Part shown: piece by piece, positions 1 through 64,000 of the stretch
Numbering within the stretch: position 1 is the stretch's first letter
Layout: each line of letters starts with the position of its first letter
NCBI RefSeq assembly: GCF_003073375.1
Contig: NZ_CP029002.1
Location: forward strand, 1,226,001 to 1,290,000
Direction of reading: 5' to 3'
Origin: Lysinibacillus sp. 2017
GTDB taxonomy: Bacteria > Bacillota > Bacilli > Bacillales_A > Planococcaceae
Length of the DNA: 64,000 nucleotides
Notes under the pieces: generated by a model
The model's database searches: none
What the model saw: only the letters and a program-made list of their open reading frames with translations
What the model was told of the DNA's origin: nothing
Made by a program: the position numbers and the translations under genes

Positions 1-70
1 GTAGCGTACGTTTGCGCCACTTTTCATTGTACGGGCCTTCTTCTAAATGAATATGATAATCTACGAGCAT
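1..70 (-). CDS. PHP-domain phosphoesterase, N-terminal fragment (runs off the window)
   Basis: Only the first 23 codons are inside the window. The start ATG lies at 68-70 on the minus strand and the peptide begins MLVDYHIHLEEGP, which carries the His-x-His metal-binding motif typical of the PHP (histidinol-phosphatase-like) fold. It is the last visible gene of the ABC transporter operon, 32 bases after the ATPase stop, so it probably hydrolyses a phosphorylated compound related to the imported substrate. That link is inference. The family assignment is tentative because so little of the protein is visible. Confidence 0.55.
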   Translation of the reverse strand, partial: MLVDYHIHLEEGPYNEKWRKRTL

Positions 71-102
71 CACATCACTTGCCTTTCTTCAAAGGATTCA
101 AA

Positions 103-1110
103 TCATTCTACAAGAGGAATCAGGTTTTCTTTTTCTATAAACAATGTGTATGTGTTATTTTCAATAAACTCCGTAGCATCACGATGTAATTGTTCAATTG
201 TAAGTGTCAGTCCGTTCTTTTCAAATACAGATTTAATAATATTTCCGCTCATAATGGACTGCTTTGCGGTTGCTTCAAAACGATAGCTTCCAGGCTGCTC
301 ATTGGCATGGATTGCTTCAGGACGAATTGCGTATTTCAACGCTTTTACAGCGGGTTCTTGCATGAGGATCGTTTTTAATTCGTCGAAAGTGAAAATATTG
401 TAATTACCAATAAAACTTGCAATGAAATCTGATTTTGGTTGTGTATAAATTTCAAGAGGTGTTCCGATTTGGGCGATCTGTCCTTTACTCATGACGAAAA
501 TTTTGTCCGAAACATGCATCGCTTCCTCTTGATCGTGTGTGACTAAAATCGTTGTCATGTTGAGTTCCTGCTGAATTTCTCGCAGTTTGTCTTGCAGGCG
601 TTTTCGAATCTGCGCATCTAATGCACTTAGTGGTTCATCGAGCAAAAGGACACGCGGTTTTACGATAATCGAACGTGCCAATGCCACACGTTGCTGCTGT
701 CCACCTGAAAGCTCATGTGGGAAGGATTGTGCTTTATCTTCTAAATCGACAAGGTGTAAAATTTTTTGTACTTCTTCATTGATTTGATTCTTTGGGAGTT
801 TTTGTACTTGCAAGCCGAATGCAACATTATCAAAAACGTTTAAATTTGGGAATAATGCATACGATTGAAACACCATACCGACATTGCGCTTACTAGCAGC
901 AAGGGTAGAAATTTCAGTATCATCTACGAATATCTCACCCGAATCTTGTTCAATTAAGCCTGATAAAATACGTAAAATTGTACTTTTCCCGCAGCCACTG
1001 GGACCGAGTAATGTCACGAATTGCCCATCTTCTATTTGCATATCGATATTTTGTAACACGACCGTATCTTTAAATTTTTTAGTGATGTTTTTTAGTGATA
1101 CACTACTCAT
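103..1110 (-). CDS. ABC transporter ATP-binding protein (PotA/FbpC-type)
   Basis: A 335-residue ATPase that energises import through the two permeases encoded upstream. Walker A (GPSGCGKST, about residues 36-44), the signature LSGGQQQR, Walker B followed by the D-loop (VLLLDEPLSALD) and the switch histidine (THDQEEA) are all present. A roughly 100-residue C-terminal extension looks like the TOBE-like regulatory region of the polyamine/iron/phosphonate importer subfamily. It overlaps the upstream permease stop by 4 bases (ATGA), so the two are translationally coupled. The substrate cannot be read from the ATPase; ferric iron, polyamine, thiamine and aminoethylphosphonate importers all share this subunit type. 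Confidence 0.93.
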   Translation of the reverse strand: MSSVSLKNITKKFKDTVVLQNIDMQIEDGQFVTLLGPSGCGKSTILRILSGLIEQDSGEIFVDDTEISTLAASKRNVGMVFQSYALFPNLNVFDNVAFGLQVQKLPKNQINEEVQKILHLVDLEDKAQSFPHELSGGQQQRVALARSIIVKPRVLLLDEPLSALDAQIRKRLQDKLREIQQELNMTTILVTHDQEEAMHVSDKIFVMSKGQIAQIGTPLEIYTQPKSDFIASFIGNYNIFTFDELKTILMQEPAVKALKYAIRPEAIHANEQPGSYRFEATAKQSIMSGNIIKSVFEKNGLTLTIEQLHRDATEFIENNTYTLFIEKENLIPLVE

Positions 1111-1886
1111 TTGACTTCAGCGCCCTTCATCTTACTTGAGATTTTTGCGATTGTTAGCATTAATATGGACATAAGAATGACGTAAATTAATACGACCGCA
1201 CTCGCGATATGCCCACTTACCGTTAGTTTTTCCATCAAATAAATTTGTAAGGTTTTAAACTTCGCACCGACAACTAAATTGATTAATACGAATTCCCCGA
1301 AAAGAATTGAAAATGAAAGAAGTGTCGCAACAAAAATTCCTGGATAAATCGAAGGAATCAGCACCTTACGAAATGCGACCAATTTAGAAGCACCTAGTAG
1401 TTCAGCTGCATCCATCAATTGTCGCCCTTGTACATTACTCAAGGCGTTTTTCGTACCTTGATACATATACGGTAAAATGAGCACGACATATACGCCGACA
1501 ATTACCCAAAGTAAGGGCATGAACGTTCCTGAATAAAGGCGGATTAAACCGACCGATAAAATAATGCCAGGGAATGAATAAATTAATACAACAATTAGCT
1601 GTAGCCACTTTTCTAATTTTGGGTAGTACAGCAAAATAATACAGATTGCAGGAATGACCAAAATAACCGAAAGCAATACCGAAAGACCACTTAAAAAAAT
1701 AGAACGGCCAAATGCCATCAAAAAATGTTCATCTTGAAATAATTGCATAACCCATTTCATTGTGAGTCCTTCCGGTAAAATACTGTGATTCCACGAAGTC
1801 GAGAGTGCATAAAGTCCGGTAGCAAGGAGGGGGACGGCTAAATAGATTAAGATACAAAGAAAGACGAGAAAGTTTACGATTTTCAT
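1107..1886 (-). CDS. ABC transporter permease (second)
   Basis: Integral membrane permease of about 259 residues with six predicted hydrophobic segments. The EAA-type cytoplasmic loop reads DAAELLGASKLVAFRKVLIPSIYPG, where the conserved Ala and Gly contact the ATPase. An upstream ATG at 1925 gives a 13-residue hydrophilic extension. The ATG at 1884-1886 is preferred because it overlaps the preceding stop as ATGA and puts the first membrane helix at the N-terminus. It pairs with the other permease to form the channel of a binding-protein-dependent importer. Confidence 0.88.
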   Translation of the reverse strand: MKIVNFLVFLCILIYLAVPLLATGLYALSTSWNHSILPEGLTMKWVMQLFQDEHFLMAFGRSIFLSGLSVLLSVILVIPAICIILLYYPKLEKWLQLIVVLIYSFPGIILSVGLIRLYSGTFMPLLWVIVGVYVVLILPYMYQGTKNALSNVQGRQLMDAAELLGASKLVAFRKVLIPSIYPGIFVATLLSFSILFGEFVLINLVVGAKFKTLQIYLMEKLTVSGHIASAVVLIYVILMSILMLTIAKISSKMKGAEVK

Positions 1887-2719
1887 TTGCGTATCAAATC
1901 CTTCCTCGTTCGTTTTGTTAGCCATTCACTTAACAGCATACTTGTTACCATAATCGAACCTAATACGACTGCGATCGCACTTGCTAATTCTGGGTCGGCG
2001 AAAATATCACCAGATAGTAAATTTCCGATGCGAATGGCAGTGATGTTCAGACTACTACCTGTCAATGCATAAGCAGAAGCATAAGCACCCATTGCATTCG
2101 CAAACAGGATAGCGAAGGTTCCTGCGACACTCGGTAAAATTATAGGAACCCCAATGCGACGCCAAAAAGTAAAGGGACTTGCTTTTAATAAGGTAGCAGC
2201 ATCTTTTAAATTTTGTTGAATCCCGTAATAAATCGGATACAGTAGCATAACGGCTAATGGAAGTTGGAAGTAAATATAAATTAAGACAAGCCCGCTCCAG
2301 CTATAAATTGAAAAGCTTAAATCCCAGCCCATTTTATTCATAATAATTGTTAGAAATCCGCTGTTTCCTAATAAAATAATGAAGGCAAAGGCAAGTGGAA
2401 TGCCAGAAAAGTTCGATGTTAGATTGATGATAACTAATATGCGTTCACGGGCCGCTTCAGAATATGAATACATGGCATAAACGCCTAAAAGTGCAGCGAT
2501 AAGTGCAACAATGGCTGATATAAACGATAATTTAATGCTATTCCAAAAGCTTAGTAGTAAAAATTTGCTTGTGAAAATAGAAAGATAGTTTTCAAATGAC
2601 ACATTTTTATTTGTCGTAAAGCTAGAAATTAGCATATAAATTAATGGTAGGAAAAAATAAAGAACAACAATTAATACGAGTGGAATAAGAAAAATAAGAG
2701 CAGAATTAAAACGTTTCAA
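1883..2719 (-). CDS. ABC transporter permease (first)
   Basis: Permease of about 278 residues with six hydrophobic segments and the EAA loop DAATLLKASPFTFWRRIGVPIILPS. The longest reading frame starts at ATG 2779, but no ribosome site precedes it. A TTG at 2717-2719 sits seven bases after GGGAG and gives the N-terminus MKRFNSALIFLIPL, leading straight into the first helix, so I use it. It is the first permease after the binding protein and is separated from it by a terminator-like hairpin. Confidence 0.86.
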   Translation of the reverse strand: MKRFNSALIFLIPLVLIVVLYFFLPLIYMLISSFTTNKNVSFENYLSIFTSKFLLLSFWNSIKLSFISAIVALIAALLGVYAMYSYSEAARERILVIINLTSNFSGIPLAFAFIILLGNSGFLTIIMNKMGWDLSFSIYSWSGLVLIYIYFQLPLAVMLLYPIYYGIQQNLKDAATLLKASPFTFWRRIGVPIILPSVAGTFAILFANAMGAYASAYALTGSSLNITAIRIGNLLSGDIFADPELASAIAVVLGSIMVTSMLLSEWLTKRTRKDLIRK

Positions 2720-2786
2720 ATAATCACTCCCTTTGCATTTCAGTTGGAACACTAGAAGTTGTTTCTCTGTAACTTCCATTAATTAG

Positions 2787-2823
2787 AAAAAAGGCAGTTG
2801 CTAAACTTAGTTAGCGAGCTGCC
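2787..2823 (-). terminator. intercistronic attenuator/terminator between binding protein and permeases
   Basis: Read on the minus strand, GGCAG and GCTAA pair with TTAGC and CTGCC, and the 3' arm is followed by TTTTTT. It lies between the substrate-binding gene and the first permease. Such partial terminators commonly let the binding protein be made in excess over the membrane subunits. Confidence 0.7.
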
Positions 2824-2885
2824 TAATAAATTTAAAAATAGGAATAACACGCTTTCAACTATTCAACTAGTCCAATTAAAAATCG

Positions 2886-3977
2886 TTATTTTACATGAAC
2901 TAATACTTGTTCTTGCCATAATTGAGGAAGTGATTTTAATGTTTCTGTCCATGCATCAAAATCTTCAATTGGCTGAACATTTTTATATAAAGAAGCATCT
3001 AATAAGCTGCTGCTACCTTCTTCTGAAAGCTTCGCATTTTCACGGATTGGACGAGCAAAGCCTTTTGCTAAGTTGTCCTGTCCTTCATCTGAAAGAATAT
3101 ATTCACGTACAAGAGCTGCTGCATGTGGATTTTTTGCATAACGATTTAAAATCGTCGCATAGCCTGATACAGCAGAGGCATCTGTTGGAATTGTCACATC
3201 AAAACGATTTTCATCAATTTGTGCGCGGTAACCTAAACCATTAAAGTCCCAAACGATTGCCACTTCATTTTCACCCTTTTCAAGTGTTGCCACTTCAGGG
3301 TCCACTACAGATAAACGTCCTTGTTTTGCAAGTTCTGTAAAGTAATCAAGACCTGGTTGAATATTTGTTTCATCACCGCCATTAGCCATTGCTGCCGCTA
3401 AAATACCAAATTGTGCTTGGTTTGCAGTTAATGCATCGCCTACTGTAACGACATATTTAGATTCAAGTAATTCTTTCCATGTTTTTGGAACGTCTGGAAC
3501 TTTGTTTTTGTCTGCAATGAAGGCAATTGTTCCGGTATATCCGATAATCCAGTCACCATCATCATCTTTTGCCCAGTCCGGAATATCATCCCAGTAAGAA
3601 GTTTTATATTTTAGTGTCAGTTCTTTATCTTCGGCAATTGGACCATATGCAATCCCTACATCACCAATATCCGCAGAGGCATTGTCTTTTTCTGATTCAA
3701 ATTTTGCAAGCTCTTCAGCACTAGACATGTCCGTATCGACATGCTTTAACGCGTATTTCTCTGAAACTTCTTCCCATGTTTCTTTCCAGTTTGCCCATGC
3801 ATCAGGCATACCAACTGAGTTAATCTTGCCTTCCTCTTTTGCTTTTTCTTCAATGTCCTTTAATGATAACTCGTTTAGATCGATGTCGCTGTCTGAACTT
3901 GAATCACCACATCCAGCGATTAAAGCGATTGCAAATGCACCTGCTAATAAAAAGGAATACTTAGACCTCAACTTCAT
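2886..3977 (-). CDS. ABC transporter substrate-binding lipoprotein
   Basis: A 363-residue solute-binding protein of the FbpA/PotD/2-aminoethylphosphonate class. The N-terminus MKLRSKYSFLLAGAFAIAL is a signal peptide ending in the lipobox IAGC, so the mature protein is lipid-anchored outside the membrane. The start is the ATG at 3975-3977, five bases after GGGAGGG; an in-frame ATG 36 bases upstream lacks a site. The body has the two-lobe features IVWDFNGLG and NRYAKNPHAAALVREYILSDEGQ seen in this family. It opens the operon and sets its specificity, which I cannot name from sequence. Confidence 0.88.
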   Translation of the reverse strand: MKLRSKYSFLLAGAFAIALIAGCGDSSSDSDIDLNELSLKDIEEKAKEEGKINSVGMPDAWANWKETWEEVSEKYALKHVDTDMSSAEELAKFESEKDNASADIGDVGIAYGPIAEDKELTLKYKTSYWDDIPDWAKDDDGDWIIGYTGTIAFIADKNKVPDVPKTWKELLESKYVVTVGDALTANQAQFGILAAAMANGGDETNIQPGLDYFTELAKQGRLSVVDPEVATLEKGENEVAIVWDFNGLGYRAQIDENRFDVTIPTDASAVSGYATILNRYAKNPHAAALVREYILSDEGQDNLAKGFARPIRENAKLSEEGSSSLLDASLYKNVQPIEDFDAWTETLKSLPQLWQEQVLVHVK

Positions 3978-4265
3978 AAAAACCCTCCCAAATTTGAAAA
4001 GTAATTGAATCATTTTAAATATATAACAAAAAGTTAATTTTACAAAGGATAAACTATTAGACTATTTAAAATTTTTAAAAATATGAAGTTTTAGTTTTTG
4101 CTTTCTGCCTAAGTAAAACGTTTGGGAAGTGATCTTGAATGAGTAAGCATTTTATTATCATGAGGTAGTTTGATTTTTTTAATAATGAAGGAAGCTCAAC
4201 TGGAGAAAATTTTTCGGAATGAGGAACGCCCGAAAACGGTAAGCCAAGAAATCCCATAATGACAA

Positions 4266-4410
4266 TGTGGAGGTGTTTTTTCTATGGGAACAAGAGTAAG
4301 TTATCCAAATTCAAACAAAATTAAACAGCCAGTCGTCGGTAGAATACCGTCAACTAGCTGTAATATAAGGTGTTTTCTTATTGTCTCAAAAACGGTGGTC
4401 AGTCCCCAAT
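4266..4410 (+). pseudogene. possible IS3-family insertion sequence remnant
   Basis: After GGAGGTG the reading frame from ATG 4284 begins MGTRVSYP, which resembles the start of IS3-family OrfA proteins of Bacillus, then departs and ends within about 50 codons. Bases 4332-4366 form a long imperfect hairpin (cagccagtcg...taccgtcaactagctg). The following stretch gtctcaaaaacggtggtcag (4386 on) resembles an IS terminal inverted repeat. I read this as a heavily deleted IS end; it may be only coincidental similarity. Confidence 0.35.
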
Positions 4411-4508
4411 GTGTCAGGCTTTTTGAATGTTTTCACTATTCTTGAATACAAATCTAAAGCATTTGTTACTACATTAAATACGGAAACCTTAATACAGTCT
4501 AAAAAAAT

Positions 4509-4697
4509 CTAGCTGATAATCTTACTTTTTGTTCTACTTTTTATAAAATCATATGTTAAACCTAGAATCAAAATACCAAACAATATATTTCTTACCCAAT
4601 TTAATATAATGCTATGAGGAAACAGAATAGGTAAAACAATAAATATAATTGCAAAAAATATAATTACCAACCATATATACATTTTAGCTTTATTCAT
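4509..4697 (-). CDS. small two-helix membrane protein
   Basis: A 62-residue protein with two strongly hydrophobic segments (about residues 6-26 and 34-50) and a basic tail (KSRTKSK), consistent with both ends in the cytoplasm. AGGAGG lies nine bases before the ATG, which supports real expression. I do not recognise the family. It stands alone between an IS-like remnant and a zinc-ribbon remnant. Confidence 0.65.
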   Translation of the reverse strand: MNKAKMYIWLVIIFFAIIFIVLPILFPHSIILNWVRNILFGILILGLTYDFIKSRTKSKIIS

Positions 4698-4746
4698 AAA
4701 TCTAAATCCTCCTCTACTTTTAGTAATACATTACAATAATATACCT

Positions 4747-4944
4747 TTTTTTGAAATAGGTTTCGAATTTTTCGGTCAAATTGAACAAAATAAATTTTGT
4801 ACGCAATGCAAATCTAACTTAGTTTATTATGATAATTTTGATACATATTTTTGCCCTAAATGTAATAGTTGGACTGAATCAAAATGTAGTGATCTTCATT
4901 GTGAATATTGTCCTAACAGACCAGAATACCCCCTTACCTTGTAA
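4747..4944 (+). pseudogene. remnant of a small zinc-ribbon protein
   Basis: An open frame of about 65 codons without any start codon. It encodes three cysteine knuckles: FCTQCKS, FCPKCNS and HCEYCPN, the spacing expected of a zinc ribbon plus a third CxxC pair. It ends in TAA at 4942-4944. The 5' end seems to have been lost, because the frame upstream has no ATG, GTG or TTG with a ribosome site. Confidence 0.45.
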
Positions 4945-5103
4945 ATAGGAATTTATGCGAATTTACAACGCTAAGAGGAAAACGACCCAAAATCTCGCTT
5001 TGGTAATGTTTTTACGTTAACTAACGGAACAGAATTTTAATTTCTTTTAATGATCTGTTAAAGTGAATATGAGCGCACAATATTCAACAGGGAGGTATAT
5101 TTG

Positions 5104-5967
5104 ATGTTAAATAGAATAATTGACCAATTTCGATTGCAGGTACAATCAATTAGTGATGTTGAAAATTCCCATAGTTCCACAGTCTATAAATGTACATTGC
5201 TAAATGGTGAAAATACTTTTTTGAAAATCCCCTATACAAAATTGAATTGGCAGCGGGAATTGGAAGCCTATGAAATTTTGAAAGGACGTGTAGCCATTCC
5301 AAAAATGTTGAATTACTGGTCTGGAGATGAAGAATGTCCTGGTGCTTTTTTATTATCAGAATTAAAGGGAAAACAATTAACCACAGAAGTTGCCCCTATA
5401 GTAGCGTTTCAAGTAGGAGTACTTCAAGCTACAATGCACACTGTACAACCACCAGATGGGAAAGTATTAACGGGTATTCAAAATGAGTTTTCGCATTGGT
5501 CTACTTTTATCGAAAAGCAATTTTATAGTTTTGCTGAGGATGTAAGATTAGTATTGGATGAAAATTTATACACGAAAGCTATTGAAAAATTTGAAAATAT
5601 GAAACATCAGCTTCCTCCTAATGATGGACCGAGCTTTATACATATGGATTTTCGACCAGCAAATATAATTGTTGATGGCAATAACATTTCAGGAATGATT
5701 GATTTTGAAAGTGTCCGATTTGGTTCGACAGAAATAGATTTCATCAAATTATACCGTGACTTTTTACGCTTTAACCCTAATTTATATCAGGCATTTCAAG
5801 AAGGCTATAAAAGTATTAGACCACTAATTGATTTAGAGGCTGTCTTACCATTTTACTCATTTACAGATGCCTTCAATAGTATTGGATGGTCTAAACGCCG
5901 AGGTATTGAAAAAAATGCATTATTTTTGGAAGAAAATTTAGCTAGATTAAAGAATTTTGTAATGTGA
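5104..5967 (+). CDS. aminoglycoside/choline phosphotransferase-family kinase
   Basis: About 287 residues with the APH fold. Visible are the catalytic-loop motif HMDFRPANI (HxDxxxxN) near residue 180, the metal-binding Asp in MIDFES about 20 residues later, and a P-loop-proximal lysine region near the N-terminus (TFLKIPY). Proteins of this type phosphorylate small hydroxylated substrates such as aminoglycosides, choline or thiamine; the substrate is unknown here. GGGAGG is eight bases before ATG 5104; the adjacent TTG at 5101 is too close. It is monocistronic. Confidence 0.82.
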   Translation: MLNRIIDQFRLQVQSISDVENSHSSTVYKCTLLNGENTFLKIPYTKLNWQRELEAYEILKGRVAIPKMLNYWSGDEECPGAFLLSELKGKQLTTEVAPIVAFQVGVLQATMHTVQPPDGKVLTGIQNEFSHWSTFIEKQFYSFAEDVRLVLDENLYTKAIEKFENMKHQLPPNDGPSFIHMDFRPANIIVDGNNISGMIDFESVRFGSTEIDFIKLYRDFLRFNPNLYQAFQEGYKSIRPLIDLEAVLPFYSFTDAFNSIGWSKRRGIEKNALFLEENLARLKNFVM

Positions 5968-6232
5968 CACCGTATATTTATTACAATTTTTAATCCAATA
6001 ACGTTCCCAAATAAAAGTTAGCGAACCAACGCCCCCATTTAATTGAATGCAGGGTGTTTTTGTCTTTTTCTATACAGCATTTTATGCACCTTTGTTGAAA
6101 GTCAGTAACATCAATCATTTAGAGGACTTTTGATTACTGTTACATTATCGGCTTTATGAATAAAATCGCATATAAGATACGATGTCTTATCATTGAAAAT
6201 CTTATGTGATCCCCAGGTTTTCCTTATAGTGA
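5968..6232. other. intergenic, no gene seen
   Basis: No coding potential or recognisable element apart from the terminator that follows at 6233-6264. Confidence 0.5.
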
Positions 6233-6264
6233 GCAGCATAGTTATTCAGTATGCTGCTTTTTTT
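6233..6264 (+). terminator. rho-independent terminator
   Basis: AGCAGCATA pairs with TATGCTGCT around a short loop and is followed by TTTTTTT. It lies between the kinase gene and the convergent nucleotidyltransferase gene. Confidence 0.85.
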
Positions 6265-6294
6265 GATTGTACAAAGGGTGGGGTGGGGATTTTT

Positions 6295-6849
6295 TTACTG
6301 AGATTCAATAACTAAATTACTCCAAATGGTGTTCCACTTCTTATTTTGAATTCGTTCTAAATAAATAGGATGGAGCTTGGAACCTTTTTGGTATGGAGGA
6401 GTGGGTCTAACTCGCCCTTCAAATAAATCCTGTAAACCATAAGGAGCTATAATCTCTATTTCATTATTTTTTATACGAATCGCAATAGATGTTGGAGTTT
6501 CGGGAAAATGGGCAACCCCATCATACGAGGATAAATATGGATCAACGCCATTTTTAATATGCATTCGCGCTTGATTTTTTACTGACCAAGGCTGATTAGG
6601 TAGTAATAGGTTTAACTTTGACTCTAATGCTTTTTCTCTCTGTAATGAAATATCAGAATCATCAAAGTAAATGACGTCAATATCATTGATGTCGGTTTGA
6701 ATCGTATGTAAATTATCCCAAACTTTATTTCTAATGATACCAGCTGCCACCCAGCAATCATTTAAATGTAATTCTTCCGCCTTTTTTAAAATTGAACATA
6801 ATAAATAATCTGATTCGATTAGGTTAATTAATTTTAATTCTAAATTCAT
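6295..6849 (-). CDS. nucleotidyltransferase-family protein (NTP_transf_6 / DUF925 type)
   Basis: About 184 residues. The N-terminal half has the pattern CWVAAGIIRNKVWDNLH followed by NDIDVIYFDD, which matches the nucleotidyltransferase-like family with a Gly-rich strand and paired acidic residues; the C-terminal half has LQDLFEGRVRPTP. The ATG at 6847-6849 is chosen because AGAGG precedes it by eight bases; a longer frame from 6870 has no site. The biochemical substrate of this family is not established, so only a general nucleotidyl-transfer role is suggested. Confidence 0.75.
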   Translation of the reverse strand: MNLELKLINLIESDYLLCSILKKAEELHLNDCWVAAGIIRNKVWDNLHTIQTDINDIDVIYFDDSDISLQREKALESKLNLLLPNQPWSVKNQARMHIKNGVDPYLSSYDGVAHFPETPTSIAIRIKNNEIEIIAPYGLQDLFEGRVRPTPPYQKGSKLHPIYLERIQNKKWNTIWSNLVIESQ

Positions 6850-7012
6850 AAAACAAGCCTCTTTCTCCATGTGTTGCTGTTATTTTACAATAAATACTAT
6901 GAATTATCCCGTAATTCAAAAATTTAAAGAAACCAATGTACTATTAAAACGTCAAAATGTAAAAATAAGGGTATTTTAGGGGCGTTTTATGATAAATAGT
7001 AAGGAGAAAAAT

Positions 7013-7606
7013 ATGATTATTCGTAAATATACAGAAAATGATGAACAAGGATGGTTACGCTGCCGAGTGTTATCATTTTTGAATACAGCCTATTATGACA
7101 ATGTGTTAAAGGAAAAAGAAGTATATGAAAACCCTTCAATTGAACTAGTTGCTATTATGGATAATCAGGTTGTAGGATTAATCGATATTGAATATGAAAA
7201 AGAGCCAAAATCTGTTTGTACGACTAAAGACAGTTTAGGCGGAATGATTTGGCATATTGCGGTTCACCCAGATTATCAACGAAAGGGAATCGGAGAAAAG
7301 CTATTAGAAGCAGCGATGAAAGAAGCCAAAGAATTAAACCTAACTTATTTGGAAGCGTGGACGCGGGATGATAAATGGGTGCAAAAATGGTATGAAAAAA
7401 TGAATTTTGATCAGACCACATCCTACTATCATATGTATCTTGAAGGGAATGAAATTAAGACAGTTCAGTTACCAACACGGAAAAGTTTTTATCCAGTTAC
7501 AATGTTTGCGCACTATACGGGTACAGACTTAGAAGAGTTTGAAAATCTTAAAAGGAAACATCTTTGCGTTTGTTATGTGAGATCCATTTCTTACAACACC
7601 TACTGA
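7013..7606 (+). CDS. GNAT-family N-acetyltransferase
   Basis: About 197 residues. The acetyl-CoA binding motif A is visible as IAVHPDYQRKGIGEKLLEAAM, with the QRKGIG pyrophosphate loop, followed by the motif B region LEAWTRDDKWVQKWYEKMNF. The start is the ATG at 7013, after GGAG; an earlier in-frame ATG at 6989 has a weaker site. The C-terminal 50 residues extend beyond the core GNAT fold. The stop codon lies inside the loop of the downstream terminator. Substrate unknown. Confidence 0.83.
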   Translation: MIIRKYTENDEQGWLRCRVLSFLNTAYYDNVLKEKEVYENPSIELVAIMDNQVVGLIDIEYEKEPKSVCTTKDSLGGMIWHIAVHPDYQRKGIGEKLLEAAMKEAKELNLTYLEAWTRDDKWVQKWYEKMNFDQTTSYYHMYLEGNEIKTVQLPTRKSFYPVTMFAHYTGTDLEEFENLKRKHLCVCYVRSISYNTY

Positions 7607-7632
7607 ATAATAAAAGTAGGTGTTCTTTTTTT
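7595..7632 (+). terminator. rho-independent terminator overlapping a stop codon
   Basis: AACACCTACT pairs perfectly with AGTAGGTGTT and is followed by CTTTTTTT. The TGA of the acetyltransferase gene is at 7604-7606, between the two arms. Confidence 0.9.
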
Positions 7633-7727
7633 GCGCAATTACTTGTCCACTGTCATGCTATTTTAGGCAGTACAATAAGTGTAAATTGTAAACAAATTGA
7701 ACTCTTTTTCTTTAATGGAAAAAATAG

Positions 7728-7755
7728 TGTAACATTCTTAGCGAGATAACGTGTA
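7728..7755 (+). promoter_or_regulatory. ECF-sigma-type promoter upstream of the sigma gene
   Basis: TGTAAC (7728-7733), a 16-base spacer, then CGTGTA (7750-7755). The AAC/CGT pair at this spacing is the hallmark of Bacillus ECF promoters, and its position 26 bases before the sigma factor start suggests autoregulation. Confidence 0.6.
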
Positions 7756-7781
7756 AGGTATAGCGCTAGAAAGGAGGAAGC

Positions 7782-8306
7782 ATGCATAATACTGATAAAT
7801 TAGATGCTCTTTATCGTCAGCATATGAAATCTTTGTATTATTACTTATATAAAATGTGCGGAAATGCCGAACTTGCTGAAGATTTAGTACAAGAAACCTT
7901 TGTCCGCGCTACGATTCATTTGCAACAAGCGGATGCTGATAATGCGAAAGCGTGGCTATTTCAAGTAGCAAGAAATACATATTTAGATGAATGGCGAAAA
8001 TTAGAGCGTAGAAGAAAAAATCCACTTTTTCAATTATTTTTAAAACCAAAAGAAATGGTAAGTCCATACGGTTTGCCAGAGCATGAACTCGTTGAAAAGG
8101 AATATGCGCAAACATTGCAAGTGATTTTAGCACAATTACCTGAAAAATATCGGACGGTATATATTTTAAGAGAAGATGAGCATCTTTCTAATCGGGAAAT
8201 TAGCATGCTCCTTCAAATTTCAGAGGAAAATAGTAAGGTGCTGCTACATCGAGCCCGCAAGAAAATCAATGAACTGATGAAGAGGGAGGTAGATTTTTAT
8301 GAATGA
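7782..8306 (+). CDS. ECF-type RNA polymerase sigma factor
   Basis: A 174-residue sigma-70 family protein. Region 2 is near the N-terminus (NAELAEDLVQETFVRA, with the AKAWLFQVARN segment that binds -10 DNA) and region 4 is an HTH (LSNREISMLLQISEENSKVLLHRARKKI). AAGGAGG sits just before ATG 7782. The gene overlaps the next by 8 bases, the usual arrangement with a cognate anti-sigma factor. An ECF promoter lies directly upstream. The inducing signal is unknown. Confidence 0.92.
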   Translation: MHNTDKLDALYRQHMKSLYYYLYKMCGNAELAEDLVQETFVRATIHLQQADADNAKAWLFQVARNTYLDEWRKLERRRKNPLFQLFLKPKEMVSPYGLPEHELVEKEYAQTLQVILAQLPEKYRTVYILREDEHLSNREISMLLQISEENSKVLLHRARKKINELMKREVDFYE

Positions 8307-9297
8307 GTGGACGCAGGAAAAAGAAGCTAAAATTTTAAAACGTTCCAAATGGTTATTAACGATTAAAATCGTACGGATTATCATAATCATTGCATTTATT
8401 TATTGGATTTATATGCTTGCTATCACGCTAATTTCTGATGCGACGGACACTAAAAATGAGGATGCGTATTATGCAAGAGTGGCAACGAGCATGAAATATC
8501 CGAATGTCTATGCGGATTTTAAAAGTATATTAGGTAGTTCTATTCGTGCAACGGGGACACAACAATTTTCTAATCCACTTTTGAAAGTTGTAGGGAAAGA
8601 GGAAATGTTAATTGGTGATGTAAAGGTTACGAAAAGTTTATTGAACGTCTTTTCACACATACAGTATGAACATCCAGGACGAGCAGTACTTAATGAATTT
8701 TCCTTTGTTTTACCGAATGATGCGAATAAAAATGAAGATGCTGAAGATGAATTCTCACAAACGGTTTGGCAACGACTTGAAAAGTTACCTGAAGGAACTG
8801 TAACTGAAATGAAATTTACAACAGTTGATTATATGACGCCAGAAGCATTGCTTAAAAAGGTAGCGAATTATGATCTAGATGTCCTTTGGATGCCATTGTT
8901 CACAGGGGAATTTGAAAGCTTTACCCCAACTGCATATGGGGGTTCGGGCAAGACAGTCACTGTTTCTGATAAAATTGGACTGTATGGCGGTCATGCACAT
9001 GGTAAAGATTTTAATGGTGGTTCATTTATTCATACTTTAAATCTGGAGATGATGGATGAAAGCAAGGATTATTATCTAATGAACTTGAAAGAGATGTTGG
9101 ATAAAAAAGAGAGCTACTATGAAAGGTTCCTTGGGCTAAGTTATTTAGAAGAACGATATGAATATATACAATCAAATGGTTTCGAAGTATATGGTGCAGT
9201 CGTAACAGGTCCCACAAAAGAATTGCTAAAGCTGCGCGCGGAAAATGGCATTTATCAATTCCAACTTGGAGATGTGGAATTATGGAATTGGAAATAA
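8299..9297 (+). CDS. anti-sigma factor (sigma factor regulator N/C family)
   Basis: A 332-residue membrane protein. A short cytoplasmic head (WTQEKEAKILKRSKWLL) is followed by one transmembrane helix (about residues 22-48) and a long extracellular domain, including LDVLWMPLFTGEFESFTP and YLEERYEYIQSNGFEVYGAVVTGPT, which match the sigma-factor-regulator C-terminal family. GGGAGG is nine bases before the start. By position and topology it should hold the sigma factor encoded just upstream inactive at the membrane and release it on an outside signal. Confidence 0.85.
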   Translation: MNEWTQEKEAKILKRSKWLLTIKIVRIIIIIAFIYWIYMLAITLISDATDTKNEDAYYARVATSMKYPNVYADFKSILGSSIRATGTQQFSNPLLKVVGKEEMLIGDVKVTKSLLNVFSHIQYEHPGRAVLNEFSFVLPNDANKNEDAEDEFSQTVWQRLEKLPEGTVTEMKFTTVDYMTPEALLKKVANYDLDVLWMPLFTGEFESFTPTAYGGSGKTVTVSDKIGLYGGHAHGKDFNGGSFIHTLNLEMMDESKDYYLMNLKEMLDKKESYYERFLGLSYLEERYEYIQSNGFEVYGAVVTGPTKELLKLRAENGIYQFQLGDVELWNWK

Positions 9298-9415
9298 AAT
9301 ATAAGCACGAGTTGTTTGATGCGCACCTATTAAAATGATACTATTATAAAAATACCAATTAATGTATAAATTTGGAGTGGTTAATTTAAATTCATTTTTT
9401 AATGAGGTGATTATT

Positions 9416-10447
9416 ATGTTGGTAAAACCTAAAATGTTGCAGCCAGGGGATTTTGTTGCTACGGTAAGTCCTTCTTGGGGAGGGGCTGGAGAATCAGAGC
9501 TTAAATGGCGTTACGAACAGGGTGTAAAGAGATTAGAAGACCTTTTTGGTTTGAAAGTCATTGCGATGCCTAATAGTTTAAAAGGGGCAGACTATCTATA
9601 TAACAGTCCACAAGCGCGGGCAGAAGATTTAATGGTTGCCTTTAAGGATGAAAAAATTAAAGGCATTATCGCGAATATCGGTGGAAATGATAGTATTCGT
9701 TTACTTCCTTATATTGACTTTGATGTGATCCGTGATAACCCAAAAGTGTTTATGGGATACTCGGACGTAACGATTGCCCATTTATTTTGCCTGAAAGCAG
9801 GAATTTCTTCTTTTTATGGACCCGCCATTTTAACAGACTTTGCTGAAAATGTAGAAATGCATCCATATACAATGGAAGCGGTACAGCGAACGCTCTTTTC
9901 AAATAAAGTAATTGGTGAAATTTCACCAGCTAAAGAATGGACGAGTGAACGTTTAGAGTGGGAAGAATCAAATAAAAATCAAAGTCGTACGATGCAGCCA
10001 AATAAAGGATATGAACTACTGCAAGGAACAGGTTTAGTTCAAGGACGTTTAATTGGTGGTTGTATGGAGGTACTTGAATTTGCAAAAGGAACAGAGCTTT
10101 GGCCAGGGGAGAACTATTGGGAAAATAGCATATTGTTCTTTGAAACATCTGAAGATAAACCACAACCAAGTTATCTAAGGTATTGGCTAAGAAACTATGC
10201 GATTCAAGGCATTTTAAATAAAACGAAGGGCATTATCTTTGGTAAACCACAAGATGAAAGCTACTATGAGGAATATAAAAAGGAAATTTTAACCGTTATG
10301 AAGGAATTCCATTTAGAGTCGTTACCGATTCTTTATAATGCGAGTTTTGGTCATACCGAACCAAAATTTATTTTACCGTTAGGCGCATTGGCAGAAATTA
10401 ATTGCGATACAATTTCTTTTGCGGTTTTAGAAAGTGGCGTAGAGTAA
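9416..10447 (+). CDS. S66-family serine peptidase (LD-carboxypeptidase / MccF-like)
   Basis: About 343 residues. The nucleophile region VFMGYSDVTIAHL and the preceding GGNDSIRLLPYID segment are typical of peptidase family S66. The later RLIGGCMEVL supplies the catalytic Glu region and SFGHTEPKFILPLG the His. S66 enzymes trim L,D bonds of peptidoglycan peptides or detoxify microcin-C-like peptidyl adenylates; this protein's full length with the long mid-region favours the MccF-like branch, but this is not decisive. Start ATG 9416 follows TGAGGTG by six bases; the longer frame from 9362 lacks a site. No signal peptide, so cytoplasmic. Confidence 0.87.
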   Translation: MLVKPKMLQPGDFVATVSPSWGGAGESELKWRYEQGVKRLEDLFGLKVIAMPNSLKGADYLYNSPQARAEDLMVAFKDEKIKGIIANIGGNDSIRLLPYIDFDVIRDNPKVFMGYSDVTIAHLFCLKAGISSFYGPAILTDFAENVEMHPYTMEAVQRTLFSNKVIGEISPAKEWTSERLEWEESNKNQSRTMQPNKGYELLQGTGLVQGRLIGGCMEVLEFAKGTELWPGENYWENSILFFETSEDKPQPSYLRYWLRNYAIQGILNKTKGIIFGKPQDESYYEEYKKEILTVMKEFHLESLPILYNASFGHTEPKFILPLGALAEINCDTISFAVLESGVE

Positions 10448-10490
10448 TCTTTTAAAAGTTAGTTCCAAATTTAATGCTTTGATTGTTCAA

Positions 10491-10524
10491 AATGCCCTAA
10501 GAGTTAGCTCTTAGGGCATTTTTC
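10491..10524. terminator. bidirectional rho-independent terminator
   Basis: AATGCCCTAAGAG pairs perfectly with CTCTTAGGGCATT around TTAG, followed by TTTTT. It separates the convergent S66 peptidase and MerR-like genes. Confidence 0.9.
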
Positions 10525-10552
10525 ATAAAAGATATTAGGTGGAAGTGTTATG

Positions 10553-11200
10553 TTATTTAAACAACTTTCCGAACACACTTTTCGTTTGTTTTTCGGATTC
10601 TAATTGAGACGGAGCAGTGAACTCTTGCTGCGTAACGTTGAGTTTATTTAATACACTCATAATCGCACTGTTTTGCTGTTCGACTCGGTCGAGCTGACGT
10701 TGATGTAGAGTGCTTGGCTCATTTGCCTGATCCAAAATATGTTGCATCATGACGCCAAACTGTTGTTTTAACGTTTGGTTTTGCTCAAGTAATAGCTCAT
10801 TTTGTGTTCGTTGTTCTTCGATTAATGTTAATAACTGCATGTTTTGTTGCTCGATGCCGTGCACATGTGTTGCTAAAAGTTGCATCGAATTTGATAAATC
10901 TTCAAATTGTGATAATTGATAAGATGCTGGAATAATATCATGCTTTAATATTTCTGCTGGCTCGAATTCTGGATTCGTTACGGTTTGCGCAGCTTCCTTT
11001 AATTTTAAACCGCGATGTTTATTTAACATTAAAAACGCACGTAAAACCATAAAATCTTCGTCTGAAAATTGGCGATGCATACGACTATTGCGTCGAACTT
11101 CATATCCGTGCTTTTCTAAAATTGTTATGTAATGTTGTAGTGATGCTTTACTAATGCCGAGTTGTTCAGCAAATGCACCAGTCGCATATAGTGCGGCCAT
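10553..11200 (-). CDS. MerR-like HTH protein with C-terminal coiled coil
   Basis: A 215-residue protein. Residues 1-60 form a MerR-type winged helix (ATGAFAEQLGISKASLQHYITILEKHGYEVRRN, then FSDEDFMVLRAFLML). Residues 95-185 are rich in Gln, Leu and Glu with heptad spacing, indicating a coiled coil, and the tail is basic (KQTKSVFGKLFK). This resembles RacA-like and plasmid-style DNA-anchoring proteins more than a ligand-sensing MerR regulator. Function not known. It sits alone on the minus strand. Confidence 0.7.
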   Translation of the reverse strand: MAALYATGAFAEQLGISKASLQHYITILEKHGYEVRRNSRMHRQFSDEDFMVLRAFLMLNKHRGLKLKEAAQTVTNPEFEPAEILKHDIIPASYQLSQFEDLSNSMQLLATHVHGIEQQNMQLLTLIEEQRTQNELLLEQNQTLKQQFGVMMQHILDQANEPSTLHQRQLDRVEQQNSAIMSVLNKLNVTQQEFTAPSQLESEKQTKSVFGKLFK

Positions 11201-11436
11201 AGACCTAACCCCTTTTATGTCAAAAAAATATTATACTTTATTGAAATTATACGCCTAAAGTAACTGTGGTGTGAAGTAAAAGTTCCGAAGGGTGTCAAAG
11301 CTGGCACTTATCATGATCGATACTACCTTTGAATCAGTATTAATATCTACATATTCGTTACATAGTGTTCACCTATATTAATGTTACCGAACCATAGGAT
11401 TAGATAGCACTTTTTAATGGGCTAATTTTTAGATAG
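11201..11436. other. intergenic, promoter region only
   Basis: AT-rich DNA upstream of the MerR-like gene with no open frame or clear motif beyond the terminator at 11437-11480. Confidence 0.4.
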
Positions 11437-11480
11437 AAAAAAGGACATCCTACTAGTGATCTGTAAGATGTCCTTTTTCC
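11437..11480. terminator. terminator downstream of ohrR
   Basis: AAAAAAGGACATC pairs with GATGTCCTTTTT; it has a T run on the plus strand and an equivalent one on the minus strand, and it follows the ohrR stop. Confidence 0.8.
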
Positions 11481-11507
11481 TGTCGTTATTAATTTTAATT
11501 CTAAAAG

Positions 11508-11930
11508 CTAGTGGAATTCATTTTTTAAAAAACCTTTTAGAATCCCTTTTATTTGCTCATATTGTTCTTGCGATATTTCCATGTCTAGTGCGATTTTTTC
11601 AGATACACAGGGAAGTTCTTTGCGTATTTCATGACCTAATGCTGTCAATGATACATTCATTTGTCGCTCATCTTGTGTGGAACGTTCACGCAGGATATAG
11701 CCTTTTTTCTCTAATTTTTTTAATAACGGTGTCAGTGTGCCTGAATCTAAATAAAGCCGACTGCCTAAATCTTTCACTGTAAGCTGTTCATCTTCTTCGA
11801 TGGCGAGCATTGTTATAAAACCTGTATACGTTAAATTATAGGGTTTAAGTAATGACGTATATTGTCGAATGATTTCTTTTGAGGTCACATATAGTAAAAA
11901 GCATAATTGATTCTCTAAATAATTGGTCAA
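11508..11930 (-). CDS. ohrR: organic-hydroperoxide-sensing MarR-family repressor OhrR
   Basis: About 140 residues with a winged helix (LTVKDLGSRLYLDSGTLTPLLKKLEKKGYI and the wing RERSTQDERQMNVSLT). The N-terminal NQLCFLLYV carries the reactive cysteine at the place of the OhrR peroxide sensor. A TTG at 11928-11930, six bases after AAGGAG, gives the family-typical N-terminus MTNYLENQLC; the longer frame to 12041 would run through the operators. It is divergent from ohr, and its operators lie in the shared spacer. Oxidation of the cysteine by organic peroxides should release DNA and derepress ohr. Confidence 0.88.
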   Translation of the reverse strand: MTNYLENQLCFLLYVTSKEIIRQYTSLLKPYNLTYTGFITMLAIEEDEQLTVKDLGSRLYLDSGTLTPLLKKLEKKGYILRERSTQDERQMNVSLTALGHEIRKELPCVSEKIALDMEISQEQYEQIKGILKGFLKNEFH

Positions 11931-11985
11931 AGTGATCTCCTTTATAACGGTGATTTTTTCTTTATGATAGTAATTAAAACGATAC

Positions 11986-12014
11986 TTGTCAAACGCAATT
12001 AAATTGTATACAAT
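11986..12014 (+). promoter_or_regulatory. ohr promoter (SigA type)
   Basis: TTGTCA (11986-11991), 17-base spacer, TACAAT (12009-12014). The -10 box is inside the first OhrR operator palindrome, so bound repressor would block polymerase. Confidence 0.6.
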
Positions 12015-12020
12015 GAATTT
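11997..12020. promoter_or_regulatory. OhrR operator 1
   Basis: Centred on the perfect palindrome ATTGTATACAAT (12003-12014) with AAATT flanks. This matches the known OhrR/MarR operator character of facing TACAATT-like half sites. Confidence 0.65.
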
Positions 12021-12050
12021 ACCAAATTGAATTGTATGCAATTTAATTGG
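12021..12050. promoter_or_regulatory. OhrR operator 2
   Basis: A second palindrome, ATTGTATGCAAT (12031-12042), flanked by AAATTGA and TTAATT. Its centre is 28 bases from operator 1. Confidence 0.6.
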
Positions 12051-12075
12051 ATAAAATATTTATGGAGGCAAGTTT

Positions 12076-12480
12076 ATGAAAACTTTATTTACAACAAAAA
12101 TGATTAATGTTGGTGGTCGCAAAGGGGAATCTTATGCAGAAGATAATTCATTATCATTAAAAATTGCCCCACCAGGATCAAATGTTGCAGAGTCAACAAA
12201 TCCTGAACAATTATTTGCAGCAGGATATAGTGCATGTTTTAATAGCGCATTAGATATTTTAAAACGTAAAGAAAAAATCGCAGGTGAATCGACAATTGCA
12301 GCTACAGTACATTTAGTAGAGCAGGCACCATTTGATTACGTACTAGAAGTAGTTCTAGAAGGTCATATTGAAGGTCTTTCACTAGAGGAAACACAAAAAT
12401 TATTAGAATTAACACATACGGTTTGCCCTTACTCAAAAGCAACAAAAGGCAATATTAAAGTAACAATTCAAGCAGTATAA
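12076..12480 (+). CDS. ohr: organic hydroperoxide resistance protein Ohr (OsmC family)
   Basis: A 134-residue thiol peroxidase that reduces organic hydroperoxides. The two active cysteines are seen in the conserved settings AAGYSACFNSAL and THTVCPYSKATKGN, and the N-terminal TNPEQLFAAGYSA block is typical. GGAGG precedes the ATG. It is transcribed away from ohrR across a spacer with two operators, the classic peroxide-response pair. Confidence 0.95.
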   Translation: MKTLFTTKMINVGGRKGESYAEDNSLSLKIAPPGSNVAESTNPEQLFAAGYSACFNSALDILKRKEKIAGESTIAATVHLVEQAPFDYVLEVVLEGHIEGLSLEETQKLLELTHTVCPYSKATKGNIKVTIQAV

Positions 12481-12529
12481 TTGTATTCATTAACAAAACG
12501 GCAAAGAAACAATTAAGGGGGAATTGAAA

Positions 12530-13075
12530 ATGAGTATTTATAATTATTTAGTAAAAAAACCGAATGGTGAAATATTATCGATGGAAACCTATCGAGATGA
12601 AGTGATGCTAATCGTTAATACAGCAAACCATTGCCAATTTACATATCAATATGAGGATTTACAAAAGCTGTACGAACGATATGCATCAAAAGGGTTTAAG
12701 GTGCTGTCCTTCCCGTGTAACCAATTTGGGGAACAAAATCCTGAAGATGGCGAAACGTCTGCTAAGCAATGCAAGCTTCAATACGGTGTCAATTATCCAG
12801 TATTTGAAAAAGTAGAGGTCAATGGGGAACAGACACATCCATTATTCAAATACTTAAAGCACGAGGTAGATTGCCCAGAGTTTGTACGTGAAACACTGCA
12901 GCAAAAGATGATGTACAATGGCATACTGGAAAATTATCCGGATTATTTACTTGGTCGTAATATTCGTTGGAATTTTACGAAGTTTTTAGTTGATCGAAAT
13001 GGTCATGTCCTTCAACGCTTTGAGCCCGATAGTTCGTTTTTAGATATAGAAAAGGCGATTGAATCGGTGTTATAA
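12530..13075 (+). CDS. glutathione-peroxidase-family protein
   Basis: About 181 residues. The family blocks are present: the peroxidatic region VNTANHCQFTYQY, FPCNQFGEQNP, and the Trp/Asn pair in RWNFTKFLVDRNG. The active residue is Cys rather than selenocysteine, as is usual in bacteria, where these enzymes are normally thioredoxin-dependent. The residues around it (NHCQFTYQY) differ somewhat from the usual SKCGFTPQY. ATG 12530 is preferred over TTG 12524, with GGGGG eight bases upstream. It follows ohr and probably belongs to the same oxidative defence group. Confidence 0.9.
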   Translation: MSIYNYLVKKPNGEILSMETYRDEVMLIVNTANHCQFTYQYEDLQKLYERYASKGFKVLSFPCNQFGEQNPEDGETSAKQCKLQYGVNYPVFEKVEVNGEQTHPLFKYLKHEVDCPEFVRETLQQKMMYNGILENYPDYLLGRNIRWNFTKFLVDRNGHVLQRFEPDSSFLDIEKAIESVL

Positions 13076-13101
13076 GAGTTAATAGTAAATAAATGAAGAA
13101 G

Positions 13102-13134
13102 ACCGCTGCTCGGTAGAAAAGTAGTGGTTTTTTT
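13102..13134 (+). terminator. rho-independent terminator
   Basis: ACCGCTGCT pairs, with two G-U pairs, with AGTAGTGGT and is followed by TTTTTTT, just after the peroxidase gene. Confidence 0.7.
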
Positions 13135-13224
13135 GCATTTGGTGCGAGAGTTTTACGAGTCGTGTTTGTCTATGGTACAGTAGGTAGACTAACCGCCTTT
13201 AGTTTAGCGGATTTGGAGGGTATC

Positions 13225-13575
13225 ATGACAAATACAGTAGATGAATTTATTGAATCGCTAGTAGCGGCAACTATTAATAACGAAGTGCAGTGGAACGTAG
13301 GCACAACTGAAATCCAAGATATTTTAGAAGAAGTATACGGCAATTCAGAAAAGCTTTACACATTTTTAGATGAAGAAGCAGGGGCTTACGTCGTGCTAGT
13401 AAGCTATCAGTACTATGAAGGCGAAGTCGAAGCAGAAGAATTTATTAAAGATGGTATGAGTATTTTATTAATCGATGATGAAGACTTTGAAATTTTAAAT
13501 GAAGTGACAGATGAAGATGTCGAGAATGCAGCGTTATTTTCAACATTAATCGAAGCAATTGAGGAAGCAAAGTAA
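13225..13575 (+). CDS. small acidic protein of unknown function
   Basis: A 116-residue, strongly acidic protein (many Asp/Glu, for example DDEDFEILNEVTDEDVE) with no membrane segment. GGAGGG is four bases before ATG 13225; the frame extends further upstream but without a site. I do not recognise the family. Its last six codons (AIEEAK) and its 3' flank are duplicated at the end of the S-layer-homology gene 15 kb away (see findings). Confidence 0.7.
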   Translation: MTNTVDEFIESLVAATINNEVQWNVGTTEIQDILEEVYGNSEKLYTFLDEEAGAYVVLVSYQYYEGEVEAEEFIKDGMSILLIDDEDFEILNEVTDEDVENAALFSTLIEAIEEAK

Positions 13576-13733
13576 GCTTTTGATCTTGAAATCGAAAAAT
13601 ATTATTCATATGGGCAAATGAACGTAGCTCTAAATAGTCGACACTCTTAAATGAAAAAATTTAATATTATAGAAAATAAACCGCCAAATTAAATTTGATT
13701 TGGCGGTTTATTTTTTGAATGGCTGCCGTTGTT
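13556..13733 (+). repeat. 3'-end repeat, copy 1 (partner at 28780-28880)
   Basis: From gcaattgaggaagcaaag the DNA is identical for about 38 bases to the end of the SLH protein gene. Homology then resumes after about 66 bases absent from the other copy and continues through the terminator. Confidence 0.85.
13675..13716 (+). terminator. rho-independent terminator
   Basis: AATAAACCGCCAAAT pairs with ATTTGGCGGTTTATT, followed by T residues; it serves the acidic protein gene. Confidence 0.88.
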
Positions 13734-14084
13734 ACATAGAAGGGATCATCTTCATCACGAGTCCAGCATCATTAATTTTCCAACTTAACAATATAGTACA
13801 ATTTCTGAACAAGAATATGTATTACTACTTAAAAGTGATAGGGCTAAAAAACTATAAAATTCAAAGTGAAAAGCTACTTTTAAAGATTAAATGGTATTTT
13901 ATTTGGGTTGTATAAGGTGCTTCTTTACATTATATTTAACTAATATTGTCAAACATTATTATTAATAACAATTTACTGGTTAATAATGTTAAACAGTAAA
14001 TTGAAATAAATGCATAAGGACACGCTGTATGATAGGTCACATGAATTGTAGTAGTGTATGCAAATTGGAAGGCAGGAAAAGCAG

Positions 14085-15836
14085 ATGAAGGACAGTAAGA
14101 AAAAGTATACGTCAATTAGTTTGAAATTGACGATTGTTATGATAAGTATTTTATCTTTATTTGGATTGGTCACTATGGGCTTATCTTATTACATTGTGAA
14201 AGAAAGTAATTTAAAAAGTATGGATCAATCACTTTATGATACAGGGATGATTTTATCCCGAACTATACATATGGAGACATTGAATTCCGTATTAGAGCAG
14301 CCGAGCGCAGATAACCCGAATGCACTTCTTATTACGAAAGATATGGACGCAATCAATAATAATTCCAATATTATTACGAATCTCTATATCATTACCGTGG
14401 ATGGAGAAAATATAAATGCTCCGGTTCTCTCATCAAGTATTCTGGACTTTGGTGCGGAATATAATCAAGACATGATTGAAATGGGTCTATCTCCAGATTT
14501 CCTCGCAAAAATCCAAGATGTTTTTGAAACAAAAAATGCCACCGAAACTGAAATATATAGCGATGAATTTGGTAGCTATAAAACAGGATTAACACCAATA
14601 TTAGATGAGGACGGGGCAATGTTGGGTGCTTATGCGATTGATTATGATGTATCAATGGTAACTGCTAAAGCCATGTCAGAAGTATTATGGATACTACTGG
14701 TTACAGTTCTATTCTTAATCGGATCTTCAATCGTTGTTTATTCTCTTTTAAATAAGAAACTAAAGCCGATTCATCAACTTTCTCAACTCTCTAGAAAAGT
14801 AGCTGAAGGTGATTTAGAACTTGAGGCTTTACCTGTTAAATCAAAAGATGAGCTCGGATTGCTGACTCATGACTTTAATTTAATGATTGAAAATTTGAAA
14901 ACAGTTATTAAAAGTGCTACTCATGTTTCTTCACATGTTTCAAATTCGGCACAAGTTTTATCATCACATATGGATAAAACAACGGATTCTTATAATAAAG
15001 TTTCTGAATCCATGCAAGAGGTTGCTAGCAGTGCAGATTTACAACTTCAAAAAGCACAAGAAGCTTCTATAACAATCGAAGAAATGAATACAGGTATCCA
15101 GCGCATTGCGATGACGTCAAATCAGATTTCAGAATCCTCTATTATTGCAACTGAGGAAGCAGAAAAAGGACATGAATCCACTAATAAATCAGTGGCGCAA
15201 ATGAACGCGATTAGTAATGCGGTCAACCAATCGGCATCATCGGTAAAAATGTTGGGCGCACATTCAGGTAAAATTGAAGAAATCGTCGGTATTATTACAG
15301 GCATTGCTTCACAAACAAATTTACTCGCATTAAATGCCGCCATTGAGGCTGCTCGTGCAGGTGAAGCAGGAAATGGGTTTGCTGTAGTCGCAGATGAGGT
15401 GCGCAAGCTTGCAGAACAATCAGAGGCATCAGCGAGAGAAATTTCTACACTCATATCTCATATTCAAAATGATACAAATGAATCTGTAAAAATAATGGTT
15501 CATGCTGTAGAGGAAGTAGATAATGGCCTGCTTCTGATTAATGATTCTGAGAAGTCCTTTGGGCAAATTTTAACTTCAATTCATCAAGTTTCAGGTCAGA
15601 TTCAAGAACTGTCAGCGACAATTGAAGAAATGGCTGCAGGTATGGAAGAAGTAACAACATCCGTTCAGGATATGGAACACTTCTCTATCAATTCTAGAAA
15701 TAATACAAGAACGATTGCCGATGCATCTGTTACTCAGTTAGATACAGTAAATCGAGTTTCGGAGGAAGCACAAGCATTAACTAATTTATCAGCTGAATTA
15801 ATGAAAGTGGTTAGTTCATTTATAGTGAAATCATAA
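14085..15836 (+). CDS. methyl-accepting chemotaxis protein
   Basis: About 583 residues. A first membrane helix at about residues 12-34, an extracellular sensor domain of about 150 residues, a second helix near 200-222, a HAMP domain ([28 protein letters not shown]), then a long cytoplasmic signalling coiled coil. The conserved hairpin tip [31 protein letters not shown] binds CheA/CheW. ATG 14085 follows AGGA by eight bases; an ATG at 14058 lacks a site. The sensor looks like a single Cache-type domain; its ligand is unknown. Confidence 0.93.
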
Positions 15837-15845
15837 TGAAAAAGT

Positions 15846-15882
15846 ATTCAATGGGAACGACTTTTCCATTGAATATTTTTTT
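15846..15882 (+). terminator. rho-independent terminator
   Basis: ATTCAATGG pairs with CCATTGAAT and is followed by TTTTTTTT. It isolates the chemoreceptor gene from the NRPS-like gene. Confidence 0.85.
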
Positions 15883-15931
15883 TAGAAGAAAGGAATTGTG
15901 AGGATTGAATTTAAAACAAAGGGTTGATTTA

Positions 15932-18900
15932 ATGACACCAGATTATAATTTGAAAAGTAATGAAAAACATCTATTACCGATCGATCGAACGCAACTGTTG
16001 ACGAATGAGGAGAAACAATTATATCTAGCGTTAAATCAGACGAAAGCATCTTATGAAAAAGAGAAAACTATACCGGAGATGTTTTATCAATCTGCAGCAC
16101 AGTTTGCTGAAAGAATTGCATTGTCTTTCGATGGTGGGGTCATGACTTATCGTCAACTAAATGAACGTTCGAATCAAATTGCACATATGTTAATCGAAAA
16201 TGGACTACAAAAAGGGGATTATGTTGCCATTCTCATGGAACGTAGCAAGGAGACGATACTCAGTCTGTTAGGCATTCTGAAGGCGGGAGGGGTATATGTT
16301 CCGATTGATCCAAGTTATCCAAAAGAACGCTGTCATTACCAGTTAAATGATACAAGTGCTCCGTTTATCTTGACGAAAAAAGAACATACTCATTTACTTG
16401 ATGATTTACCACTTATCGATTCTAACTCCCGCAATGTGTTGATATTAGACGGCACGGAAACAACGTTTTTTAAAGAAAATATCAATGCCCATGTCGCATC
16501 AACCGATCTAGCTTATATCATTTATACATCAGGATCAACGGGCAAGCCGAAAGGAACGATGCTCAGACATGATGCAGTTATCAACTTAATAACAGAGCAT
16601 CAAAGAATTTATCAATCCACTGAGCAGGATGTCTATTCTCAATTTATCTCCTATAGTTTTGATCCTTCAATCACTGAAACGTTCACTGCTTTTTTCTCCG
16701 GTGCTAGATTACATATGCTAACAAGTATAGAACGCGTATCTATCGAGGCTTTTGCTGATATGATCAAGCGTGAAAAAGTTACAGCGGCAACAGTACCAAA
16801 TGCTTTCTTTACACAGTTAGCTACTCATCTTCCAAGGGAGTATAAGAATTCATTGAAATCGTTAAAATACTTGTCTGTTGGCGGAGAAGCGTTAATGCCT
16901 GCTATTTTACAAAAGTGGCAAGAAAAGTTCGGAATACATACGGAAATTGTGAATGTATATGGACCGACAGAATGTACAGTATTGTCTTCCTATTACAAAG
17001 TGGACAAAGAAGTAAAAGACAGTCAATCAAGTATTCCAATTGGCAAACCGATTGCAAATTACGAAATGTATATTGTGAATACAGATGGTCAGCTTTGTCC
17101 ACCCAATGTAATAGGAGAATTATGTATTGCAGGAATCGGCTTAGCTGATGGCTATTTAAACCAGCCTAAAATTACGACGGAAGTATTTGTCCCTCATTTA
17201 TTTTCAGATGATCCTAAAAAACGGATGTATCGAACAGGAGATTTAGTGCGTCTATTACCAAGCGGAGTAATTGAATTTGTGGGTCGCAAAGATTCTCAAA
17301 TCAAGGTGAGAGGATTTCGAATCGAGCTAGGGGAAATTGAAGCCGTGTTAAGTAATCACCCGAGTATACAAGAAACAGTGATTCTCGCGAAGAAAAAGGC
17401 AGATGGAAATAACAGCTTATTTGCTTTTTATACAGTAACAGGTGGTACACAACTAAAACAAGATGAAATCAGGGGGTATTTAGCAAGCAATCTACCAGAA
17501 TATATGGTACCGGAGCGCTTGATTGAAATGCAAGAAATGCCATTGTCCGCCACTGGTAAAATAGACCGAAAACAGTTAGCTGAAATAGATGTAGCAGTCT
17601 CTTTCACAAGTCATTATGATGCGCCCGAAAATGATATACAGCTTATGTTAGCTAATGCTTGGGAACATGTACTTGGTATTACGCGTGTCGGAATTCATGA
17701 TAATTTCTTTCATAGTGGTGGACATTCGCTCAAAGTACTGGAGATTCTTGTCCAAGTAAAAAAGCATGTGCCATTTTTAAAAATACAAGACTTTTTCCAA
17801 TACCAAACCATTGCAGAACTAGATACGTATATAAGTAATTATCAGCCTGAGCATAATGATACGACTAAACGAACAACTGACTATGTATTGAAGGATTTAA
17901 TGGAACCAAATGCTCTACCAGTCGATCCAACCACAAAACCTTTGCCAATGAACACGGTGCTATTAACTGGGGCAACAGGCTACTTAGGAAGTCATGTATT
18001 ATATGAACTCTTGAATAAAACGAATGTACATGTATACTGTTTAATCAGACAAAATTCACACGGAACACTGGATGAAAAATTGAAAGAAAGTATGCAGTAT
18101 TATTTTGGTGATGCCATTGTCCCAATAATAGATAAGCAGGTCACGGTTATACAAGGTGATTTGGGTAAAAAAGCGCTAAATTTATTAGTTGAAGACGAGC
18201 ACAAACTTATTGAAGAAATCGATGCGATTATTCATTGTGGTGCCGATGTACGACATTTCGGCGCAGCTAATCATTTTCATGATGTCAATATTGAAGGAAC
18301 TCGGTATTTACTTGAGCTGGCGAAACGTAAAGCCGGTATTCATTTTCATCACGTTTCAACAATTGGCATTCCTGAAGAACTTGCTGCAAGTCAATGGGGA
18401 CATGCCCAAGAGTATGGTGATTTTGATTATGATGTTACGCTGGAAAATGTTTATAACCAAAGTAAGCTAAAGGCTGAAAATATTGTGAGAAATGCTGGGA
18501 TGGAACAGATACCGGTAACAATTTATCGAGTGGGAAATTTAACTTGTCATTCTGAAACAGGGAAATTCCAACGTAATATGGATGATAATGCTTTTTATCG
18601 CATGATTAAATCAATGCTATATTTAGGCAAAACACCAGAAGCAAACTGGTATGTTGATTTTACACCGATTAATTATGCAAGCCAGGCGCTTGTTGCATTA
18701 GCTCGCCAACCACAATCAAACGGGCATATTTTCCATGTGTGTAACCCTGTACCGCTGAGATATCTAGATTTTATTGAAGATATAAAAGAAATTGGCTATG
18801 AGTTAGAAATTGTATCGGCAGAAGAATATGAAAAATGGCTATTGCATGGGGATCATCCAAAAGAGTTACAAGATTATTTAACCTTAGCAATTGCTCAGCT

Positions 18901-19078
18901 TGAAGGCGATGGAGCAAGTGATTCACCGTTTATATTTAATAGTAATAAGACGCAGGAATTTCTAAAGAACACAGATGTCATATGCGCAGAGCCAAACCCC
19001 GATTTTCTCTGGACAATGATTAAATATGGAATTGAAATGGGCTATTTTCCAAAGCCAAAGCTAGTAGGCGTTAGGTGA
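15932..19078 (+). CDS. NRPS-like adenylation-thiolation-reductase (A-T-R) enzyme
   Basis: About 1048 residues with three domains. Adenylation (about 45-545): IIYTSGSTGKPKG (A3), FDPSITETF (A4), VYGPTECTV (A5), YRTGDLVR (A7), the A10 lysine in ATGKIDRK. Thiolation (about 560-640): DNFFHSGGHSLK with the Ser that takes phosphopantetheine. Thioester reductase (about 670-1045): LLTGATGYLGSHVL, then YNQSKLKAE (YxxxK). There is no condensation domain. Such enzymes activate one acid, hold it as a thioester and release it reductively as an aldehyde or alcohol, as fungal Lys2 does. The Asp in FDPS fits an alpha-amino acid substrate. ATG 15932 has AAGGG eight bases upstream; TTG 15905 is an alternative. 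Confidence 0.9.
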   Translation: MTPDYNLKSNEKHLLPIDRTQLLTNEEKQLYLALNQTKASYEKEKTIPEMFYQSAAQFAERIALSFDGGVMTYRQLNERSNQIAHMLIENGLQKGDYVAILMERSKETILSLLGILKAGGVYVPIDPSYPKERCHYQLNDTSAPFILTKKEHTHLLDDLPLIDSNSRNVLILDGTETTFFKENINAHVASTDLAYIIYTSGSTGKPKGTMLRHDAVINLITEHQRIYQSTEQDVYSQFISYSFDPSITETFTAFFSGARLHMLTSIERVSIEAFADMIKREKVTAATVPNAFFTQLATHLPREYKNSLKSLKYLSVGGEALMPAILQKWQEKFGIHTEIVNVYGPTECTVLSSYYKVDKEVKDSQSSIPIGKPIANYEMYIVNTDGQLCPPNVIGELCIAGIGLADGYLNQPKITTEVFVPHLFSDDPKKRMYRTGDLVRLLPSGVIEFVGRKDSQIKVRGFRIELGEIEAVLSNHPSIQETVILAKKKADGNNSLFAFYTVTGGTQLKQDEIRGYLASNLPEYMVPERLIEMQEMPLSATGKIDRKQLAEIDVAVSFTSHYDAPENDIQLMLANAWEHVLGITRVGIHDNFFHSGGHSLKVLEILVQVKKHVPFLKIQDFFQYQTIAELDTYISNYQPEHNDTTKRTTDYVLKDLMEPNALPVDPTTKPLPMNTVLLTGATGYLGSHVLYELLNKTNVHVYCLIRQNSHGTLDEKLKESMQYYFGDAIVPIIDKQVTVIQGDLGKKALNLLVEDEHKLIEEIDAIIHCGADVRHFGAANHFHDVNIEGTRYLLELAKRKAGIHFHHVSTIGIPEELAASQWGHAQEYGDFDYDVTLENVYNQSKLKAENIVRNAGMEQIPVTIYRVGNLTCHSETGKFQRNMDDNAFYRMIKSMLYLGKTPEANWYVDFTPINYASQALVALARQPQSNGHIFHVCNPVPLRYLDFIEDIKEIGYELEIVSAEEYEKWLLHGDHPKELQDYLTLAIAQLEGDGASDSPFIFNSNKTQEFLKNTDVICAEPNPDFLWTMIKYGIEMGYFPKPKLVGVR

Positions 19079-19761
19079 TGCCGAATTCTGAGGCCATAAA
19101 AAGGGAAATCCACTTATTCGCTCTTCCTATTGGTCCTCAATTATTGCAATGGGAATGGCGTGCATTCTTAATAAAACTTCCACATGAAGAACAAAATAGG
19201 ATTCTGAAGTACAAGCATTGGCAGGACCGGCAGCGAGCATTGTTAGGGAGCGCACTAGTAAGATGGACAATCCGAACATTTACAAATCTTCAACATATAC
19301 AAATTGCTCGTGATAAAACTGGCCGCCCATATCTTGTTGGCGAAAATCATTGGAAGGGCGATTTTAATCTTTCACATTCTGGTGAGTGGATCGTTATGGC
19401 TATGACCAATGATGGCCATGTTGGGGTTGATGTTGAAAAAATTGCTCATTTTAATGAAGAGGTAATGGCTTATGTTATGTCAGAGGCAGAAATTAATTTG
19501 ATCAATGAAAAGTCTAAGCAAAACCGAATAAACTCGTTTTATGAGCTATGGACAAAGAAGGAGGCTATTTATAAAACGGGGCTATTTTCAGATGTAATCG
19601 CCAAGTCATTGGATACGGTAGAATTGACAAGTAAGCATAAAGACGTTCATACACAATTGTTTTATGTTGACTCGGAACACCCTATTTCTGTATGTTGGGA
19701 CAAAGTGCTACCAGCAGTTACACCATTAATAATCTTGAACAGAAATCAGCTCGTATATTAA
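19078..19761 (+). CDS. Sfp-type 4'-phosphopantetheinyl transferase
   Basis: About 227 residues. The family motifs are clear: GVDVEKI (Mg-binding Asp and Glu) and FYELWTKKEAIYKTG (WxxKEA), plus FNLSHSGEW. It transfers phosphopantetheine from CoA to the serine of carrier domains. The start overlaps the upstream stop as TGATG (a GTG at 19075 is also possible), so it is translationally coupled to the A-T-R gene and probably activates that enzyme's thiolation domain. This mirrors the Lys2/Lys5 pairing. Confidence 0.92.
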   Translation: MPNSEAIKREIHLFALPIGPQLLQWEWRAFLIKLPHEEQNRILKYKHWQDRQRALLGSALVRWTIRTFTNLQHIQIARDKTGRPYLVGENHWKGDFNLSHSGEWIVMAMTNDGHVGVDVEKIAHFNEEVMAYVMSEAEINLINEKSKQNRINSFYELWTKKEAIYKTGLFSDVIAKSLDTVELTSKHKDVHTQLFYVDSEHPISVCWDKVLPAVTPLIILNRNQLVY

Positions 19762-19823
19762 GTGGCTTAATTAGACAGTAGAAAACTGACATTAAAATAG
19801 CGCACCTTTGTAGTATAAACGAC

Positions 19824-19866
19824 AAAAAGCCACCTATCTGAAAGTTTTTCGAATAGGTGGCTTTTC
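19824..19866. terminator. bidirectional rho-independent terminator
   Basis: AAAAAGCCACCTAT pairs with ATAGGTGGCTTTT; it lies between the convergent PPTase and CoA-transferase genes. Confidence 0.9.
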
Positions 19867-19876
19867 GACTTTAGAG

Positions 19877-20512
19877 TTATTGTAATTTATTCACAAATTC
19901 AGCTTCTGTTTTTTCAGTTACTTCTTCAAGTGTGATGCCTTCTTGTAGTTTTACTAGGTTCATTTCACCATTTTGAAAATCAAATACGGCTAAATCAGTG
20001 ATAAGACGATGAACAACACCGCGCCCTGTTAATGGAAGGATGCATTCTTTTTTGACCTTTGATTCGCCGTATTTATTTGTGTGTTCCATAATGACGATTA
20101 CTTTCTTTGCACCTACGACTAGATCCATAGCACCGCCCATGCCTTTAACTACTTTTCCTGGAATCATCCAGTTGGCAAGATCGCCTGCTTGTGAAACCTC
20201 CATACCGCCTAGAATGGCTAGGTCTATATGGCCTCCACGGATCATGGCAAAGCTACTAGCACTATCGAAGTAAGCAGCGCCTGGTCTGGCTGTTACAGTT
20301 TCCTTACCTGCATTTATGAGATCTGCGTCCACTTCTTCTGCTGTAGGGTAGGGGCCAATACCAAGTAGGCCGTTTTCAGATTGTAAAAAGACGTCGATGT
20401 CTGCAGGAATTTCGTTGGCAATGAGAGTTGGTAAGCCGATTCCTAAGTTCACGTACATGCCGTCCTCAATTTCTTGAACAGCAGTTTTGATAATCTTTTT
20501 GCGTGCATCCAT
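19877..20512 (-). CDS. scoB: 3-oxoacid CoA-transferase subunit B
   Basis: A 211-residue beta subunit. The catalytic glutamate region is [12 protein letters not shown], and [11 protein letters not shown] and [14 protein letters not shown] are typical of the SCOT/AtoA family. With subunit A it moves CoA from succinyl-CoA (or acetyl-CoA) to acetoacetate, giving acetoacetyl-CoA. The start overlaps the end of the A subunit gene (TAATG). Placed beside HMG-CoA reductase and lyase genes, it would activate the acetoacetate those enzymes release. Succinyl versus acetyl donor cannot be told from sequence here; atoA is the alternative name. Confidence 0.9.
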
Positions 20513-21210
20513 TAGTTTTCCCCCCTTAGCATTATGCGTTCAATACGTTTTTCAAAATGAGGGCTATGAATAATTCGTTGAACATAAACGCCCGGTAAGT
20601 GAATTTCATCTGGATCTAGTTCACCGATTTCGACCAGCTCTTCAACTTCGACAATTGTAATTTTCCCAGCAGTAGCTACAAGTGGGTTGAAATTACGAGA
20701 GGTTTTACGAAACAGTAAGTTGCCTGATGGATCGGCTTTCCAGGCTTTTACAAGAGCAAAGTCACCTTGAATGGCCTTTTCAAGGATATATGTTTTTCCA
20801 TCAAATTCTTTTGTTTCTTTTCCTTCTGCGACGAGCGTTCCGACCCCTGTGGCTGTATAAAAGCCTGGAATACCGGCACCTCCTGCGCGGAGTCTTTCAG
20901 CTAATGTGCCTTGAGGTGTTAGTTCAACATCTAATTCACCAGATAAAAATTGTTGCTCAAATGTTTTATTTTCGCCTACGTAGGAAGCAATCATCTTCTT
21001 GATTTGACGATTTTTTAGTAGTAAACCGAGACCGAAATCATCGACGCCACAGTTATTGCTAACAACGGTTAAGTCCTTTGTATTTTTTGCTTGAATGGCA
21101 GCAATTAAGTGATCGGGAATACCACAAAGACCAAATCCACCTACTAATAATGTTGCACCATCTTTAATATCTTCAACAGCCTTATCAAAGGATTCAAAAA
21201 CTTTATTCAT
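20512..21210 (-). CDS. scoA: 3-oxoacid CoA-transferase subunit A
   Basis: A 232-residue alpha subunit with the CoA-binding loop [13 protein letters not shown] and the family block [23 protein letters not shown] is eight bases before the ATG. It is the first gene of a two-gene minus-strand operon, followed by subunit B, and lies downstream of the LysR gene on the same strand. The pair converts acetoacetate to acetoacetyl-CoA for thiolysis. Confidence 0.92.
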
Positions 21211-21387
21211 AAAAATAGCCTCCTATAGTTGTTCACACTGACTCAATATCTAGAAATATCCATTTTGGAAAATCCTAAGCTATATGTAATACTTCTATTT
21301 TCGCTCCTTATTTAATTAGGATTCTATCTTATGTATAAAAATCAGTAAAACGAATAAAGAGACTTCTAATTATTCCAAAACGGAATA

Positions 21388-22272
21388 TTAAGGCTTAAAG
21401 GAATCGATATTTTTAATGAAGCTCTGAAGCGCAAATGATTTATAGGAATCTTTTAGAGTAATGAAAACTAATGACCATAACAGTGGTTTTCCTTTTATTT
21501 TGATTAATTTTATTCTTTTATTGACGTTTTTGGTATAGATAGATTTAGGTAGTAAGGTCACGGCGTTATGAGAGGCAGTAAGCTCCAATATTAAATCCCA
21601 TTGAGAGCTTTTGTACAAAATATTAGGGAAGAAACCATGTGCTTTGCAGGTATTAATAATATAGTCATGCAAAGTAAATTCCTCGGGAAATATAATGAAT
21701 TTTTCATTCTTTAATTCTGAAATAGAAATCTCTGTACGATTTGCAAGTGGATGATCCTCGTTTAAAAATATATAAAACTCATCTTCAATAAATGGATAAA
21801 TATCATAATTATCTTTTGTTAATTGTGTTTTTACAATCAATGCAATATCAACTTTTCCATCTGTAACAATTCGCTCTAACTTTTTTGCACCATTTTCGAT
21901 CAGCTCGATTTTAATATTGCCATGTGATTCATAAAATTCTTTCGCAATTTTAGGGAAAAAGAGTGTACCGATTAATTGTGGAATACCTAATAAAATACTT
22001 CCGTATTCACCATTTTTCGTTTGATTAATAGAGAGATTCAAATCATTGACGGAATTAATAATTTCACGGCCTTGTTGATAAACGATCTTGCCGATATCCG
22101 ATAAATGTAAATTATTTTTAATCCGAACGATCAGCTGGCTTCCGAAATGTATCTCCAAACGTTTCACACTTTTACTTAAAGATGATTGAGTAACATACAT
22201 TTCTTCTGCAGCCTTCGTAAAACTTCCCTGGTCTACAACTTTAATAAAATTTTTCAAATCCCTTATTTCCAA
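21388..22272 (-). CDS. LysR-family transcriptional regulator
   Basis: About 294 residues. The N-terminal winged helix reads MEIRDLKNFIKVVDQGSFTKAAEEMYVTQSSLSKSVKRLE, the standard LysR start, followed by a two-lobe ligand domain (SILLGIPQLIGTLFFPKIAKEF). A TTG at 22270-22272 after AAGGGG gives this N-terminus; the ATG at 22296 adds eight unlikely residues. It sits between scoAB and the mevalonate genes, and a strong inverted repeat lies just upstream. It likely controls one or both operons in response to mevalonate or a product; this is inference. Confidence 0.88.
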   Translation of the reverse strand: MEIRDLKNFIKVVDQGSFTKAAEEMYVTQSSLSKSVKRLEIHFGSQLIVRIKNNLHLSDIGKIVYQQGREIINSVNDLNLSINQTKNGEYGSILLGIPQLIGTLFFPKIAKEFYESHGNIKIELIENGAKKLERIVTDGKVDIALIVKTQLTKDNYDIYPFIEDEFYIFLNEDHPLANRTEISISELKNEKFIIFPEEFTLHDYIINTCKAHGFFPNILYKSSQWDLILELTASHNAVTLLPKSIYTKNVNKRIKLIKIKGKPLLWSLVFITLKDSYKSFALQSFIKNIDSFKP

Positions 22273-22296
22273 AATAACTAACCCCTTCACGTTCAA

Positions 22297-22329
22297 ATAT
22301 AACTAATTATTATAAATTATTAGTTATAT
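22297..22329. promoter_or_regulatory. inverted repeat, candidate LysR operator
   Basis: ATATAACTAAT and its exact reverse complement ATTAGTTATAT, 11-base arms separated by 11 bases, 25 bases upstream of the LysR start. Its position suits autoregulation and control of the divergent operon. Confidence 0.5.
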
Positions 22330-22520
22330 AGTGTACGATATCATATTTGGGAGGGAAAGATTTTATTAAAATCTAAAGACTTGAGCACAGGATTAAGCCG
22401 ATGAAGAGATATACGCGTAGTTTTCAACAAAATTGCATTAGAAACATATGGGATTGACGGATACAGCACATTCATACTATAGGGTAAACAAGGGTGATTA
22501 TTTCCTAGAGAAGACAAAAT

Positions 22521-22575
22521 TTTTTTATAGAAAATATTGATTCTATAAAACGTTTTACTATTTCTCTATAAAAAA
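22521..22575. promoter_or_regulatory. AT-rich imperfect palindromic region before the XRE gene
   Basis: TTTTTTATAGAAA and TTTCTCTATAAAAAA face each other with a TTCTATAAAA element between them, about 50 bases before the XRE-cupin start. Possible operator and promoter for that gene; no firm -35/-10 call. Confidence 0.35.
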
Positions 22576-22622
22576 ATACAATAGCAGTAAGTGAAAAATA
22601 CGAAAAGGTCGTGTTAATCTAA

Positions 22623-23171
22623 ATGAATTTAGTAGAAGTAGGTTCAAAAATTAAGCAAATGCGCAAAAAATCGAAAATGTCTCAGTTGGAACTAGCAGAT
22701 TTAATCGGGCTAACTAAAAGTCATATTTCCAAAATTGAAAACGCTAAAGCAACGCCAAGTCTCGCTACATTATCCAAAATTGCAGGGATCTTCCATGTTC
22801 CAATGGCATGGTTTGTTATACAGGAAGAATTCGATGGTATTTCAATCGTCTCTAAAAAACAACGTGCTGAAACTGTCGAAACAAATGAACTTGGCTATCA
22901 ATATGAACTATTAGCAAATAAATCTTATATGAGTAATATTAATCCTTCGATCGTAACTGTTCATAATGGGGCAGAAAACTTAACTCCCTATCTACATGAT
23001 AATGATGAATTTATTTATGTGATTACAGGAAGCATACTTTTGAAGTACGATAATAAACTATATACATTGGATAAAGGCGATTCTGCGTACTTTTCTGGTA
23101 AAAAGGAACATATTTTCATCAATAATTCTCCCGAAAATTCAAAAGTACTTACAATATACGTAGATGAATAA
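22623..23171 (+). CDS. XRE-family regulator with C-terminal cupin domain
   Basis: A 182-residue protein. Residues 7-62 are a helix-turn-helix of the Cro/C1 type (IKQMRKKSKMSQLELADLIGLTKSHISKIENAKATPSL). Residues 110-180 form a single cupin (LHDNDEFIYVITGSILLKYDNKLYTLDKGDSAYFSGKKEH). This two-domain class often senses a small molecule and controls neighbouring catabolic genes. It directly precedes the HMG-CoA reductase operon on the same strand, with a hairpin between. No strong ribosome site is seen at the annotated ATG, so the start is less certain. Confidence 0.87.
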   Translation: MNLVEVGSKIKQMRKKSKMSQLELADLIGLTKSHISKIENAKATPSLATLSKIAGIFHVPMAWFVIQEEFDGISIVSKKQRAETVETNELGYQYELLANKSYMSNINPSIVTVHNGAENLTPYLHDNDEFIYVITGSILLKYDNKLYTLDKGDSAYFSGKKEHIFINNSPENSKVLTIYVDE

Positions 23172-23247
23172 TTTATCTAGTTAAAACAAAAATATTATCG
23201 AAAATACAATATTTCTATTTACATATAAATAATTCTACTTTATATTA

Positions 23248-23289
23248 GTGTAATACCATTCAACTAAGTTGAATGGAATTACACTTTTT
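23248..23289 (+). terminator. long hairpin with T-run: terminator or attenuator before the mevalonate operon
   Basis: Two 18-base arms (GTGTAATACCATTCAACT and its near-exact complement) with one mismatch and almost no loop, followed by TTTTT. It lies 76 bases after the XRE-cupin stop and 22 bases before the HMG-CoA reductase start. It could end XRE transcripts or regulate read-through into the operon. Confidence 0.75.
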
Positions 23290-23310
23290 GAATTTAATGG
23301 GGGAATACAA

Positions 23311-24567
23311 ATGACATCACGTGTTAAAGGCTTCTATCTACTATCGGTTGAGGAACGCTTACAACTTATTGCAGAAAAATCAAACTTATCAACAGAGGAA
23401 ATAGCTTCTTTAGGAAGCGGTATTTCTTTAGAACTTGCCAATTCTATGGTAGAAAATGTTATCGGACAAATTTCTATTCCATTAGGTGTAGCAGCAAACT
23501 TCAAAGTAAATGGTAAAGACGTATTCATTCCAATGGCTACAGAAGAACCATCCGTTATTGCTGCTGCTAGTAATGCTGCGCGTGCGGCTTATGATTTGGG
23601 AGGGATTTTTACTTCAAGCTCAGGGACTGTCATGCGTGGTCAAATCCAAATTTTAAATATTGAAGATCCTCACGCAGCCAGAGCTAAAATTTTCGAACAT
23701 AAAAATGAAATTATAGAACATTGCAATGAAAAAGATCCAACTTTAGTCCGCTTAGGTGGGGGTGTTAAAGATATCGAAGTGCATCTTATCGAAACGGCTA
23801 AAGAAACAATGGTCGTTATACATTTAATCGTTGATACAAAAGACGCTATGGGGGCAAATGCTGTTAACACGATGGCAGAATCAGTTTCTCCATTAATCGA
23901 GCGTATTACAGACGGAAAAGTAGTACTACGAATTATTTCGAACCTTGCAGATAAACGTATTATAAGAGCTCGTGGCGAATTTTCAGTTGAAATGTTAGGC
24001 GGTATTGAGGTCGCTAAAAATATCGTGAGTGCATATGAATTTGCAGATGCTGATCCATATCGTGCAGCTACACATAATAAAGGTGTCATGAATGGTATTA
24101 CGGCAGCTGTATTAGCTTCAGGTAACGATACACGTGCTGTTGAAGCTGGTGCCCACGCATATGCTTCGCAATCTGGTAGATATCGTTCCCTAACAACATG
24201 GGAAATTAATAAAGCGGGTAATCTTGTAGGGACATTAGAACTACCAATGGCTGTAGGAATTATCGGTGGTGCAACAAAGACACATCCTGTAGCAAAAACA
24301 GCATTAAAAATTATGGGTGTACAAACAGCTGAAGAACTTGCAAGTAACATTGCTGCTGTTGGCCTAGTTGAAAACTTAGCAAGCTTACGTGCACTATCTG
24401 CTGAAGGTATTCAATCAGGACATATGCGTCTTCACGCAAAAAATCTTGCTGTAATGGCTGGTGCAACAGCTGAATTAATAGACCAGGTTGTTCAACAAGC
24501 TGTAGAAGAAAAAGACTTCCGCTACGATCGTATTTTAGAAATTACGAACGCTTTAAGAGGTGAATAA
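23311..24567 (+). CDS. mvaA: class II (degradative-type) hydroxymethylglutaryl-CoA reductase
   Basis: About 418 residues, close to the 428 of Pseudomonas mevalonii HMG-CoA reductase. The four class II catalytic residues are all in place: Glu in ATEEPSVIAAAS, Lys in THNKGVMNGI, Asp in GNDTRAVEAGAH, His in GHMRLHAKNLA; the cofactor loop DAMGANAVNTMAE is also conserved. In the degradative direction it oxidises mevalonate plus CoA to HMG-CoA with NAD. Class II enzymes can also be biosynthetic in cocci, but the lyase and CoA transferase here point to degradation. ATG 23311 follows GGGGG; the longer frame starts inside the hairpin. First gene of a four-gene operon. Confidence 0.93.
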   Translation: MTSRVKGFYLLSVEERLQLIAEKSNLSTEEIASLGSGISLELANSMVENVIGQISIPLGVAANFKVNGKDVFIPMATEEPSVIAAASNAARAAYDLGGIFTSSSGTVMRGQIQILNIEDPHAARAKIFEHKNEIIEHCNEKDPTLVRLGGGVKDIEVHLIETAKETMVVIHLIVDTKDAMGANAVNTMAESVSPLIERITDGKVVLRIISNLADKRIIRARGEFSVEMLGGIEVAKNIVSAYEFADADPYRAATHNKGVMNGITAAVLASGNDTRAVEAGAHAYASQSGRYRSLTTWEINKAGNLVGTLELPMAVGIIGGATKTHPVAKTALKIMGVQTAEELASNIAAVGLVENLASLRALSAEGIQSGHMRLHAKNLAVMAGATAELIDQVVQQAVEEKDFRYDRILEITNALRGE

Positions 24568-24568
24568 A

Positions 24569-25009
24569 ATGGCGCATTCGCAAAGTAATAAAAACAATGA
24601 ACCTAAAGAAAAAAAATTCATTGAAATTCTTGGTGATACAGTTTCTAGTAATCAACTTATTATTTCGATTATTTTAAGTGTCACTGCTAGCCTTTTAGGT
24701 TATGAGTTTGGGCAATGGCTATTCCCTAAATTTGCCGAGGCGAATATGGTCAATTCTTACTCTCTGCTAACAGGTATTGCTGCTATATTAATTATTGTCG
24801 CAATTAATACAACGCTATTCAGACCAAAACGAATACTTCTAGATGATCAATCATCCGCTACTTCAATGAGAGAAGCTTATGAAGATTTAAAATTAGATAT
24901 CGATGAAGAGATTCGCTTAATTCAGGAAGATGCTGTAACGAGAAAAGAACTTGAAGAATTAGGTGTACTAGCAAACATAGAAAGCATGAAAGGAGCAGAT
25001 AAGAAATGA
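24569..25009 (+). CDS. small membrane protein, probable partner of the TctA-like permease
   Basis: About 146 residues. Two membrane helices (about 26-48 and 61-82) are followed by a charged helical tail (SMREAYEDLKLDIDEEIRLIQEDAVTRKELEEL). It starts one base after the reductase stop, with GAGGTG six bases before the ATG, and its stop overlaps the next start (ATGA). It holds the position of TctB in tripartite tricarboxylate transporters, but TctB has four helices and no such tail, so I regard it as an unassigned subunit. Confidence 0.75.
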   Translation: MAHSQSNKNNEPKEKKFIEILGDTVSSNQLIISIILSVTASLLGYEFGQWLFPKFAEANMVNSYSLLTGIAAILIIVAINTTLFRPKRILLDDQSSATSMREAYEDLKLDIDEEIRLIQEDAVTRKELEELGVLANIESMKGADKK

Positions 25010-26361
25010 GTATTTATTTAGTAGCCATGCTCTTTGCACTATTGGGAGCTATCATTTTCACGATTATCGGCCTTATCTCGGGTACAGATGAAACAGCAAT
25101 CATGGTGCCTATTACATTACTAGTCATTTTATTAGGTGCTCCTCCTGAAGGTGTATTTGCCTTCTTCATGGCAGCTGTACTAGCAAAACATTTAACACAT
25201 GCTATTCCAACAGCACTTTTAGGTATTCCTGGAGATACGACTGCTGTACCATTAATCGATCATGCTAACACATTACGTCGCATGGGAATGCCACATGTTG
25301 CCTTACGAAAAATGATTTCTGGTGGTATTCTTGGTGCATTTATCGCTTTACCGACATCAATTCTTTTAGGAAGCTTTTTAGGGCAGTTTGCAGATTTCTT
25401 TAAATCATCATCAGGTATTATTTTCACACTTGCTGCCATTTTAATCGCCTTCTTCTCTAAAGGGAAATGGGCAAGTCTTTTAATCATTATTCCTTTTGCA
25501 TTTTTCATCAAATCTTTAGATTTTATGAGCTTTTCATTACTTGAAAAACACTTATCTATCACATTCTTTTTAGGGATTGCAATCGGTCCAATGTTTAGTA
25601 ATATTTTAATGGCTACTTCGCCAATTGCTAAACATGAGTTAATCAGAAATAAACCGAATGAATATAATCTTGCACCCGAAACAAAAGCATGGAAGGGCTT
25701 TTTCCCTAATCCATTCAAAATTCTATCAAAAGAGCAATCTATCTTTACAGCTATCACAACATTTATCTCATCTTTAACGTTTGTATTCAGCCCAGTAGGT
25801 ATGACATCTTTAATGGGTGAAATTGTCGGCTCTAGAACAAAAGGTGCTTACAAAAAGTCTACAACTAGCTTAACCGTTATGAATGGTGTTACTGAATCTA
25901 CTTATATCGCAGAAGTAATCATTCCATTAATTGCATTCGGTATTCCCTTAAGCCCTGTTGCACTCGGTCCTGCTTCACCATTATTTAATGCGCCACCTGT
26001 ATTTAGTGTTGATCCAATCAATAACTTACATACAATGTTGTCGACATGGGACTTCTTTATATTCGGTTTAATTGGACTAGGTATTAGTGCATTAATCGCT
26101 TATCCATTTTCGATGAACTATGCACGTAAAGCTTCAGTTTTAGTATTAAAATATATTAGCCAAGAAGCAATCGTTGCTATGTTTATTGGTCTTGCCTTCC
26201 TACTTGCTTATAATGAAGCACAATTATTAGGTGTTGTATTAACATTTACTGTTGCTACTGTAGGGGGACTACTGAACCGTATTTTAGGTGTTGGTGCTGG
26301 CGTACAATTCATGGTATTCTATGCTTCAAGCTGGATAATGCTAAAATTATTCGGAATTTAA
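25006..26361 (+). CDS. TctA-like permease, candidate mevalonate transporter
   Basis: A 451-residue polytopic protein (about 10-12 helices). HAIPTALLGIPGDTTAVPLIDHANTLRRMG and the mirrored second-half block ESTYIAEVIIPLIAFGIPLSPVALGPASPLF correspond to the paired Gly/Pro-rich motifs of the TctA family (tripartite tricarboxylate carriers). No TctC-type binding protein is encoded nearby. Because it sits between HMG-CoA reductase and lyase in one tight operon, the natural substrate is inferred to be mevalonate. Known mevalonate uptake in pseudomonads uses other carriers, so this would be a new assignment. Confidence 0.8.
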   Translation: MSIYLVAMLFALLGAIIFTIIGLISGTDETAIMVPITLLVILLGAPPEGVFAFFMAAVLAKHLTHAIPTALLGIPGDTTAVPLIDHANTLRRMGMPHVALRKMISGGILGAFIALPTSILLGSFLGQFADFFKSSSGIIFTLAAILIAFFSKGKWASLLIIIPFAFFIKSLDFMSFSLLEKHLSITFFLGIAIGPMFSNILMATSPIAKHELIRNKPNEYNLAPETKAWKGFFPNPFKILSKEQSIFTAITTFISSLTFVFSPVGMTSLMGEIVGSRTKGAYKKSTTSLTVMNGVTESTYIAEVIIPLIAFGIPLSPVALGPASPLFNAPPVFSVDPINNLHTMLSTWDFFIFGLIGLGISALIAYPFSMNYARKASVLVLKYISQEAIVAMFIGLAFLLAYNEAQLLGVVLTFTVATVGGLLNRILGVGAGVQFMVFYASSWIMLKLFGI

Positions 26362-26381
26362 TGTAAGGATGTGTAGCACAT

Positions 26382-27281
26382 ATGGTACTACCGAAATTTG
26401 TTGAAATTAGAGAGGTTGGTCCGCGAGATGGACTACAAAATGAAAAGGTAATTATCCCGACAGATGTAAAAGTTCAATGGATCAATTTATTGAGCAAAAC
26501 AGGATTGAATTATATTGAAGTAACTTCATTCGTCAGTCCAAAGTGGATTCCTGCTCTAGCAGATCATAATGAAGTTTTAGAACAGATCACACGCAATGAA
26601 AGTATCATTTATGCTGCACTTGTACCCAATCTAAAAGGTGTAGAAGGCGCAGTTAAACAAGGTGTTGATGAAATTGCTCTATTTATTTCATCTTCAGAAG
26701 AACATAATAAAAGCAATTTAAATGCTACGATTGCCGAGTCACTTGAAAATTTGAAAACCGTCGCAGAAATTGCTACTAATGAAGGAATCCCACTCAGAGG
26801 ATATATTTCAACTGTATTTGGAAGTCCATTTGGTGATGATATAAGCATCGAAAAGATTAAAGAAATCATCGACGCTTATATTGAAATGGGCGTGAAGGAA
26901 ATTTCACTCGGTGACACAATTGGTGTTGCAGATCCAGTACAAGTGAAGGAAATCTTGTCAGAGCTATTTAACAACTATGACCCTAAACTGTTTGCACTTC
27001 ATTTTCATGATACGTATGGGCGTGCATTAGCCAATATTTATGCGGCGTTGGAAATGGGTGTGACAAAATTTGATAGCTCAATAGGCGGATTAGGAGGTTG
27101 CCCTTACGCTCCTGGAGCAAGCGGTAACATCTCTACCAATGACCTTGTCAACTTCCTTCATCGACTCAAAATCGAGACAAATATTGATGAAGATAAGTTA
27201 TACGAAGCAACAAACTTTATCCAACAAGCACTTAATAAGCAACTCGATAGTAAAATTTATAAGGTGCAGAGTAGTAAATAA
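26382..27281 (+). CDS. mvaB: hydroxymethylglutaryl-CoA lyase
   Basis: A 299-residue TIM-barrel lyase that splits HMG-CoA to acetyl-CoA and acetoacetate. The N-terminal EVGPRDGLQNE supplies Arg and Asp of the active site, HFHDTYGRALAN the metal-binding histidines, and the signature GGLGGCPYAPGASGN the catalytic cysteine. TSFVSPKWIPALAD is also family-typical. It closes the mevalonate operon and is followed by a terminator. The similar yngG gene of Bacillus subtilis serves leucine/isovalerate breakdown, but none of those partner genes (AMP-ligase, carboxylase) is here. Confidence 0.94.
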   Translation: MVLPKFVEIREVGPRDGLQNEKVIIPTDVKVQWINLLSKTGLNYIEVTSFVSPKWIPALADHNEVLEQITRNESIIYAALVPNLKGVEGAVKQGVDEIALFISSSEEHNKSNLNATIAESLENLKTVAEIATNEGIPLRGYISTVFGSPFGDDISIEKIKEIIDAYIEMGVKEISLGDTIGVADPVQVKEILSELFNNYDPKLFALHFHDTYGRALANIYAALEMGVTKFDSSIGGLGGCPYAPGASGNISTNDLVNFLHRLKIETNIDEDKLYEATNFIQQALNKQLDSKIYKVQSSK

Positions 27282-27294
27282 AATATTTTATTTT

Positions 27295-27328
27295 GAGTGT
27301 AGCTGATGATGGCTACACTCTTTTTATT
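27295..27328 (+). terminator. rho-independent terminator of the mevalonate operon
   Basis: GAGTGTAGC pairs with GCTACACTC around TGATGATG, followed by TTTTTATTTTTT. Confidence 0.92.
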
Positions 27329-27601
27329 TTTTCTGGACCAAATAATTGTCAAATGGAAATTTATGAAACACCTCTTGAAGCAGGCTATTTTCATTAAGAA
27401 TTCATTAAGAAAAGTCTTTATAGAAAGTGATAAAATTAAAATGTCAGCCAATGGTATGTCTTGAAAACAACACCAAATCAATAAGCAGAAAGGTGGTTAT
27501 GTTAAGTTTCTTTACTTGTAAGAAATGTAAATATTAAATAATAGGTACCTTTTATTGGAGTGAATATGTTCATTTGTTTGAAGAATTACAGGAGGGTTAT
27601 T

Positions 27602-28801
27602 ATGAGGAAAATAAAATTAAAATCTTTAGTCGTCTTTTGCAGTATCGTTTTTATGTTTAATGCTATGTATTCTACTACTTATGCCGCGGTCGCTGGGAGT
27701 ATATCTGGTACGATCAGCAAACAAGAATCTATAATACAAATATCTAACTTATATACAGCATTATTTAATCGAGCACCGGATAGAGATGGATTAACTTTTT
27801 GGTCGAATGCACTCTCATCAGGTGGTAGTGTTTCAGCAATAACTCAAGGATTTTTAACTGCACCTGAAAGCACATCGAACTATTCTAGCAGTCAAACACA
27901 CGAACAATTTGTAACTACTTTATATCAAAGTACTTTTGGACGAGTACCGGATACTGCTGGGCTTACTTTCTGGGTTAATGCATTAAACAACGCATCAACA
28001 GATATGGATGAGGCGAAAGCTATTTTAGCATCTCAAATAGTGAGTATTGTTTCTACCCCTTTGGTACCCACTGATGTGAATCCTTTTTTAAGTGCTTTTA
28101 CTTCGAATGGAGGAGCAGCTTCAGGGAACACAGGATCTCCTTTGTCGGGTACACCTACTACTGCCGCTGAGGTGGATGCTTTTTCGGATGATGTTACTTC
28201 GAATGAGGGAACAGCACTTGGGACCTTTAGTGATGTACCAGTAGATGATCCTTCATTTGAAGCGATTGAGGCTTTTGTTAAAGCAGGTTTTATTTCAGGA
28301 ACTGGTAATGGTATATTCGGTTTTGATAAAGATTTAACAAGACAACAAATGGCTGTTATATTTGTGAGAATACTTGGTATAGATGTAACAGGAATGGGAA
28401 AGGACCTTAAATTTAGTGATACAGATAGTATTTCAGAATATGCAAGAGATGCAGTTGCAGCAGCAGTAGCACTTGGTCTATTTCAAGGATACCCAGATGG
28501 AACATTTAATCCAAAAGGACCTGTAACATATAAGAACTTAGGTACAGTAATGGCCAGGTTAACTGACTTTATGAATCGATTTGATGATAAAGTGGAGGAA
28601 CTAGAGGAACTAGTCCTTACACTACCATCAAATCCAGAGCCAGTGAACCCGACTCCGGTAAATCCAGAGCCAGTGACTCCAACTCCGGTAAGTCCAGAGC
28701 CAGTGAACCCGACTCCGGTAAATCCAGAGCCAGTGAATCCGAACCCGAACAACCCGAACAACCCGAACAATCCCAATCAAGCAATTGAGGAAGCAAAGTA
28801 A
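27602..28801 (+). CDS. secreted S-layer-homology protein with DUF4214 repeats and Pro-rich tail
   Basis: About 399 residues. A signal peptide (to about residue 29, YSTTYAA) is followed by two DUF4214-like repeats (LYTALFNRAPDRDGLTFW and LYQSTFGRVPDTAGLTFW), then two SLH modules (FSDVPVDDPSFEAIEAFVKAGFISG... and FSDTDSISEYARDAVAAAVALGLFQGYPDGTFNP) that bind pyruvylated cell-wall polymer. The tail is a repeat of NPEPVNPTPV ending in NPNNPN. The last six codons AIEEAK and the 3' flank are shared with the gene ending at 13575. ATG 27602 follows GGAGGG. The SLH set (two rather than three) is short. Confidence 0.85.
   Translation: MRKIKLKSLVVFCSIVFMFNAMYSTTYAAVAGSISGTISKQESIIQISNLYTALFNRAPDRDGLTFWSNALSSGGSVSAITQGFLTAPESTSNYSSSQTHEQFVTTLYQSTFGRVPDTAGLTFWVNALNNASTDMDEAKAILASQIVSIVSTPLVPTDVNPFLSAFTSNGGAASGNTGSPLSGTPTTAAEVDAFSDDVTSNEGTALGTFSDVPVDDPSFEAIEAFVKAGFISGTGNGIFGFDKDLTRQQMAVIFVRILGIDVTGMGKDLKFSDTDSISEYARDAVAAAVALGLFQGYPDGTFNPKGPVTYKNLGTVMARLTDFMNRFDDKVEELEELVLTLPSNPEPVNPTPVNPEPVTPTPVSPEPVNPTPVNPEPVNPNPNNPNNPNNPNQAIEEAK
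28631..28772 (+). repeat. 30-base coding minisatellite plus 9-base repeats
   Basis: Four 30-base units beginning at 28631, 28661, 28691 and 28721, each encoding about NPEPVNPTPV, followed by three copies of the 9-base unit encoding NPN. Length may vary by slippage. Confidence 0.9.
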
Positions 28802-28880
28802 GCTTTTGATCTTGAAATTGAAAAAAATTTAATATTAATAGAAAATAAACCACAAATTAAATTTTGCGGTTTATTTTCTA
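28780..28880 (+). repeat. 3'-end repeat, copy 2 (partner at 13556-13733)
   Basis: Matches the other copy for about 38 bases, then lacks about 66 bases between two short GAAAAA runs and resumes through the terminator. It supplies the final codons of the SLH protein. Confidence 0.85.
28844..28879 (+). terminator. rho-independent terminator
   Basis: AATAAACC pairs with GGTTTATT and is followed by TTCT; weaker than its duplicate at 13675. Confidence 0.65.
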
Positions 28881-28951
28881 TAGCCTCCGTTAATACAACA
28901 AGTGGTAACATCTCTACGTATATTTCCATTGCCTTCTATATAAACTATGCC

Positions 28952-29004
28952 ATGGATTTAATGTCTTTCATTTCTTTCATTTCTTTCATTTCTTTTAAAT
29001 CCAT
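28952..29004 (+). repeat. inverted repeat enclosing a TTTCATTTC microsatellite
   Basis: ATGGATTTAA and its exact complement TTAAATCCAT enclose about three copies of the 10-base unit TTTCATTTCT. It lies about 54 bases before the ThpR gene start. Confidence 0.8.
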
Positions 29005-29057
29005 ACGTATCTTATAATGAACATTTACCAATTCTATATAAAAAGAGGTGAAAGTAT

Positions 29058-29630
29058 ATGGAGAGAGAGACCCATTATTTTTGGGCAGTACGTATTCCGG
29101 ATAGTGTTAAACAAACAATTCACGATGAACTGGTTCAAATTAAACCAGTATTTCAGTTTAAACGTTGGGTGGATTTGAATGATTATCATATAACCCTTGC
29201 TTTTCTTGGTTCAGTAAACCCACAACAACTTTCGCCCGTTATTAGCTTAGTTGGCGATGCCATTAAGAAACAAAAGGTTTTTCAGTTAGAGATTGAAGGA
29301 CTAAATGTGTTTGGTCCTCAAAAATCTCCTCGCATCTTTTGGGGAGCAGTGAATGAAGTGAATCAATTATTTCAACTTCAAGAAATTGTCCATAAAACTT
29401 GTCTTGCGGCGGGCTTCTCTTTAGAAACACGGCGCTATCATCCCCATATCACATTGGCCCGAAAATGGGGAGGAATTGAAGATTTCAAAATGGGCGATTT
29501 AGCCACACATAATCCTTTTGGAGAAAAGGTTTTGTCTTTTCAAGTAAGTGAAATCGTGTTATACAAATCAAATCTAGAAAATACACCAAAATATGAATCA
29601 ATTGCAGCGTTTTCTTTAGTAGAAGGTTAG
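29058..29630 (+). CDS. thpR: RNA 2',3'-cyclic phosphodiesterase (ThpR/LigT)
   Basis: A 190-residue 2H phosphoesterase. The two catalytic HxT motifs are visible as YHITLAFLG (about residue 42) and HPHITLARKW (about 130). This family opens 2',3'-cyclic phosphate ends of RNA; its cellular role in Bacilli is unclear. AGAGGTG precedes the ATG. It stands alone. Confidence 0.92.
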   Translation: MERETHYFWAVRIPDSVKQTIHDELVQIKPVFQFKRWVDLNDYHITLAFLGSVNPQQLSPVISLVGDAIKKQKVFQLEIEGLNVFGPQKSPRIFWGAVNEVNQLFQLQEIVHKTCLAAGFSLETRRYHPHITLARKWGGIEDFKMGDLATHNPFGEKVLSFQVSEIVLYKSNLENTPKYESIAAFSLVEG

Positions 29631-29698
29631 ATGAGCAGTTCATGAAGAAAAAAGCATGATACAGAAGGGGAGATCGAAATAGTACAATACTTTACCGT

Positions 29699-29737
29699 CG
29701 AAACACCCCAAAAGTAGGTGGTACTTCTAGGGCGTTT
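29699..29737 (-). terminator. hairpin between convergent genes
   Basis: GAAAC, CCC and AAGTA pair with TACTT, GGG and GTTTC to form an interrupted stem just after the erythromycin-esterase stop. T-runs are weak on both strands. Confidence 0.4.
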
Positions 29738-29752
29738 CTTACTTTATTGCCA

Positions 29753-30997
29753 TTATTGAAAAGGATGTAAAGCGTTCGTTTGATTGATATAAATAAAAGC
29801 ATCGTACCTGCTACCAACTCTAGAAGGAACGTAATTTCCGTAAGCCTCAAACTCAGGATTATACACAACACCAATCGCACGGTGACCAATCCAATCATTA
29901 AACAATTCTCTATTTTCATCATTAAATAATAATACTTTATCATATGGACTCACTGCGTGGAGTTGGCCTTCCCATTTGCTTAGTTTTGCAGGTGGGACTT
30001 TTATGATTTCAAAAGGGTCTTCCCAACGATCTGCAGCAATTACAGTGCCTTCATACGTGCCAAAACCAATTGCATAGGTGTTATCCTTCCCGCATTGCTC
30101 TCGAATAACTTGGCCAACATTTATCAGCTGCTCATCTTTCATCGATGTTTCAGAAGCATCCCCAATATGTGTGTTATGCTCCCACAGAATAATCTTTGTT
30201 TCTTCTCCGTAATAGTTGCGTAATTCATGAATCGCGTCCACCATATGATAATCACGCGTATTCCACGATTTTTCATCTGACATCATCTCTCGGTAGTACG
30301 ATTCTGCATTTTTTGCTACGAGCGCATTCATCACGACATTTAAATCTTCTTCCTGCTTACTCGAATAATGTTCTTTATGATTCCGTAATGAGCGTAATAA
30401 GCTAACGACTTCACTAATACATTCATCGGAAAATTGAATTGCAGAAAGGGCGTAATGCTCATGACTTCGATTATACGGTTCAAAGCAAGTAAAAGCCTTT
30501 TTAGCATGTTCTAAGTCAACTTGATGTTGCGGATTATTCGATAAAAATTTCAATACTTCATCAATTGATTCAAATAAGCTATATAAATCGATGCCATAAA
30601 AGCCTACTTTTTTTTCGCAATTTCTATTGTTTTCCTTTAGCCATTCTGTAAAGGTTGCTACTTCTTCATTTGCCCACATCCATGTTGGCCAACGTTGGAA
30701 AGCTTTCGTTAATACATCTTTTGCAGTTTCACCTTCAGTGCTGTAGCCCTTTACATATCGGTTTACTACTTGGGTGGATGGCCAATCTCCCTCTACCGCA
30801 ATGAGTTGAAATCCTTTATGTTCAATTAACTTTTTCGTAATCTCCGCACGAGTTGTATAAAATTCGGATGTTCCGTGGGACGCTTCACCAATCATTACAA
30901 TTTTGGCATCTCCAATGGCCTCCACCATTTTATTTAAACTCATGTCACTTAATGGCAAGGAATGATCTGAAATAGCCTTCATTAATTTTTTTGTCAT
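29753..30997 (-). CDS. erythromycin-esterase-family protein
   Basis: About 414 residues. The family blocks are KIVMIGEASHGTSEFYTTRAEI, FQLIAVEGDWPSTQVVNRY, KVGFYGIDLYSLFESIDEVL and ILWEHNTHIGDAS, with the conserved Glu and His residues of EreA/EreB-like hydrolases. Members open macrolide lactones, but most chromosomal relatives have unknown substrates, so resistance should not be assumed. ATG at 30995-30997 follows AAGGAG by six bases; the frame extends 39 codons upstream without support. Confidence 0.85.
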   Translation of the reverse strand: MTKKLMKAISDHSLPLSDMSLNKMVEAIGDAKIVMIGEASHGTSEFYTTRAEITKKLIEHKGFQLIAVEGDWPSTQVVNRYVKGYSTEGETAKDVLTKAFQRWPTWMWANEEVATFTEWLKENNRNCEKKVGFYGIDLYSLFESIDEVLKFLSNNPQHQVDLEHAKKAFTCFEPYNRSHEHYALSAIQFSDECISEVVSLLRSLRNHKEHYSSKQEEDLNVVMNALVAKNAESYYREMMSDEKSWNTRDYHMVDAIHELRNYYGEETKIILWEHNTHIGDASETSMKDEQLINVGQVIREQCGKDNTYAIGFGTYEGTVIAADRWEDPFEIIKVPPAKLSKWEGQLHAVSPYDKVLLFNDENRELFNDWIGHRAIGVVYNPEFEAYGNYVPSRVGSRYDAFIYINQTNALHPFQ

Positions 30998-31056
30998 GAG
31001 AAACTCCTTTTTAAAAAATGAATTCTCATTATTATTAACCATTTTATTTAGAAATA

Positions 31057-31242
31057 TTAACCTATTAACCAAATCAAACAATAAAACAGCAAAGCGATAA
31101 ATAGGAAAGTCCATACGCTACCTAAGACTTTTTGGTTATGCGTATTTTTACCTTTATGGAGCTTTTCAATAAAGGTGACTAAATTTAAGAACCAAATAAC
31201 TCCGACTATCGGCAACACAATAAATATTACGAAAAATTCCAT
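31057..31242 (-). CDS. small two-helix membrane protein
   Basis: 61 residues, hydrophobic at about 2-24 and 40-60 with a basic loop (EKLHKGKNTHNQ). This resembles the PLDc_N-type short membrane proteins of Bacilli. AGGAGGTG is upstream but 13 bases from the ATG, longer than usual. It precedes the esterase-family gene on the same strand. Confidence 0.6.
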   Translation of the reverse strand: MEFFVIFIVLPIVGVIWFLNLVTFIEKLHKGKNTHNQKVLGSVWTFLFIALLFYCLIWLIG

Positions 31243-31345
31243 CGTTAAAAGCTCACCTCCTACCAGTTTGTATTCTTATTATATTCTGTATCCACCTATC
31301 TCTTAATGATCTATATAGTAAGTGATATTATACTATAGGCTATAT

Positions 31346-31435
31346 ACGAGGTTTGGTACAGAAATTGTCTCAAAGGAGAATAGCCTGTAAACGTGATATA
31401 ACAACATTTGTAGGCTGTTTACTCTTTTTTTGTTT
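31346..31435. repeat. dispersed hairpin repeat, copy 1 (others at 60304-60360 and 62959-63028)
   Basis: The run from gaggtttggtacag through agcctgtaaacg to aggct resembles the DNA beside the tRNA at 62959-63026 and its duplicate at 60304. The hairpin here is degraded and followed by TTTTTTT. No gene lies in 31243-31574 otherwise. Confidence 0.65.
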
Positions 31436-31574
31436 TCTGTCTTATCTGTGTTAAAAATCCATTGCTGTAATGTGTAGAATGCATAAAAAACTGTGAAAAA
31501 GAAAATTGATGAAATGAACATTTTCTGCTAGTATTTTTTGCTCTTTATTGCCTATGCTAGTATAAAAGGAATCA

Positions 31575-31673
31575 AAGAAAAATCGAAACAAAATTCTTGT
31601 ACATGAAGCTAGAAAAGAGCTTGATCAATTAAAAACGAAGGTAATCGGTACTAGCAAACCTGAAGAATTGTGG
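31575..31673 (+). pseudogene. small acid-soluble spore protein pseudogene
   Basis: Reads KKNRNKILVHEARKELDQLKTKVIGTSKPEE, nearly the N-terminal half of the intact SASP at 33801-34061. A deletion removed the start codon (the bases after AAAGGA), and the DNA-binding C-terminal half is missing. The preceding ~60 bases are also similar to the intact gene's upstream region, so a whole gene was duplicated and then decayed. Confidence 0.85.
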
Positions 31674-31783
31674 CGAGTTGGTTTACTGTGATTTTCTTGT
31701 AGATCTAATTTCTTTTCAATTTTTCGCTCTTTTTCGAATATTTTTACTTATTTTATTAGAAAAACTTATTCCAATTTATACTA

Positions 31784-31812
31784 TTGACGTTTTAAATTAA
31801 ACTTGATATTAT
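31784..31812 (+). promoter_or_regulatory. SigA-type promoter of the purine permease
   Basis: TTGACG, 17-base spacer, TATTAT, placed about 30 bases before the riboswitch aptamer. Confidence 0.75.
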
Positions 31813-31843
31813 TCTCCTATTGTTTTTAAAAAGAAGATATTTA

Positions 31844-31911
31844 CCTTGTATAAGTTCAAGAATACGGCTTGAAAGTTTCTACCAGCTACCAATAAATAGC
31901 TGACTACAAGG
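31844..31911 (+). ncRNA. purine (guanine-class) riboswitch aptamer
   Basis: P1 arms CCTTGTA and TACAAGG enclose the conserved three-way junction: AAGTTCAAGAATACGGCTTG (P2), GTTTCTACC joining strand, and the P3 hairpin AGCTACC...AGCTG. The specificity base in J3/1 (GACTAC) is C, which predicts guanine/hypoxanthine rather than adenine. An intrinsic terminator follows, and the regulated gene is a purine permease. Confidence 0.93.
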
Positions 31912-31952
31912 AATGGAAAATAAATGATATATTTTTATTCCGTTTTGTAGAG

Positions 31953-31988
31953 AAAACTTTGGCCTCATTTTGTGGTCAAGGTTTTTTC
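31953..31988 (+). terminator. riboswitch expression-platform terminator
   Basis: AAACTTTGGCC pairs (with G-U pairs) with GGTCAAGGTTT, ending in TTTTTT, 41 bases after the aptamer. Guanine binding should favour this terminator. Confidence 0.8.
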
Positions 31989-32079
31989 TATTATTAAGGG
32001 AAAATAAAAAAGTTGGTTGTAAAAACGAACTCGGCATCATTCCCTTTCTATCTTTAATCTATAAATAGGAGATTACAAC

Positions 32080-33375
32080 ATGAAAAACTTTTTTAAATTT
32101 GCGGAACGTGGTACTTCCTATAAAACGGAAACACTCGCGGGTATCACAACTTTCTTATCAATCGCATATATATTAGTCGTAAACCCTATTATCCTAAGCC
32201 AATCTGGCATGGATCATGGGGCTGTATTTACTGCAACTGCGCTTACTGCGATCATCGGTTCATTATTAATGGGCTTACTGGCAAACTTCCCATTTGCAAT
32301 GGCACCTAGTATGGGATTAAACTCATTCTTTACATTTTCTGTATGTATTGGGATGGGGATTGATTGGGAAGTTACGTTAACGGGCGTTTTTGTAGCTGGT
32401 GTCATTTTTATGATTTTAAGCTTATTCAAAATCCGCGAGAAAATTATTAACATCATTCCAATCGATTTAAAATATGCCATCGCGGCTGGTATTGGTTTCT
32501 TCATCACATTTGTCGGCTTAAAAAATGGCGGTATTATTGTTGGTAACCCAGATACATTCGTATCAATTGGTGATTTAACTTCACCAATGACATTACTTGC
32601 GGTTCTTGGTATTATTCTGACAGTTATTATGCTAGTACGTGGCATTAACGGCGGTATTTTCTACGCGATGGTTATTACTACAGCTGTTGGTATGATCTTT
32701 GGATTAATCGATATTCCTTCATCAATTGTAGGTAGTATTCCAAGCATAGAGCCAACATTTGGTGTTGTATTTACGCACTTAGGTGACATTTTCAATGCAC
32801 AAACATTAACCGTTATTTTCACATTTTTAATCGTTGCATTCTTTGATACTGCGGGTGCATTAATTGGTTTAGCGAGCCAAGCTGGTATGATGAAGGATAA
32901 TAAAATTCCTAACATCGGGAAAGGCTTACTTGCTGATTCAGCTACAGGTGTCATTGGTGCCATTTTAGGTACGTCAACTCCTGCAACAAGTGTTGAATCT
33001 TCTGCTGGTATTGCTGTTGGCGGTAAAACTGGCTTTACATCAGTTGTCATTGCAGCTTGTTTCGTCGTTGCATTATTTTTCTCACCACTTGTAAGTGTTA
33101 TTTCTGTCGAAGTCACATCTGCTGCATTAATCATTGTTGGTGCGTTAATGGCAATGGAAATCCGTCGAATTAACTGGACGAAGTTAGAAATTGTTATTCC
33201 AGCGTTCTTAACAATTATTATGATGCCACTTACTTCAAGCGTCGTAATCGGTATTGGTTTAGGCTTTGTTTTCTATCCAATCTGTTTAATAGCACAAAAG
33301 CGTTATAAAGAAGTTCACCCAATTATGTATGTGCTTTGTTTATTATTCATTTCATACTTTGCGTTTATCGTATAG
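32080..33375 (+). CDS. NCS2-family purine permease (guanine/hypoxanthine type)
   Basis: A 431-residue transporter with about 12-14 helices. The AzgA/PbuG-like start FKFAERGTSYKTETLAGITTFLSIAYILVVNPIILSQSGM and the later FFDTAGALIGLASQAGM and SATGVIGAILGTSTPATSVESSAGIA blocks mark the COG2252 branch for guanine, hypoxanthine or adenine. A guanine riboswitch in the leader supports guanine/hypoxanthine uptake (pbuG/pbuO-like). Expression should fall when guanine is plentiful. Confidence 0.92.
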   Translation: MKNFFKFAERGTSYKTETLAGITTFLSIAYILVVNPIILSQSGMDHGAVFTATALTAIIGSLLMGLLANFPFAMAPSMGLNSFFTFSVCIGMGIDWEVTLTGVFVAGVIFMILSLFKIREKIINIIPIDLKYAIAAGIGFFITFVGLKNGGIIVGNPDTFVSIGDLTSPMTLLAVLGIILTVIMLVRGINGGIFYAMVITTAVGMIFGLIDIPSSIVGSIPSIEPTFGVVFTHLGDIFNAQTLTVIFTFLIVAFFDTAGALIGLASQAGMMKDNKIPNIGKGLLADSATGVIGAILGTSTPATSVESSAGIAVGGKTGFTSVVIAACFVVALFFSPLVSVISVEVTSAALIIVGALMAMEIRRINWTKLEIVIPAFLTIIMMPLTSSVVIGIGLGFVFYPICLIAQKRYKEVHPIMYVLCLLFISYFAFIV

Positions 33376-33515
33376 GAAAGAGCATTAGAGACCTAGGGGA
33401 ACACAGTTGCGAGTAGATAGAAAGCAACGCCAAAAGGAACATACATCGAAAGAACGTAATGACCTACATTCTCTTTGGGTAATTTAATTAATGGATTAAA
33501 CCGTATATAACCTTA

Positions 33516-33556
33516 AAGGATAGAAGAGCTTATTTGCTCTATCTATCCTTTTTTTT
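33516..33556 (+). terminator. rho-independent terminator
   Basis: AAGGATAGA and AGAGC pair with GCTCT and TCTATCCTT, followed by eight T residues. Confidence 0.88.
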
Positions 33557-33560
33557 GTTA

Positions 33561-33653
33561 TCAAAAATTAGAGGAAGTTAAACCACTTAATATAACAAGT
33601 AATGCAATTGCTGCTAGTAATAATGGTTTGCTACTAGAGTTTTTGCAGAGCAT
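33561..33653 (-). CDS. possible 30-residue single-helix peptide
   Basis: MLCKNSSSKPLLLAAIALL continues as one hydrophobic helix and ends SGLTSSNF. There is no ribosome site before the ATG, so it may be chance. Apart from this, 33376-33800 holds only the terminator and the SASP leader. Confidence 0.2.
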   Translation of the reverse strand: MLCKNSSSKPLLLAAIALLVILSGLTSSNF

Positions 33654-33800
33654 CGAAAAAAATCCAAATCCAAATGAAAGTTTTCATTAAAGGTACTGAT
33701 GCTAAAAAATGTGAATAAGAAATTGATGAAATGATTAACATTATCTGCTACTCATTTTTTGCTCTTTATTGTCTAAGCTAGTATAAAAGGAGTGATTCAA

Positions 33801-34061
33801 ATGGCAAAGAAAAATCGAAATAAAATCCTTGTACCCGAAGCTAGACAAGAGCTTGATCAATTAAAAGCGAAAGTCATCGGTACTAAAAATCCTGAAGATG
33901 CAGCATTAGAGGTAGCTAAAGAATTAGGTATTCCCCTAAAAGATGGCTATAATGGTCAACTTACTTCTGCTGAAGCTGGTAAAGTAGGCGGAAAAATCGG
34001 AGGGAGTATGGTGAAAGAGTTAGTTAAAATGGCACAAGAAAACATAAAGAAAGATCAGTAA
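33801..34061 (+). CDS. alpha/beta-type small acid-soluble spore protein
   Basis: 86 residues. It carries the SASP core: an N-terminal PEARQELDQLKAKVIG helix, GIPLKDGYNGQLTSAEAGKVGGKIGGSMVKELVKMAQ, similar to the DNA-binding signature with the GerD/GPR-type region. Such proteins coat spore DNA and protect it from UV and heat. AGGAG is eight bases before ATG 33801. A broken copy lies 2.2 kb upstream. It is evidence that the organism forms endospores. Confidence 0.9.
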   Translation: MAKKNRNKILVPEARQELDQLKAKVIGTKNPEDAALEVAKELGIPLKDGYNGQLTSAEAGKVGGKIGGSMVKELVKMAQENIKKDQ

Positions 34062-34265
34062 ATTAATGGTGGATGGCTCAAATTTCACTTGATATAGTGT
34101 CTTTGAAAAGTGACTAGAGAAACGAGAGCTGCATAACAAATTTTTAAACATTTTTGTGAAATGAATTGGATATGAACTGGGCCCTGAATAGTGGACACTT
34201 TAAAAAAAGTGGATCTATTCGGGGTTATTAGTTTGATTTGTTTGATGCATTTTAATACTGACGCT

Positions 34266-34290
34266 GTTTAACGTAATGATTATTGGGTAT
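34266..34290 (+). promoter_or_regulatory. SigB-type general stress promoter
   Basis: GTTTAA (34266-34271), 13-base spacer, GGGTAT (34285-34290), an exact consensus match for SigB. It lies 110 bases before the SDR gene, the type of gene SigB controls. Confidence 0.75.
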
Positions 34291-34400
34291 TTAAAAATGT
34301 AACAGAGATTAGTTTATGAAAGTTTTAAAAGTGTGTTAAAAGCTTTTCTGAACTTTTATTCTTTGGCTATAAATATTAAACAAGATAGGAGATGATTTTG

Positions 34401-35294
34401 ATGGGAAACCCACATCTAACTGATCCACGCAAGAAATTTCATACAGGAAAATTCCCGAATCAAGAGCAGAATACTCCAGCGCTACAGAATGAAATGAACC
34501 CTAAACCTGACTGCGGAGAAGAAATATATAAAGGAAACAATCGCCTGGAAGGGCGCAATGCCTTGATTACTGGTGGTGATTCTGGAATAGGCCGTGCCGC
34601 CGCCATTGCCTATGCGCGTGAAGGTGCAAATGTGGCCATACAATTCTTCCCTGGTGAAGAGGAGGATGCCAACGAAGTCAAAGTATTAATTGAAAAAGCA
34701 GGAAGAAGAGCATTACTGCTGCCATATGACTTGCGAGAAGATGGTTCTGCGACAGAGATTGTTACAAAAACAGTGGAAGCGTTTGGGGGATTGGACACGC
34801 TAGTATTGAATGCTGCGCAACAAATTGCACAGCCAACTCTAAGTGATTTAACAATCAAACAAGTGCATGATACCTTCAAAGTAAACATCATCAGCATGTT
34901 TGAGACCGTAAAAGCCGCCGAAAAGCATCTAGAACCAGGAAGTGCGATTATCACTACCACATCGGTTCAATCCTTCGATCCGTCGACATCATTAATGGAT
35001 TATGCAGCTACAAAAGGTGCGATAAGCAACTTTACGGTAACTCTTTCCTCGTACTTTGCTTCTAAAGGGGTGCGTGTCAATGGCGTTGCACCAGGACCAA
35101 TTTGGACACCATTGCAGTTGGATAATGGAAAATTGGAAGGACAAATTCCTAAGTTTGGACAAAATACTCCTCTTGGTCGTGCGGGACAGCCGGTAGAGCT
35201 TGCGCCAGTGTATGTTCTTCTGGCCTCCGATGAAGGAAGTTATATCACCGGTCAGATTTATGGGGTTACGGGTGGCGAGCCAATCAACTTGTAA
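34401..35294 (+). CDS. SDR-family oxidoreductase (general stress type)
   Basis: About 297 residues. An N-terminal extension of about 50 residues (HLTDPRKKFHTGKFPNQEQ...) precedes the Rossmann fold: ITGGDSGIGRAAAIAYAREGA (cofactor loop), LVLNAA (NAG-like), DYAATKGAI (YxxxK) and GVAPGPIWTP. This matches the YhdF/YhxC/YdaD group of Bacillus stress dehydrogenases. AGGAG lies nine bases before ATG 34401. A SigB-type promoter upstream suits that group. Substrate unknown. Confidence 0.92.
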   Translation: MGNPHLTDPRKKFHTGKFPNQEQNTPALQNEMNPKPDCGEEIYKGNNRLEGRNALITGGDSGIGRAAAIAYAREGANVAIQFFPGEEEDANEVKVLIEKAGRRALLLPYDLREDGSATEIVTKTVEAFGGLDTLVLNAAQQIAQPTLSDLTIKQVHDTFKVNIISMFETVKAAEKHLEPGSAIITTTSVQSFDPSTSLMDYAATKGAISNFTVTLSSYFASKGVRVNGVAPGPIWTPLQLDNGKLEGQIPKFGQNTPLGRAGQPVELAPVYVLLASDEGSYITGQIYGVTGGEPINL

Positions 35295-35344
35295 TCTAAA
35301 ATGTTAGTCTAAATAAAAACCCCGTAAAACTAATAAATATTGAT

Positions 35345-35388
35345 ATGCCTCCTACAGTTGGTGTTATGTATCCAATTGTAGGAGGCAT
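35345..35388 (+). terminator. strong hairpin after the SDR gene
   Basis: ATGCCTCCTACA and its exact complement, extended inward by GTTGG/CCAAT. The tail is only TTTAATT, so termination strength is uncertain. Confidence 0.65.
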
Positions 35389-35557
35389 TTAATTGTAGGT
35401 ACGTCTAAAAAAAATGCAGATAAAAGAGTGAAAAGGTGATCTGTACTACTCCTTTGTGGATTATCTGTCTAACGGTATTAAGTTTGAACTTTTCTCATAA
35501 AATAATTCCGAGTCGAATAAATTGAATACCAGTGGAAAAAAAGGGGATGTAAATAGC

Positions 35558-36319
35558 ATGGAAAATGATTATTTGAAGAGTGCTGTTTTTGAACATCAGT
35601 TTTGGCTTCAGGTATTAGGAGATCATTCACGATTTATCTATGATTCGCTATATCCTTCTCAAATAGAGGATATTTCTAAAGCTGCCTCCTTTATCAATCA
35701 CTTCGATCAACTTCTTTCTCAAGTAAGTTCACTTAACGAATCCAATGCGATTCTTTTCACTAATAATGTTGAAGAATCAGTAAAATATTTAAGGACCTTC
35801 AAACTATCACTTATTGAACGCCACTTAACAAGCGAAATGAAAATCCATTTAACACCTACTTTCATAAACCATATGGTGAACGAATTAGAAGAATACTTAC
35901 GTATATTAAACTATCTCAAACAGGGGAAAGTGCCACCAATATATCACGAATTACATCATCATCTAATCTGGTTGGTAGATGCCTCTGGTCATGCAGGTGC
36001 CATTAATGACCGATTGGATGGTGTAGAGAAAAGATTAAAGGAAAAAAGCAGTACTTTTACAAAACACTTTGAACAGTTCTATTTGAAAGCAGTAGAATTA
36101 ACTGGATATTTACGTACTAATGTGAAGAAATTTCCAGCGTTAAACAGATTTAACCATGAGGTTGAAGTAGAAATGGGCTTATTTAAAACTTTTTTAAATG
36201 AACTGGAAGAAATGGAGTTAAGTGCGGAAGTGTTAGGGATATTTTCTGCGTCTATGGCTGACCACATGGCTAGGGAGGAAAAGTACTATTTAATAAAATT
36301 AGCAGAGTCGGCTGAATGA
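35558..36319 (+). CDS. DUF2935-family protein (complete copy)
   Basis: About 253 residues, mostly helical. EHQFWLQVLGDHSRFIYDSL and the repeated second-half block EHFEQF...FNHEVEVEMGLFKTFLNEL, together with HELHHHLIWLVDASGHAGAI, show a His/Glu-rich pattern that resembles the diiron-type four-helix arrangement of DUF2935. Function is not established; the family is common in spore formers. ATG 35558 is chosen; AGGGG is 11 bases before it. A truncated duplicate is at 42070. Confidence 0.8.
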   Translation: MENDYLKSAVFEHQFWLQVLGDHSRFIYDSLYPSQIEDISKAASFINHFDQLLSQVSSLNESNAILFTNNVEESVKYLRTFKLSLIERHLTSEMKIHLTPTFINHMVNELEEYLRILNYLKQGKVPPIYHELHHHLIWLVDASGHAGAINDRLDGVEKRLKEKSSTFTKHFEQFYLKAVELTGYLRTNVKKFPALNRFNHEVEVEMGLFKTFLNELEEMELSAEVLGIFSASMADHMAREEKYYLIKLAESAE

Positions 36320-36445
36320 GGAGCAAATCAAGTATAGCGACAGTATTCGAACTCAAAATCCGTAATTGATTTCAACAGAAAATGATCACTAGCTAGGAAG
36401 ATTAATGTCGATAGTTTGTTTGTAAATCAAAAAATTATTCTATGT

Positions 36446-36480
36446 AACGAGCGCCTTCTCTGAGTGGCGCTCGTTTTTTT
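36446..36480 (+). terminator. rho-independent terminator
   Basis: AACGAGCGCC pairs with GGCGCTCGTT, followed by TTTTT. Confidence 0.92.
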
Positions 36481-36522
36481 CCATTGCGAAAAATTAAAGG
36501 ATAATATTCTCGGACTTTGAGC

Positions 36523-36630
36523 TTATTTAGAAATCCAGAAGTCCAAAAACCTAATAATAAATCTAATCACAATTAGACAAAAACATACTAGTAACAATGT
36601 AATAAGAATTTTTTTACCTCTACTCCTCAT
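36523..36630 (-). CDS. 35-residue single-helix membrane peptide
   Basis: MRSRGKKILITLLLVCFCLI continues as one membrane helix with basic residues at the start and ends FWISK. GGAG lies eight bases before the ATG. A basic N-terminus and single helix suit a small membrane regulator. Family unknown. Confidence 0.55.
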   Translation of the reverse strand: MRSRGKKILITLLLVCFCLIVIRFIIRFLDFWISK

Positions 36631-36817
36631 TTTCTTCGCTCCTTTTTGCAATATAATTTTTGGCAGGATGAAAGAGATATTTGAACACTAAGGATCTACT
36701 GTAATATAATTAATATTGTAATATACTATAATTATAAATAGGTTAACAATGTTAATTTATGTTTTATTCAAAGATCTCTAGAATGTTCAGTAAAAAAATG
36801 CTATAAGGAGTCCTAAA

Positions 36818-37777
36818 ATGAAAAAGAAAGTAAACTATTTAATCATACTTTTAACTGCCATCTTTATAGTTGGTTGTACCAACGTAGAAGATGCATCCAT
36901 TACATATGGAGAAACAGATTCACAAGAAGTAACCACAGTTAATACAAATAATAATGGAAAAGAAGAAACAATCACTACAGATGATAAACCAGTAGTAGAG
37001 GAAATACCAACACAATCAAATAATGACCTATTCTCAGGATACAAACTAATTGAAGTTGATGGTGGTGATTTGTCTGGATATCGCGAACCTAGCGTCGTCG
37101 TTGACATTGGTTTTGGGGACCGACATTACTATGCATTTACGAATGAATACGGGCAACTAGTACATGTCATTGCTGAAGAAATCGTTCTACAAGATGATCG
37201 TACCGAACCTGTAACATCGTCTGGAAGATACTACCGTGATGAGGCAAAAGTCCCTGGTGTCGAAAGAGCAGATTTAGATGAAGGGCATATTATTGCAGAT
37301 TCTCTTGGTGGGGTATCAAATGCTTATAATATTACGCCACAAGATAGTACGCTTAACCGACATGGTGATCAAGCATATATGGAAGATGCCCTTCGTAAAG
37401 CTGGAGGAGCTACTAATTTTGAAGCAACAATCACATATCCTAATACGGAAACGCAGATTCCTTCTCATTACAAGTACACTTACACTTTAAAAGGGAATAA
37501 AATTGTAGATGAATTTGATAACGGCAACCCTGATGAAATAAATAAATCTCTAGGATTAACTGAAAGTAAATCAACTAACTCAAATAAGTCAACAAGTTCT
37601 AATAAACCCAATGCTTCGAATGGTACTGAAGATATTTCTAGCGTGGATACAAACGGTAATGGACAGGTGACGATTAAAGAAGCAAAAGCAGCAGGTTACA
37701 GTATGCCAATAACGAGTGATCACTGGTTATACCCCTATATGCACGATGCTGATAAGGATGGTACGGTAGGTGAGTAA
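36818..37777 (+). CDS. lipoprotein with DNA/RNA non-specific endonuclease-like domain and Excalibur-like tail
   Basis: 319 residues. Signal peptide with lipobox IVGC; a low-complexity linker; then a nuclease-like domain containing ERADLDEGHIIADSLGGVSNAYNITPQDSTLNRHGDQ, which resembles the DRGH active site and the downstream Asn of the Endonuclease_NS family. A second Ser/Asn linker leads to a calcium-binding-like end, DTNGNGQVTIKEAKAAGY and DADKDGTVGE. The catalytic Arg of DRGH is replaced by Glu. Likely a cell-surface nuclease for DNA scavenging or defence; activity is inferred. Confidence 0.78.
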   Translation: MKKKVNYLIILLTAIFIVGCTNVEDASITYGETDSQEVTTVNTNNNGKEETITTDDKPVVEEIPTQSNNDLFSGYKLIEVDGGDLSGYREPSVVVDIGFGDRHYYAFTNEYGQLVHVIAEEIVLQDDRTEPVTSSGRYYRDEAKVPGVERADLDEGHIIADSLGGVSNAYNITPQDSTLNRHGDQAYMEDALRKAGGATNFEATITYPNTETQIPSHYKYTYTLKGNKIVDEFDNGNPDEINKSLGLTESKSTNSNKSTSSNKPNASNGTEDISSVDTNGNGQVTIKEAKAAGYSMPITSDHWLYPYMHDADKDGTVGE

Positions 37778-37791
37778 GCCCTAGAAGAAAA

Positions 37792-37825
37792 TAGGCTCGA
37801 TTCCACGTAAATAGGAACCGAGCCT
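37792..37825 (+). terminator. hairpin after the nuclease lipoprotein gene
   Basis: TAGGCTCG and TTCC pair with GGAA and CGAGCCTA; the tail is not T-rich. Confidence 0.55.
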
Positions 37826-37990
37826 AATTAATTAAACCCACCAGCATCCATGTGTTTATACACGCCACACATTGAAAGGATTTCGCATGGTTGGAGTTAG
37901 TGTAAGTAAATAAAAAATAGCTGTGTTGAAAATCCTTCTATGAATCTCAGCTTGTATGCTTTTATAAATAATACTATTAAATGGCTAGTC

Positions 37991-38410
37991 TTATTTATTC
38001 AATTCCTTATATAAAACATACTTTAATGCAGAAATTTCATCTTCAGATAGTTTATCTTCAATTTCGGATATTATTTTATCCTTATTAATTGAACCGTTTT
38101 GCGCTTGTTCCTGAATATCAAGTAAACGATTAACGCCCACTTTTTTTATTAACACACGTGTCGCTTCTTCCTTAGTTTGGAAGGGAAGAGTATGCGGATT
38201 TGTAGTTGCTGCCTCGCTAACAATTTCTTGAACCTTCGAATCGTTCTCGATATAGGATTTTACTTCTTTTAGATTTTCGTCATCTAAAGTAGCTTCAATT
38301 TTTTCACTTATTTTTTCGGAAGCGATATTTGTACCAAAATGCCATACAGCATAGCCGGCTGCTCCGAGTAAAACAACAATAAATACGGTAATTGTTAAAA
38401 ACTTTTTCAT
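37991..38410 (-). CDS. membrane-anchored protein of unknown function
   Basis: About 139 residues: one N-terminal helix (MKKFLTITVFIVVLLGAAGYAVW) then a charged, helical extracellular part (KEVKSYIENDSKVQEIVSEAA, and near the end IEDKLSEDEISALKYVLYKELNK). The ATG at 38408-38410 follows GGAGTG; the frame continues upstream without a site. The pattern is common among hypothetical Bacillales proteins. No function proposed. Confidence 0.7.
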   Translation of the reverse strand: MKKFLTITVFIVVLLGAAGYAVWHFGTNIASEKISEKIEATLDDENLKEVKSYIENDSKVQEIVSEAATTNPHTLPFQTKEEATRVLIKKVGVNRLLDIQEQAQNGSINKDKIISEIEDKLSEDEISALKYVLYKELNK

Positions 38411-38704
38411 CAACTCACTCCTGACCATTTGAATATAGCACAACTTCTCAAAAACCACGAAGAAAAGATGTTTTCTATATATAGATAGCATAATTATCTA
38501 GCCAATGATGCGTTTTAAAATTTTAATCGGTTTGGCATAGTATCATAATGTACGGTTTTATAGGGTACTTAGGGACTAGGTTTCTAGCAAATTATATTAG
38601 CATCCAGAACCTGATAGGGTGATTTATATTTTGTATAAAAAGGGGAAAATATACTTTTTTTCTAAAATTTTTGTGCCATAATGATGGAAACAGGAGGAGT
38701 TTGT

Positions 38705-38884
38705 ATGAAGAAAATGTTAGTATCGATTCTTACATATTTATGTACAATAATTTTCTTGACGCTTACAATGTTTGATGGAGAAGAAAACATAGTGCCGAAA
38801 GTCTATATGGCGGCTTTAACAGGTCTTATTTATATTGTCTTTACAATTTGGATGGGTAAAGCTAGTGCAGCAAACAAAGTTTGA
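38705..38884 (+). CDS. small two-helix membrane protein
   Basis: About 59 residues with two hydrophobic stretches. AGGAGG lies upstream of ATG 38705. Its 3' end overlaps the next gene by 20 bases, indicating translational coupling. Family not recognised. Confidence 0.65.
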   Translation: MKKMLVSILTYLCTIIFLTLTMFDGEENIVPKVYMAALTGLIYIVFTIWMGKASAANKV

Positions 38885-39419
38885 AGCCTTACATAAATGG
38901 CTATTTGTCTTGATCACATGGTATGCATTATTAACGATTGGTGATATTATATTTTTTCTAGAAACACCGAAAGTGTTGATTATGCTAGGAATGCTACTTT
39001 GTCTACTAATATGCCTTTATGTTTATCTCACAAATAGGATGGTAGTAGATGCATTAACAGCGGCTGTATTATTAGTGACGCTATACATTGCGATGCGATT
39101 TGACCATACTATTATTCCAGGAGGGGTAATTGGTGGCATCGTTATTTCAATGCCATTTTTAATACTTGCGGCAAAGAAATCCCTACGTGTAACACAAATT
39201 GTAGGACGTCTTGTATTTTTCATAATGGCTTTTACCATTTTATTTCTTGCACCTGCAACGCCTATCATCGCAGAGGGAGGCTATTTGTTGTATTTAATAA
39301 TCATTATCTTCATTGTGGCATTTGTATTTAGACGCAAAATCGAACTGCTATTGCCACAGCAAGCTATGCCTTTATTATTAGTAGTTACTTTTGTTATGTA
39401 TATTGTAAAGCTTTTTTAA
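38865..39419 (+). CDS. polytopic membrane protein of unknown function
   Basis: About 184 residues with five or six helices covering most of the length and a basic loop RRKIELL. The frame opens at 38835, inside the preceding gene; GTG 38865 (MQQTKFEALHKWLFV) is the most likely start, but its ribosome site is weak. Coupled to the small protein before it, and the pair is followed by a strong terminator. Not recognised. Confidence 0.6.
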   Translation: MQQTKFEALHKWLFVLITWYALLTIGDIIFFLETPKVLIMLGMLLCLLICLYVYLTNRMVVDALTAAVLLVTLYIAMRFDHTIIPGGVIGGIVISMPFLILAAKKSLRVTQIVGRLVFFIMAFTILFLAPATPIIAEGGYLLYLIIIIFIVAFVFRRKIELLLPQQAMPLLLVVTFVMYIVKLF

Positions 39420-39432
39420 TATCGTATAAAAA

Positions 39433-39480
39433 TTTGGGTTGACTAGAAAGTAAAAACTTTCTTGTCAGCCCAATTTTATT
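39433..39480 (+). terminator. rho-independent terminator
   Basis: TTGGGTTGAC and AGAAAGT pair with ACTTTCT and GTCAGCCCAA, followed by TTTTATT. Confidence 0.88.
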
Positions 39481-39624
39481 AATTAATGATATACCTGGTC
39501 GTCGCCCCCACCTTGGTGTGAAAACAATCCAAATGATTAACTATAATTTGCAACTTCTGAAAATTAATTCCTAATGGTATAATAATATAGTTATTAAAAT
39601 TTGAACAGTAACGAGGCGAAAAAT

Positions 39625-41895
39625 TTGTTTAATTGGAAAAGGATTGTGTCAAGTTTTTTAGTTGTGATTTTATTTTTAGGGAATGGGCTTTTTATCAAAC
39701 AGCTCCCTGCACATGCAGAAGAAAATGAGGTGAATATAACACTTCTAGCTACTTCTGATATTCATGGTCGATTTATGCCATGGGATTATGCGATAGATGG
39801 ACCGAATGTAACTGGGAGCCTAACGCAATTATATACAATTATCAAGCAGGTGCGTGCGGAGAGTCCAAATACTATTTTATTGGATAATGGAGACTTGATA
39901 CAGGACAATTCTGCAGAGCTATTCAACGATCAACCACTATCTCCTATGACTCAAGCGATTAATGAGATGGGCTATGAGGCATGGACTTTTGGTAATCATG
40001 AATTTAACTTTGGTTTAGATGTTTTGGACAAGGTTTCTAGTCAATTCAAAGGACCTCGACTAGCAGGTAACGTATACAAGGAAAATGGGGAACGTTTTTT
40101 ACCTGCCTATACCATTATCGAACGTGATGGAGTAAAGGTTGGAGTAATAGGAATGGTTACGCCATTAATCACACAATATGAAAAAGGTACGGATCATCTT
40201 AAGGGTCTAGTAGTCAAGGATCCTGTAGAAGAAACGAAAAAAGCGGTGAAAGAGCTAGAAGGTAAAGTAGATGTAATGATTGGTCTTTTACATATGGGTC
40301 TTGAAAATGAAAATGGTAATCCTGGAACAGGTGTAATGGACATTGCCAACGAAGTACCTGAGCTTGCAGCAATCTTTGCAGGACATAATCATGTGTTGAT
40401 AAATAAGGAAGATGTAAATGGAGTTCTAGTTACCGAGCCAGCAAAATACGGTACACATATTTCACGAATTGATCTTACCTTCTCTAAAGAAGGAGATAAG
40501 TTAACGCTGAAGGGCAAGGACGCTTCTACCATCCCCGTGAAAGCGGAAGATGGAACTATGGTAAAATCTGATGAAGAACTGGAAAAAATATTACAGCCTT
40601 ATCATGAATTTGCCCGTGCAGATGCTAATGTGGTGGTCGCTCAATTAAAAGGGACAAACCTTGTACAAGCAAATGAAATAGAAGGTATCCCAGCAGTACA
40701 AGTCCAAGAAACACCTCTGTCTGACTTTTTCCATGAAGTGATGCTTCATTATAGTAAGGCAGATGTGGTAGCGCACCAGATTGACAATGACAAAGCCTCT
40801 TTAAATATTGGACCTATAAAGAAAAAAGACATTGCTTACAACTACCAGTTTGCTGGAGGGGAAGTTTCTGTCTATGAAGTAACAGGAAAAGATTTAAAAG
40901 ATTATATGGAATGGGCAGTTGGCTATTTTAATAGTACGCGTGATGGAGACGTGACAGTAAGCTTTGATAAAACTCGTCGTGCATCCAAATACAGTACAAA
41001 TGACTTCTTCGGAAATGTGAAATACGATATCGACTTATCCGAGGCACCAGGAAAACGTATTAAAAACCTTACAAAGCTAGACGGAACTCCGATTAAAGCA
41101 GAGGATCATTTAACGCTAGGGATGAATGCATATAGAATGGACTTCCTTCTATCTAAAGGACAAGCGTTAGAAGGGCGTAAATTCAATATGATCTGGTCCT
41201 CGAAAGATGAAAGTGCCTATGGCGAAACGGGTGGTACCATTCGCAATCTTGCCATTAGATACTTAAAGGACGAAAAGAAGGGCGAATATAAACCAACGAT
41301 TCAAAGCAACTGGAAAATTGTCGGAGTAGATACAAAATCTCCAGCACGTAAAGCAGTTGTAGAACTAGTCAATAAAGGTATTCTAGCAGTACCTACTACA
41401 GAAGATGGAAAGTACACTAATATCGCATCTATCAATGTAAAAGATGCTATTACAAAACAAGAAATCAACGCATTATCAACAAAAGCGAATGTCGATCCTG
41501 CTCAATTTGTAAAAGTTAAAACAACAGGTGAATTTTATTTAGCTTTGGTTGAAGCATTAAATAAACCAGCAGTACCAAACAATGAAGAAAAGCCGGCTAC
41601 ACCAGCAGTGCCAACTGATAAACCAGCGAAGCCAGAAGTTTCAAAGGATAAGCCTGCTAAGCCAGCAACACCGAACAAGACCGACAAACCAGTTAAACCA
41701 GCAGCATTAAAAGGAAAAGTAAAAGCTTATCAATTGAACGTTCGCTCAAAAGCTGCCAACAGTGGGAAAGTGTTAGGCGCTATTTCTAAAAACAAAGAAA
41801 TCGAAATTCTTGGCAAAGAAAAAGGCTGGTATGTCATTTCCTACAAAGGGAAAAAAGGTTATGTGTACAGTCGTTACATTAACTTACTAAAATAA
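39625..41895 (+). CDS. secreted 5'-nucleotidase / 2',3'-cyclic phosphodiesterase with SH3b domain
   Basis: About 756 residues. A signal peptide ends near LPAHA. Metallophosphatase motifs follow: ATSDIHGRF, DNGDLIQDN, FGNHEFNFG, LHMG and FAGHNHV. The 5'-nucleotidase C-terminal domain spans about 340-545 (NIGPIKKKDIAYNYQF, GGTIRNLAI). Then a domain of about 100 residues, a Pro/Lys-rich linker of PAKPE-like repeats and a bacterial SH3 domain (YQLNVRSKAANSGKVLG...GYVYSRYI) that binds cell wall. TTG 39625 after GAGG is preferred over TTG 39601. It likely releases phosphate and nucleosides outside the cell. Confidence 0.92.
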   Translation: MFNWKRIVSSFLVVILFLGNGLFIKQLPAHAEENEVNITLLATSDIHGRFMPWDYAIDGPNVTGSLTQLYTIIKQVRAESPNTILLDNGDLIQDNSAELFNDQPLSPMTQAINEMGYEAWTFGNHEFNFGLDVLDKVSSQFKGPRLAGNVYKENGERFLPAYTIIERDGVKVGVIGMVTPLITQYEKGTDHLKGLVVKDPVEETKKAVKELEGKVDVMIGLLHMGLENENGNPGTGVMDIANEVPELAAIFAGHNHVLINKEDVNGVLVTEPAKYGTHISRIDLTFSKEGDKLTLKGKDASTIPVKAEDGTMVKSDEELEKILQPYHEFARADANVVVAQLKGTNLVQANEIEGIPAVQVQETPLSDFFHEVMLHYSKADVVAHQIDNDKASLNIGPIKKKDIAYNYQFAGGEVSVYEVTGKDLKDYMEWAVGYFNSTRDGDVTVSFDKTRRASKYSTNDFFGNVKYDIDLSEAPGKRIKNLTKLDGTPIKAEDHLTLGMNAYRMDFLLSKGQALEGRKFNMIWSSKDESAYGETGGTIRNLAIRYLKDEKKGEYKPTIQSNWKIVGVDTKSPARKAVVELVNKGILAVPTTEDGKYTNIASINVKDAITKQEINALSTKANVDPAQFVKVKTTGEFYLALVEALNKPAVPNNEEKPATPAVPTDKPAKPEVSKDKPAKPATPNKTDKPVKPAALKGKVKAYQLNVRSKAANSGKVLGAISKNKEIEILGKEKGWYVISYKGKKGYVYSRYINLLK

Positions 41896-41924
41896 TGTTT
41901 AAATTCTAAAACTGTCAATGAAAG

Positions 41925-41965
41925 AGGGGCTTGTCCAGAAGTATTCTGGACAAGCCCCTTCTTTT
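41925..41965 (+). terminator. rho-independent terminator
   Basis: AGGGGCTTGTCCAGA pairs perfectly with TCTGGACAAGCCCCT, followed by TCTTTT. Confidence 0.93.
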
Positions 41966-42069
41966 GAGTGTACAAGAGAGGAAACAGTTGGTCTGTATGT
42001 CGCTTTTTTGCTGATCTGTTATACATGTGAATTTTCCTCATAAAACTAACACCTACTTTTCTGAATCAT

Positions 42070-42519
42070 ATGGTGAACGAATTAGAAGAATACTTACTGA
42101 TATTAAATTACCTCAAACAAGGGGAAGTGCCACCAATCTTTCACGAATTACATCATCATCTCATCTGGTTGGTCGATGCATCGGGTCACGCAGGTGCCAT
42201 TAATGACCGATTGGATGGTGTCGAAAAAAGATTAAAGGAAAAAAGCAGTGCGTTCACGAAACACTTTGAACAGTTTCATTTAAAAGCAGTCGAATTAACG
42301 GGCTATTTACGTACGAATATCCAGAAATTCCCGGCGTTAAATCGATTTAACCATGAGGTGGAAGTGGAAATGGGCTTATTTAAAACCTTTTTAAATGAGC
42401 TTGAAGAATTGGAGTTGAGCGCGGAAGTGTTAGGAATCTTTTCTGCGTCTATGGCTGACCATATGGCGAGGGAGGAACAGTATTATTTAATGAAAGTAGC
42501 ACAGTCGGCTAGCGATTAG
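42070..42519 (+). pseudogene. DUF2935 duplicate, N-terminally truncated
   Basis: 149 codons that are about 90% identical to residues 105-253 of the intact DUF2935 protein at 35558-36319. Similarity begins at the sequence ACACCTACTTT just before the frame and there is no ribosome site before ATG 42070. The DNA upstream resembles the leader of the intact gene up to CTCATAAAA, so an internal deletion removed the first ~100 codons. It may be untranslated. Confidence 0.85.
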
Positions 42520-42533
42520 TAGAAGCATATAAA

Positions 42534-42571
42534 AAAGGCGCTATTCCAATAAAAGGGAATAGCGCCTTTAA
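42534..42571 (+). terminator. rho-independent terminator
   Basis: AAAGGCGCTATTCC pairs with GGAATAGCGCCTTT around an AT loop. Confidence 0.85.
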
Positions 42572-42830
42572 AATTAAAAACACTAGCAGCAAAGTGTTAC
42601 CTTCATGGTATTTCCTGCATCATCTGTTTTATCTAGATGACGAATTAAAAAACATAAGCATGTAAATGTCTATAAAAATCGAAAATTTGGTTAATGCTTC
42701 AATTCATAAAGGCTTAAAATATTATAAACTTAAATAAACAATCTATGTTTTAGTGATGAGCTTTAAAAATATTCCACGAAATGAAACCTTTACACTAAAA
42801 CCGTACTCTAAGTTAGTAGGAGGGAATGCA

Positions 42831-44762
42831 ATGGATCAGTACATACAACAAGCACTTGCTGGCGATGAGATTGCGATCGGGCATTTAACAACGATGCATA
42901 AACCTAGATTATTCGCTAAAGCATATACATATATGAAAAATAAGCAGGATGCGGAAGATATTGTGCAAGAAACGTTCATCAAAGCGTTCGGTGCACTGGC
43001 TCAGCTGAAGGAACCGAAATATTTTGCGACGTGGCTATACAAAATATTGATTCGTGAAAGCTTTTTTGCGATGAAAAAGAAGGAGCGCACGAAGCTGTTA
43101 GAGCTAGAAATCATGGAGCAACTTCAGTTACTAGACCAGGAAAAAAGCGAGGATTACAGCGAGTTACATAACGCAATTGCAAGCCTTAAAAAAGACTACC
43201 AAACGGCGATTGTATTGCATTACTTTTATGATTTTAAAGTGTTTGAAATCGCGGAAATGCTAGGGAAGCCAAACAACACGATTAAAATGCATCTGCATCG
43301 CGGCAGAAAAGCGCTACGCCTAAAGCTAGAGGAAACGATGCAACAACCAATACAACAAAAGGATGTGAAACGCATGTTAAAAGAGCAGTTATTTGACTTA
43401 GCACAGCAATATGCAAATGTGCCTGCGCACTATGAGCTAGAACTTGAAGACTATCATGAGGATGGAATCGCTTCGTTCATGTGGAAAGGGCAAAGTAAGG
43501 ATGAAGGAGCTTTTATTCGATTAGATGACAAAGGGCGACTTGATGATTTTGCGAAAACCCCGACAAAAGAAGGAACACCGATTACTGAAGAAATGAAGCT
43601 TGAAATAGCCGAGCGACTGCTACGTGAACAATACCCGGAAGCACTTTCGTATTATACACTGGTAGAACAAAATAAAAAGGAATCGAGTACAAGCTTTAAG
43701 TATGGGCAAGTTGTTAGCGGGTTTCCATTAGACGGTTTTTATTGTCGAATTGAAGTCACCGATCCAGGTGAGGTCATTTATTTCACCTATACAGGCTATA
43801 TGGAAAATCCTCCAGAAATGCCAAAGGAGCTTTATCCTACGGAGCGTATTTTAAATACATTGTACGAAGGTGACTGGTTACTTTGTGCTGAAAGCTTTAA
43901 TAAAAAATATGAATCCGTTTCAGAGTCAGGTATATATGCAATCTATGAGTCAGAGCTATTAACGCAGGCCTATGATGCGGCGACAGGAAAACAATTATTT
44001 GATTATGGTAATGAGTCAAAGCGAAGCTATGTGCCGTTTCCAAAAGTAGAAGCACTGCAAAAAAAATACACAATTGAAGAAATTGTAGGCATCAATGAGG
44101 AATGGGAGCAATATGAAGAAGAAAGCATGGATGAAGCGTATGAAGAGCTCAACTGGCGTCCTAAAGGCTGGCAAGATTCTGAGGGAAAATCATACGAGCA
44201 TTACATGAAAAGTAAATTTGAAAATCGGGTAAAGGCAAAAGTGGACAAACGTACGAAGCGCTTGGATAGTTTCATTTGGTTCGCTGAAATCGAAGGCGAG
44301 GCGAAGCTTTCTGAAGAGGAATGCTTACAAATTGCCGCACAGTTTATTCAAACGTACTATGCGGACTATACACCCTATTTACATGTAGAGATGAAAGATG
44401 AAGAGGACATAGAGGAAAACCGCGCCTTTTTCCGATTTGTCGTGCAGAAGGATGGATTTTTCGTTGAAAATGAATTTTTCCATATGAATATTAGTAAAAA
44501 AACGGGCGGCATTTTGATGTTTTTAGCACCAGATATAGCGGTTGAATCTATCGGAAAGTTTGAGCCAAAAGTGATTAAGCCTATTAAAGAATTACTGCCA
44601 CTAAAAGGCTTAAAAGTGCAACTGGAATGGGACAAGGTGTACGGGAAAACAGAGAAGGATGAGGATGAGATGCGTTTTATTTACCGTATTCAAATGACGG
44701 ACGGTGCTTTTATAAAAGGGGTTAATGCGGAAAGCGGAGAGGTTATTTATAGTGTAATATAA
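42831..44762 (+). CDS. ECF sigma factor fused to a large YcdB-like C-terminal domain
   Basis: About 643 residues. Residues 1-170 are a complete ECF sigma factor: region 2 (DAEDIVQETFIKAFGAL, FATWLYKILIRESFF) and region 4 (LKKDYQTAIVLHYFYDFKVFEIAEMLGKPNNTIKMHLHRGRKAL). The remaining ~470 residues contain repeated PepSY/YcdB-type units (ITEEMKLEIAERLLREQYPEAL..., LSEEECLQIAAQFIQTYYADY...). There is no membrane helix between or after them, so the whole protein should be cytoplasmic. GGAGGG is six bases before ATG 42831. No anti-sigma gene follows, so the fused domain may itself control the sigma part. Confidence 0.85.
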   Translation: MDQYIQQALAGDEIAIGHLTTMHKPRLFAKAYTYMKNKQDAEDIVQETFIKAFGALAQLKEPKYFATWLYKILIRESFFAMKKKERTKLLELEIMEQLQLLDQEKSEDYSELHNAIASLKKDYQTAIVLHYFYDFKVFEIAEMLGKPNNTIKMHLHRGRKALRLKLEETMQQPIQQKDVKRMLKEQLFDLAQQYANVPAHYELELEDYHEDGIASFMWKGQSKDEGAFIRLDDKGRLDDFAKTPTKEGTPITEEMKLEIAERLLREQYPEALSYYTLVEQNKKESSTSFKYGQVVSGFPLDGFYCRIEVTDPGEVIYFTYTGYMENPPEMPKELYPTERILNTLYEGDWLLCAESFNKKYESVSESGIYAIYESELLTQAYDAATGKQLFDYGNESKRSYVPFPKVEALQKKYTIEEIVGINEEWEQYEEESMDEAYEELNWRPKGWQDSEGKSYEHYMKSKFENRVKAKVDKRTKRLDSFIWFAEIEGEAKLSEEECLQIAAQFIQTYYADYTPYLHVEMKDEEDIEENRAFFRFVVQKDGFFVENEFFHMNISKKTGGILMFLAPDIAVESIGKFEPKVIKPIKELLPLKGLKVQLEWDKVYGKTEKDEDEMRFIYRIQMTDGAFIKGVNAESGEVIYSVI

Positions 44763-44790
44763 CCAAAAAGCAGCGTCGCTTTATTTTTAT

Positions 44791-44854
44791 CCCGTTGTTC
44801 TCCGTTACGGCGGACGGGAGCGCGGGTCAAGCGTGCAGTCTCACGCCTCAGCGG
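44791..44854. repeat. GC-rich double-hairpin element
   Basis: A short GC-rich island in AT-rich DNA. CCCGT...ACGGG (44791-44818, with inner CCG/CGG) and GCGTG...CACGC (44831-44846) each form a hairpin. It has no coding content and looks like a dispersed intergenic repeat of the kind scattered in Bacillales genomes. Confidence 0.55.
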
Positions 44855-44985
44855 AAAAATCTTTTATATCTATATATTTACGCTACTTCTGTATGGAAAT
44901 TAGTGGACATCTGAAATAAGACTGCTTAAATCCGATAATTTTTAACATAATAAAAGTAATATTAAAAATTAAAGGTGTGATTGGA

Positions 44986-45507
44986 TTGAAAAGGGCAGTT
45001 TTTTTAGATCGAGATGGAGTAATAAATGAAGTGCTAACTGATCGAGTGAAATTTGTAAACGAACCGAATCAATTTTATTTTTTACCTGGTGTAGAAGAAG
45101 CAATTAAAAGTTTAAATGAGTATTTTGATTATGTATTTGTCGTAACAAATCAAGGTGGAATTGGATTAGGATATATGAAGGAAAAGCAGTTACATAAAAT
45201 TCATGGCTATATGGTAGCTGAACTGGAGAAAAAGGGAGCAACGATTCATGAGGTTGCCTATTGTCCTCATAAACCAAAGGCTAAGTGTGAATGTAGAAAA
45301 CCAAATAGCAAAATGATTTTAGATTTAGGAGAAAAATACAAAATTGATCTTGAAAAATCATATATGGTTGGAGATACTTATACGGATATTCAGGCAGGTA
45401 AAAAAGCTGGTACAAGAACCGTTTTTATTGGTGAGAGTGATCCATTAGCTGATGCAGTATGTCCAAATTTAAAAGAGGCAGCACAATGGATTATTCGTGA
45501 TATTTAA
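44986..45507 (+). CDS. HAD-IIIA phosphatase (GmhB/histidinol-phosphatase-like)
   Basis: About 173 residues. HAD motifs: FLDRDGVINE (nucleophile Asp), VVTNQGGIG, a zinc-binding cysteine cluster CPHKPKAKCECRKPN, and VGDTYTDIQAG. This is the D,D-heptose-1,7-bisphosphate phosphatase-like branch; in Gram-positives the substrate is often a different sugar or histidinol phosphate. TTG 44986 with GGTG eight bases upstream fits the protein start MKRAVFLDRDG. Its promoter and first codons are duplicated at 61169-61300. Confidence 0.9.
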   Translation: MKRAVFLDRDGVINEVLTDRVKFVNEPNQFYFLPGVEEAIKSLNEYFDYVFVVTNQGGIGLGYMKEKQLHKIHGYMVAELEKKGATIHEVAYCPHKPKAKCECRKPNSKMILDLGEKYKIDLEKSYMVGDTYTDIQAGKKAGTRTVFIGESDPLADAVCPNLKEAAQWIIRDI

Positions 45508-45528
45508 AATGATAAGAAATAACCCACA

Positions 45529-45852
45529 GTGGAAAATTATCCATTGTCAAGCAACAAGAAATGTGCAAATAATTTTGGGGACACAGAAAACCAATTGATA
45601 AAAGAATATGAAACAAGATATTTGTCAGATAACGGTAGTATAAACAATCGTTTAACTGATTTTATTAATTCTTATGCAGAAAATGGATTTGTGTTACATT
45701 CCATAATTCCTTATCTAGAGGAAGGAACCACCAAAGGATACACATTAGTATTTGAATTAGAAGTTGATGAAGATTATATAATTTTTACAAAAGCCGACTC
45801 ATATGAGACGGCTTTTTATTATGCAATCATCTTGGCACTTCAGAACCCATAG
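45529..45852 (+). CDS. short protein of unknown function
   Basis: Open frame of 107 codons from GTG 45529, 21 bases after the phosphatase stop. Residues 20-105 (ENQLIKEYETRYLSDNGSI... YETAFYYAIILALQNP) look like a folded, acidic domain, but the first 15 residues look random and no ribosome site is seen. The gene may have a damaged 5' end. Not recognised. Confidence 0.4.
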   Translation: MENYPLSSNKKCANNFGDTENQLIKEYETRYLSDNGSINNRLTDFINSYAENGFVLHSIIPYLEEGTTKGYTLVFELEVDEDYIIFTKADSYETAFYYAIILALQNP

Positions 45853-46200
45853 ACCCGACCTTTACAAGTTCAGGACATGACCACATTGCTGCCTAACAGT
45901 AGAAAATCTATTACTTATCACCAGAAAAGAAGCGATATTCTGCCACTGTTTACGAAACTGTTATTACGCCGTGTTCCAATTGTGACTACTAATTGATGCA
46001 CAGGGTTATGTAGAACCAAGACCAGATTGTTAAACCAATCACGCTTTAGGAAACTTATTACTTTAATAATCTGCGGATGATAATCGAATATAAACATAGA
46101 AATATATTCCAATTAATAAATTGATTATGTTAATATTATCATTATTTATCGATTATAAAGGGAGGGGATATTTTGTTATAGGAGTATGAATTTTAATTAG
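45853..46200. other. intergenic, nothing recognised
   Basis: No supported gene on either strand. GGGAGGGG followed by TTTTG at about 46160 could serve only a two-codon frame. No precursor peptide for the adjacent exporter was found. Confidence 0.4.
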
Positions 46201-46218
46201 AATAAAAAGAGGGATAAA

Positions 46219-47981
46219 ATGAAAAATATAAGCTCAATGGAAATAAGTTTGTTTAAAGTTTATATATGGGCAGTTTCCTTTTTAAAGCCATATTTAATGA
46301 AAGTTTCACTATTAATCATTTGCGGGGTAGTTATCTCAGTAAGTGAACTGATCATTCCTAAAATGTTTGGATATTTTATAGATGATGTTTTAAAGAATAA
46401 GAATATAAATTTATTTGTCTATTGCTTATGTGCAATTTTTTTAGTATTACTACTAAAATTAATCGCTACAGCATCAAAAGAATATTTGCAACGTTACATT
46501 CAAGAAAATAGTGTGAGAGATTTGCAGTGGAGCGTTGTAACAAAATTACGAAATCTTGGGGCCAGTTATCTTGAGAAAAACTCCACAGGAACAATACTTG
46601 CGTTAGTAAACACTGAAGTTGCAGCTTTACAACAACTATATAGAAGATATTTCCCTGAAATGATCCAACATATTTTATTTGTTTCTATCTCTATTTACCT
46701 AATGATAGATATTAGTATTTATTTAAGTATATCTATAATTCCGTGCATTTCCCTGTATTATTTATTTGGGCCAAGGATTGAAAAGAAAGCTTCTAATATT
46801 GCCCAAAAATTAGCGGATAGTCAAATCAATTTAGGACAAAAATATTATGAAAGTGTCTCCCTAATCAAAGAACTGCATGTGTTTAACGGCTTTAAATGGG
46901 ATTTAAAGAATACATTAAAAGAGGTAGGGAACAATACAAATTTATATTCGAAGCGGTATTGGTATGCCTATTTAAGAGGATCGATTCGACGTTTTACTTA
47001 TTATTTTGGAACGATTATTCTTATAATATTTGGTTGTTATTTAATAGGTGAAGAAACGATAACAGCGGGGGAATTTGTTTCATTTTTACTCCTATATTTA
47101 GCTACGATGCATAAATTAACATCAGTAATTACTCTTTTAACAGAGCAAAAAATGCTTATGTTTCAAGCGAGCAAATTATATGAGTTTACCCATATAGAAC
47201 CAACAATTACTCAAATAGAAGGTGCGATACATTTAAATAAGGTAGAAGGAAATATCAATTTTGAAAATGTATCCTTTAGTTACACTCCTAATCATCCCAT
47301 ATTAAAAAATTTAAGTTTTACTATTAAGTCTGGTGAAAAAATAGCATTTGTTGGAGAGTCAGGAAGTGGGAAATCTACAATTGCTAAGTTAATGATACGT
47401 TTTTATGATTGTAATACTGGGGAAATTTCAATTGATAGAAATCCTATTCACTTACTAAGTTTGGAGACAATAAGAAGATCAATTGGAATTGTCTTTCAAG
47501 ATGTTTATATTTTTGGTTCTACGATAAAGGAAAATATTTTATTTGGAAATCCACATGTATCTGAAGAAGAAATCATTGAAGCATCAAAAGCTGCACATCT
47601 GCATGACTATATTATGGAATTACCGGATCAATATAATACGAAAGTTGATGAAAAAGGGGATACATTATCAGGGGACTCAAACAACGAGTGGGTTTGGCAA
47701 GACTGTTTCTAATGAATCCATCGATCGTAATCATGGATGAACCAACCTCTGCTTTAGATAATATCACTGAAAAACATATACAACAATCTTTAGATAGTTT
47801 TCTAATGGATAAGACTGTAATAACTATTGCTCACAGATTAAGTACCATTCGAGATTATGATCGTATATACGTACTTGATAATGGCATCATTACAGAATTT
47901 GGTTCACATGGGCAGTTACTAGCAAAGAATGGTCTTTATGAGAAATTTATACTACAAACGAAAGAAGCTGGGCTCGTATGA
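46219..47981 (+). pseudogene. ABC exporter half-transporter with a frameshift in its signature motif
   Basis: The frame from ATG 46219 encodes six membrane helices and a nucleotide-binding domain ([11 protein letters not shown] Walker A). It derails at 47671-47674, where the expected LSGGxxQR reads LSGDSNNEW because the G run is one base short. The other frame resumes as [26 protein letters not shown] with the H-loop AHRLST and ends at 47981. Corrected length is about 587 residues, normal for the family. As written, the ATPase cannot form its signature or Walker B. The stop overlaps the next gene's start (ATGA). Confidence 0.88.
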
Positions 47982-49714
47982 AGAATCTGCATTGGATTTG
48001 GTCTTATATTAAAAATCTAAAGCTCCTCTATTTTTCTTCTGTCATTTTATTAATCACTGAATCTATAAGCTTCGTTTATTCAATAACCTTGCAACAATAT
48101 ATTATTGATCAAATCATTATGGGATCAAATTTTGGTGGGATTTTAAAATATGTTCTATTAATTGCTTTTTGTTATGTAATATTCATCATTTTATTTGTTG
48201 TGAATCCCTATATTCAAAGTAAAATTCATGGTCGTATTAAATATCAATTAGTTGAGCAAGGCTTATCGACTTTATATAGTACGCCAATCAATATCATTCA
48301 GAAAGAAAGAAATGCTCGTTATGTACATTTCTTTACGAATGAAATATCAATTGTTGCAAAATTAATAGGTGAAGATATTTCGGATATTATAAAGCATTTC
48401 GTAAGTACCATTATTATTTGTGTATTATTTTTAAAGGCATCTCCTATCCTTTTCTTATCTATCCTGACTTTATCTCTTTTTTATATAAAAACTGGAAAAA
48501 AATTATCGAATGAGCAAAAAAAAGTATCGAAAGATATTCAAAATAAAAAATCTTCACTACTAATTGTATTGGAAGAATGTATAACTTCTACGCGTGATGT
48601 GATAGCGAATAATCGTGGAGATTGGGAAAAAACGAGATATCAAAACAGATTTATTCAATACTTTAATAGTGTAATGATGGAAGGAAAGCTAAAGATAAAA
48701 ATGGTGTTTTCATTAGAATCTATCACTTCCATTGCACAGATCATTGTAATTGGTTATGGGGGATACCTTGTATTTAAGGGGGAAATGTCAATTGGATTAT
48801 TAGTTGTGATTTACCAACTGACAATAGAACTGCTCCACTCATTTGTAAAAGTATACAATTTAGTATTTTCATTTTCAGGCAAGATGGCTTCAGTTGAAAA
48901 TATTAGCAATTGGTTTAATACAAAACCAAAACAAACAGAGAATACTAAAACGATAGCCTCTATTGAATCATTAACGATGGATAACATCTCTTTTCGTTAT
49001 AATTCAGGCGGAAAATTTATATTAAAAAATTTTTCTTTAGATATACCAATTGGTAAGAAAATAGCTTTAGTTGGATTTAGTGGTAGTGGAAAATCAACTA
49101 TTGGAAGTTTACTTGAAGGCTTACAAGAAGTTGAGGAGGGAAGTATAAAGGCAAATAATATCAATATTACTGATATTTCAAAAGATATTTGGAAAGCGAA
49201 GGTAGGCATTGTTTTTCAAGATCCATACATATTTCCAAGTACTATAAGAGATAATCTATTATTGGGATATAAACAAATTACTGATGATCAAATAATGAGT
49301 TTAGCCGAAGCAATGTGTATCGATGATTTCATTCAAAAATTACCAGATAAGTATGACAGTTCACTAGGAGAGCGTGGAATAACGATTTCAGGCGGTGAAA
49401 AACAAAGATTGGCTTTAGTTCGTGCTTTAATTAGGGATCCAGAGGTATTAATTTTAGACGAGTCAACCTCGGCATTAGATGTAAACACAGAAAAAATCAT
49501 TCATAACAATCTTGCCATACTTAGAGAAAATAAAACGACAATTATTATTGCTCACCGACTCTCTACGATTAAAGATTCAGACGTGATATTTGTTATTGAT
49601 AAGGGGAAAATTGTAGAACAAGGTTGTCATTCGGAGTTACTAAAAAATAAATCATTATATTATGAATTAGTGATGAATGAGATGAAAGATAATAATTCTT
49701 TAATGTATCAGTAA
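47978..49714 (+). CDS. ABC exporter half-transporter (intact)
   Basis: 578 residues: six membrane helices (to about 300) and an ATPase with [43 protein letters not shown] and AHRLST. It is coupled to the preceding half-transporter and would form a heterodimeric exporter with it. Exporters of this pair type move peptides, lipids or drugs; no substrate gene is visible. If the partner is truly dead, this subunit may work as a homodimer or be orphaned. Confidence 0.9.
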   Translation: MKNLHWIWSYIKNLKLLYFSSVILLITESISFVYSITLQQYIIDQIIMGSNFGGILKYVLLIAFCYVIFIILFVVNPYIQSKIHGRIKYQLVEQGLSTLYSTPINIIQKERNARYVHFFTNEISIVAKLIGEDISDIIKHFVSTIIICVLFLKASPILFLSILTLSLFYIKTGKKLSNEQKKVSKDIQNKKSSLLIVLEECITSTRDVIANNRGDWEKTRYQNRFIQYFNSVMMEGKLKIKMVFSLESITSIAQIIVIGYGGYLVFKGEMSIGLLVVIYQLTIELLHSFVKVYNLVFSFSGKMASVENISNWFNTKPKQTENTKTIASIESLTMDNISFRYNSGGKFILKNFSLDIPIGKKIALVGFSGSGKSTIGSLLEGLQEVEEGSIKANNINITDISKDIWKAKVGIVFQDPYIFPSTIRDNLLLGYKQITDDQIMSLAEAMCIDDFIQKLPDKYDSSLGERGITISGGEKQRLALVRALIRDPEVLILDESTSALDVNTEKIIHNNLAILRENKTTIIIAHRLSTIKDSDVIFVIDKGKIVEQGCHSELLKNKSLYYELVMNEMKDNNSLMYQ

Positions 49715-50114
49715 AAAAATTATAGACCTTTTTTAAAAATTCCATATGCATGATTTTGAATACCAATTTCACGGACGGAACGGAACAGTACATGAGCTCA
49801 ACCTGGATGTTTTTTTAGTTGAACCTTTGTGATTTTCCATTCCGTCAATTTTAAATGTATTTTAGGGAGCTGATAAAGGGTGCTTTTTTTCTTCTTCTCA
49901 AACAGTTTTTCGTGAGCTTGGCATTTTTTGTAAGGTTAAGTTATTAATTTTCTCCAATTTTTGTAATAATCATCTAGGGAAGCTGCAGAAGTTATTTAAT
50001 GCATTAATTACAAAGATAAGTTGCTTCGAAATCAGATGATTGGCAAATGAAACCTCCTAGATTTTTTACATAAATAATGAACCATCACACATTCTATAAA
50101 GAGGAGGTGTGAAT
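49715..50114. other. intergenic, nothing clear
   Basis: No supported gene. The last 15 bases hold the GAGGAGG ribosome site of the following small gene. Confidence 0.4.
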
Positions 50115-50354
50115 ATGGGGAAGAATGTTTCGAAGGCGAATCATGGAAAAACAGGAGCCGAACTAATAAGTGAAGCATTTGGCATGTCAAAAAACGATAG
50201 CGAAGCATTATTAGCACAGGCGTCGGAAGTTCAAACTACGGATATTCCTTTAGGGAAAGATGATGTATATGCAAGGGATAGTACTACAACAACTTTGAAC
50301 AACTTACAACAAGATAATACATCCGCCATTTTAGATCGAAATGGGCCGAGGTAA
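50115..50354 (+). CDS. small hydrophilic protein of unknown function
   Basis: 79 residues from ATG 50115, six bases after GAGGAGGTG. It is rich in Ser, Thr, Asn and Asp (SKANHGKTGAELISEAFGMSK, TTDIPLGKDDVYARDS), with no membrane segment. Composition recalls small spore or stress proteins, but no family is recognised. A strong terminator follows. Confidence 0.6.
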   Translation: MGKNVSKANHGKTGAELISEAFGMSKNDSEALLAQASEVQTTDIPLGKDDVYARDSTTTTLNNLQQDNTSAILDRNGPR

Positions 50355-50420
50355 TTATTGTAAGTGAATCAATTGTGACTTAAGGCAGTTCTTCCTTTAG
50401 AGTAAGTAAAAAACTTTACA

Positions 50421-50468
50421 ATTCCTTAAATTAAGAGCTTGTGCTTTTAATTTAAGGAATCTTTTTAT
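50421..50468 (+). terminator. rho-independent terminator
   Basis: ATTCCTTAAATTAAGAGC pairs with GCTTTTAATTTAAGGAAT, followed by CTTTTTATTTT. Confidence 0.88.
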
Positions 50469-50518
50469 TTTCAAAATCAGTTAAATTAGAGGTGTGAGGT
50501 AGGAAGTAGTCACAAAAG

Positions 50519-50572
50519 AAAAGACGAGTCGAAGCACATCTTCCTTTCATGCTTCGAACTCGTCTCTTTTAT
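50519..50572 (-). terminator. terminator of the SNIPE-like gene
   Basis: AGACGAGT and TCGAAGC pair with GCTTCGA and CTCGTCT; on the minus strand the 3' arm is followed by TTTTCTTTT. Confidence 0.82.
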
Positions 50573-50592
50573 TTGCGTATGATAAAAACAAA

Positions 50593-52353
50593 TCAATAAA
50601 ATTTATTAATAGTTACATGATCAACTTCTTCAAGTTCCACATCTGTATCAGTCATAGTTGAAGTTGGAATTATGCGCTCGTTCGCGATTTCTAGACTTCT
50701 ATAGTATTCCTGTGCTACTAAAGTTGTTTTGAATTCTGCTGTAGGGTCAATTGTTTCGACTAAATCTTTCAATACTTTCACATCTGTAACAAAGAACTCT
50801 TTTCTTAAGTTTACTTTGTTTAAGCGTTTAGCAGCTAGTTCTTGGTGCAGACGATATTCTAAGCCGACTGCATCTTCAGAGAACACCATTGCATGAACAT
50901 CAAATTTAAATGGAACGGAAGCATCTCCTAGCTCATCCACTCGGTCCTGAGGATTCATACGTCTTGTCATACCAACTTTAAATACTTGATTTCCGAACGA
51001 ACCTAAGTTTGAAATTACATAGACATATCCAGCTTTACCATTCGCACGTTTTAAAATTTCCTCTTTTTCGATTGCAACTTGATTTTGTTGTTGCTCTAAT
51101 TCTGCAATGCGATGTTGTAATTGAGTTATAACATCTGGATTCGTCTCGTTATCTAGTAGCACGCTCGTTCTTTGTAGCTCCACGGTATATTTTGCTTCTT
51201 CTGCTTCAATTTTTTTTCGCTGCGCATCAAGCTCTTTTTTATCTGCAGCTTCTTGTTTCATTTGTTCACGGATTAAGCGCTGTTCTTCTTTCTCTTGCTC
51301 ACGTTTAACATAGTAAAGGTACTCAATCTCAATTGCTTCTAAGAACAGTGGCTCTAATTCAGTTAAGAACTTTGCAATGGTAGGAGCTATTAACGCATTC
51401 CCATTTGAAGTAATCACTAAATATTTTTGAATTAAGGCTTTTGCATTGTCTAATGCTACATCATGCTTTGTATACGTAAGGGTATATAAGATATTTTGTA
51501 ACTCGGCCTGTAAGCCAATGACCATTAATTGATAAATGGTTTTGTTCGCTTTTGTTGTGTAGCGAACTTTATATCTATCTAATAAATTTGCGATTTCTTT
51601 TTTGATGTTGTTTATTTTCTTTCTTAGTTCTTTTGAATTCATTGCATGGTAATCTAATTCAACTAAGCTTTTCATAATGCTTTCTTCATCGTAGTTGTTA
51701 ACTAAATCAACTAGTTTTTTAGAAAGCTTTTCAAGGTTAATGGCATGAGGAAAATGTGTAATTAAATTTTTAATACCATTATATTCAGTATTTAACTTCA
51801 ACAATTTAGTGTTATTTGATTTAATGCTTTTTTCTAATTTTCCATTTTCAATTGTTAACTTGTCATATTGCTCCGTAAATCTCTGCAATTCAGACATTTT
51901 ATCTTCATTTTCCTTTAGAACATTTTCGACGATACGCTTTCCTTCATCTTCGAATTCAAGCTTAATTTGATTAACAAAATCATTTTTCTTTGCTTTAAAT
52001 ATACTGTTACTGTTTTCAATATCGTTTTGTAACAGAGTTTTTTCAGAATTTAATCCCACAAGCTCAGCTTCTAAAGTAGCTTTATTAGATTCCAAAGTCA
52101 CTTTTTCACTTTCTAAAGTGGCTTTATCAGCTTCTAAGGTAGCTTTTTCGGCGATCATGTTCTTAACTTCGAGTGCCTCCAACCGTATTTTATTGGTTTT
52201 GATATATATAAATTTACCTCCCCATAGAATTACTGCTATAACTGCTGTAACTCCAAATGTAAATAATCCGAATAAAAGCATTAAAGTAATCATCCAGCGG
52301 CTAAAATACCAGGGCATATTAATTTTATTGGATTCTTTCTTTTCTTTAGTCAT
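50593..52353 (-). CDS. membrane-anchored coiled-coil GIY-YIG nuclease (SNIPE-like, DUF4041 + T5orf172)
   Basis: 586 residues. One N-terminal membrane helix (about 20-45); a long coiled coil with a seven-residue repeat of TLESEKA type (about 70-160); a DUF4041-like helical domain (about 180-350); a second coiled coil; and a C-terminal GIY-YIG domain: GYVYVISNLGSFGNQVFKVGMTRRMNPQDRVDELGDASVPF, with catalytic Arg in MTRR and a Glu in GLEYRLHQEL. This order is that of SNIPE, a membrane nuclease reported to cut phage DNA during injection. AGGAGG is eight bases before the start. It stands alone, as expected for single-gene defence. Confidence 0.85.
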   Translation of the reverse strand: MTKEKKESNKINMPWYFSRWMITLMLLFGLFTFGVTAVIAVILWGGKFIYIKTNKIRLEALEVKNMIAEKATLEADKATLESEKVTLESNKATLEAELVGLNSEKTLLQNDIENSNSIFKAKKNDFVNQIKLEFEDEGKRIVENVLKENEDKMSELQRFTEQYDKLTIENGKLEKSIKSNNTKLLKLNTEYNGIKNLITHFPHAINLEKLSKKLVDLVNNYDEESIMKSLVELDYHAMNSKELRKKINNIKKEIANLLDRYKVRYTTKANKTIYQLMVIGLQAELQNILYTLTYTKHDVALDNAKALIQKYLVITSNGNALIAPTIAKFLTELEPLFLEAIEIEYLYYVKREQEKEEQRLIREQMKQEAADKKELDAQRKKIEAEEAKYTVELQRTSVLLDNETNPDVITQLQHRIAELEQQQNQVAIEKEEILKRANGKAGYVYVISNLGSFGNQVFKVGMTRRMNPQDRVDELGDASVPFKFDVHAMVFSEDAVGLEYRLHQELAAKRLNKVNLRKEFFVTDVKVLKDLVETIDPTAEFKTTLVAQEYYRSLEIANERIIPTSTMTDTDVELEEVDHVTINKFY

Positions 52354-53079
52354 TAAAACAACCTCCTACTAATTGAACAAAATAGCTTATATAAGAATAT
52401 AGCGAAACTTATATTACTATAGAGTATCTTAAGCTTTTATTGTATCTAATGAGGTTGTATATATCAATGGTAGCGGGACTTTGGAAGATATTGCATAATA
52501 AAATTCTATATATTAACATAGTTTGAATGTGGTTTACTTTGATCGAAAGCATTCGGCCAAATTAAGCTAGGTTAGCTCAGTTAAATAAGTATGGGAGACA
52601 TTGATTTAAAAATAGATCAAACGTAGTGTTTGGGAGAGATTTCATCGTTTAATAGATTAAAAAATAAGGCTATTTTTAATAGCATGAAAGAATGGCACTA
52701 ACAACTTGTATCCGTTGCAACTTTCACTTGTATTGCCAATCAAATCTTCACTTTAAAAATGACTATCTTACTTTTTTTAACCTAATTTTAACCTTTCAAA
52801 AGTAAAATATGGAATAGGATATATATGGGGAGGGATGAATAGGCTTAATTTTCTGATAAAAATTATTTAATCATTTTATTGTGCTTATAATAAGTTTTTC
52901 GCGATTACTATTATTTTCCTAATATATCCATTTAACTCTTTTTTATTTATTTGATATATTGCATTTAATGGAATACTGTGGTGTTGTACCAATTGGTTTA
53001 CTCGCCATTTAGCAATTGGTAATGGTAGGACAGTACGAGTAGTTAAATAAACATGTAGATGTAATTTAACAGACACTTC
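52354..53079. other. intergenic, nothing recognised
   Basis: About 700 AT-rich bases without a supported gene on either strand. Confidence 0.4.
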
Positions 53080-53182
53080 CAAGAGCAGACATATGCGTAG
53101 CGGACAGTATAACTGTAGCAAGAAAACTGGAAATTCAGGTTATACATTTAATGGCTGGAATACACAAGCGGATGGTGAGTGA
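53080..53182 (+). pseudogene. remnant of a Listeria-Bacteroides-type repeat protein
   Basis: The frame KKTGNSGYTFNGWNTQADGE followed by TGA matches the InlB B-repeat / Flg_new signature (GYTFxGWNTxADG). Upstream bases give ADSITVAR in another frame, as in the same repeat, so at least one frameshift has occurred. Probably the tail of a lost surface protein. Confidence 0.6.
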
Positions 53183-53249
53183 GTTAATGCAATGAAAATT
53201 TCAATAAGGTGAACAATAGATTTGAAAATTTATAGGGTTGGTGAATGAA

Positions 53250-54830
53250 ATGAAACATCAGACTTTGAAAAAATATATCGTAATCACATCTGTATGCTTG
53301 ATGGTTTTAGCGACACCATTCGTTGCGCAGGGTGAAGGAGTGCTCGATAGTAAGCACGGATTGCTAGAATTACGCACAATGGTAGGACAATCGAAGGCTG
53401 GTTTTAACGACGGTTCCACTGCTGATGCGTCATTATTCTATCCTACTTCATTACTACAGCAGGCTGACGGCAGCTTACTTATTAGTGATACCAATAATCA
53501 TAAAATTAGAATGTTAGCTATCGATCAGCTGACAACTTTAAGCGGTCATATTGTAGATTTCGATGAATCTTCAATGCCAATAGGAAGCTATGGAGATGGT
53601 GCTATTGATGTAGCTATGTATCAATCACCTGGTGGACTTGCTATGGATGAACAAGGTCAAATCTATATTGCTGATACAAATAATCATAGTATTCGCCTTA
53701 TTTCTAAGGAAGGTACTGTAACAACAATTGCTGGTTCATGGCAACTTGGCGATCAAGATGGGAAGGGCTCAGCTGCAGGATTCTATTCTCCATCCGATGT
53801 TGCTGTCGATAGTCAAGGTAACGTCTATGTTGCTGATACGTTAAATCATCTTATTCGTAAAATAGATACGAAGGGCAATGTTACAACTTTGAATAAGGCA
53901 TCTGAAAGAGTGGTTGAATATTTTCCAGGTGTATTAGAGTATAGTGGCGATTTTGCAGATGGTTCTATAGCTGAAGCTATGTTCAATGAGCCTACTGGTC
54001 TAGCGATAGATGCTCAAGATAATTTATATGTTAGCGATAAAGGGAATCAACGTATCCGCTATATCGATTTTGCTACGAATAAGGTATCGACAGTAGTGGG
54101 CAATGGCCTTTATGACAGCGATGAGTTGTATGTGAAGGGAGCTTATGTTGATGGGACAGTTTCTGTTGCACGTCTATCCTCTCCAGCAGGGATTACAGTA
54201 ACAAAATCAGGTATAGTACTTGTCGCAGATACACTTAATCATGTCGTTCGGGCTATTTATAATGGAAATGTAACGACAGTCGCTGGTATTGGAGGGGAGT
54301 ATGGCTTCGCGGATGGCGTACTATCCTCAGGGGCATTGAATAAGCCTACCGATGTCATCGAATTAGCTAATGGAAATATCGCGATTGCTGATTCATCTAA
54401 CAATAGAATAAGAGTCGTTCAATCTTATGTAATTCCAGAAAGGGTAAAATATGATGGCCCCACTCGTATTATTGTAAATGATGAGCTGCTGGAAACGGAT
54501 GTTGCTCCAATGCTCGAAAAAAATCGGATATATGCACCGCTACGAGCGATCGTTACGAAGCTAGGTTTGAATGTCAACTATTTGACAGAGACGAAGCAAT
54601 ATGAAGTTATCGTCGATGATAAGCTGAGCTATATATTCTCTACATCAAGTGATCGCGTAATAAAGCTTGAAAATGGTGTGAATAGTGAATTATTGATGGA
54701 TAATTCCGTTATTTTAGCGGATGGTCGTTTATTAATTCCAGTGAGATTTTTTGCAGAGCAACTTGGATATGATGTGCAATGGGATCAAGCGAACAGTAAT
54801 GTTGTTATAAGACATACAATATTTAATTGA
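53250..54830 (+). CDS. secreted NHL-repeat propeller with copper-amine-oxidase-like domain
   Basis: About 526 residues. After a signal peptide (VLATPFVAQG), six NHL units are seen, each with an xxADTxNHxIRxI core (LLISDTNNHKIRML, IYIADTNNHSIRLI, VYVADTLNHLIRKI, LYVSDKGNQRIRYI, VLVADTLNHVVRAI, IAIADSSNNRIRVV), enough for a six-bladed propeller. The last 120 residues (RIYAPLRAIVTKLGLNVNYL... LIPVRFFAEQLGYDVQWD) form the Cu_amine_oxidN1-type cell-surface domain. ATG 53250 is chosen over an upstream TTG. It is immediately followed by a FecR-domain gene, probably one operon. Confidence 0.87.
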   Translation: MKHQTLKKYIVITSVCLMVLATPFVAQGEGVLDSKHGLLELRTMVGQSKAGFNDGSTADASLFYPTSLLQQADGSLLISDTNNHKIRMLAIDQLTTLSGHIVDFDESSMPIGSYGDGAIDVAMYQSPGGLAMDEQGQIYIADTNNHSIRLISKEGTVTTIAGSWQLGDQDGKGSAAGFYSPSDVAVDSQGNVYVADTLNHLIRKIDTKGNVTTLNKASERVVEYFPGVLEYSGDFADGSIAEAMFNEPTGLAIDAQDNLYVSDKGNQRIRYIDFATNKVSTVVGNGLYDSDELYVKGAYVDGTVSVARLSSPAGITVTKSGIVLVADTLNHVVRAIYNGNVTTVAGIGGEYGFADGVLSSGALNKPTDVIELANGNIAIADSSNNRIRVVQSYVIPERVKYDGPTRIIVNDELLETDVAPMLEKNRIYAPLRAIVTKLGLNVNYLTETKQYEVIVDDKLSYIFSTSSDRVIKLENGVNSELLMDNSVILADGRLLIPVRFFAEQLGYDVQWDQANSNVVIRHTIFN

Positions 54831-54853
54831 TAATGAGCGAAGGAGGAATTACT

Positions 54854-57223
54854 TTGAAAAGATGGAGTATAGTAACGCTTATAGCTATATTTTTGACAGT
54901 ATCGATATTTAGCCATGTCGGAACAGCTGAGGCATCCACTTCGAGAGTTGCAATTATATCGAAGGTGGAAGGTACAGTTGAGGTTCAAAAATCCGGAGGT
55001 AAAAAGATACTTAAAGGATTCAAAGGAATGAGCTTGAATCAAGGTGATATTGTAACTACTGGTAAGGAAAGCTCAGTTGTATTGAAATTTTCTAATGGTA
55101 CATCAGAAGACGATACATTCGTATTAGAGAGTAGTGCAAAGGTAACTTTTAGTAAGCTGTCTAATAAGAGTGGTACTATAACGAAAGTAAGTATGCTTAA
55201 AGGAAAGGCATGGGTCGATGTAAAATCGATTAAAAATAAAGATGATGAATTTGTATTGGAAACTCCGACTGCTATTATGGGTGTACGGGGTACAAATTTC
55301 TTTGTAGGTGTAGACCCTAACACAGGACTCCCTTCGTTAGCGGTTTTGTCGGGGAATGTTAATGTTACTGGAAGCGGTAATAATACTGATCAATTTAACG
55401 TTTATCCAGCTTCAGCATTGACTGTTGGTGGCCAAGATCAACTACAAATGATACCGATAGATAACCAAATTTTAGCTCAAATGTTAAATTCAACTAGTAG
55501 TGAAGTTATGGCAGCGATCCTAGAAAGTGCACAAAAAATTATTAGTGAGAACCAAAAGCTAATGAATCAGTTTTCAACGACAACTTTCCCAACGGAAATT
55601 AATCAATTTCCGCTAGCGCAAAATCAATATACTGATAATGTATATAATTTATTGCTAGCTCTAGCAGAAGAGGCATTTAAGTTAAATAAAATAGATGGAA
55701 ATGCACTATCAGAATTACAACAGAAAATTAAAGAGCAGCAACTGGTTAATTCTGAATTGCATGGAAATAAAGGCGATGTAGATTGGGAATTTGAAGCGAA
55801 AAAATTAAGCGAGCAACAGCGTTTAGAAAAATTAAAGGCAGAGCAGGCCAAAAAGGATGCATTAAAAAAAGAATTTTTAGCTAGTGAACAAAAAGCAAAA
55901 GAGGATAAATTGAAGCAAGATCGGCTTGATGCATTAGAAAAGCTCTGGCTTGCTAAGCAAAGCCAAGCTGAACGAGATGAATATGAACGCAAGAAGCAGG
56001 AAAGATTAGATGAGCAGCAACCAAATCAGGGGAACTCTAATAGTGGTTCAACGGTATCTCCAAAACCAACAGAGACTCCTGGCCCGACAGAAAATCCTGG
56101 CCCGACAGAGACACCGAAACCGACAGAACCTCCAACACCAACATGGCCACAAATAGAGAAGCCATTCGATTTACAGCTCGAGATAGGTGATAGTTCGACA
56201 GCCATGAATTATAAGCGAGGAGCGTCGATTACCGATCTACTAGTTAAAGAACCAATAGTAGTAAGCAGTGATGATGTAAGTCTTGTATTTAAATCAACGG
56301 ACCCATCGATGCAACTTTTAGAAGTTAAACGTGATGGTGAGCCCATCTATGAACTAGATGAAGACGATGACGGTAATGGTGATGGAGTATTTATAACTCA
56401 TTTGTCTCAGGAACGCGCTGAGATGAGATTCACAGTAACGGTGAAGCATAACAAGTTAGATACGAAAGAATTTAATTTGAATGTGGCTACAGAAGTACCA
56501 CCCTCATGGTCAGATATAGAGAAACCGTTCGATGTTCAACTTCTGAAAAATGAATTGCCGACAGATTTGAATTATAGTAAGAGTGGTCAAGAAGATGATA
56601 TCACCAACCTATTAATTGAACGAGAAATACCAGTTAACGGTGATAATGTATCTTTGGCAATTATAACAAGTGACCAAAATATACAAATACTTGAAATTGA
56701 ACAAAATGGAGTAAGTATTAAAAATCCAGATACTGGATTTTTAACGCAGTTGGGACAACAGAAAACTGAGTTAATTTTCACAATAACCGTGCAACATAAT
56801 ACGTTTGGTCCGAAAATATTTAAGTTGATAGTGAATACCGTTGTACAACCATTTAATATTTACGAAATGTGGGGAGGTCATGATGGAAGTGTCGTTTCTT
56901 ATCTACCGGCCCCATATACAATTAGCACAGGAGTTTCTAATTATGATTACGTCATTACAGTAGATGAGATTAATTTTACTGAACAATATCTTAATGCTAT
57001 AGTTTTTAATAGAAAAGATGACGCCGATGAGATGTTGCTACATGTGAAAGTTGGAGATGAGTGGCAACCTCTAGAAATGAATCTCCATCTCCAAGATAGT
57101 GTGGAATATAAACACTATCCAACTCCGGGGACTGATTCAATACAGTACGAACTAGTGCATACAAGGGATGGGATTACAGAGACGTATCTCATTAATGTCC
57201 CTTCCATTCAATGGAATAATTAA
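54854..57223 (+). CDS. secreted FecR-domain protein with Pro-rich stalk and two beta-domain repeats
   Basis: About 789 residues. Signal peptide ending near AEAS; a FecR domain (about 30-190; KVEGTVEVQKSGGKK, LNQGDIVTTGKESSVVLKFSNG, ETPTAIMGVRGTNF); a charged helical region of Lys/Glu repeats (about 305-385); a PTETPGPTENPGP linker; then two homologous domains starting IEKPFDLQL and IEKPFDVQL of about 110 residues; and a final unique domain. TTG 54854 follows GGAGG by seven bases. It starts 23 bases after the NHL gene stop. FecR here is extracellular, not an anti-sigma, so it probably acts in surface structure. Confidence 0.85.
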   Translation: MKRWSIVTLIAIFLTVSIFSHVGTAEASTSRVAIISKVEGTVEVQKSGGKKILKGFKGMSLNQGDIVTTGKESSVVLKFSNGTSEDDTFVLESSAKVTFSKLSNKSGTITKVSMLKGKAWVDVKSIKNKDDEFVLETPTAIMGVRGTNFFVGVDPNTGLPSLAVLSGNVNVTGSGNNTDQFNVYPASALTVGGQDQLQMIPIDNQILAQMLNSTSSEVMAAILESAQKIISENQKLMNQFSTTTFPTEINQFPLAQNQYTDNVYNLLLALAEEAFKLNKIDGNALSELQQKIKEQQLVNSELHGNKGDVDWEFEAKKLSEQQRLEKLKAEQAKKDALKKEFLASEQKAKEDKLKQDRLDALEKLWLAKQSQAERDEYERKKQERLDEQQPNQGNSNSGSTVSPKPTETPGPTENPGPTETPKPTEPPTPTWPQIEKPFDLQLEIGDSSTAMNYKRGASITDLLVKEPIVVSSDDVSLVFKSTDPSMQLLEVKRDGEPIYELDEDDDGNGDGVFITHLSQERAEMRFTVTVKHNKLDTKEFNLNVATEVPPSWSDIEKPFDVQLLKNELPTDLNYSKSGQEDDITNLLIEREIPVNGDNVSLAIITSDQNIQILEIEQNGVSIKNPDTGFLTQLGQQKTELIFTITVQHNTFGPKIFKLIVNTVVQPFNIYEMWGGHDGSVVSYLPAPYTISTGVSNYDYVITVDEINFTEQYLNAIVFNRKDDADEMLLHVKVGDEWQPLEMNLHLQDSVEYKHYPTPGTDSIQYELVHTRDGITETYLINVPSIQWNN

Positions 57224-57232
57224 AAGTCTAAG

Positions 57233-57276
57233 ATCAATTGCTAAATCATTAATTGAGTTTTCATCTAGCAATTGAT
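57233..57276 (+). terminator. hairpin after the FecR gene
   Basis: ATCAATTGCTA and its exact complement TAGCAATTGAT; there is no T-run, so it may be only a 3'-end stabiliser. Confidence 0.5.
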
Positions 57277-57370
57277 ATGACTAATAAACAAGAAATAGGG
57301 TTCGGGTGCAAATATGATTTGTTAGAAACATGGTACCTCATTACCCTTCATATCCGTGAATTATGAAACT

Positions 57371-57437
57371 ACACCAAATAATTTATGTATGAATTCCATT
57401 TCGCTTTTGACAGACTTCACCCTTTGGGGAAGTTGTC
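57371..57437. repeat. dispersed repeat, copy 1 (partner at 61303-61373)
   Basis: About 67 bases around ccaaataatttatg and gcttttgacagacttc are roughly 80% identical to the partner. It may be an insertion sequence end. The following frame (GVKASYAYLINEDGTINSKF, stop at about 57513) reads like the tail of a lost gene. Confidence 0.6.
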
Positions 57438-57564
57438 AATGGTGTAAAAGCTTCATACGCTTATTTGATTAATGAAGATGGAACGATAAATAGCAAGTTT
57501 GATTTGGAAAGATAATAGATTTACACAATCTCTACACACAAATCCCGCAAACCCAATAACACCA

Positions 57565-57601
57565 ACGTCCCAGCAAATATGCAAAAGTGCACCTGGGACG
57601 T
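57565..57601. terminator. hairpin in the spacer before the ABC-2 remnant
   Basis: ACGTCCCAG pairs with CTGGGACGT around a 19-base loop that itself holds GCA/TGC; no T-run. Confidence 0.4.
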
Positions 57602-57638
57602 AATGGAGTTCGTGGAAAATTAGAACAAATAAAAATAT

Positions 57639-58307
57639 TTGGTTAGAATAAGAATTCCCATATCAAAACTTCTTGGCCAAAATGCAGATTATACAGGGAT
57701 CATTTTATTAATTTTACCGATTTTCATTATTACGACCCTATCCTTAAAGGATCAGGGAGCGGGCGTGACAACGGTTATTTATAGCCGCAGCATCTCATCG
57801 TTTCAATTAGTGATGACGCGTTTTTTAGCCGTAGTTTGTGCAACGATTTTACCGGTGTTATTCGTAGCAATTTATGAAACGTACCGTGTTGTCTCGCTTT
57901 ATCCAAATGAGTTGCTTGATTATTTCGCCTTTGTGGAGCACGCCTTTATTTGGCTATTACCAACGATACTTGTTGTCGTAGCGTTCGGTTTCTTTGTGAC
58001 GGAATGGTCGGGCACGATTTTAGCCATTGTGTTACAGTTTGCGTTATTTTTTGTAACGATGTCGATTGGGCTGCAGCAAATGGAGGGTGGCTATAGCTTA
58101 GGGCTCATTGCACTTCGCCATAACATCATTGGCAATACGCAAGTGTATGTGGATCACCTTCAGGCACTGTGGATCAATCGGGTTAGTTATACGGCTTTAG
58201 CCTTCGTGTTACTTGGTTTAACAATAGGGCTTTATGAACAAAAGCGAAAGGGGATGCGCACTGCTTATGAATGGATTCAACACGTACTTCACGCTCGCCG
58301 TTCGTAA
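57639..58307 (+). pseudogene. ABC-2-type permease, 5'-truncated
   Basis: 222 codons with about five membrane helices (LLILPIFIITTLSL through FVLLGLTIGLYEQK). The pattern of an early extracellular loop followed by TTVIYSRSISSFQLVMTRFLA resembles an ABC-2 permease missing its first helix. The start at TTG 57639 lacks a ribosome site, and no ATPase gene is nearby. Codon use is clearly more GC-rich than in neighbouring genes. Confidence 0.6.
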
Positions 58308-58878
58308 TATTCGCCACTTTCAAGTACTTTCGTTTAGTGTAGCGGCACTGCTTTGCGGGAGCATGATTCCGTTATTTGGGGTCGTGCAGTTAACAGAAAC
58401 GGCAACGATGCAAATTTTAGGTCGCTTTTTCCCGTTACTGGGGCTCGTACTTATTTCGCCAATCCTTCTGCATGAATTTGACGAAGACATTGCTTCAGTT
58501 ATTTGGACGAAGCGACTTGCCTACTGGAAGGTCGTGTGTATAAGGCTCGTGACGGCATTATTGATAGTTGCTATCTTGTATGCTGTTTACTTAACGATTC
58601 TAGCGGTAAATGGTAGTGCGTTTTTATGGCGCCATGTCCTGTATAGCTTTATTAATTTGTTGTTTTTAGGAGGCTTAGCACTAGTCGCTATGGCACTAAC
58701 AAAAAGTAGCACAGTCGGCTATATGGTAGCAATTATTTACTATGTCATGAATTTCTTCGTAGCGAAGCAATTAGGGGCATTTTATTTGTCCCAAATGAAT
58801 GAGATGAAGTGGCTGTTACTAAGTTTAGCGTGCGGTAGCATTGCGGCAGCCATTTTTTATCGATGTACAAAAAAATAA
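58267..58878 (+). CDS. ABC-2-type permease (second)
   Basis: About 203 residues with six helices. ATG 58267 gives MNGFNTYFTLAVRNIRHFQVLSF, a typical cytoplasmic N-terminus; AGGGG is 14 bases upstream, so the site is weak. It overlaps the truncated permease by 41 bases. The pair would need an ATPase, which is absent, so this gene is probably a survivor of a larger operon. GC content is higher than in its neighbours. Confidence 0.65.
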   Translation: MNGFNTYFTLAVRNIRHFQVLSFSVAALLCGSMIPLFGVVQLTETATMQILGRFFPLLGLVLISPILLHEFDEDIASVIWTKRLAYWKVVCIRLVTALLIVAILYAVYLTILAVNGSAFLWRHVLYSFINLLFLGGLALVAMALTKSSTVGYMVAIIYYVMNFFVAKQLGAFYLSQMNEMKWLLLSLACGSIAAAIFYRCTKK

Positions 58879-58889
58879 GAAGATGAAAC

Positions 58890-58926
58890 AAAAGCAAACA
58901 GCACTAAATCATGTGTTGTTTGCTTT
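58890..58926. terminator. bidirectional rho-independent terminator
   Basis: AAAAGCAAACAGCAC pairs with GTGTTGTTTGCTTTT, between the permease and the convergent VanZ gene. Confidence 0.85.
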
Positions 58927-58954
58927 TATTGTGTACATGAAGCGTAGTGCGATT

Positions 58955-59467
58955 TTAACCATTATAAATAATGATGCCTAAAACACTAAAAATCGCTGCA
59001 ATCGGGGCACCCAGTGTGACAATGAGCTTTACTTTTTGTGCATCTCCAATCATTTTTAGTAGAATGTGATATGCAATTATCCCTATAAAGCCACCGAATC
59101 CATTTAAAATGACATCATCAATATCGGTTGCACCTACTTTAAAGACAAACTGCAAAACTTCAACAGACACGCTGATGAAAATGACCAAGAGCACATTTTT
59201 CACCACATTTTTTTCGCGAATAAAAAGTGATAAATAAAGACCTAATGGCACGAATAATACAATGTTGCCGATGACATTCGAAAATGAAAAAGCATGTAAC
59301 AATGGATCATCGCTAAATAGAAAACTGCCAATGCTATAAAACGGCACGAGATTGACCGAGCTAAAATCACGTGCCTTCAGAAAGAGCAGCCCAAATAGCA
59401 CAACCAAATAAAATACCAATACGGCGTATAGTAAAATATTGAGTAATAGTTTTTTTAGTTTTTTCAT
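58955..59467 (-). CDS. VanZ-family membrane protein
   Basis: 170 residues with five helices. The VanZ signature is seen as NVIGNIVLFVPLGLYLSLF followed by VSVEVLQFVFKVGATDIDDVILNGFGGFIGIIAY. Some VanZ members give low teicoplanin resistance; most have unknown roles. AAGGA lies before the ATG. It is monocistronic. Confidence 0.9.
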   Translation of the reverse strand: MKKLKKLLLNILLYAVLVFYLVVLFGLLFLKARDFSSVNLVPFYSIGSFLFSDDPLLHAFSFSNVIGNIVLFVPLGLYLSLFIREKNVVKNVLLVIFISVSVEVLQFVFKVGATDIDDVILNGFGGFIGIIAYHILLKMIGDAQKVKLIVTLGAPIAAIFSVLGIIIYNG

Positions 59468-59689
59468 AATTTTTTCCTTTTCTAATGGCAGTGCTGGATG
59501 TGATTGAATGAGCTAGCTTTATGGTGCTCACATTTAAAATATCGGAACTAGCTTTTTTATTCAATCGTTAATTTGACCTGTCTTGTGAAATCATTAAAAA
59601 TGGTCGTGCCAAGCACAAAAACGATTATTTTTATGATTCTTGTATTTCAAGAGGGATATAACCGTAATATTCTACTCAAAAAAGAAAAC

Positions 59690-59723
59690 GACAAACGTTG
59701 AATTTACAGCGTTTGTCTTTTTT
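59690..59723 (+). terminator. rho-independent terminator, orphan
   Basis: GACAAACG pairs with CGTTTGTC, followed by TTTTTT. No gene lies just upstream on the plus strand; the stretch 59468-59689 holds no supported gene. Confidence 0.75.
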
Positions 59724-59820
59724 CTTAGTGATTCATTCAAATCCACTTATTTTATAGTTTATGAAAATAATTTGAAAGTGTGATAGGTAGAGTTAATGTT
59801 ATTAAGCGTTGTAAAACCTT

Positions 59821-60120
59821 CTATTTCTTCACCGCATGGATATAATGAATCGTTTCGAAAGCTTGCAGGTCATCTTCACGATCTACAAAATGTCGATTTT
59901 GAATGTCTTGAGGTGCTAGATGCTCAAAGATGAGTAAGTCTTGCTGCGCTAATAATTGTTCTAATTGTGCAATAGATGAACAAAATTGCATCGGTTCACC
60001 AGAAGCTGCAGCCATTTGGACCATATTTTGTACACGGTTGAAAATGCCGGTTTCCGTAAATAAACGTTCATCGGCAATATCGAAAATAATCGAGCTGCCT
60101 TTAGGTAAATCTTTAAATAA
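59821..60120 (-). pseudogene. C-terminal fragment of a SAM-dependent methyltransferase (LCMT-like)
   Basis: About 100 codons: KDLPKGSSIIFDIADERLF, then LEQLLAQQDLLIFEHLAPQDIQNRHF and FETIHYIHAVKK, which fit the last third of a leucine-carboxyl-methyltransferase-family enzyme. The SAM-binding N-terminal two thirds are missing, and the open frame further upstream (to 60237) does not look like protein. A decayed gene. Confidence 0.6.
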
Positions 60121-60253
60121 TGTACCGGCCCCATATACAATTCCTGTAACAAGAGCACAATTTGTGATGTTTTTATACCGACTTATGCAAGTAAAATAAA
60201 ACTTATTAGGTACAGTGATTTTTCTGTAAATAGTCAAATAAAATAAAAAAATT

Positions 60254-60295
60254 AGCCCCAGCGAGACGAGAAACTTCTCAGATTGCTGGGGCTTT
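60254..60295. terminator. rho-independent terminator
   Basis: AGCCCCAGC and GAGA pair with TCTC and GCTGGGGCT; T-tail is short. Confidence 0.75.
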
Positions 60296-60303
60296 AGTAG
60301 GGT

Positions 60304-60413
60304 AGGAAGTCATTCAAAGAGAAAAGCCTGTAAACGTTGTTATATCAACGTTTACAGGCTATAAAAAATGATGGTCCCGACAAGTCTCGAACCTGCGACC
60401 CCCACCTTGTCGA
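60304..60413 (-). repeat. duplicated 3' half of tRNA with its terminator (candidate attachment site)
   Basis: Copies the tRNA at 63040-63112 from the anticodon loop to the 3' end and on through the perfect hairpin AGCCTGTAAACGTTG...CAACGTTTACAGGCT (60325-60360). A 19-base core, gcgacccccaccttgtcga, is identical at 60395-60413 and 63063-63081. The few differences in the T-stem still allow pairing. This looks like one end of an integrative element. Confidence 0.75.
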
Positions 60414-60780
60414 ATTTATCTGGCTAAATAAACCGAGTTAAATTAAACTCAATTAAGTTTAGAAAGCCTGATTTAATAAGGCTTTTGGGACAAGTAAAAT
60501 CATTTCAGTTAAATAAAATCAGCACAAAAAAATAATTCTGCGGACAAATTGCGGACAAAAGAGTAAACAGGCGGTCTGTATTACTCTTTTTACAGGCTCT
60601 GAATTTGTAATTGATGGGATTAACAACCCAGTAATCGCAGTTATTTTTAAAAAATATTCATTATACCCTCGAAAAGTTGATTTTTTTGGGGGGCTATTTA
60701 TTGCATATAGTATGGAAAAATTGAATATTATCTCAACTAATAGGAAAAAATATGTATAAAATACAGAGAAAGGAGAAATA
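60414..60780. other. element end, non-coding
   Basis: AAAGCCT/AGGCTTT hairpin at 60461-60487 and a direct repeat gcggacaaa spaced by two bases at about 60540-60559, similar to DNA found next to phage attachment sites. No supported gene. Confidence 0.4.
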
Positions 60781-60781
60781 A

Positions 60782-61141
60782 ATGAATTATTTTTCCATTG
60801 TTTTATCTTGTCTTATTCTGATTCTTCTTATTGCGAGTGTTATGTACATTTTAGGCAGAAAATTTTCCTATAACTACATTTTATATAATGGACCTATTTC
60901 ACTTGGGGTAGGGGTAATTTTTTTCTTAGGAAAAATGATTTTCTTTGAGACCAGAAATACAATGGAAAGCGGAGCAGATATTGCAATTACATTAATTCTT
61001 CTATTTGTATGGGGAATTGCACTTATTGAAACAATTGTCGTTGCAGTATTAGTGAATGGAAATGAAATTAAAGCTTCAATAAGAAATATGCAAACTCAAT
61101 TAAAAAGTTGGGACATTAAGAAAATAAAAGAAAGATTTTAA
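60782..61141 (+). CDS. small three-helix membrane protein
   Basis: 119 residues with helices at about 4-24, 40-54 and 70-92 and a basic cytoplasmic tail (KASIRNMQTQLKSWDIKKIKERF). AAAGGAG is seven bases before the ATG. Family not recognised. It lies inside the putative integrative element. Confidence 0.65.
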   Translation: MNYFSIVLSCLILILLIASVMYILGRKFSYNYILYNGPISLGVGVIFFLGKMIFFETRNTMESGADIAITLILLFVWGIALIETIVVAVLVNGNEIKASIRNMQTQLKSWDIKKIKERF

Positions 61142-61168
61142 ATTATTTTTTAGCTGATGGAGTTCATT

Positions 61169-61300
61169 ATGGTAATTAGTGGATACCTTAAATAAGACTG
61201 CTTAAAGCCGATAATTTTTAACATAATAAAAGTAATGTTAAAAATAAAAGGTGTGATTGGATTGAAAAAGGCAGTTTTTTAGATCGAGATGGAGTAATAA
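61169..61300 (+). pseudogene. duplicate of the HAD phosphatase leader and first codons
   Basis: About 90% identical to 44893-45027, including the ribosome site and TTG start. The T-run in the third codon block is one base shorter, giving KKAVF then stop, and similarity ends after GGAGTAATAA where another repeat begins. A truncated dead copy. Confidence 0.85.
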
Positions 61301-61302
61301 AA

Positions 61303-61373
61303 ACAACGCCAAATAATATATGAATGAATTCAATCTCATTTTTGACAGACTTCTCTCTTTGAGTAAGTTGTCC
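61303..61373. repeat. dispersed repeat, copy 2 (partner at 57371-57437)
   Basis: Shares ccaaataat, atgaattc and ttttgacagacttc blocks with the partner in the same order. It abuts the end of the HAD gene fragment exactly, as an inserted element would. Confidence 0.6.
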
Positions 61374-61456
61374 TTTTTGAGCATATGCATCGCTACTATT
61401 CTATAGATAATTTGTTTGTGCGGATTTCTCCGTTTTATATGGACCGTTTAATACAG

Positions 61457-61491
61457 AAAACGGAAGTGAAAACGATCTCCACTTCCGTTTA
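61457..61491. terminator. hairpin downstream of the SASP gene
   Basis: AAACGGAAGTG pairs with CACTTCCGTTT (near exact); likely ends the minus-strand SASP transcript. Confidence 0.65.
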
Positions 61492-61537
61492 ATTATTTAT
61501 TTTTAATGTTGTCTAAATTCATTAATGGTCTAAATTG

Positions 61538-61741
61538 TTACTTTGACGTTTTTAATTGTTGTTGAGCCATTGCAACTAATCGTTTTGTGATTTCTCCGCC
61601 AACAGAACCATTAGCTCTTGATGATGCTTCCGGACCAAGGTTTACTCCGAATTCCTGCGCAATTTCATACTTCATGTTATCTACCGCTTGGCGAGCGCCG
61701 GGTACGTTTAATTGATTTGATTTATTGTTTGAATTACTCAT
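61538..61741 (-). CDS. alpha/beta-type small acid-soluble spore protein
   Basis: 67 residues, [20 protein letters not shown]..., with the signature [33 protein letters not shown] that binds DNA and includes the GPR protease site region. GGAGG is eight bases before the ATG at 61739-61741; a longer frame adds five residues. A SigG-type promoter lies just upstream, so it should be expressed in the forespore. Confidence 0.95.
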
Positions 61742-61786
61742 TGTGCATTCCTCCAATCAAGTTATCAGGTTTGTCGCCTGTGGAAT

Positions 61787-61815
61787 TATTATGAGAGTAA
61801 AGCTTTAAATTATTC
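61787..61815 (-). promoter_or_regulatory. SigG-type (forespore) promoter of the SASP gene
   Basis: On the minus strand GAATA (61811-61815), a 17-base spacer, CATAATA (61787-61793), matching SigG consensus in both boxes. Confidence 0.75.
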
Positions 61816-62032
61816 GTAACATCAGAAAAAAAGTGTCAATAAACTAAAAAAAGTGGTTAATTAGAATAAATAAAAGCATTGTTTTTTCTATAATTGAAAA
61901 AGAAGTGAAGGTTTATAATACTTGTGTATAAAGGCATTAAAAAATGTTAGTTACGCTATTCAACAAACAGTTCATATTGGGGGCTTTAGTTGCACTAACT
62001 AGCTATGTGATCTGTTACCCATCACCTAAAAT

Positions 62033-62072
62033 AAATGAGCTATGCTTACACGTATGTAAGCATGGCTCATTT
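62033..62072. terminator. hairpin terminator
   Basis: AAATGAGC and ATGCTTAC pair with GTAAGCAT and GCTCATTT; directly after the small membrane gene on the minus strand. Confidence 0.8.
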
Positions 62073-62077
62073 AATGG

Positions 62078-62254
62078 TTAGATACTTATGCCAAGTGAAA
62101 CCAGTAAGTAGTTAAGTGAAATGATTGCAACAGAGATGTGTAACAATACGGTTAACCAATTCTTATGTGTCCCTTGAAAGTCTTGCACTAGCATAGCTAC
62201 TGACCATATTAAAATAATTAGGTAAGCAAATTGTAATAGTATAGCTGGTAACAT
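62078..62254 (-). CDS. small two-helix membrane protein
   Basis: 58 residues: MLPAILLQFAYLIILIWSVAML and a second helix near the C-terminus (LLHISVAIISLNYLLVSLG). AAAGGAGG is six bases before the ATG at 62252-62254. Not recognised. Confidence 0.65.
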   Translation of the reverse strand: MLPAILLQFAYLIILIWSVAMLVQDFQGTHKNWLTVLLHISVAIISLNYLLVSLGISI

Positions 62255-62365
62255 TATAAACCTCCTTTTCAATATCATATGAAATGAATAAGGGATGGAT
62301 TCCGCTTGTTTTTTTTATAAGACCTGGAATACCCACACAAAATAGTACAATATTTATAAGGACTG

Positions 62366-62600
62366 TTACTTAAATGCTGCTGGCGTAAGATATCCAAGCG
62401 TTTGGTGAATTCGAATATTGTTAATTTCGAGCTGTTCAAGTGATTCATAGGTCATCTGGTACACAAATTCAATTTTAAAACTCTTATACGTTGCTTTCGT
62501 CGTCTGAACGGTTATCTTCCGCTTTGAAAGAACCCGTGTCTTGATGATTTTTAACCCAACGATCTAATGCAGATGGTGTATCAAGCGAATAAGCCCTTAT
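62366..62600 (-). pseudogene. IS3-family transposase remnant (OrfA and OrfB fragments fused by deletion)
   Basis: Minus-strand reading gives an OrfA-like piece (SLDTPSALDRWVKNHQDTGSF, then KAEDNRSDDES) and, after a frameshift and stop, the OrfB C-terminus KIEFVYQMTYESLEQLE...RIHQTLGYLTPAAFK. The catalytic DDE core is missing. Typical of a decayed IS150-like element next to the integrase fragment. Confidence 0.75.
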
Positions 62601-62617
62601 CAAAAATTAGGACATAG

Positions 62618-62943
62618 GATATTGATGCTTCTTATAACCTTAAAATTGATGAAGGGTATAAACACTGTAAGGGAGAAAAACATTATTTAACTTTCTTTCT
62701 TGCCATTTATCCGGGAATGAGACGAGGCGAGCTTTTAGGGGTAAACTGGAGCGATATTGATTTGGTCAATAAAACAATTCATATTCAACGTTCGTTACAA
62801 AGGGTGTTGATGTTGTAAAGGTGTCCAAACGTTTAGGTCACGCGAATGCGAAAATCACATTAGAAACCTATGCGCACCTCGTTCCAAATGAAGAGAATGA
62901 TTTAGCTGATATTTTTGAAAATGCACTGGAAAAAATCGCGTGA
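62618..62943 (+). pseudogene. tyrosine recombinase (phage integrase) remnant
   Basis: Two frames are joined by a deletion. The first reads HYLTFFLAIYPGMRRGELLG followed by VNWSDIDLVNKTIHIQRSL and has the first catalytic Arg. The second reads VSKRLGHANAKITLETYAHL followed by VPNEENDLADIF, with the terminal tyrosine. About 70 codons containing the central catalytic residues are lost. It ends 46 bases before the tRNA terminator hairpin, the usual place for an integrase beside its attachment site. Confidence 0.88.
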
Positions 62944-62988
62944 GCATTGCCTAAAAATCGAGGTTTCGTACAGGAAGTGTTCCAAAAG

Positions 62989-63028
62989 AAAAAACCTGTA
63001 AACGTTGTTATATCAACGTTTACAGGCT
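62989..63028 (-). terminator. tRNA terminator
   Basis: On the minus strand CCTGTAAACGTTG pairs exactly with CAACGTTTACAGG and is followed by TTTTTTCTTTT, 12 bases after the tRNA 3' end. Confidence 0.88.
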
Positions 63029-63039
63029 GTGGAAAGTGA

Positions 63040-63112
63040 TGGTCCCGACTGGTCTCGAACCAGCGACCCCCACCTTGTCGAGGTGATGCTCTCCCAACTG
63101 AGCTACAAGACC
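63040..63112 (-). tRNA. tRNA-Val (GAC), provisional
   Basis: 73 bases fold as a full cloverleaf: acceptor GGTCTTG/CGGGACC (two G-U pairs), D-stem GCTC/GAGC, anticodon stem TCACC/GGTGG, loop TCGACAA, T-stem GCTGG/CCAGT with TTCGAGA loop; CCA is not encoded. The anticodon read is GAC (valine). Position 33 is C instead of the near-universal T, so the assignment or functionality deserves checking. Confidence 0.75.
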
Positions 63113-63259
63113 ATGTAAGATACATAAAGAAGCTTAAAAATGTTCTTACATAGAATAATAGCATAAGAGGCGGTGGTGGTACATAGAAAACCACCACTAT
63201 TTTACTTTTCATGTTATTATTTCAAATAGTAATGATCGCGAACACATTCCTCTTACTAA

Positions 63260-63478
63260 TCAGCGTTTTTTCTTCTTATCGTCTAGTAGCAATGTTTCTT
63301 TTTTAACTAATTTTTCAAGGACTAAATGAACATGATATTTGTCTTCGGCAATTTGGGCGATATTTACAACTTTCCCTTTACGGCCTTTGATTTTGATATT
63401 TTCATCAACTTCCGGAATACGTCGTAAACATTGGCTTAGTGCAGGTGAGTTATTTTCAAAATAATGAATGGCATACAT
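63260..63478 (-). CDS. small basic protein of unknown function
   Basis: 72 residues, beta-rich in the middle (IKIKGRKGKVVNIAQIAEDKYHVHLVLEKL) with a very basic C-terminus (DDKKKKR), possibly nucleic-acid binding. AAGGAG is about nine bases before the ATG. Not recognised. Confidence 0.65.
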   Translation of the reverse strand: MYAIHYFENNSPALSQCLRRIPEVDENIKIKGRKGKVVNIAQIAEDKYHVHLVLEKLVKKETLLLDDKKKKR

Positions 63479-63651
63479 TTTTATAATCTCCTTGTAAACT
63501 CAAATGAAAGATTGAGTGAATTTTTCTCAATTTATGATGATTCTCTTGTAGATAGAACTATCATAAAAGGGAGATTAAAAAAATTGAGAGAAATGGATTC
63601 AGGATTCCAATAATAGAATAGGGTAATCGAATGAATTGAGGTGTAGATGGA

Positions 63652-64000
63652 ATGACGAAAAAATGGGGTTTAATAAGTGTTCTTGGATTTGGTATGTATG
63701 TTGTGGCGATGTATTTCTATTTTTTTCATAGCCAGGATAGTGGGATACCCGCAACGCTTAAAGGAACGGTAGTAGATCCAAACAGTTTTATGTCAGCACA
63801 GGAATTGGTGTTAAGTAAGGATTTAGCGAAAATAAGAAATTTCCTTTTTTTTATTGCAACACCGTTTGAATGGTTTCTTTACTTTATTATTTTAATTTCT
63901 GGTATTTCACATTTGTTTGAGAAATGGAGCCCTGTACAAAAAAAATGGGCAATTTGGCGAAATGCTGTGTATTTATTTTTACTATCAATTTTAGTATTTA
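63652..64000 (+). CDS. M48-family metalloprotease (Ste24/YhfN-like), N-terminal part
   Basis: 116 codons inside the window, continuing past its end. One N-terminal helix, an outside loop (VVDPNSFMSAQELVLSKDLAKIRNFLFF) and further helices match the start of CAAX-prenyl-protease-like M48 enzymes such as YhfN of Bacillus subtilis. The HExxH zinc motif would lie beyond the window. GAGGTG is eight bases before ATG 63652. Confidence 0.7.
   Translation, partial: MTKKWGLISVLGFGMYVVAMYFYFFHSQDSGIPATLKGTVVDPNSFMSAQELVLSKDLAKIRNFLFFIATPFEWFLYFIILISGISHLFEKWSPVQKKWAIWRNAVYLFLLSILVF

Follow-up and report, generated by a model that had tools for sequence, protein, structure and literature searches.

A candidate mevalonate-scavenging cassette with a predicted XRE-cupin regulator and operator in Lysinibacillus sp. 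2017

Why does a genome that carries MEP genes also encode an HMG-CoA reductase, and which of the surrounding genes belong with it? We analysed a 64,000-nucleotide stretch of the Lysinibacillus sp. 2017 genome (the window; all coordinates refer to it), together with the rest of the genome, which is a single contig of 3.74 Mb and 99.99% complete. A first-pass annotation had described a compact locus here, and all eight of its genes are found where it placed them; by our family assignments they are scoB, scoA and the genes for a LysR-type regulator, an XRE-cupin protein, the reductase, a small membrane protein, a TctA permease and a lyase. The locus itself must be redrawn. Its predicted transcription unit is a set of four co-directional genes, running from the reductase through the small membrane protein and TctA to the lyase. 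These genes share a strand, overlap or lie close together, and have one promoter-like and one terminator-like sequence. In the likely intrinsic terminator (27295..27326, plus strand), spotted by eye, a T-rich run comes after a GAGTGTAGC / GCTACACTC stem. With a probability of roughly 0.8, we read the locus as a transferable mevalonate-scavenging cassette combining import, oxidation, cleavage and repression by the XRE-cupin protein.

Reductase, lyase and the direction of the pathway

The reductase gene (mvaA; 23311..24567, plus strand) encodes a 418-residue class II enzyme of the degradative type. The protein matches the degradative equivalog model TIGR00532 at 462 bits (curated cut-off 259.95) and structure entry 1qax, the Pseudomonas mevalonii reductase, at 448 bits. 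The reading frame is open from 23269, and translation most likely starts at the ATG at 23311, with GGGGG upstream, rather than at the TTG at 23269: in several relatives the 23269-23311 stretch contains a stop codon or shows no similarity. The assignment of all four catalytic residues withstood alignment: Glu79, Lys257, Asp273 and His371 occupy invariant columns among 13 sequences and correspond, in a mapping made by hand, to the catalytic Glu83, Lys267, Asp283 and His381 of the P. mevalonii enzyme. In a reductase tree the window protein lies inside a 25-row Bacilli clade (SH-aLRT 100) with 24 TctA-linked rows, and seven presumed biosynthetic rows fall apart from this clade. Among the best 80 of 588 relatives in a scan of named genomes, none exceeds 59% identity. 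A passage in PMC13370337 reports Dx(V/L)xxxL as the NADH cofactor-helix motif of HMG-CoA reductase. The corresponding helix here reads D142-P-T-L-V-R-L, which retains Asp142, Leu145 and Leu148; NAD is the likely cofactor, although the motif match is not full because Thr144 occupies position 3.

The last gene of the unit (mvaB; 26382..27281, plus strand) encodes a 299-residue HMG-CoA lyase (NF004283, 431 bits; cut-off 246) with the motifs RDG, HFHD and GGLGGCPYAPG, and is the sole lyase over the cut-off in the genome. In the proposed cassette, the reductase would work oxidatively, converting mevalonate, CoA and two NAD+ into HMG-CoA and two NADH. The lyase would then cleave HMG-CoA to acetyl-CoA and acetoacetate, and the acetoacetate would be activated by a CoA-transferase encoded elsewhere in the genome or next door.

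The degradative direction proposed at first pass is supported by the gene content of the genome, which has one reductase match and no match to HMG-CoA synthase. We also searched for the opposite pattern, mevalonate kinases accompanied by loss of the MEP genes, and it does not occur, since there is no synthase match, the two GHMP-kinase matches are ispE and thrB rather than mevalonate-type kinases, and dxr and ispE, the MEP genes looked up in this genome alone, are both present. The HMG-CoA synthase model does find matches in 26 of 37 relatives, 18 of them over its low cut-off, at 20-33 bits in frames of 280-347 residues. We take these to be FabH-type, since E. coli also matches in the control list, and the frames are FabH-sized. 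The reductase reaction is reversible and the carrier may also run outward, and the locus might accordingly serve biosynthesis or overflow, with leucine-derived HMG-CoA being reduced to mevalonate and exported by the TctA carrier. We regard such a role as very improbable, given a genome with neither a detected HMG-CoA synthase nor a mevalonate-type kinase, a lyase in the same predicted operon, a match to the degradative equivalog model, and the cre-like sites of a second lineage (see below).

A two-gene transporter

A membrane transporter had been noted in the locus; it is indeed present, but it comprises two genes. The large TctA-type permease (25006..26361, plus strand; 451 residues) matches PF01970 with an E-value of 7.5e-25 and gave no match in NCBIfam or in the solved structures searched. 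In the TctB position lies a gene for a 149-residue small membrane protein (24560..25009, plus strand) that overlaps both of its neighbours. This protein matches no Pfam or NCBIfam family at E 0.001, and hence not the TctB family, and a 78-residue version at another locus (L053) has no Pfam match either. Two membrane helices (30-57 and 61-86) and a soluble tail are predicted, in a model with mean pLDDT 69.5 and pTM 0.40.

Gene order was surveyed in 261 genomes of the family, the same set that a survey at the rank of order returns; 36 of them have a reductase over the cut-off (a fragment in G135 below the cut-off was left out). Homologues of the small protein and of TctA lie beside the reductase in all 36, in neighbourhoods that otherwise differ. 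The association of the core genes is therefore more than chance, since the same order recurs amid different surroundings. The lyase lies within the cassette in 20 of the 36 genomes, among them G224, where it is in two pieces, each below the cut-off. In all of the remaining 16 a lyase over the cut-off is encoded elsewhere in the genome (coordinates compared by hand).

TctA carriers are best known for transporting carboxylates in concert with a binding protein. The cassette has the large TctA permease in common with the TctCBA tripartite tricarboxylate transporters, but no TctC gene is found among the genes adjoining TctA, and the two-helix protein in the TctB position stands outside Pfam. We predict mevalonate as the substrate, which TctA and its small partner would import without a binding protein.

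The XRE-cupin protein and its predicted operator

Upstream of the reductase is a gene for a 182-residue XRE-cupin transcription factor (22623..23171, plus strand; HTH_3 and Cupin_2), a predicted repressor and the likely regulator of the cassette. Of the 35 family genomes with a visible flank, 32 have this gene next to the reductase. Its domain architecture is that of the PuuR-type XRE-cupin repressors, but identity with PuuR itself was rejected, the protein scoring 74.4 bits against a model cut-off of 211.

Between the two genes lie a promoter-like sequence (23218..23246, plus strand; TTTACA, 17 nt, TATATT) and, after its -10 box, a palindromic predicted operator, TGTAAT-N3-ATTCAAC-N3-GTTGAAT-N3-ATTACA (23249..23283, no strand assigned; core 23258-23274). 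The palindrome search gave one match, against none in 100 shuffles, and the exact core occurs at a single site in the 3.74-Mb genome. Across the 261 genomes the exact core has 40 sites, 29 of them just upstream of a reductase, and a reversed control pattern has one. With up to two mismatches, the core precedes the reductase in 32/32 family genomes with an adjacent XRE gene and in 0/3 without one. Columns 11-16 and 21-25 are invariant in all 33 sites, and in 26 of these, the window included, the pair that scores highest has TTTACA and 17-nt spacing and ends 11-14 nt ahead of the core. Outside the family, among 14 Bacilli loci, the exact operator is present in seven of the nine with an XRE gene; two loci have an operator without a visible XRE gene and three have neither. 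At twelve other Bacilli loci, presumed biosynthetic, the sequence read contains neither the operator nor any XRE or Tct gene.

This co-occurrence leads us to predict that the XRE-cupin protein and the palindrome form a regulator-operator pair. The repressor would occupy the palindrome, which would cover the transcription start, and would be released once mevalonate or a product is bound in its cupin domain. Instead of binding a protein, a palindrome downstream of a -10 box could also act in the leader RNA, as an attenuator hairpin; in several relatives it is lengthened to arms that pair perfectly over 20-24 nt. The invariance of the core, flanking N3 positions that are often non-complementary, and the way the palindrome tracks the XRE gene make an attenuator improbable.

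The G244 and G248 genomes have no XRE gene. The 167-residue product of an upstream gene in these genomes was considered as a replacement regulator and rejected, since by eye it looks like a membrane protein. In a second lineage, a cre-like TGAAAGCGCTTT site (at most one mismatch) precedes the reductase in 5/5 genomes; no such site is present before the window reductase or in other main-lineage genomes.

Neighbouring genes and distribution of the cassette

On the minus strand beside the cassette lie genes for the two subunits of a 3-oxoacid CoA-transferase, scoA (20512..21210; TIGR02429) and scoB (19877..20512; TIGR02428), and for a LysR-type regulator (21388..22296), probably that of the scoAB operon. 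CidR was rejected as its identity (269 bits against an equivalog cut-off of 415). The first-pass annotation had included the CoA-transferase in the locus and had counted two dedicated-looking regulators, LysR among them; the survey supports neither assignment. The window LysR is 85% identical to the product of the head gene of a lysR-CitMHS-AtuA-AtuA_ferredoxin-scoAB operon in two congeners (L171 and L172). In the window two blastn blocks, 19902-21225 and 21277-22348, lie next to each other, whereas about 2.9 kb separates them in these congeners; relative to the latter, the junction (21211..21387, minus strand) lacks the CitMHS, AtuA and AtuA_ferredoxin genes. Because the congeners that carry the full operon have no reductase, LysR and scoAB probably stand outside the cassette, and the window would keep only the ends of that operon. 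The remnant may still help by activating acetoacetate.

A single integrated locus, with mevalonate use under LysR control as well and ScoAB supplying the final step, would account for the adjacency and for the need to activate the acetoacetate made by the lyase. An acetoacetate-CoA ligase gene adjoins the cassette in G006, and scoAB lies near a reductase/TctA/lyase locus in Brucella endophytica. Such integration is nevertheless unlikely here: none of the 20 related cassettes read in the family has scoAB beside it, G158 and G159, which lack a reductase, carry lysR and scoAB in a different operon, and the genome has a second scoA copy at 343 kb.

The cassette, taken as the four-gene unit with its XRE-cupin gene, looks repeatedly transferred, given its absence from 15/15 congeners and its different flanks. 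Base composition was considered as a mark of foreign origin and gives no sign of it (36.1% G+C, against 35.4% for the window). The locus also suggests that the "degradative" reductases of MEP-pathway Bacilli belong to catabolic cassettes that can be transferred; the presence of such a gene should then not, by itself, be taken as a sign of mevalonate biosynthesis. A broader joint reading, which we favour at slightly better than even odds, holds that TctA and the two-helix protein make up a dedicated mevalonate importer that works without a binding protein, that the XRE-cupin repressor senses mevalonate and has a regulon of one site, and that the module is common to two phylogenetically separate Bacilli reductase lineages; further, in haloarchaea and Sporomusaceae, AtuA and AtuA_ferredoxin may replace the lyase next to degradative reductases. 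The locus offers a candidate importer of mevalonate in bacteria, a subunit family that lacks annotation, and a candidate mevalonate-responsive regulator with its operator, which could be of use as a sensor.

A Gram-positive version had been thought undescribed. We found no report of one in the titles and abstract starts of open-access PubMed Central, where searches for AtuA with HMG-CoA and for tripartite tricarboxylate with mevalonate also returned nothing on point. Other genomes share the gene set, however: it is present in several Bacilli families and, under different regulators, in some Proteobacteria, some Actinobacteria and a Clostridium, where the reductase and TctA cluster, often with a lyase. 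The mvaAB operon of P. mevalonii likewise pairs a class II degradative reductase with a lyase and takes mevalonate to acetoacetate and acetyl-CoA; the cassette differs in having the small subunit and TctA between the enzymes and an XRE-cupin gene in front. The Roseomonas mucosa plasmid p2 (NZ_CP147882.1, L175) has the same order of reductase, small hypothetical protein, TctA permease and lyase, with a divergent gene annotated as PLP-dependent aminotransferase family (MocR-like in related loci) in place of the XRE-cupin gene.

Gene content and pathway direction

All eight genes lie where the first-pass annotation had placed them (19877-27281), and family-model matches bear out the families it named. 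With the degradative equivalog TIGR00532 the reductase (23311-24567, its start shifted to the ATG at 23311 by comparison with relatives) reaches 462 bits (cut-off 260), compared with 55 bits for the NADPH model. Among solved structures it matches 6dio best (470 bits), followed by 1qax, the P. mevalonii enzyme (448 bits). The catalytic residues it had been credited with are all present, in columns that are invariant across a 13-sequence alignment. The transporter is a TctA permease (25006-26361) with no TctC gene among the genes directly adjoining it. It is preceded by an overlapping gene for a 149-aa protein, here called the small subunit (24560-25009), which has no match in Pfam or NCBIfam and whose weakly predicted structure (pLDDT 69.5) shows a pair of long helices followed by a tail that is also helical. 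The HMG-CoA lyase gene (26382-27281) completes the cassette.

Judged from gene content, degradation is the sensible direction of the reductase/lyase pathway, because searches of the genome (one contig, 3.74 Mb) found one HMG-CoA reductase, no HMG-CoA synthase, two GHMP kinases that are ispE (TIGR00154) and thrB (TIGR00191), and dxr (TIGR00243). The cassette copy was the only HMG-CoA lyase over cut-off in these searches. The same direction had been proposed from the sequence alone, and the combination of mevalonate kinases with loss of the MEP route is not what this genome holds.

Extent and lineages of the cassette

A reductase over cut-off is present in 36 of the 261 genomes surveyed in the family, and in none of 15 congeners. 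The small subunit and TctA adjoin it in all 36. The lyase lies inside the cassette in 20, counting G224, where it is in two pieces each below cut-off; the remaining 16 all carry a lyase elsewhere, as judged by hand comparison of coordinates. Twenty related loci were read with flanks of no more than about 8 kb; contig ends truncate three of them. Together with the window these hold the reductase and TctA in 21 of 21 cases, the small subunit in 20, the XRE-cupin gene (22623-23171 in the window) in 18 and the lyase in 13, and the genes flanking the cassette are seldom common to different loci. One 4.3-kb contig (L054:1-4284) of G019, a genome of another genus with 8% contamination, spans the cassette from the operator through the lyase. 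Its reductase shares 99.5% identity with that of the window, so the contig would either be stray or reflect a transfer that happened very recently.

The first-pass annotation had also counted lysR (21388-22296, minus strand), scoA (20512-21210, minus) and scoB (19877-20512, minus) as parts of the locus, and this assignment probably does not hold. scoAB adjoins none of the 20 related cassettes, and a weak LysR similarity (27%) appears at one, L039. Their counterparts form the two ends of another operon in genomes G158 and G159, where lysR, a CitMHS carrier, AtuA, AtuA_ferredoxin, scoA and scoB all run in one direction, with identities to the window genes of 85% (lysR), 91% (scoA) and 88% (scoB). 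The window keeps the ends of this operon and lacks the approximately 2.9 kb between them, so its LysR and scoAB are probably the remainder of another operon. AtuA, for which a search of the window's genome gave no match, adjoins a scoA in G152 and G153 as well, and loss in the window's lineage is therefore likelier than gain elsewhere. ScoAB may still activate acetoacetate for the cassette pathway; an acetoacetate-CoA ligase gene adjoins the cassette in G006. The complete operon, seen in two congeners (L171:7493-12772, where its families were tested, and L172:7414-12693), suggests catabolism of a branched carboxylate with a 3-oxoacid as end product. Immediately upstream of lysR lies an AT-rich palindrome with 11-nt perfect arms (22297-22329), a possible LysR binding site.

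Two reductase lineages are apparent. XRE precedes the reductase in the main lineage and comes after it in the second (G006, G112, G120, G182 and G187), whose small subunit has 78 aa in one of the two loci read and 80 aa in the other. A cre-like TGAAAGCGCTTT (at most one mismatch) lies before the reductase in all five second-lineage genomes and in none of the other 31 family genomes (G019 being cut at a contig end). In a 98-row tree the window groups with other Bacilli in a 25-row clade (SH-aLRT 100), of which 24 rows are TctA-linked. The second lineage sits on a separate branch that it shares with proteobacterial rows, at a support of only 89, and seven presumed biosynthetic Bacilli reductases lie outside both.

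An even draw of 398 genomes of the class gave 78 with a reductase over cut-off, and loci of 26 genomes outside the family were compared with about 1.5 kb of flank. Fourteen are of the catabolic kind (L179-L189, L191-L193; 452-475 bits): TctA is present in 12 and XRE in nine, seven of which have the exact operator; two carry the operator without a visible XRE, one with a mismatch, and three have neither. The other 12 (L194-L205; 348-436 bits) show no TctA, XRE or operator within that flank. A GHMP-type kinase gene, read by eye as mevalonate kinase, follows the L194 reductase, and the reductases of L195-L205 are presumed biosynthetic. One genome of the class, G604, encodes two reductases (456 and 428 bits). 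The first is accompanied by the core of the operator and by TctA (L191), and the pair may comprise a catabolic and a biosynthetic enzyme.

The predicted operator and its putative repressor

A promoter-like TTTACA-17-TATATT (23218-23246) directly precedes a 35-bp palindrome (23249-23283) with the core ATTCAAC-N3-GTTGAAT, which occurs exactly once in the window's genome. Across the 261 family genomes there are 40 exact sites in 38 genomes, 29 of them directly upstream of a reductase; the reversed core, used as a control, gives one site. With up to two mismatches allowed, the core precedes the reductase in all 32 genomes with an adjacent XRE (28 exact, four with one or two mismatches) and in none of the three without (G210, G244, G248). 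G019 has the operator, and its contig ends before an XRE could show. At 26 of 33 sites the best-scoring promoter-like pair ahead of the core has TTTACA and a spacer of 17 nt. Since the operator overlies the transcription start and XRE has a cupin domain, the arrangement suggests that XRE-cupin is a putative ligand-released repressor. Eleven core sites lie away from reductases. Two fall within genes, which we take to be serS, in L140 and L146; another, in G204 (L145:3356-4956), lies some 50 nt upstream of an orphan pair of small-subunit and TctA genes that has no reductase.

Comparison with other organisms

Among the matches listed, TctA is near the reductase in 19 of 80 named loci, and 12 of these also have the lyase (Caballeronia, Pseudomonas, Salinicola, Rhizobium, Brucella endophytica, Nocardia, Brevibacterium and Clostridium bovifaecis). 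A Roseomonas mucosa plasmid locus has a gene order identical to that of the window's cassette, and the window's reductase is 52% identical to the proteobacterial cassette enzyme of L113. The Ruegeria pomeroyi locus has a TRAP carrier in place of TctA, and its reductase is reported to act on mevalonate with NAD (PMC12292504). These parallels make the pathway one of a known kind. Regulators differ: in place of XRE-cupin, two proteobacterial loci tested have a GntR-aminotransferase (MocR-like) protein, Brevibacterium a GAF/PucR-type regulator and Clostridium a sigma-54 activator. Three predicted elements are new: the pairing of XRE-cupin with the operator, the small subunit, which has no family name, and the carrier for mevalonate. 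The open-access literature yielded no publication on them.

AtuA and AtuA_ferredoxin directly adjoin a degradative HMG-CoA reductase in three of 111 loci compared, on two haloarchaeal plasmids and one Sporomusaceae contig (L173:8001-10940, L174:8001-10964 and L062:6308-9257). No HMG-CoA lyase is found in the compared stretches of these loci, and AtuA may substitute for it there. Elsewhere in the window, an Erythromycin-esterase family protein (PF05139; 29756-31114) adjoins the right flank, and a 1057-aa adenylation-carrier-terminal reductase protein (15905-19761), with an adjoining phosphopantetheinyl transferase, possibly serves amino-acid or peptide aldehyde synthesis.
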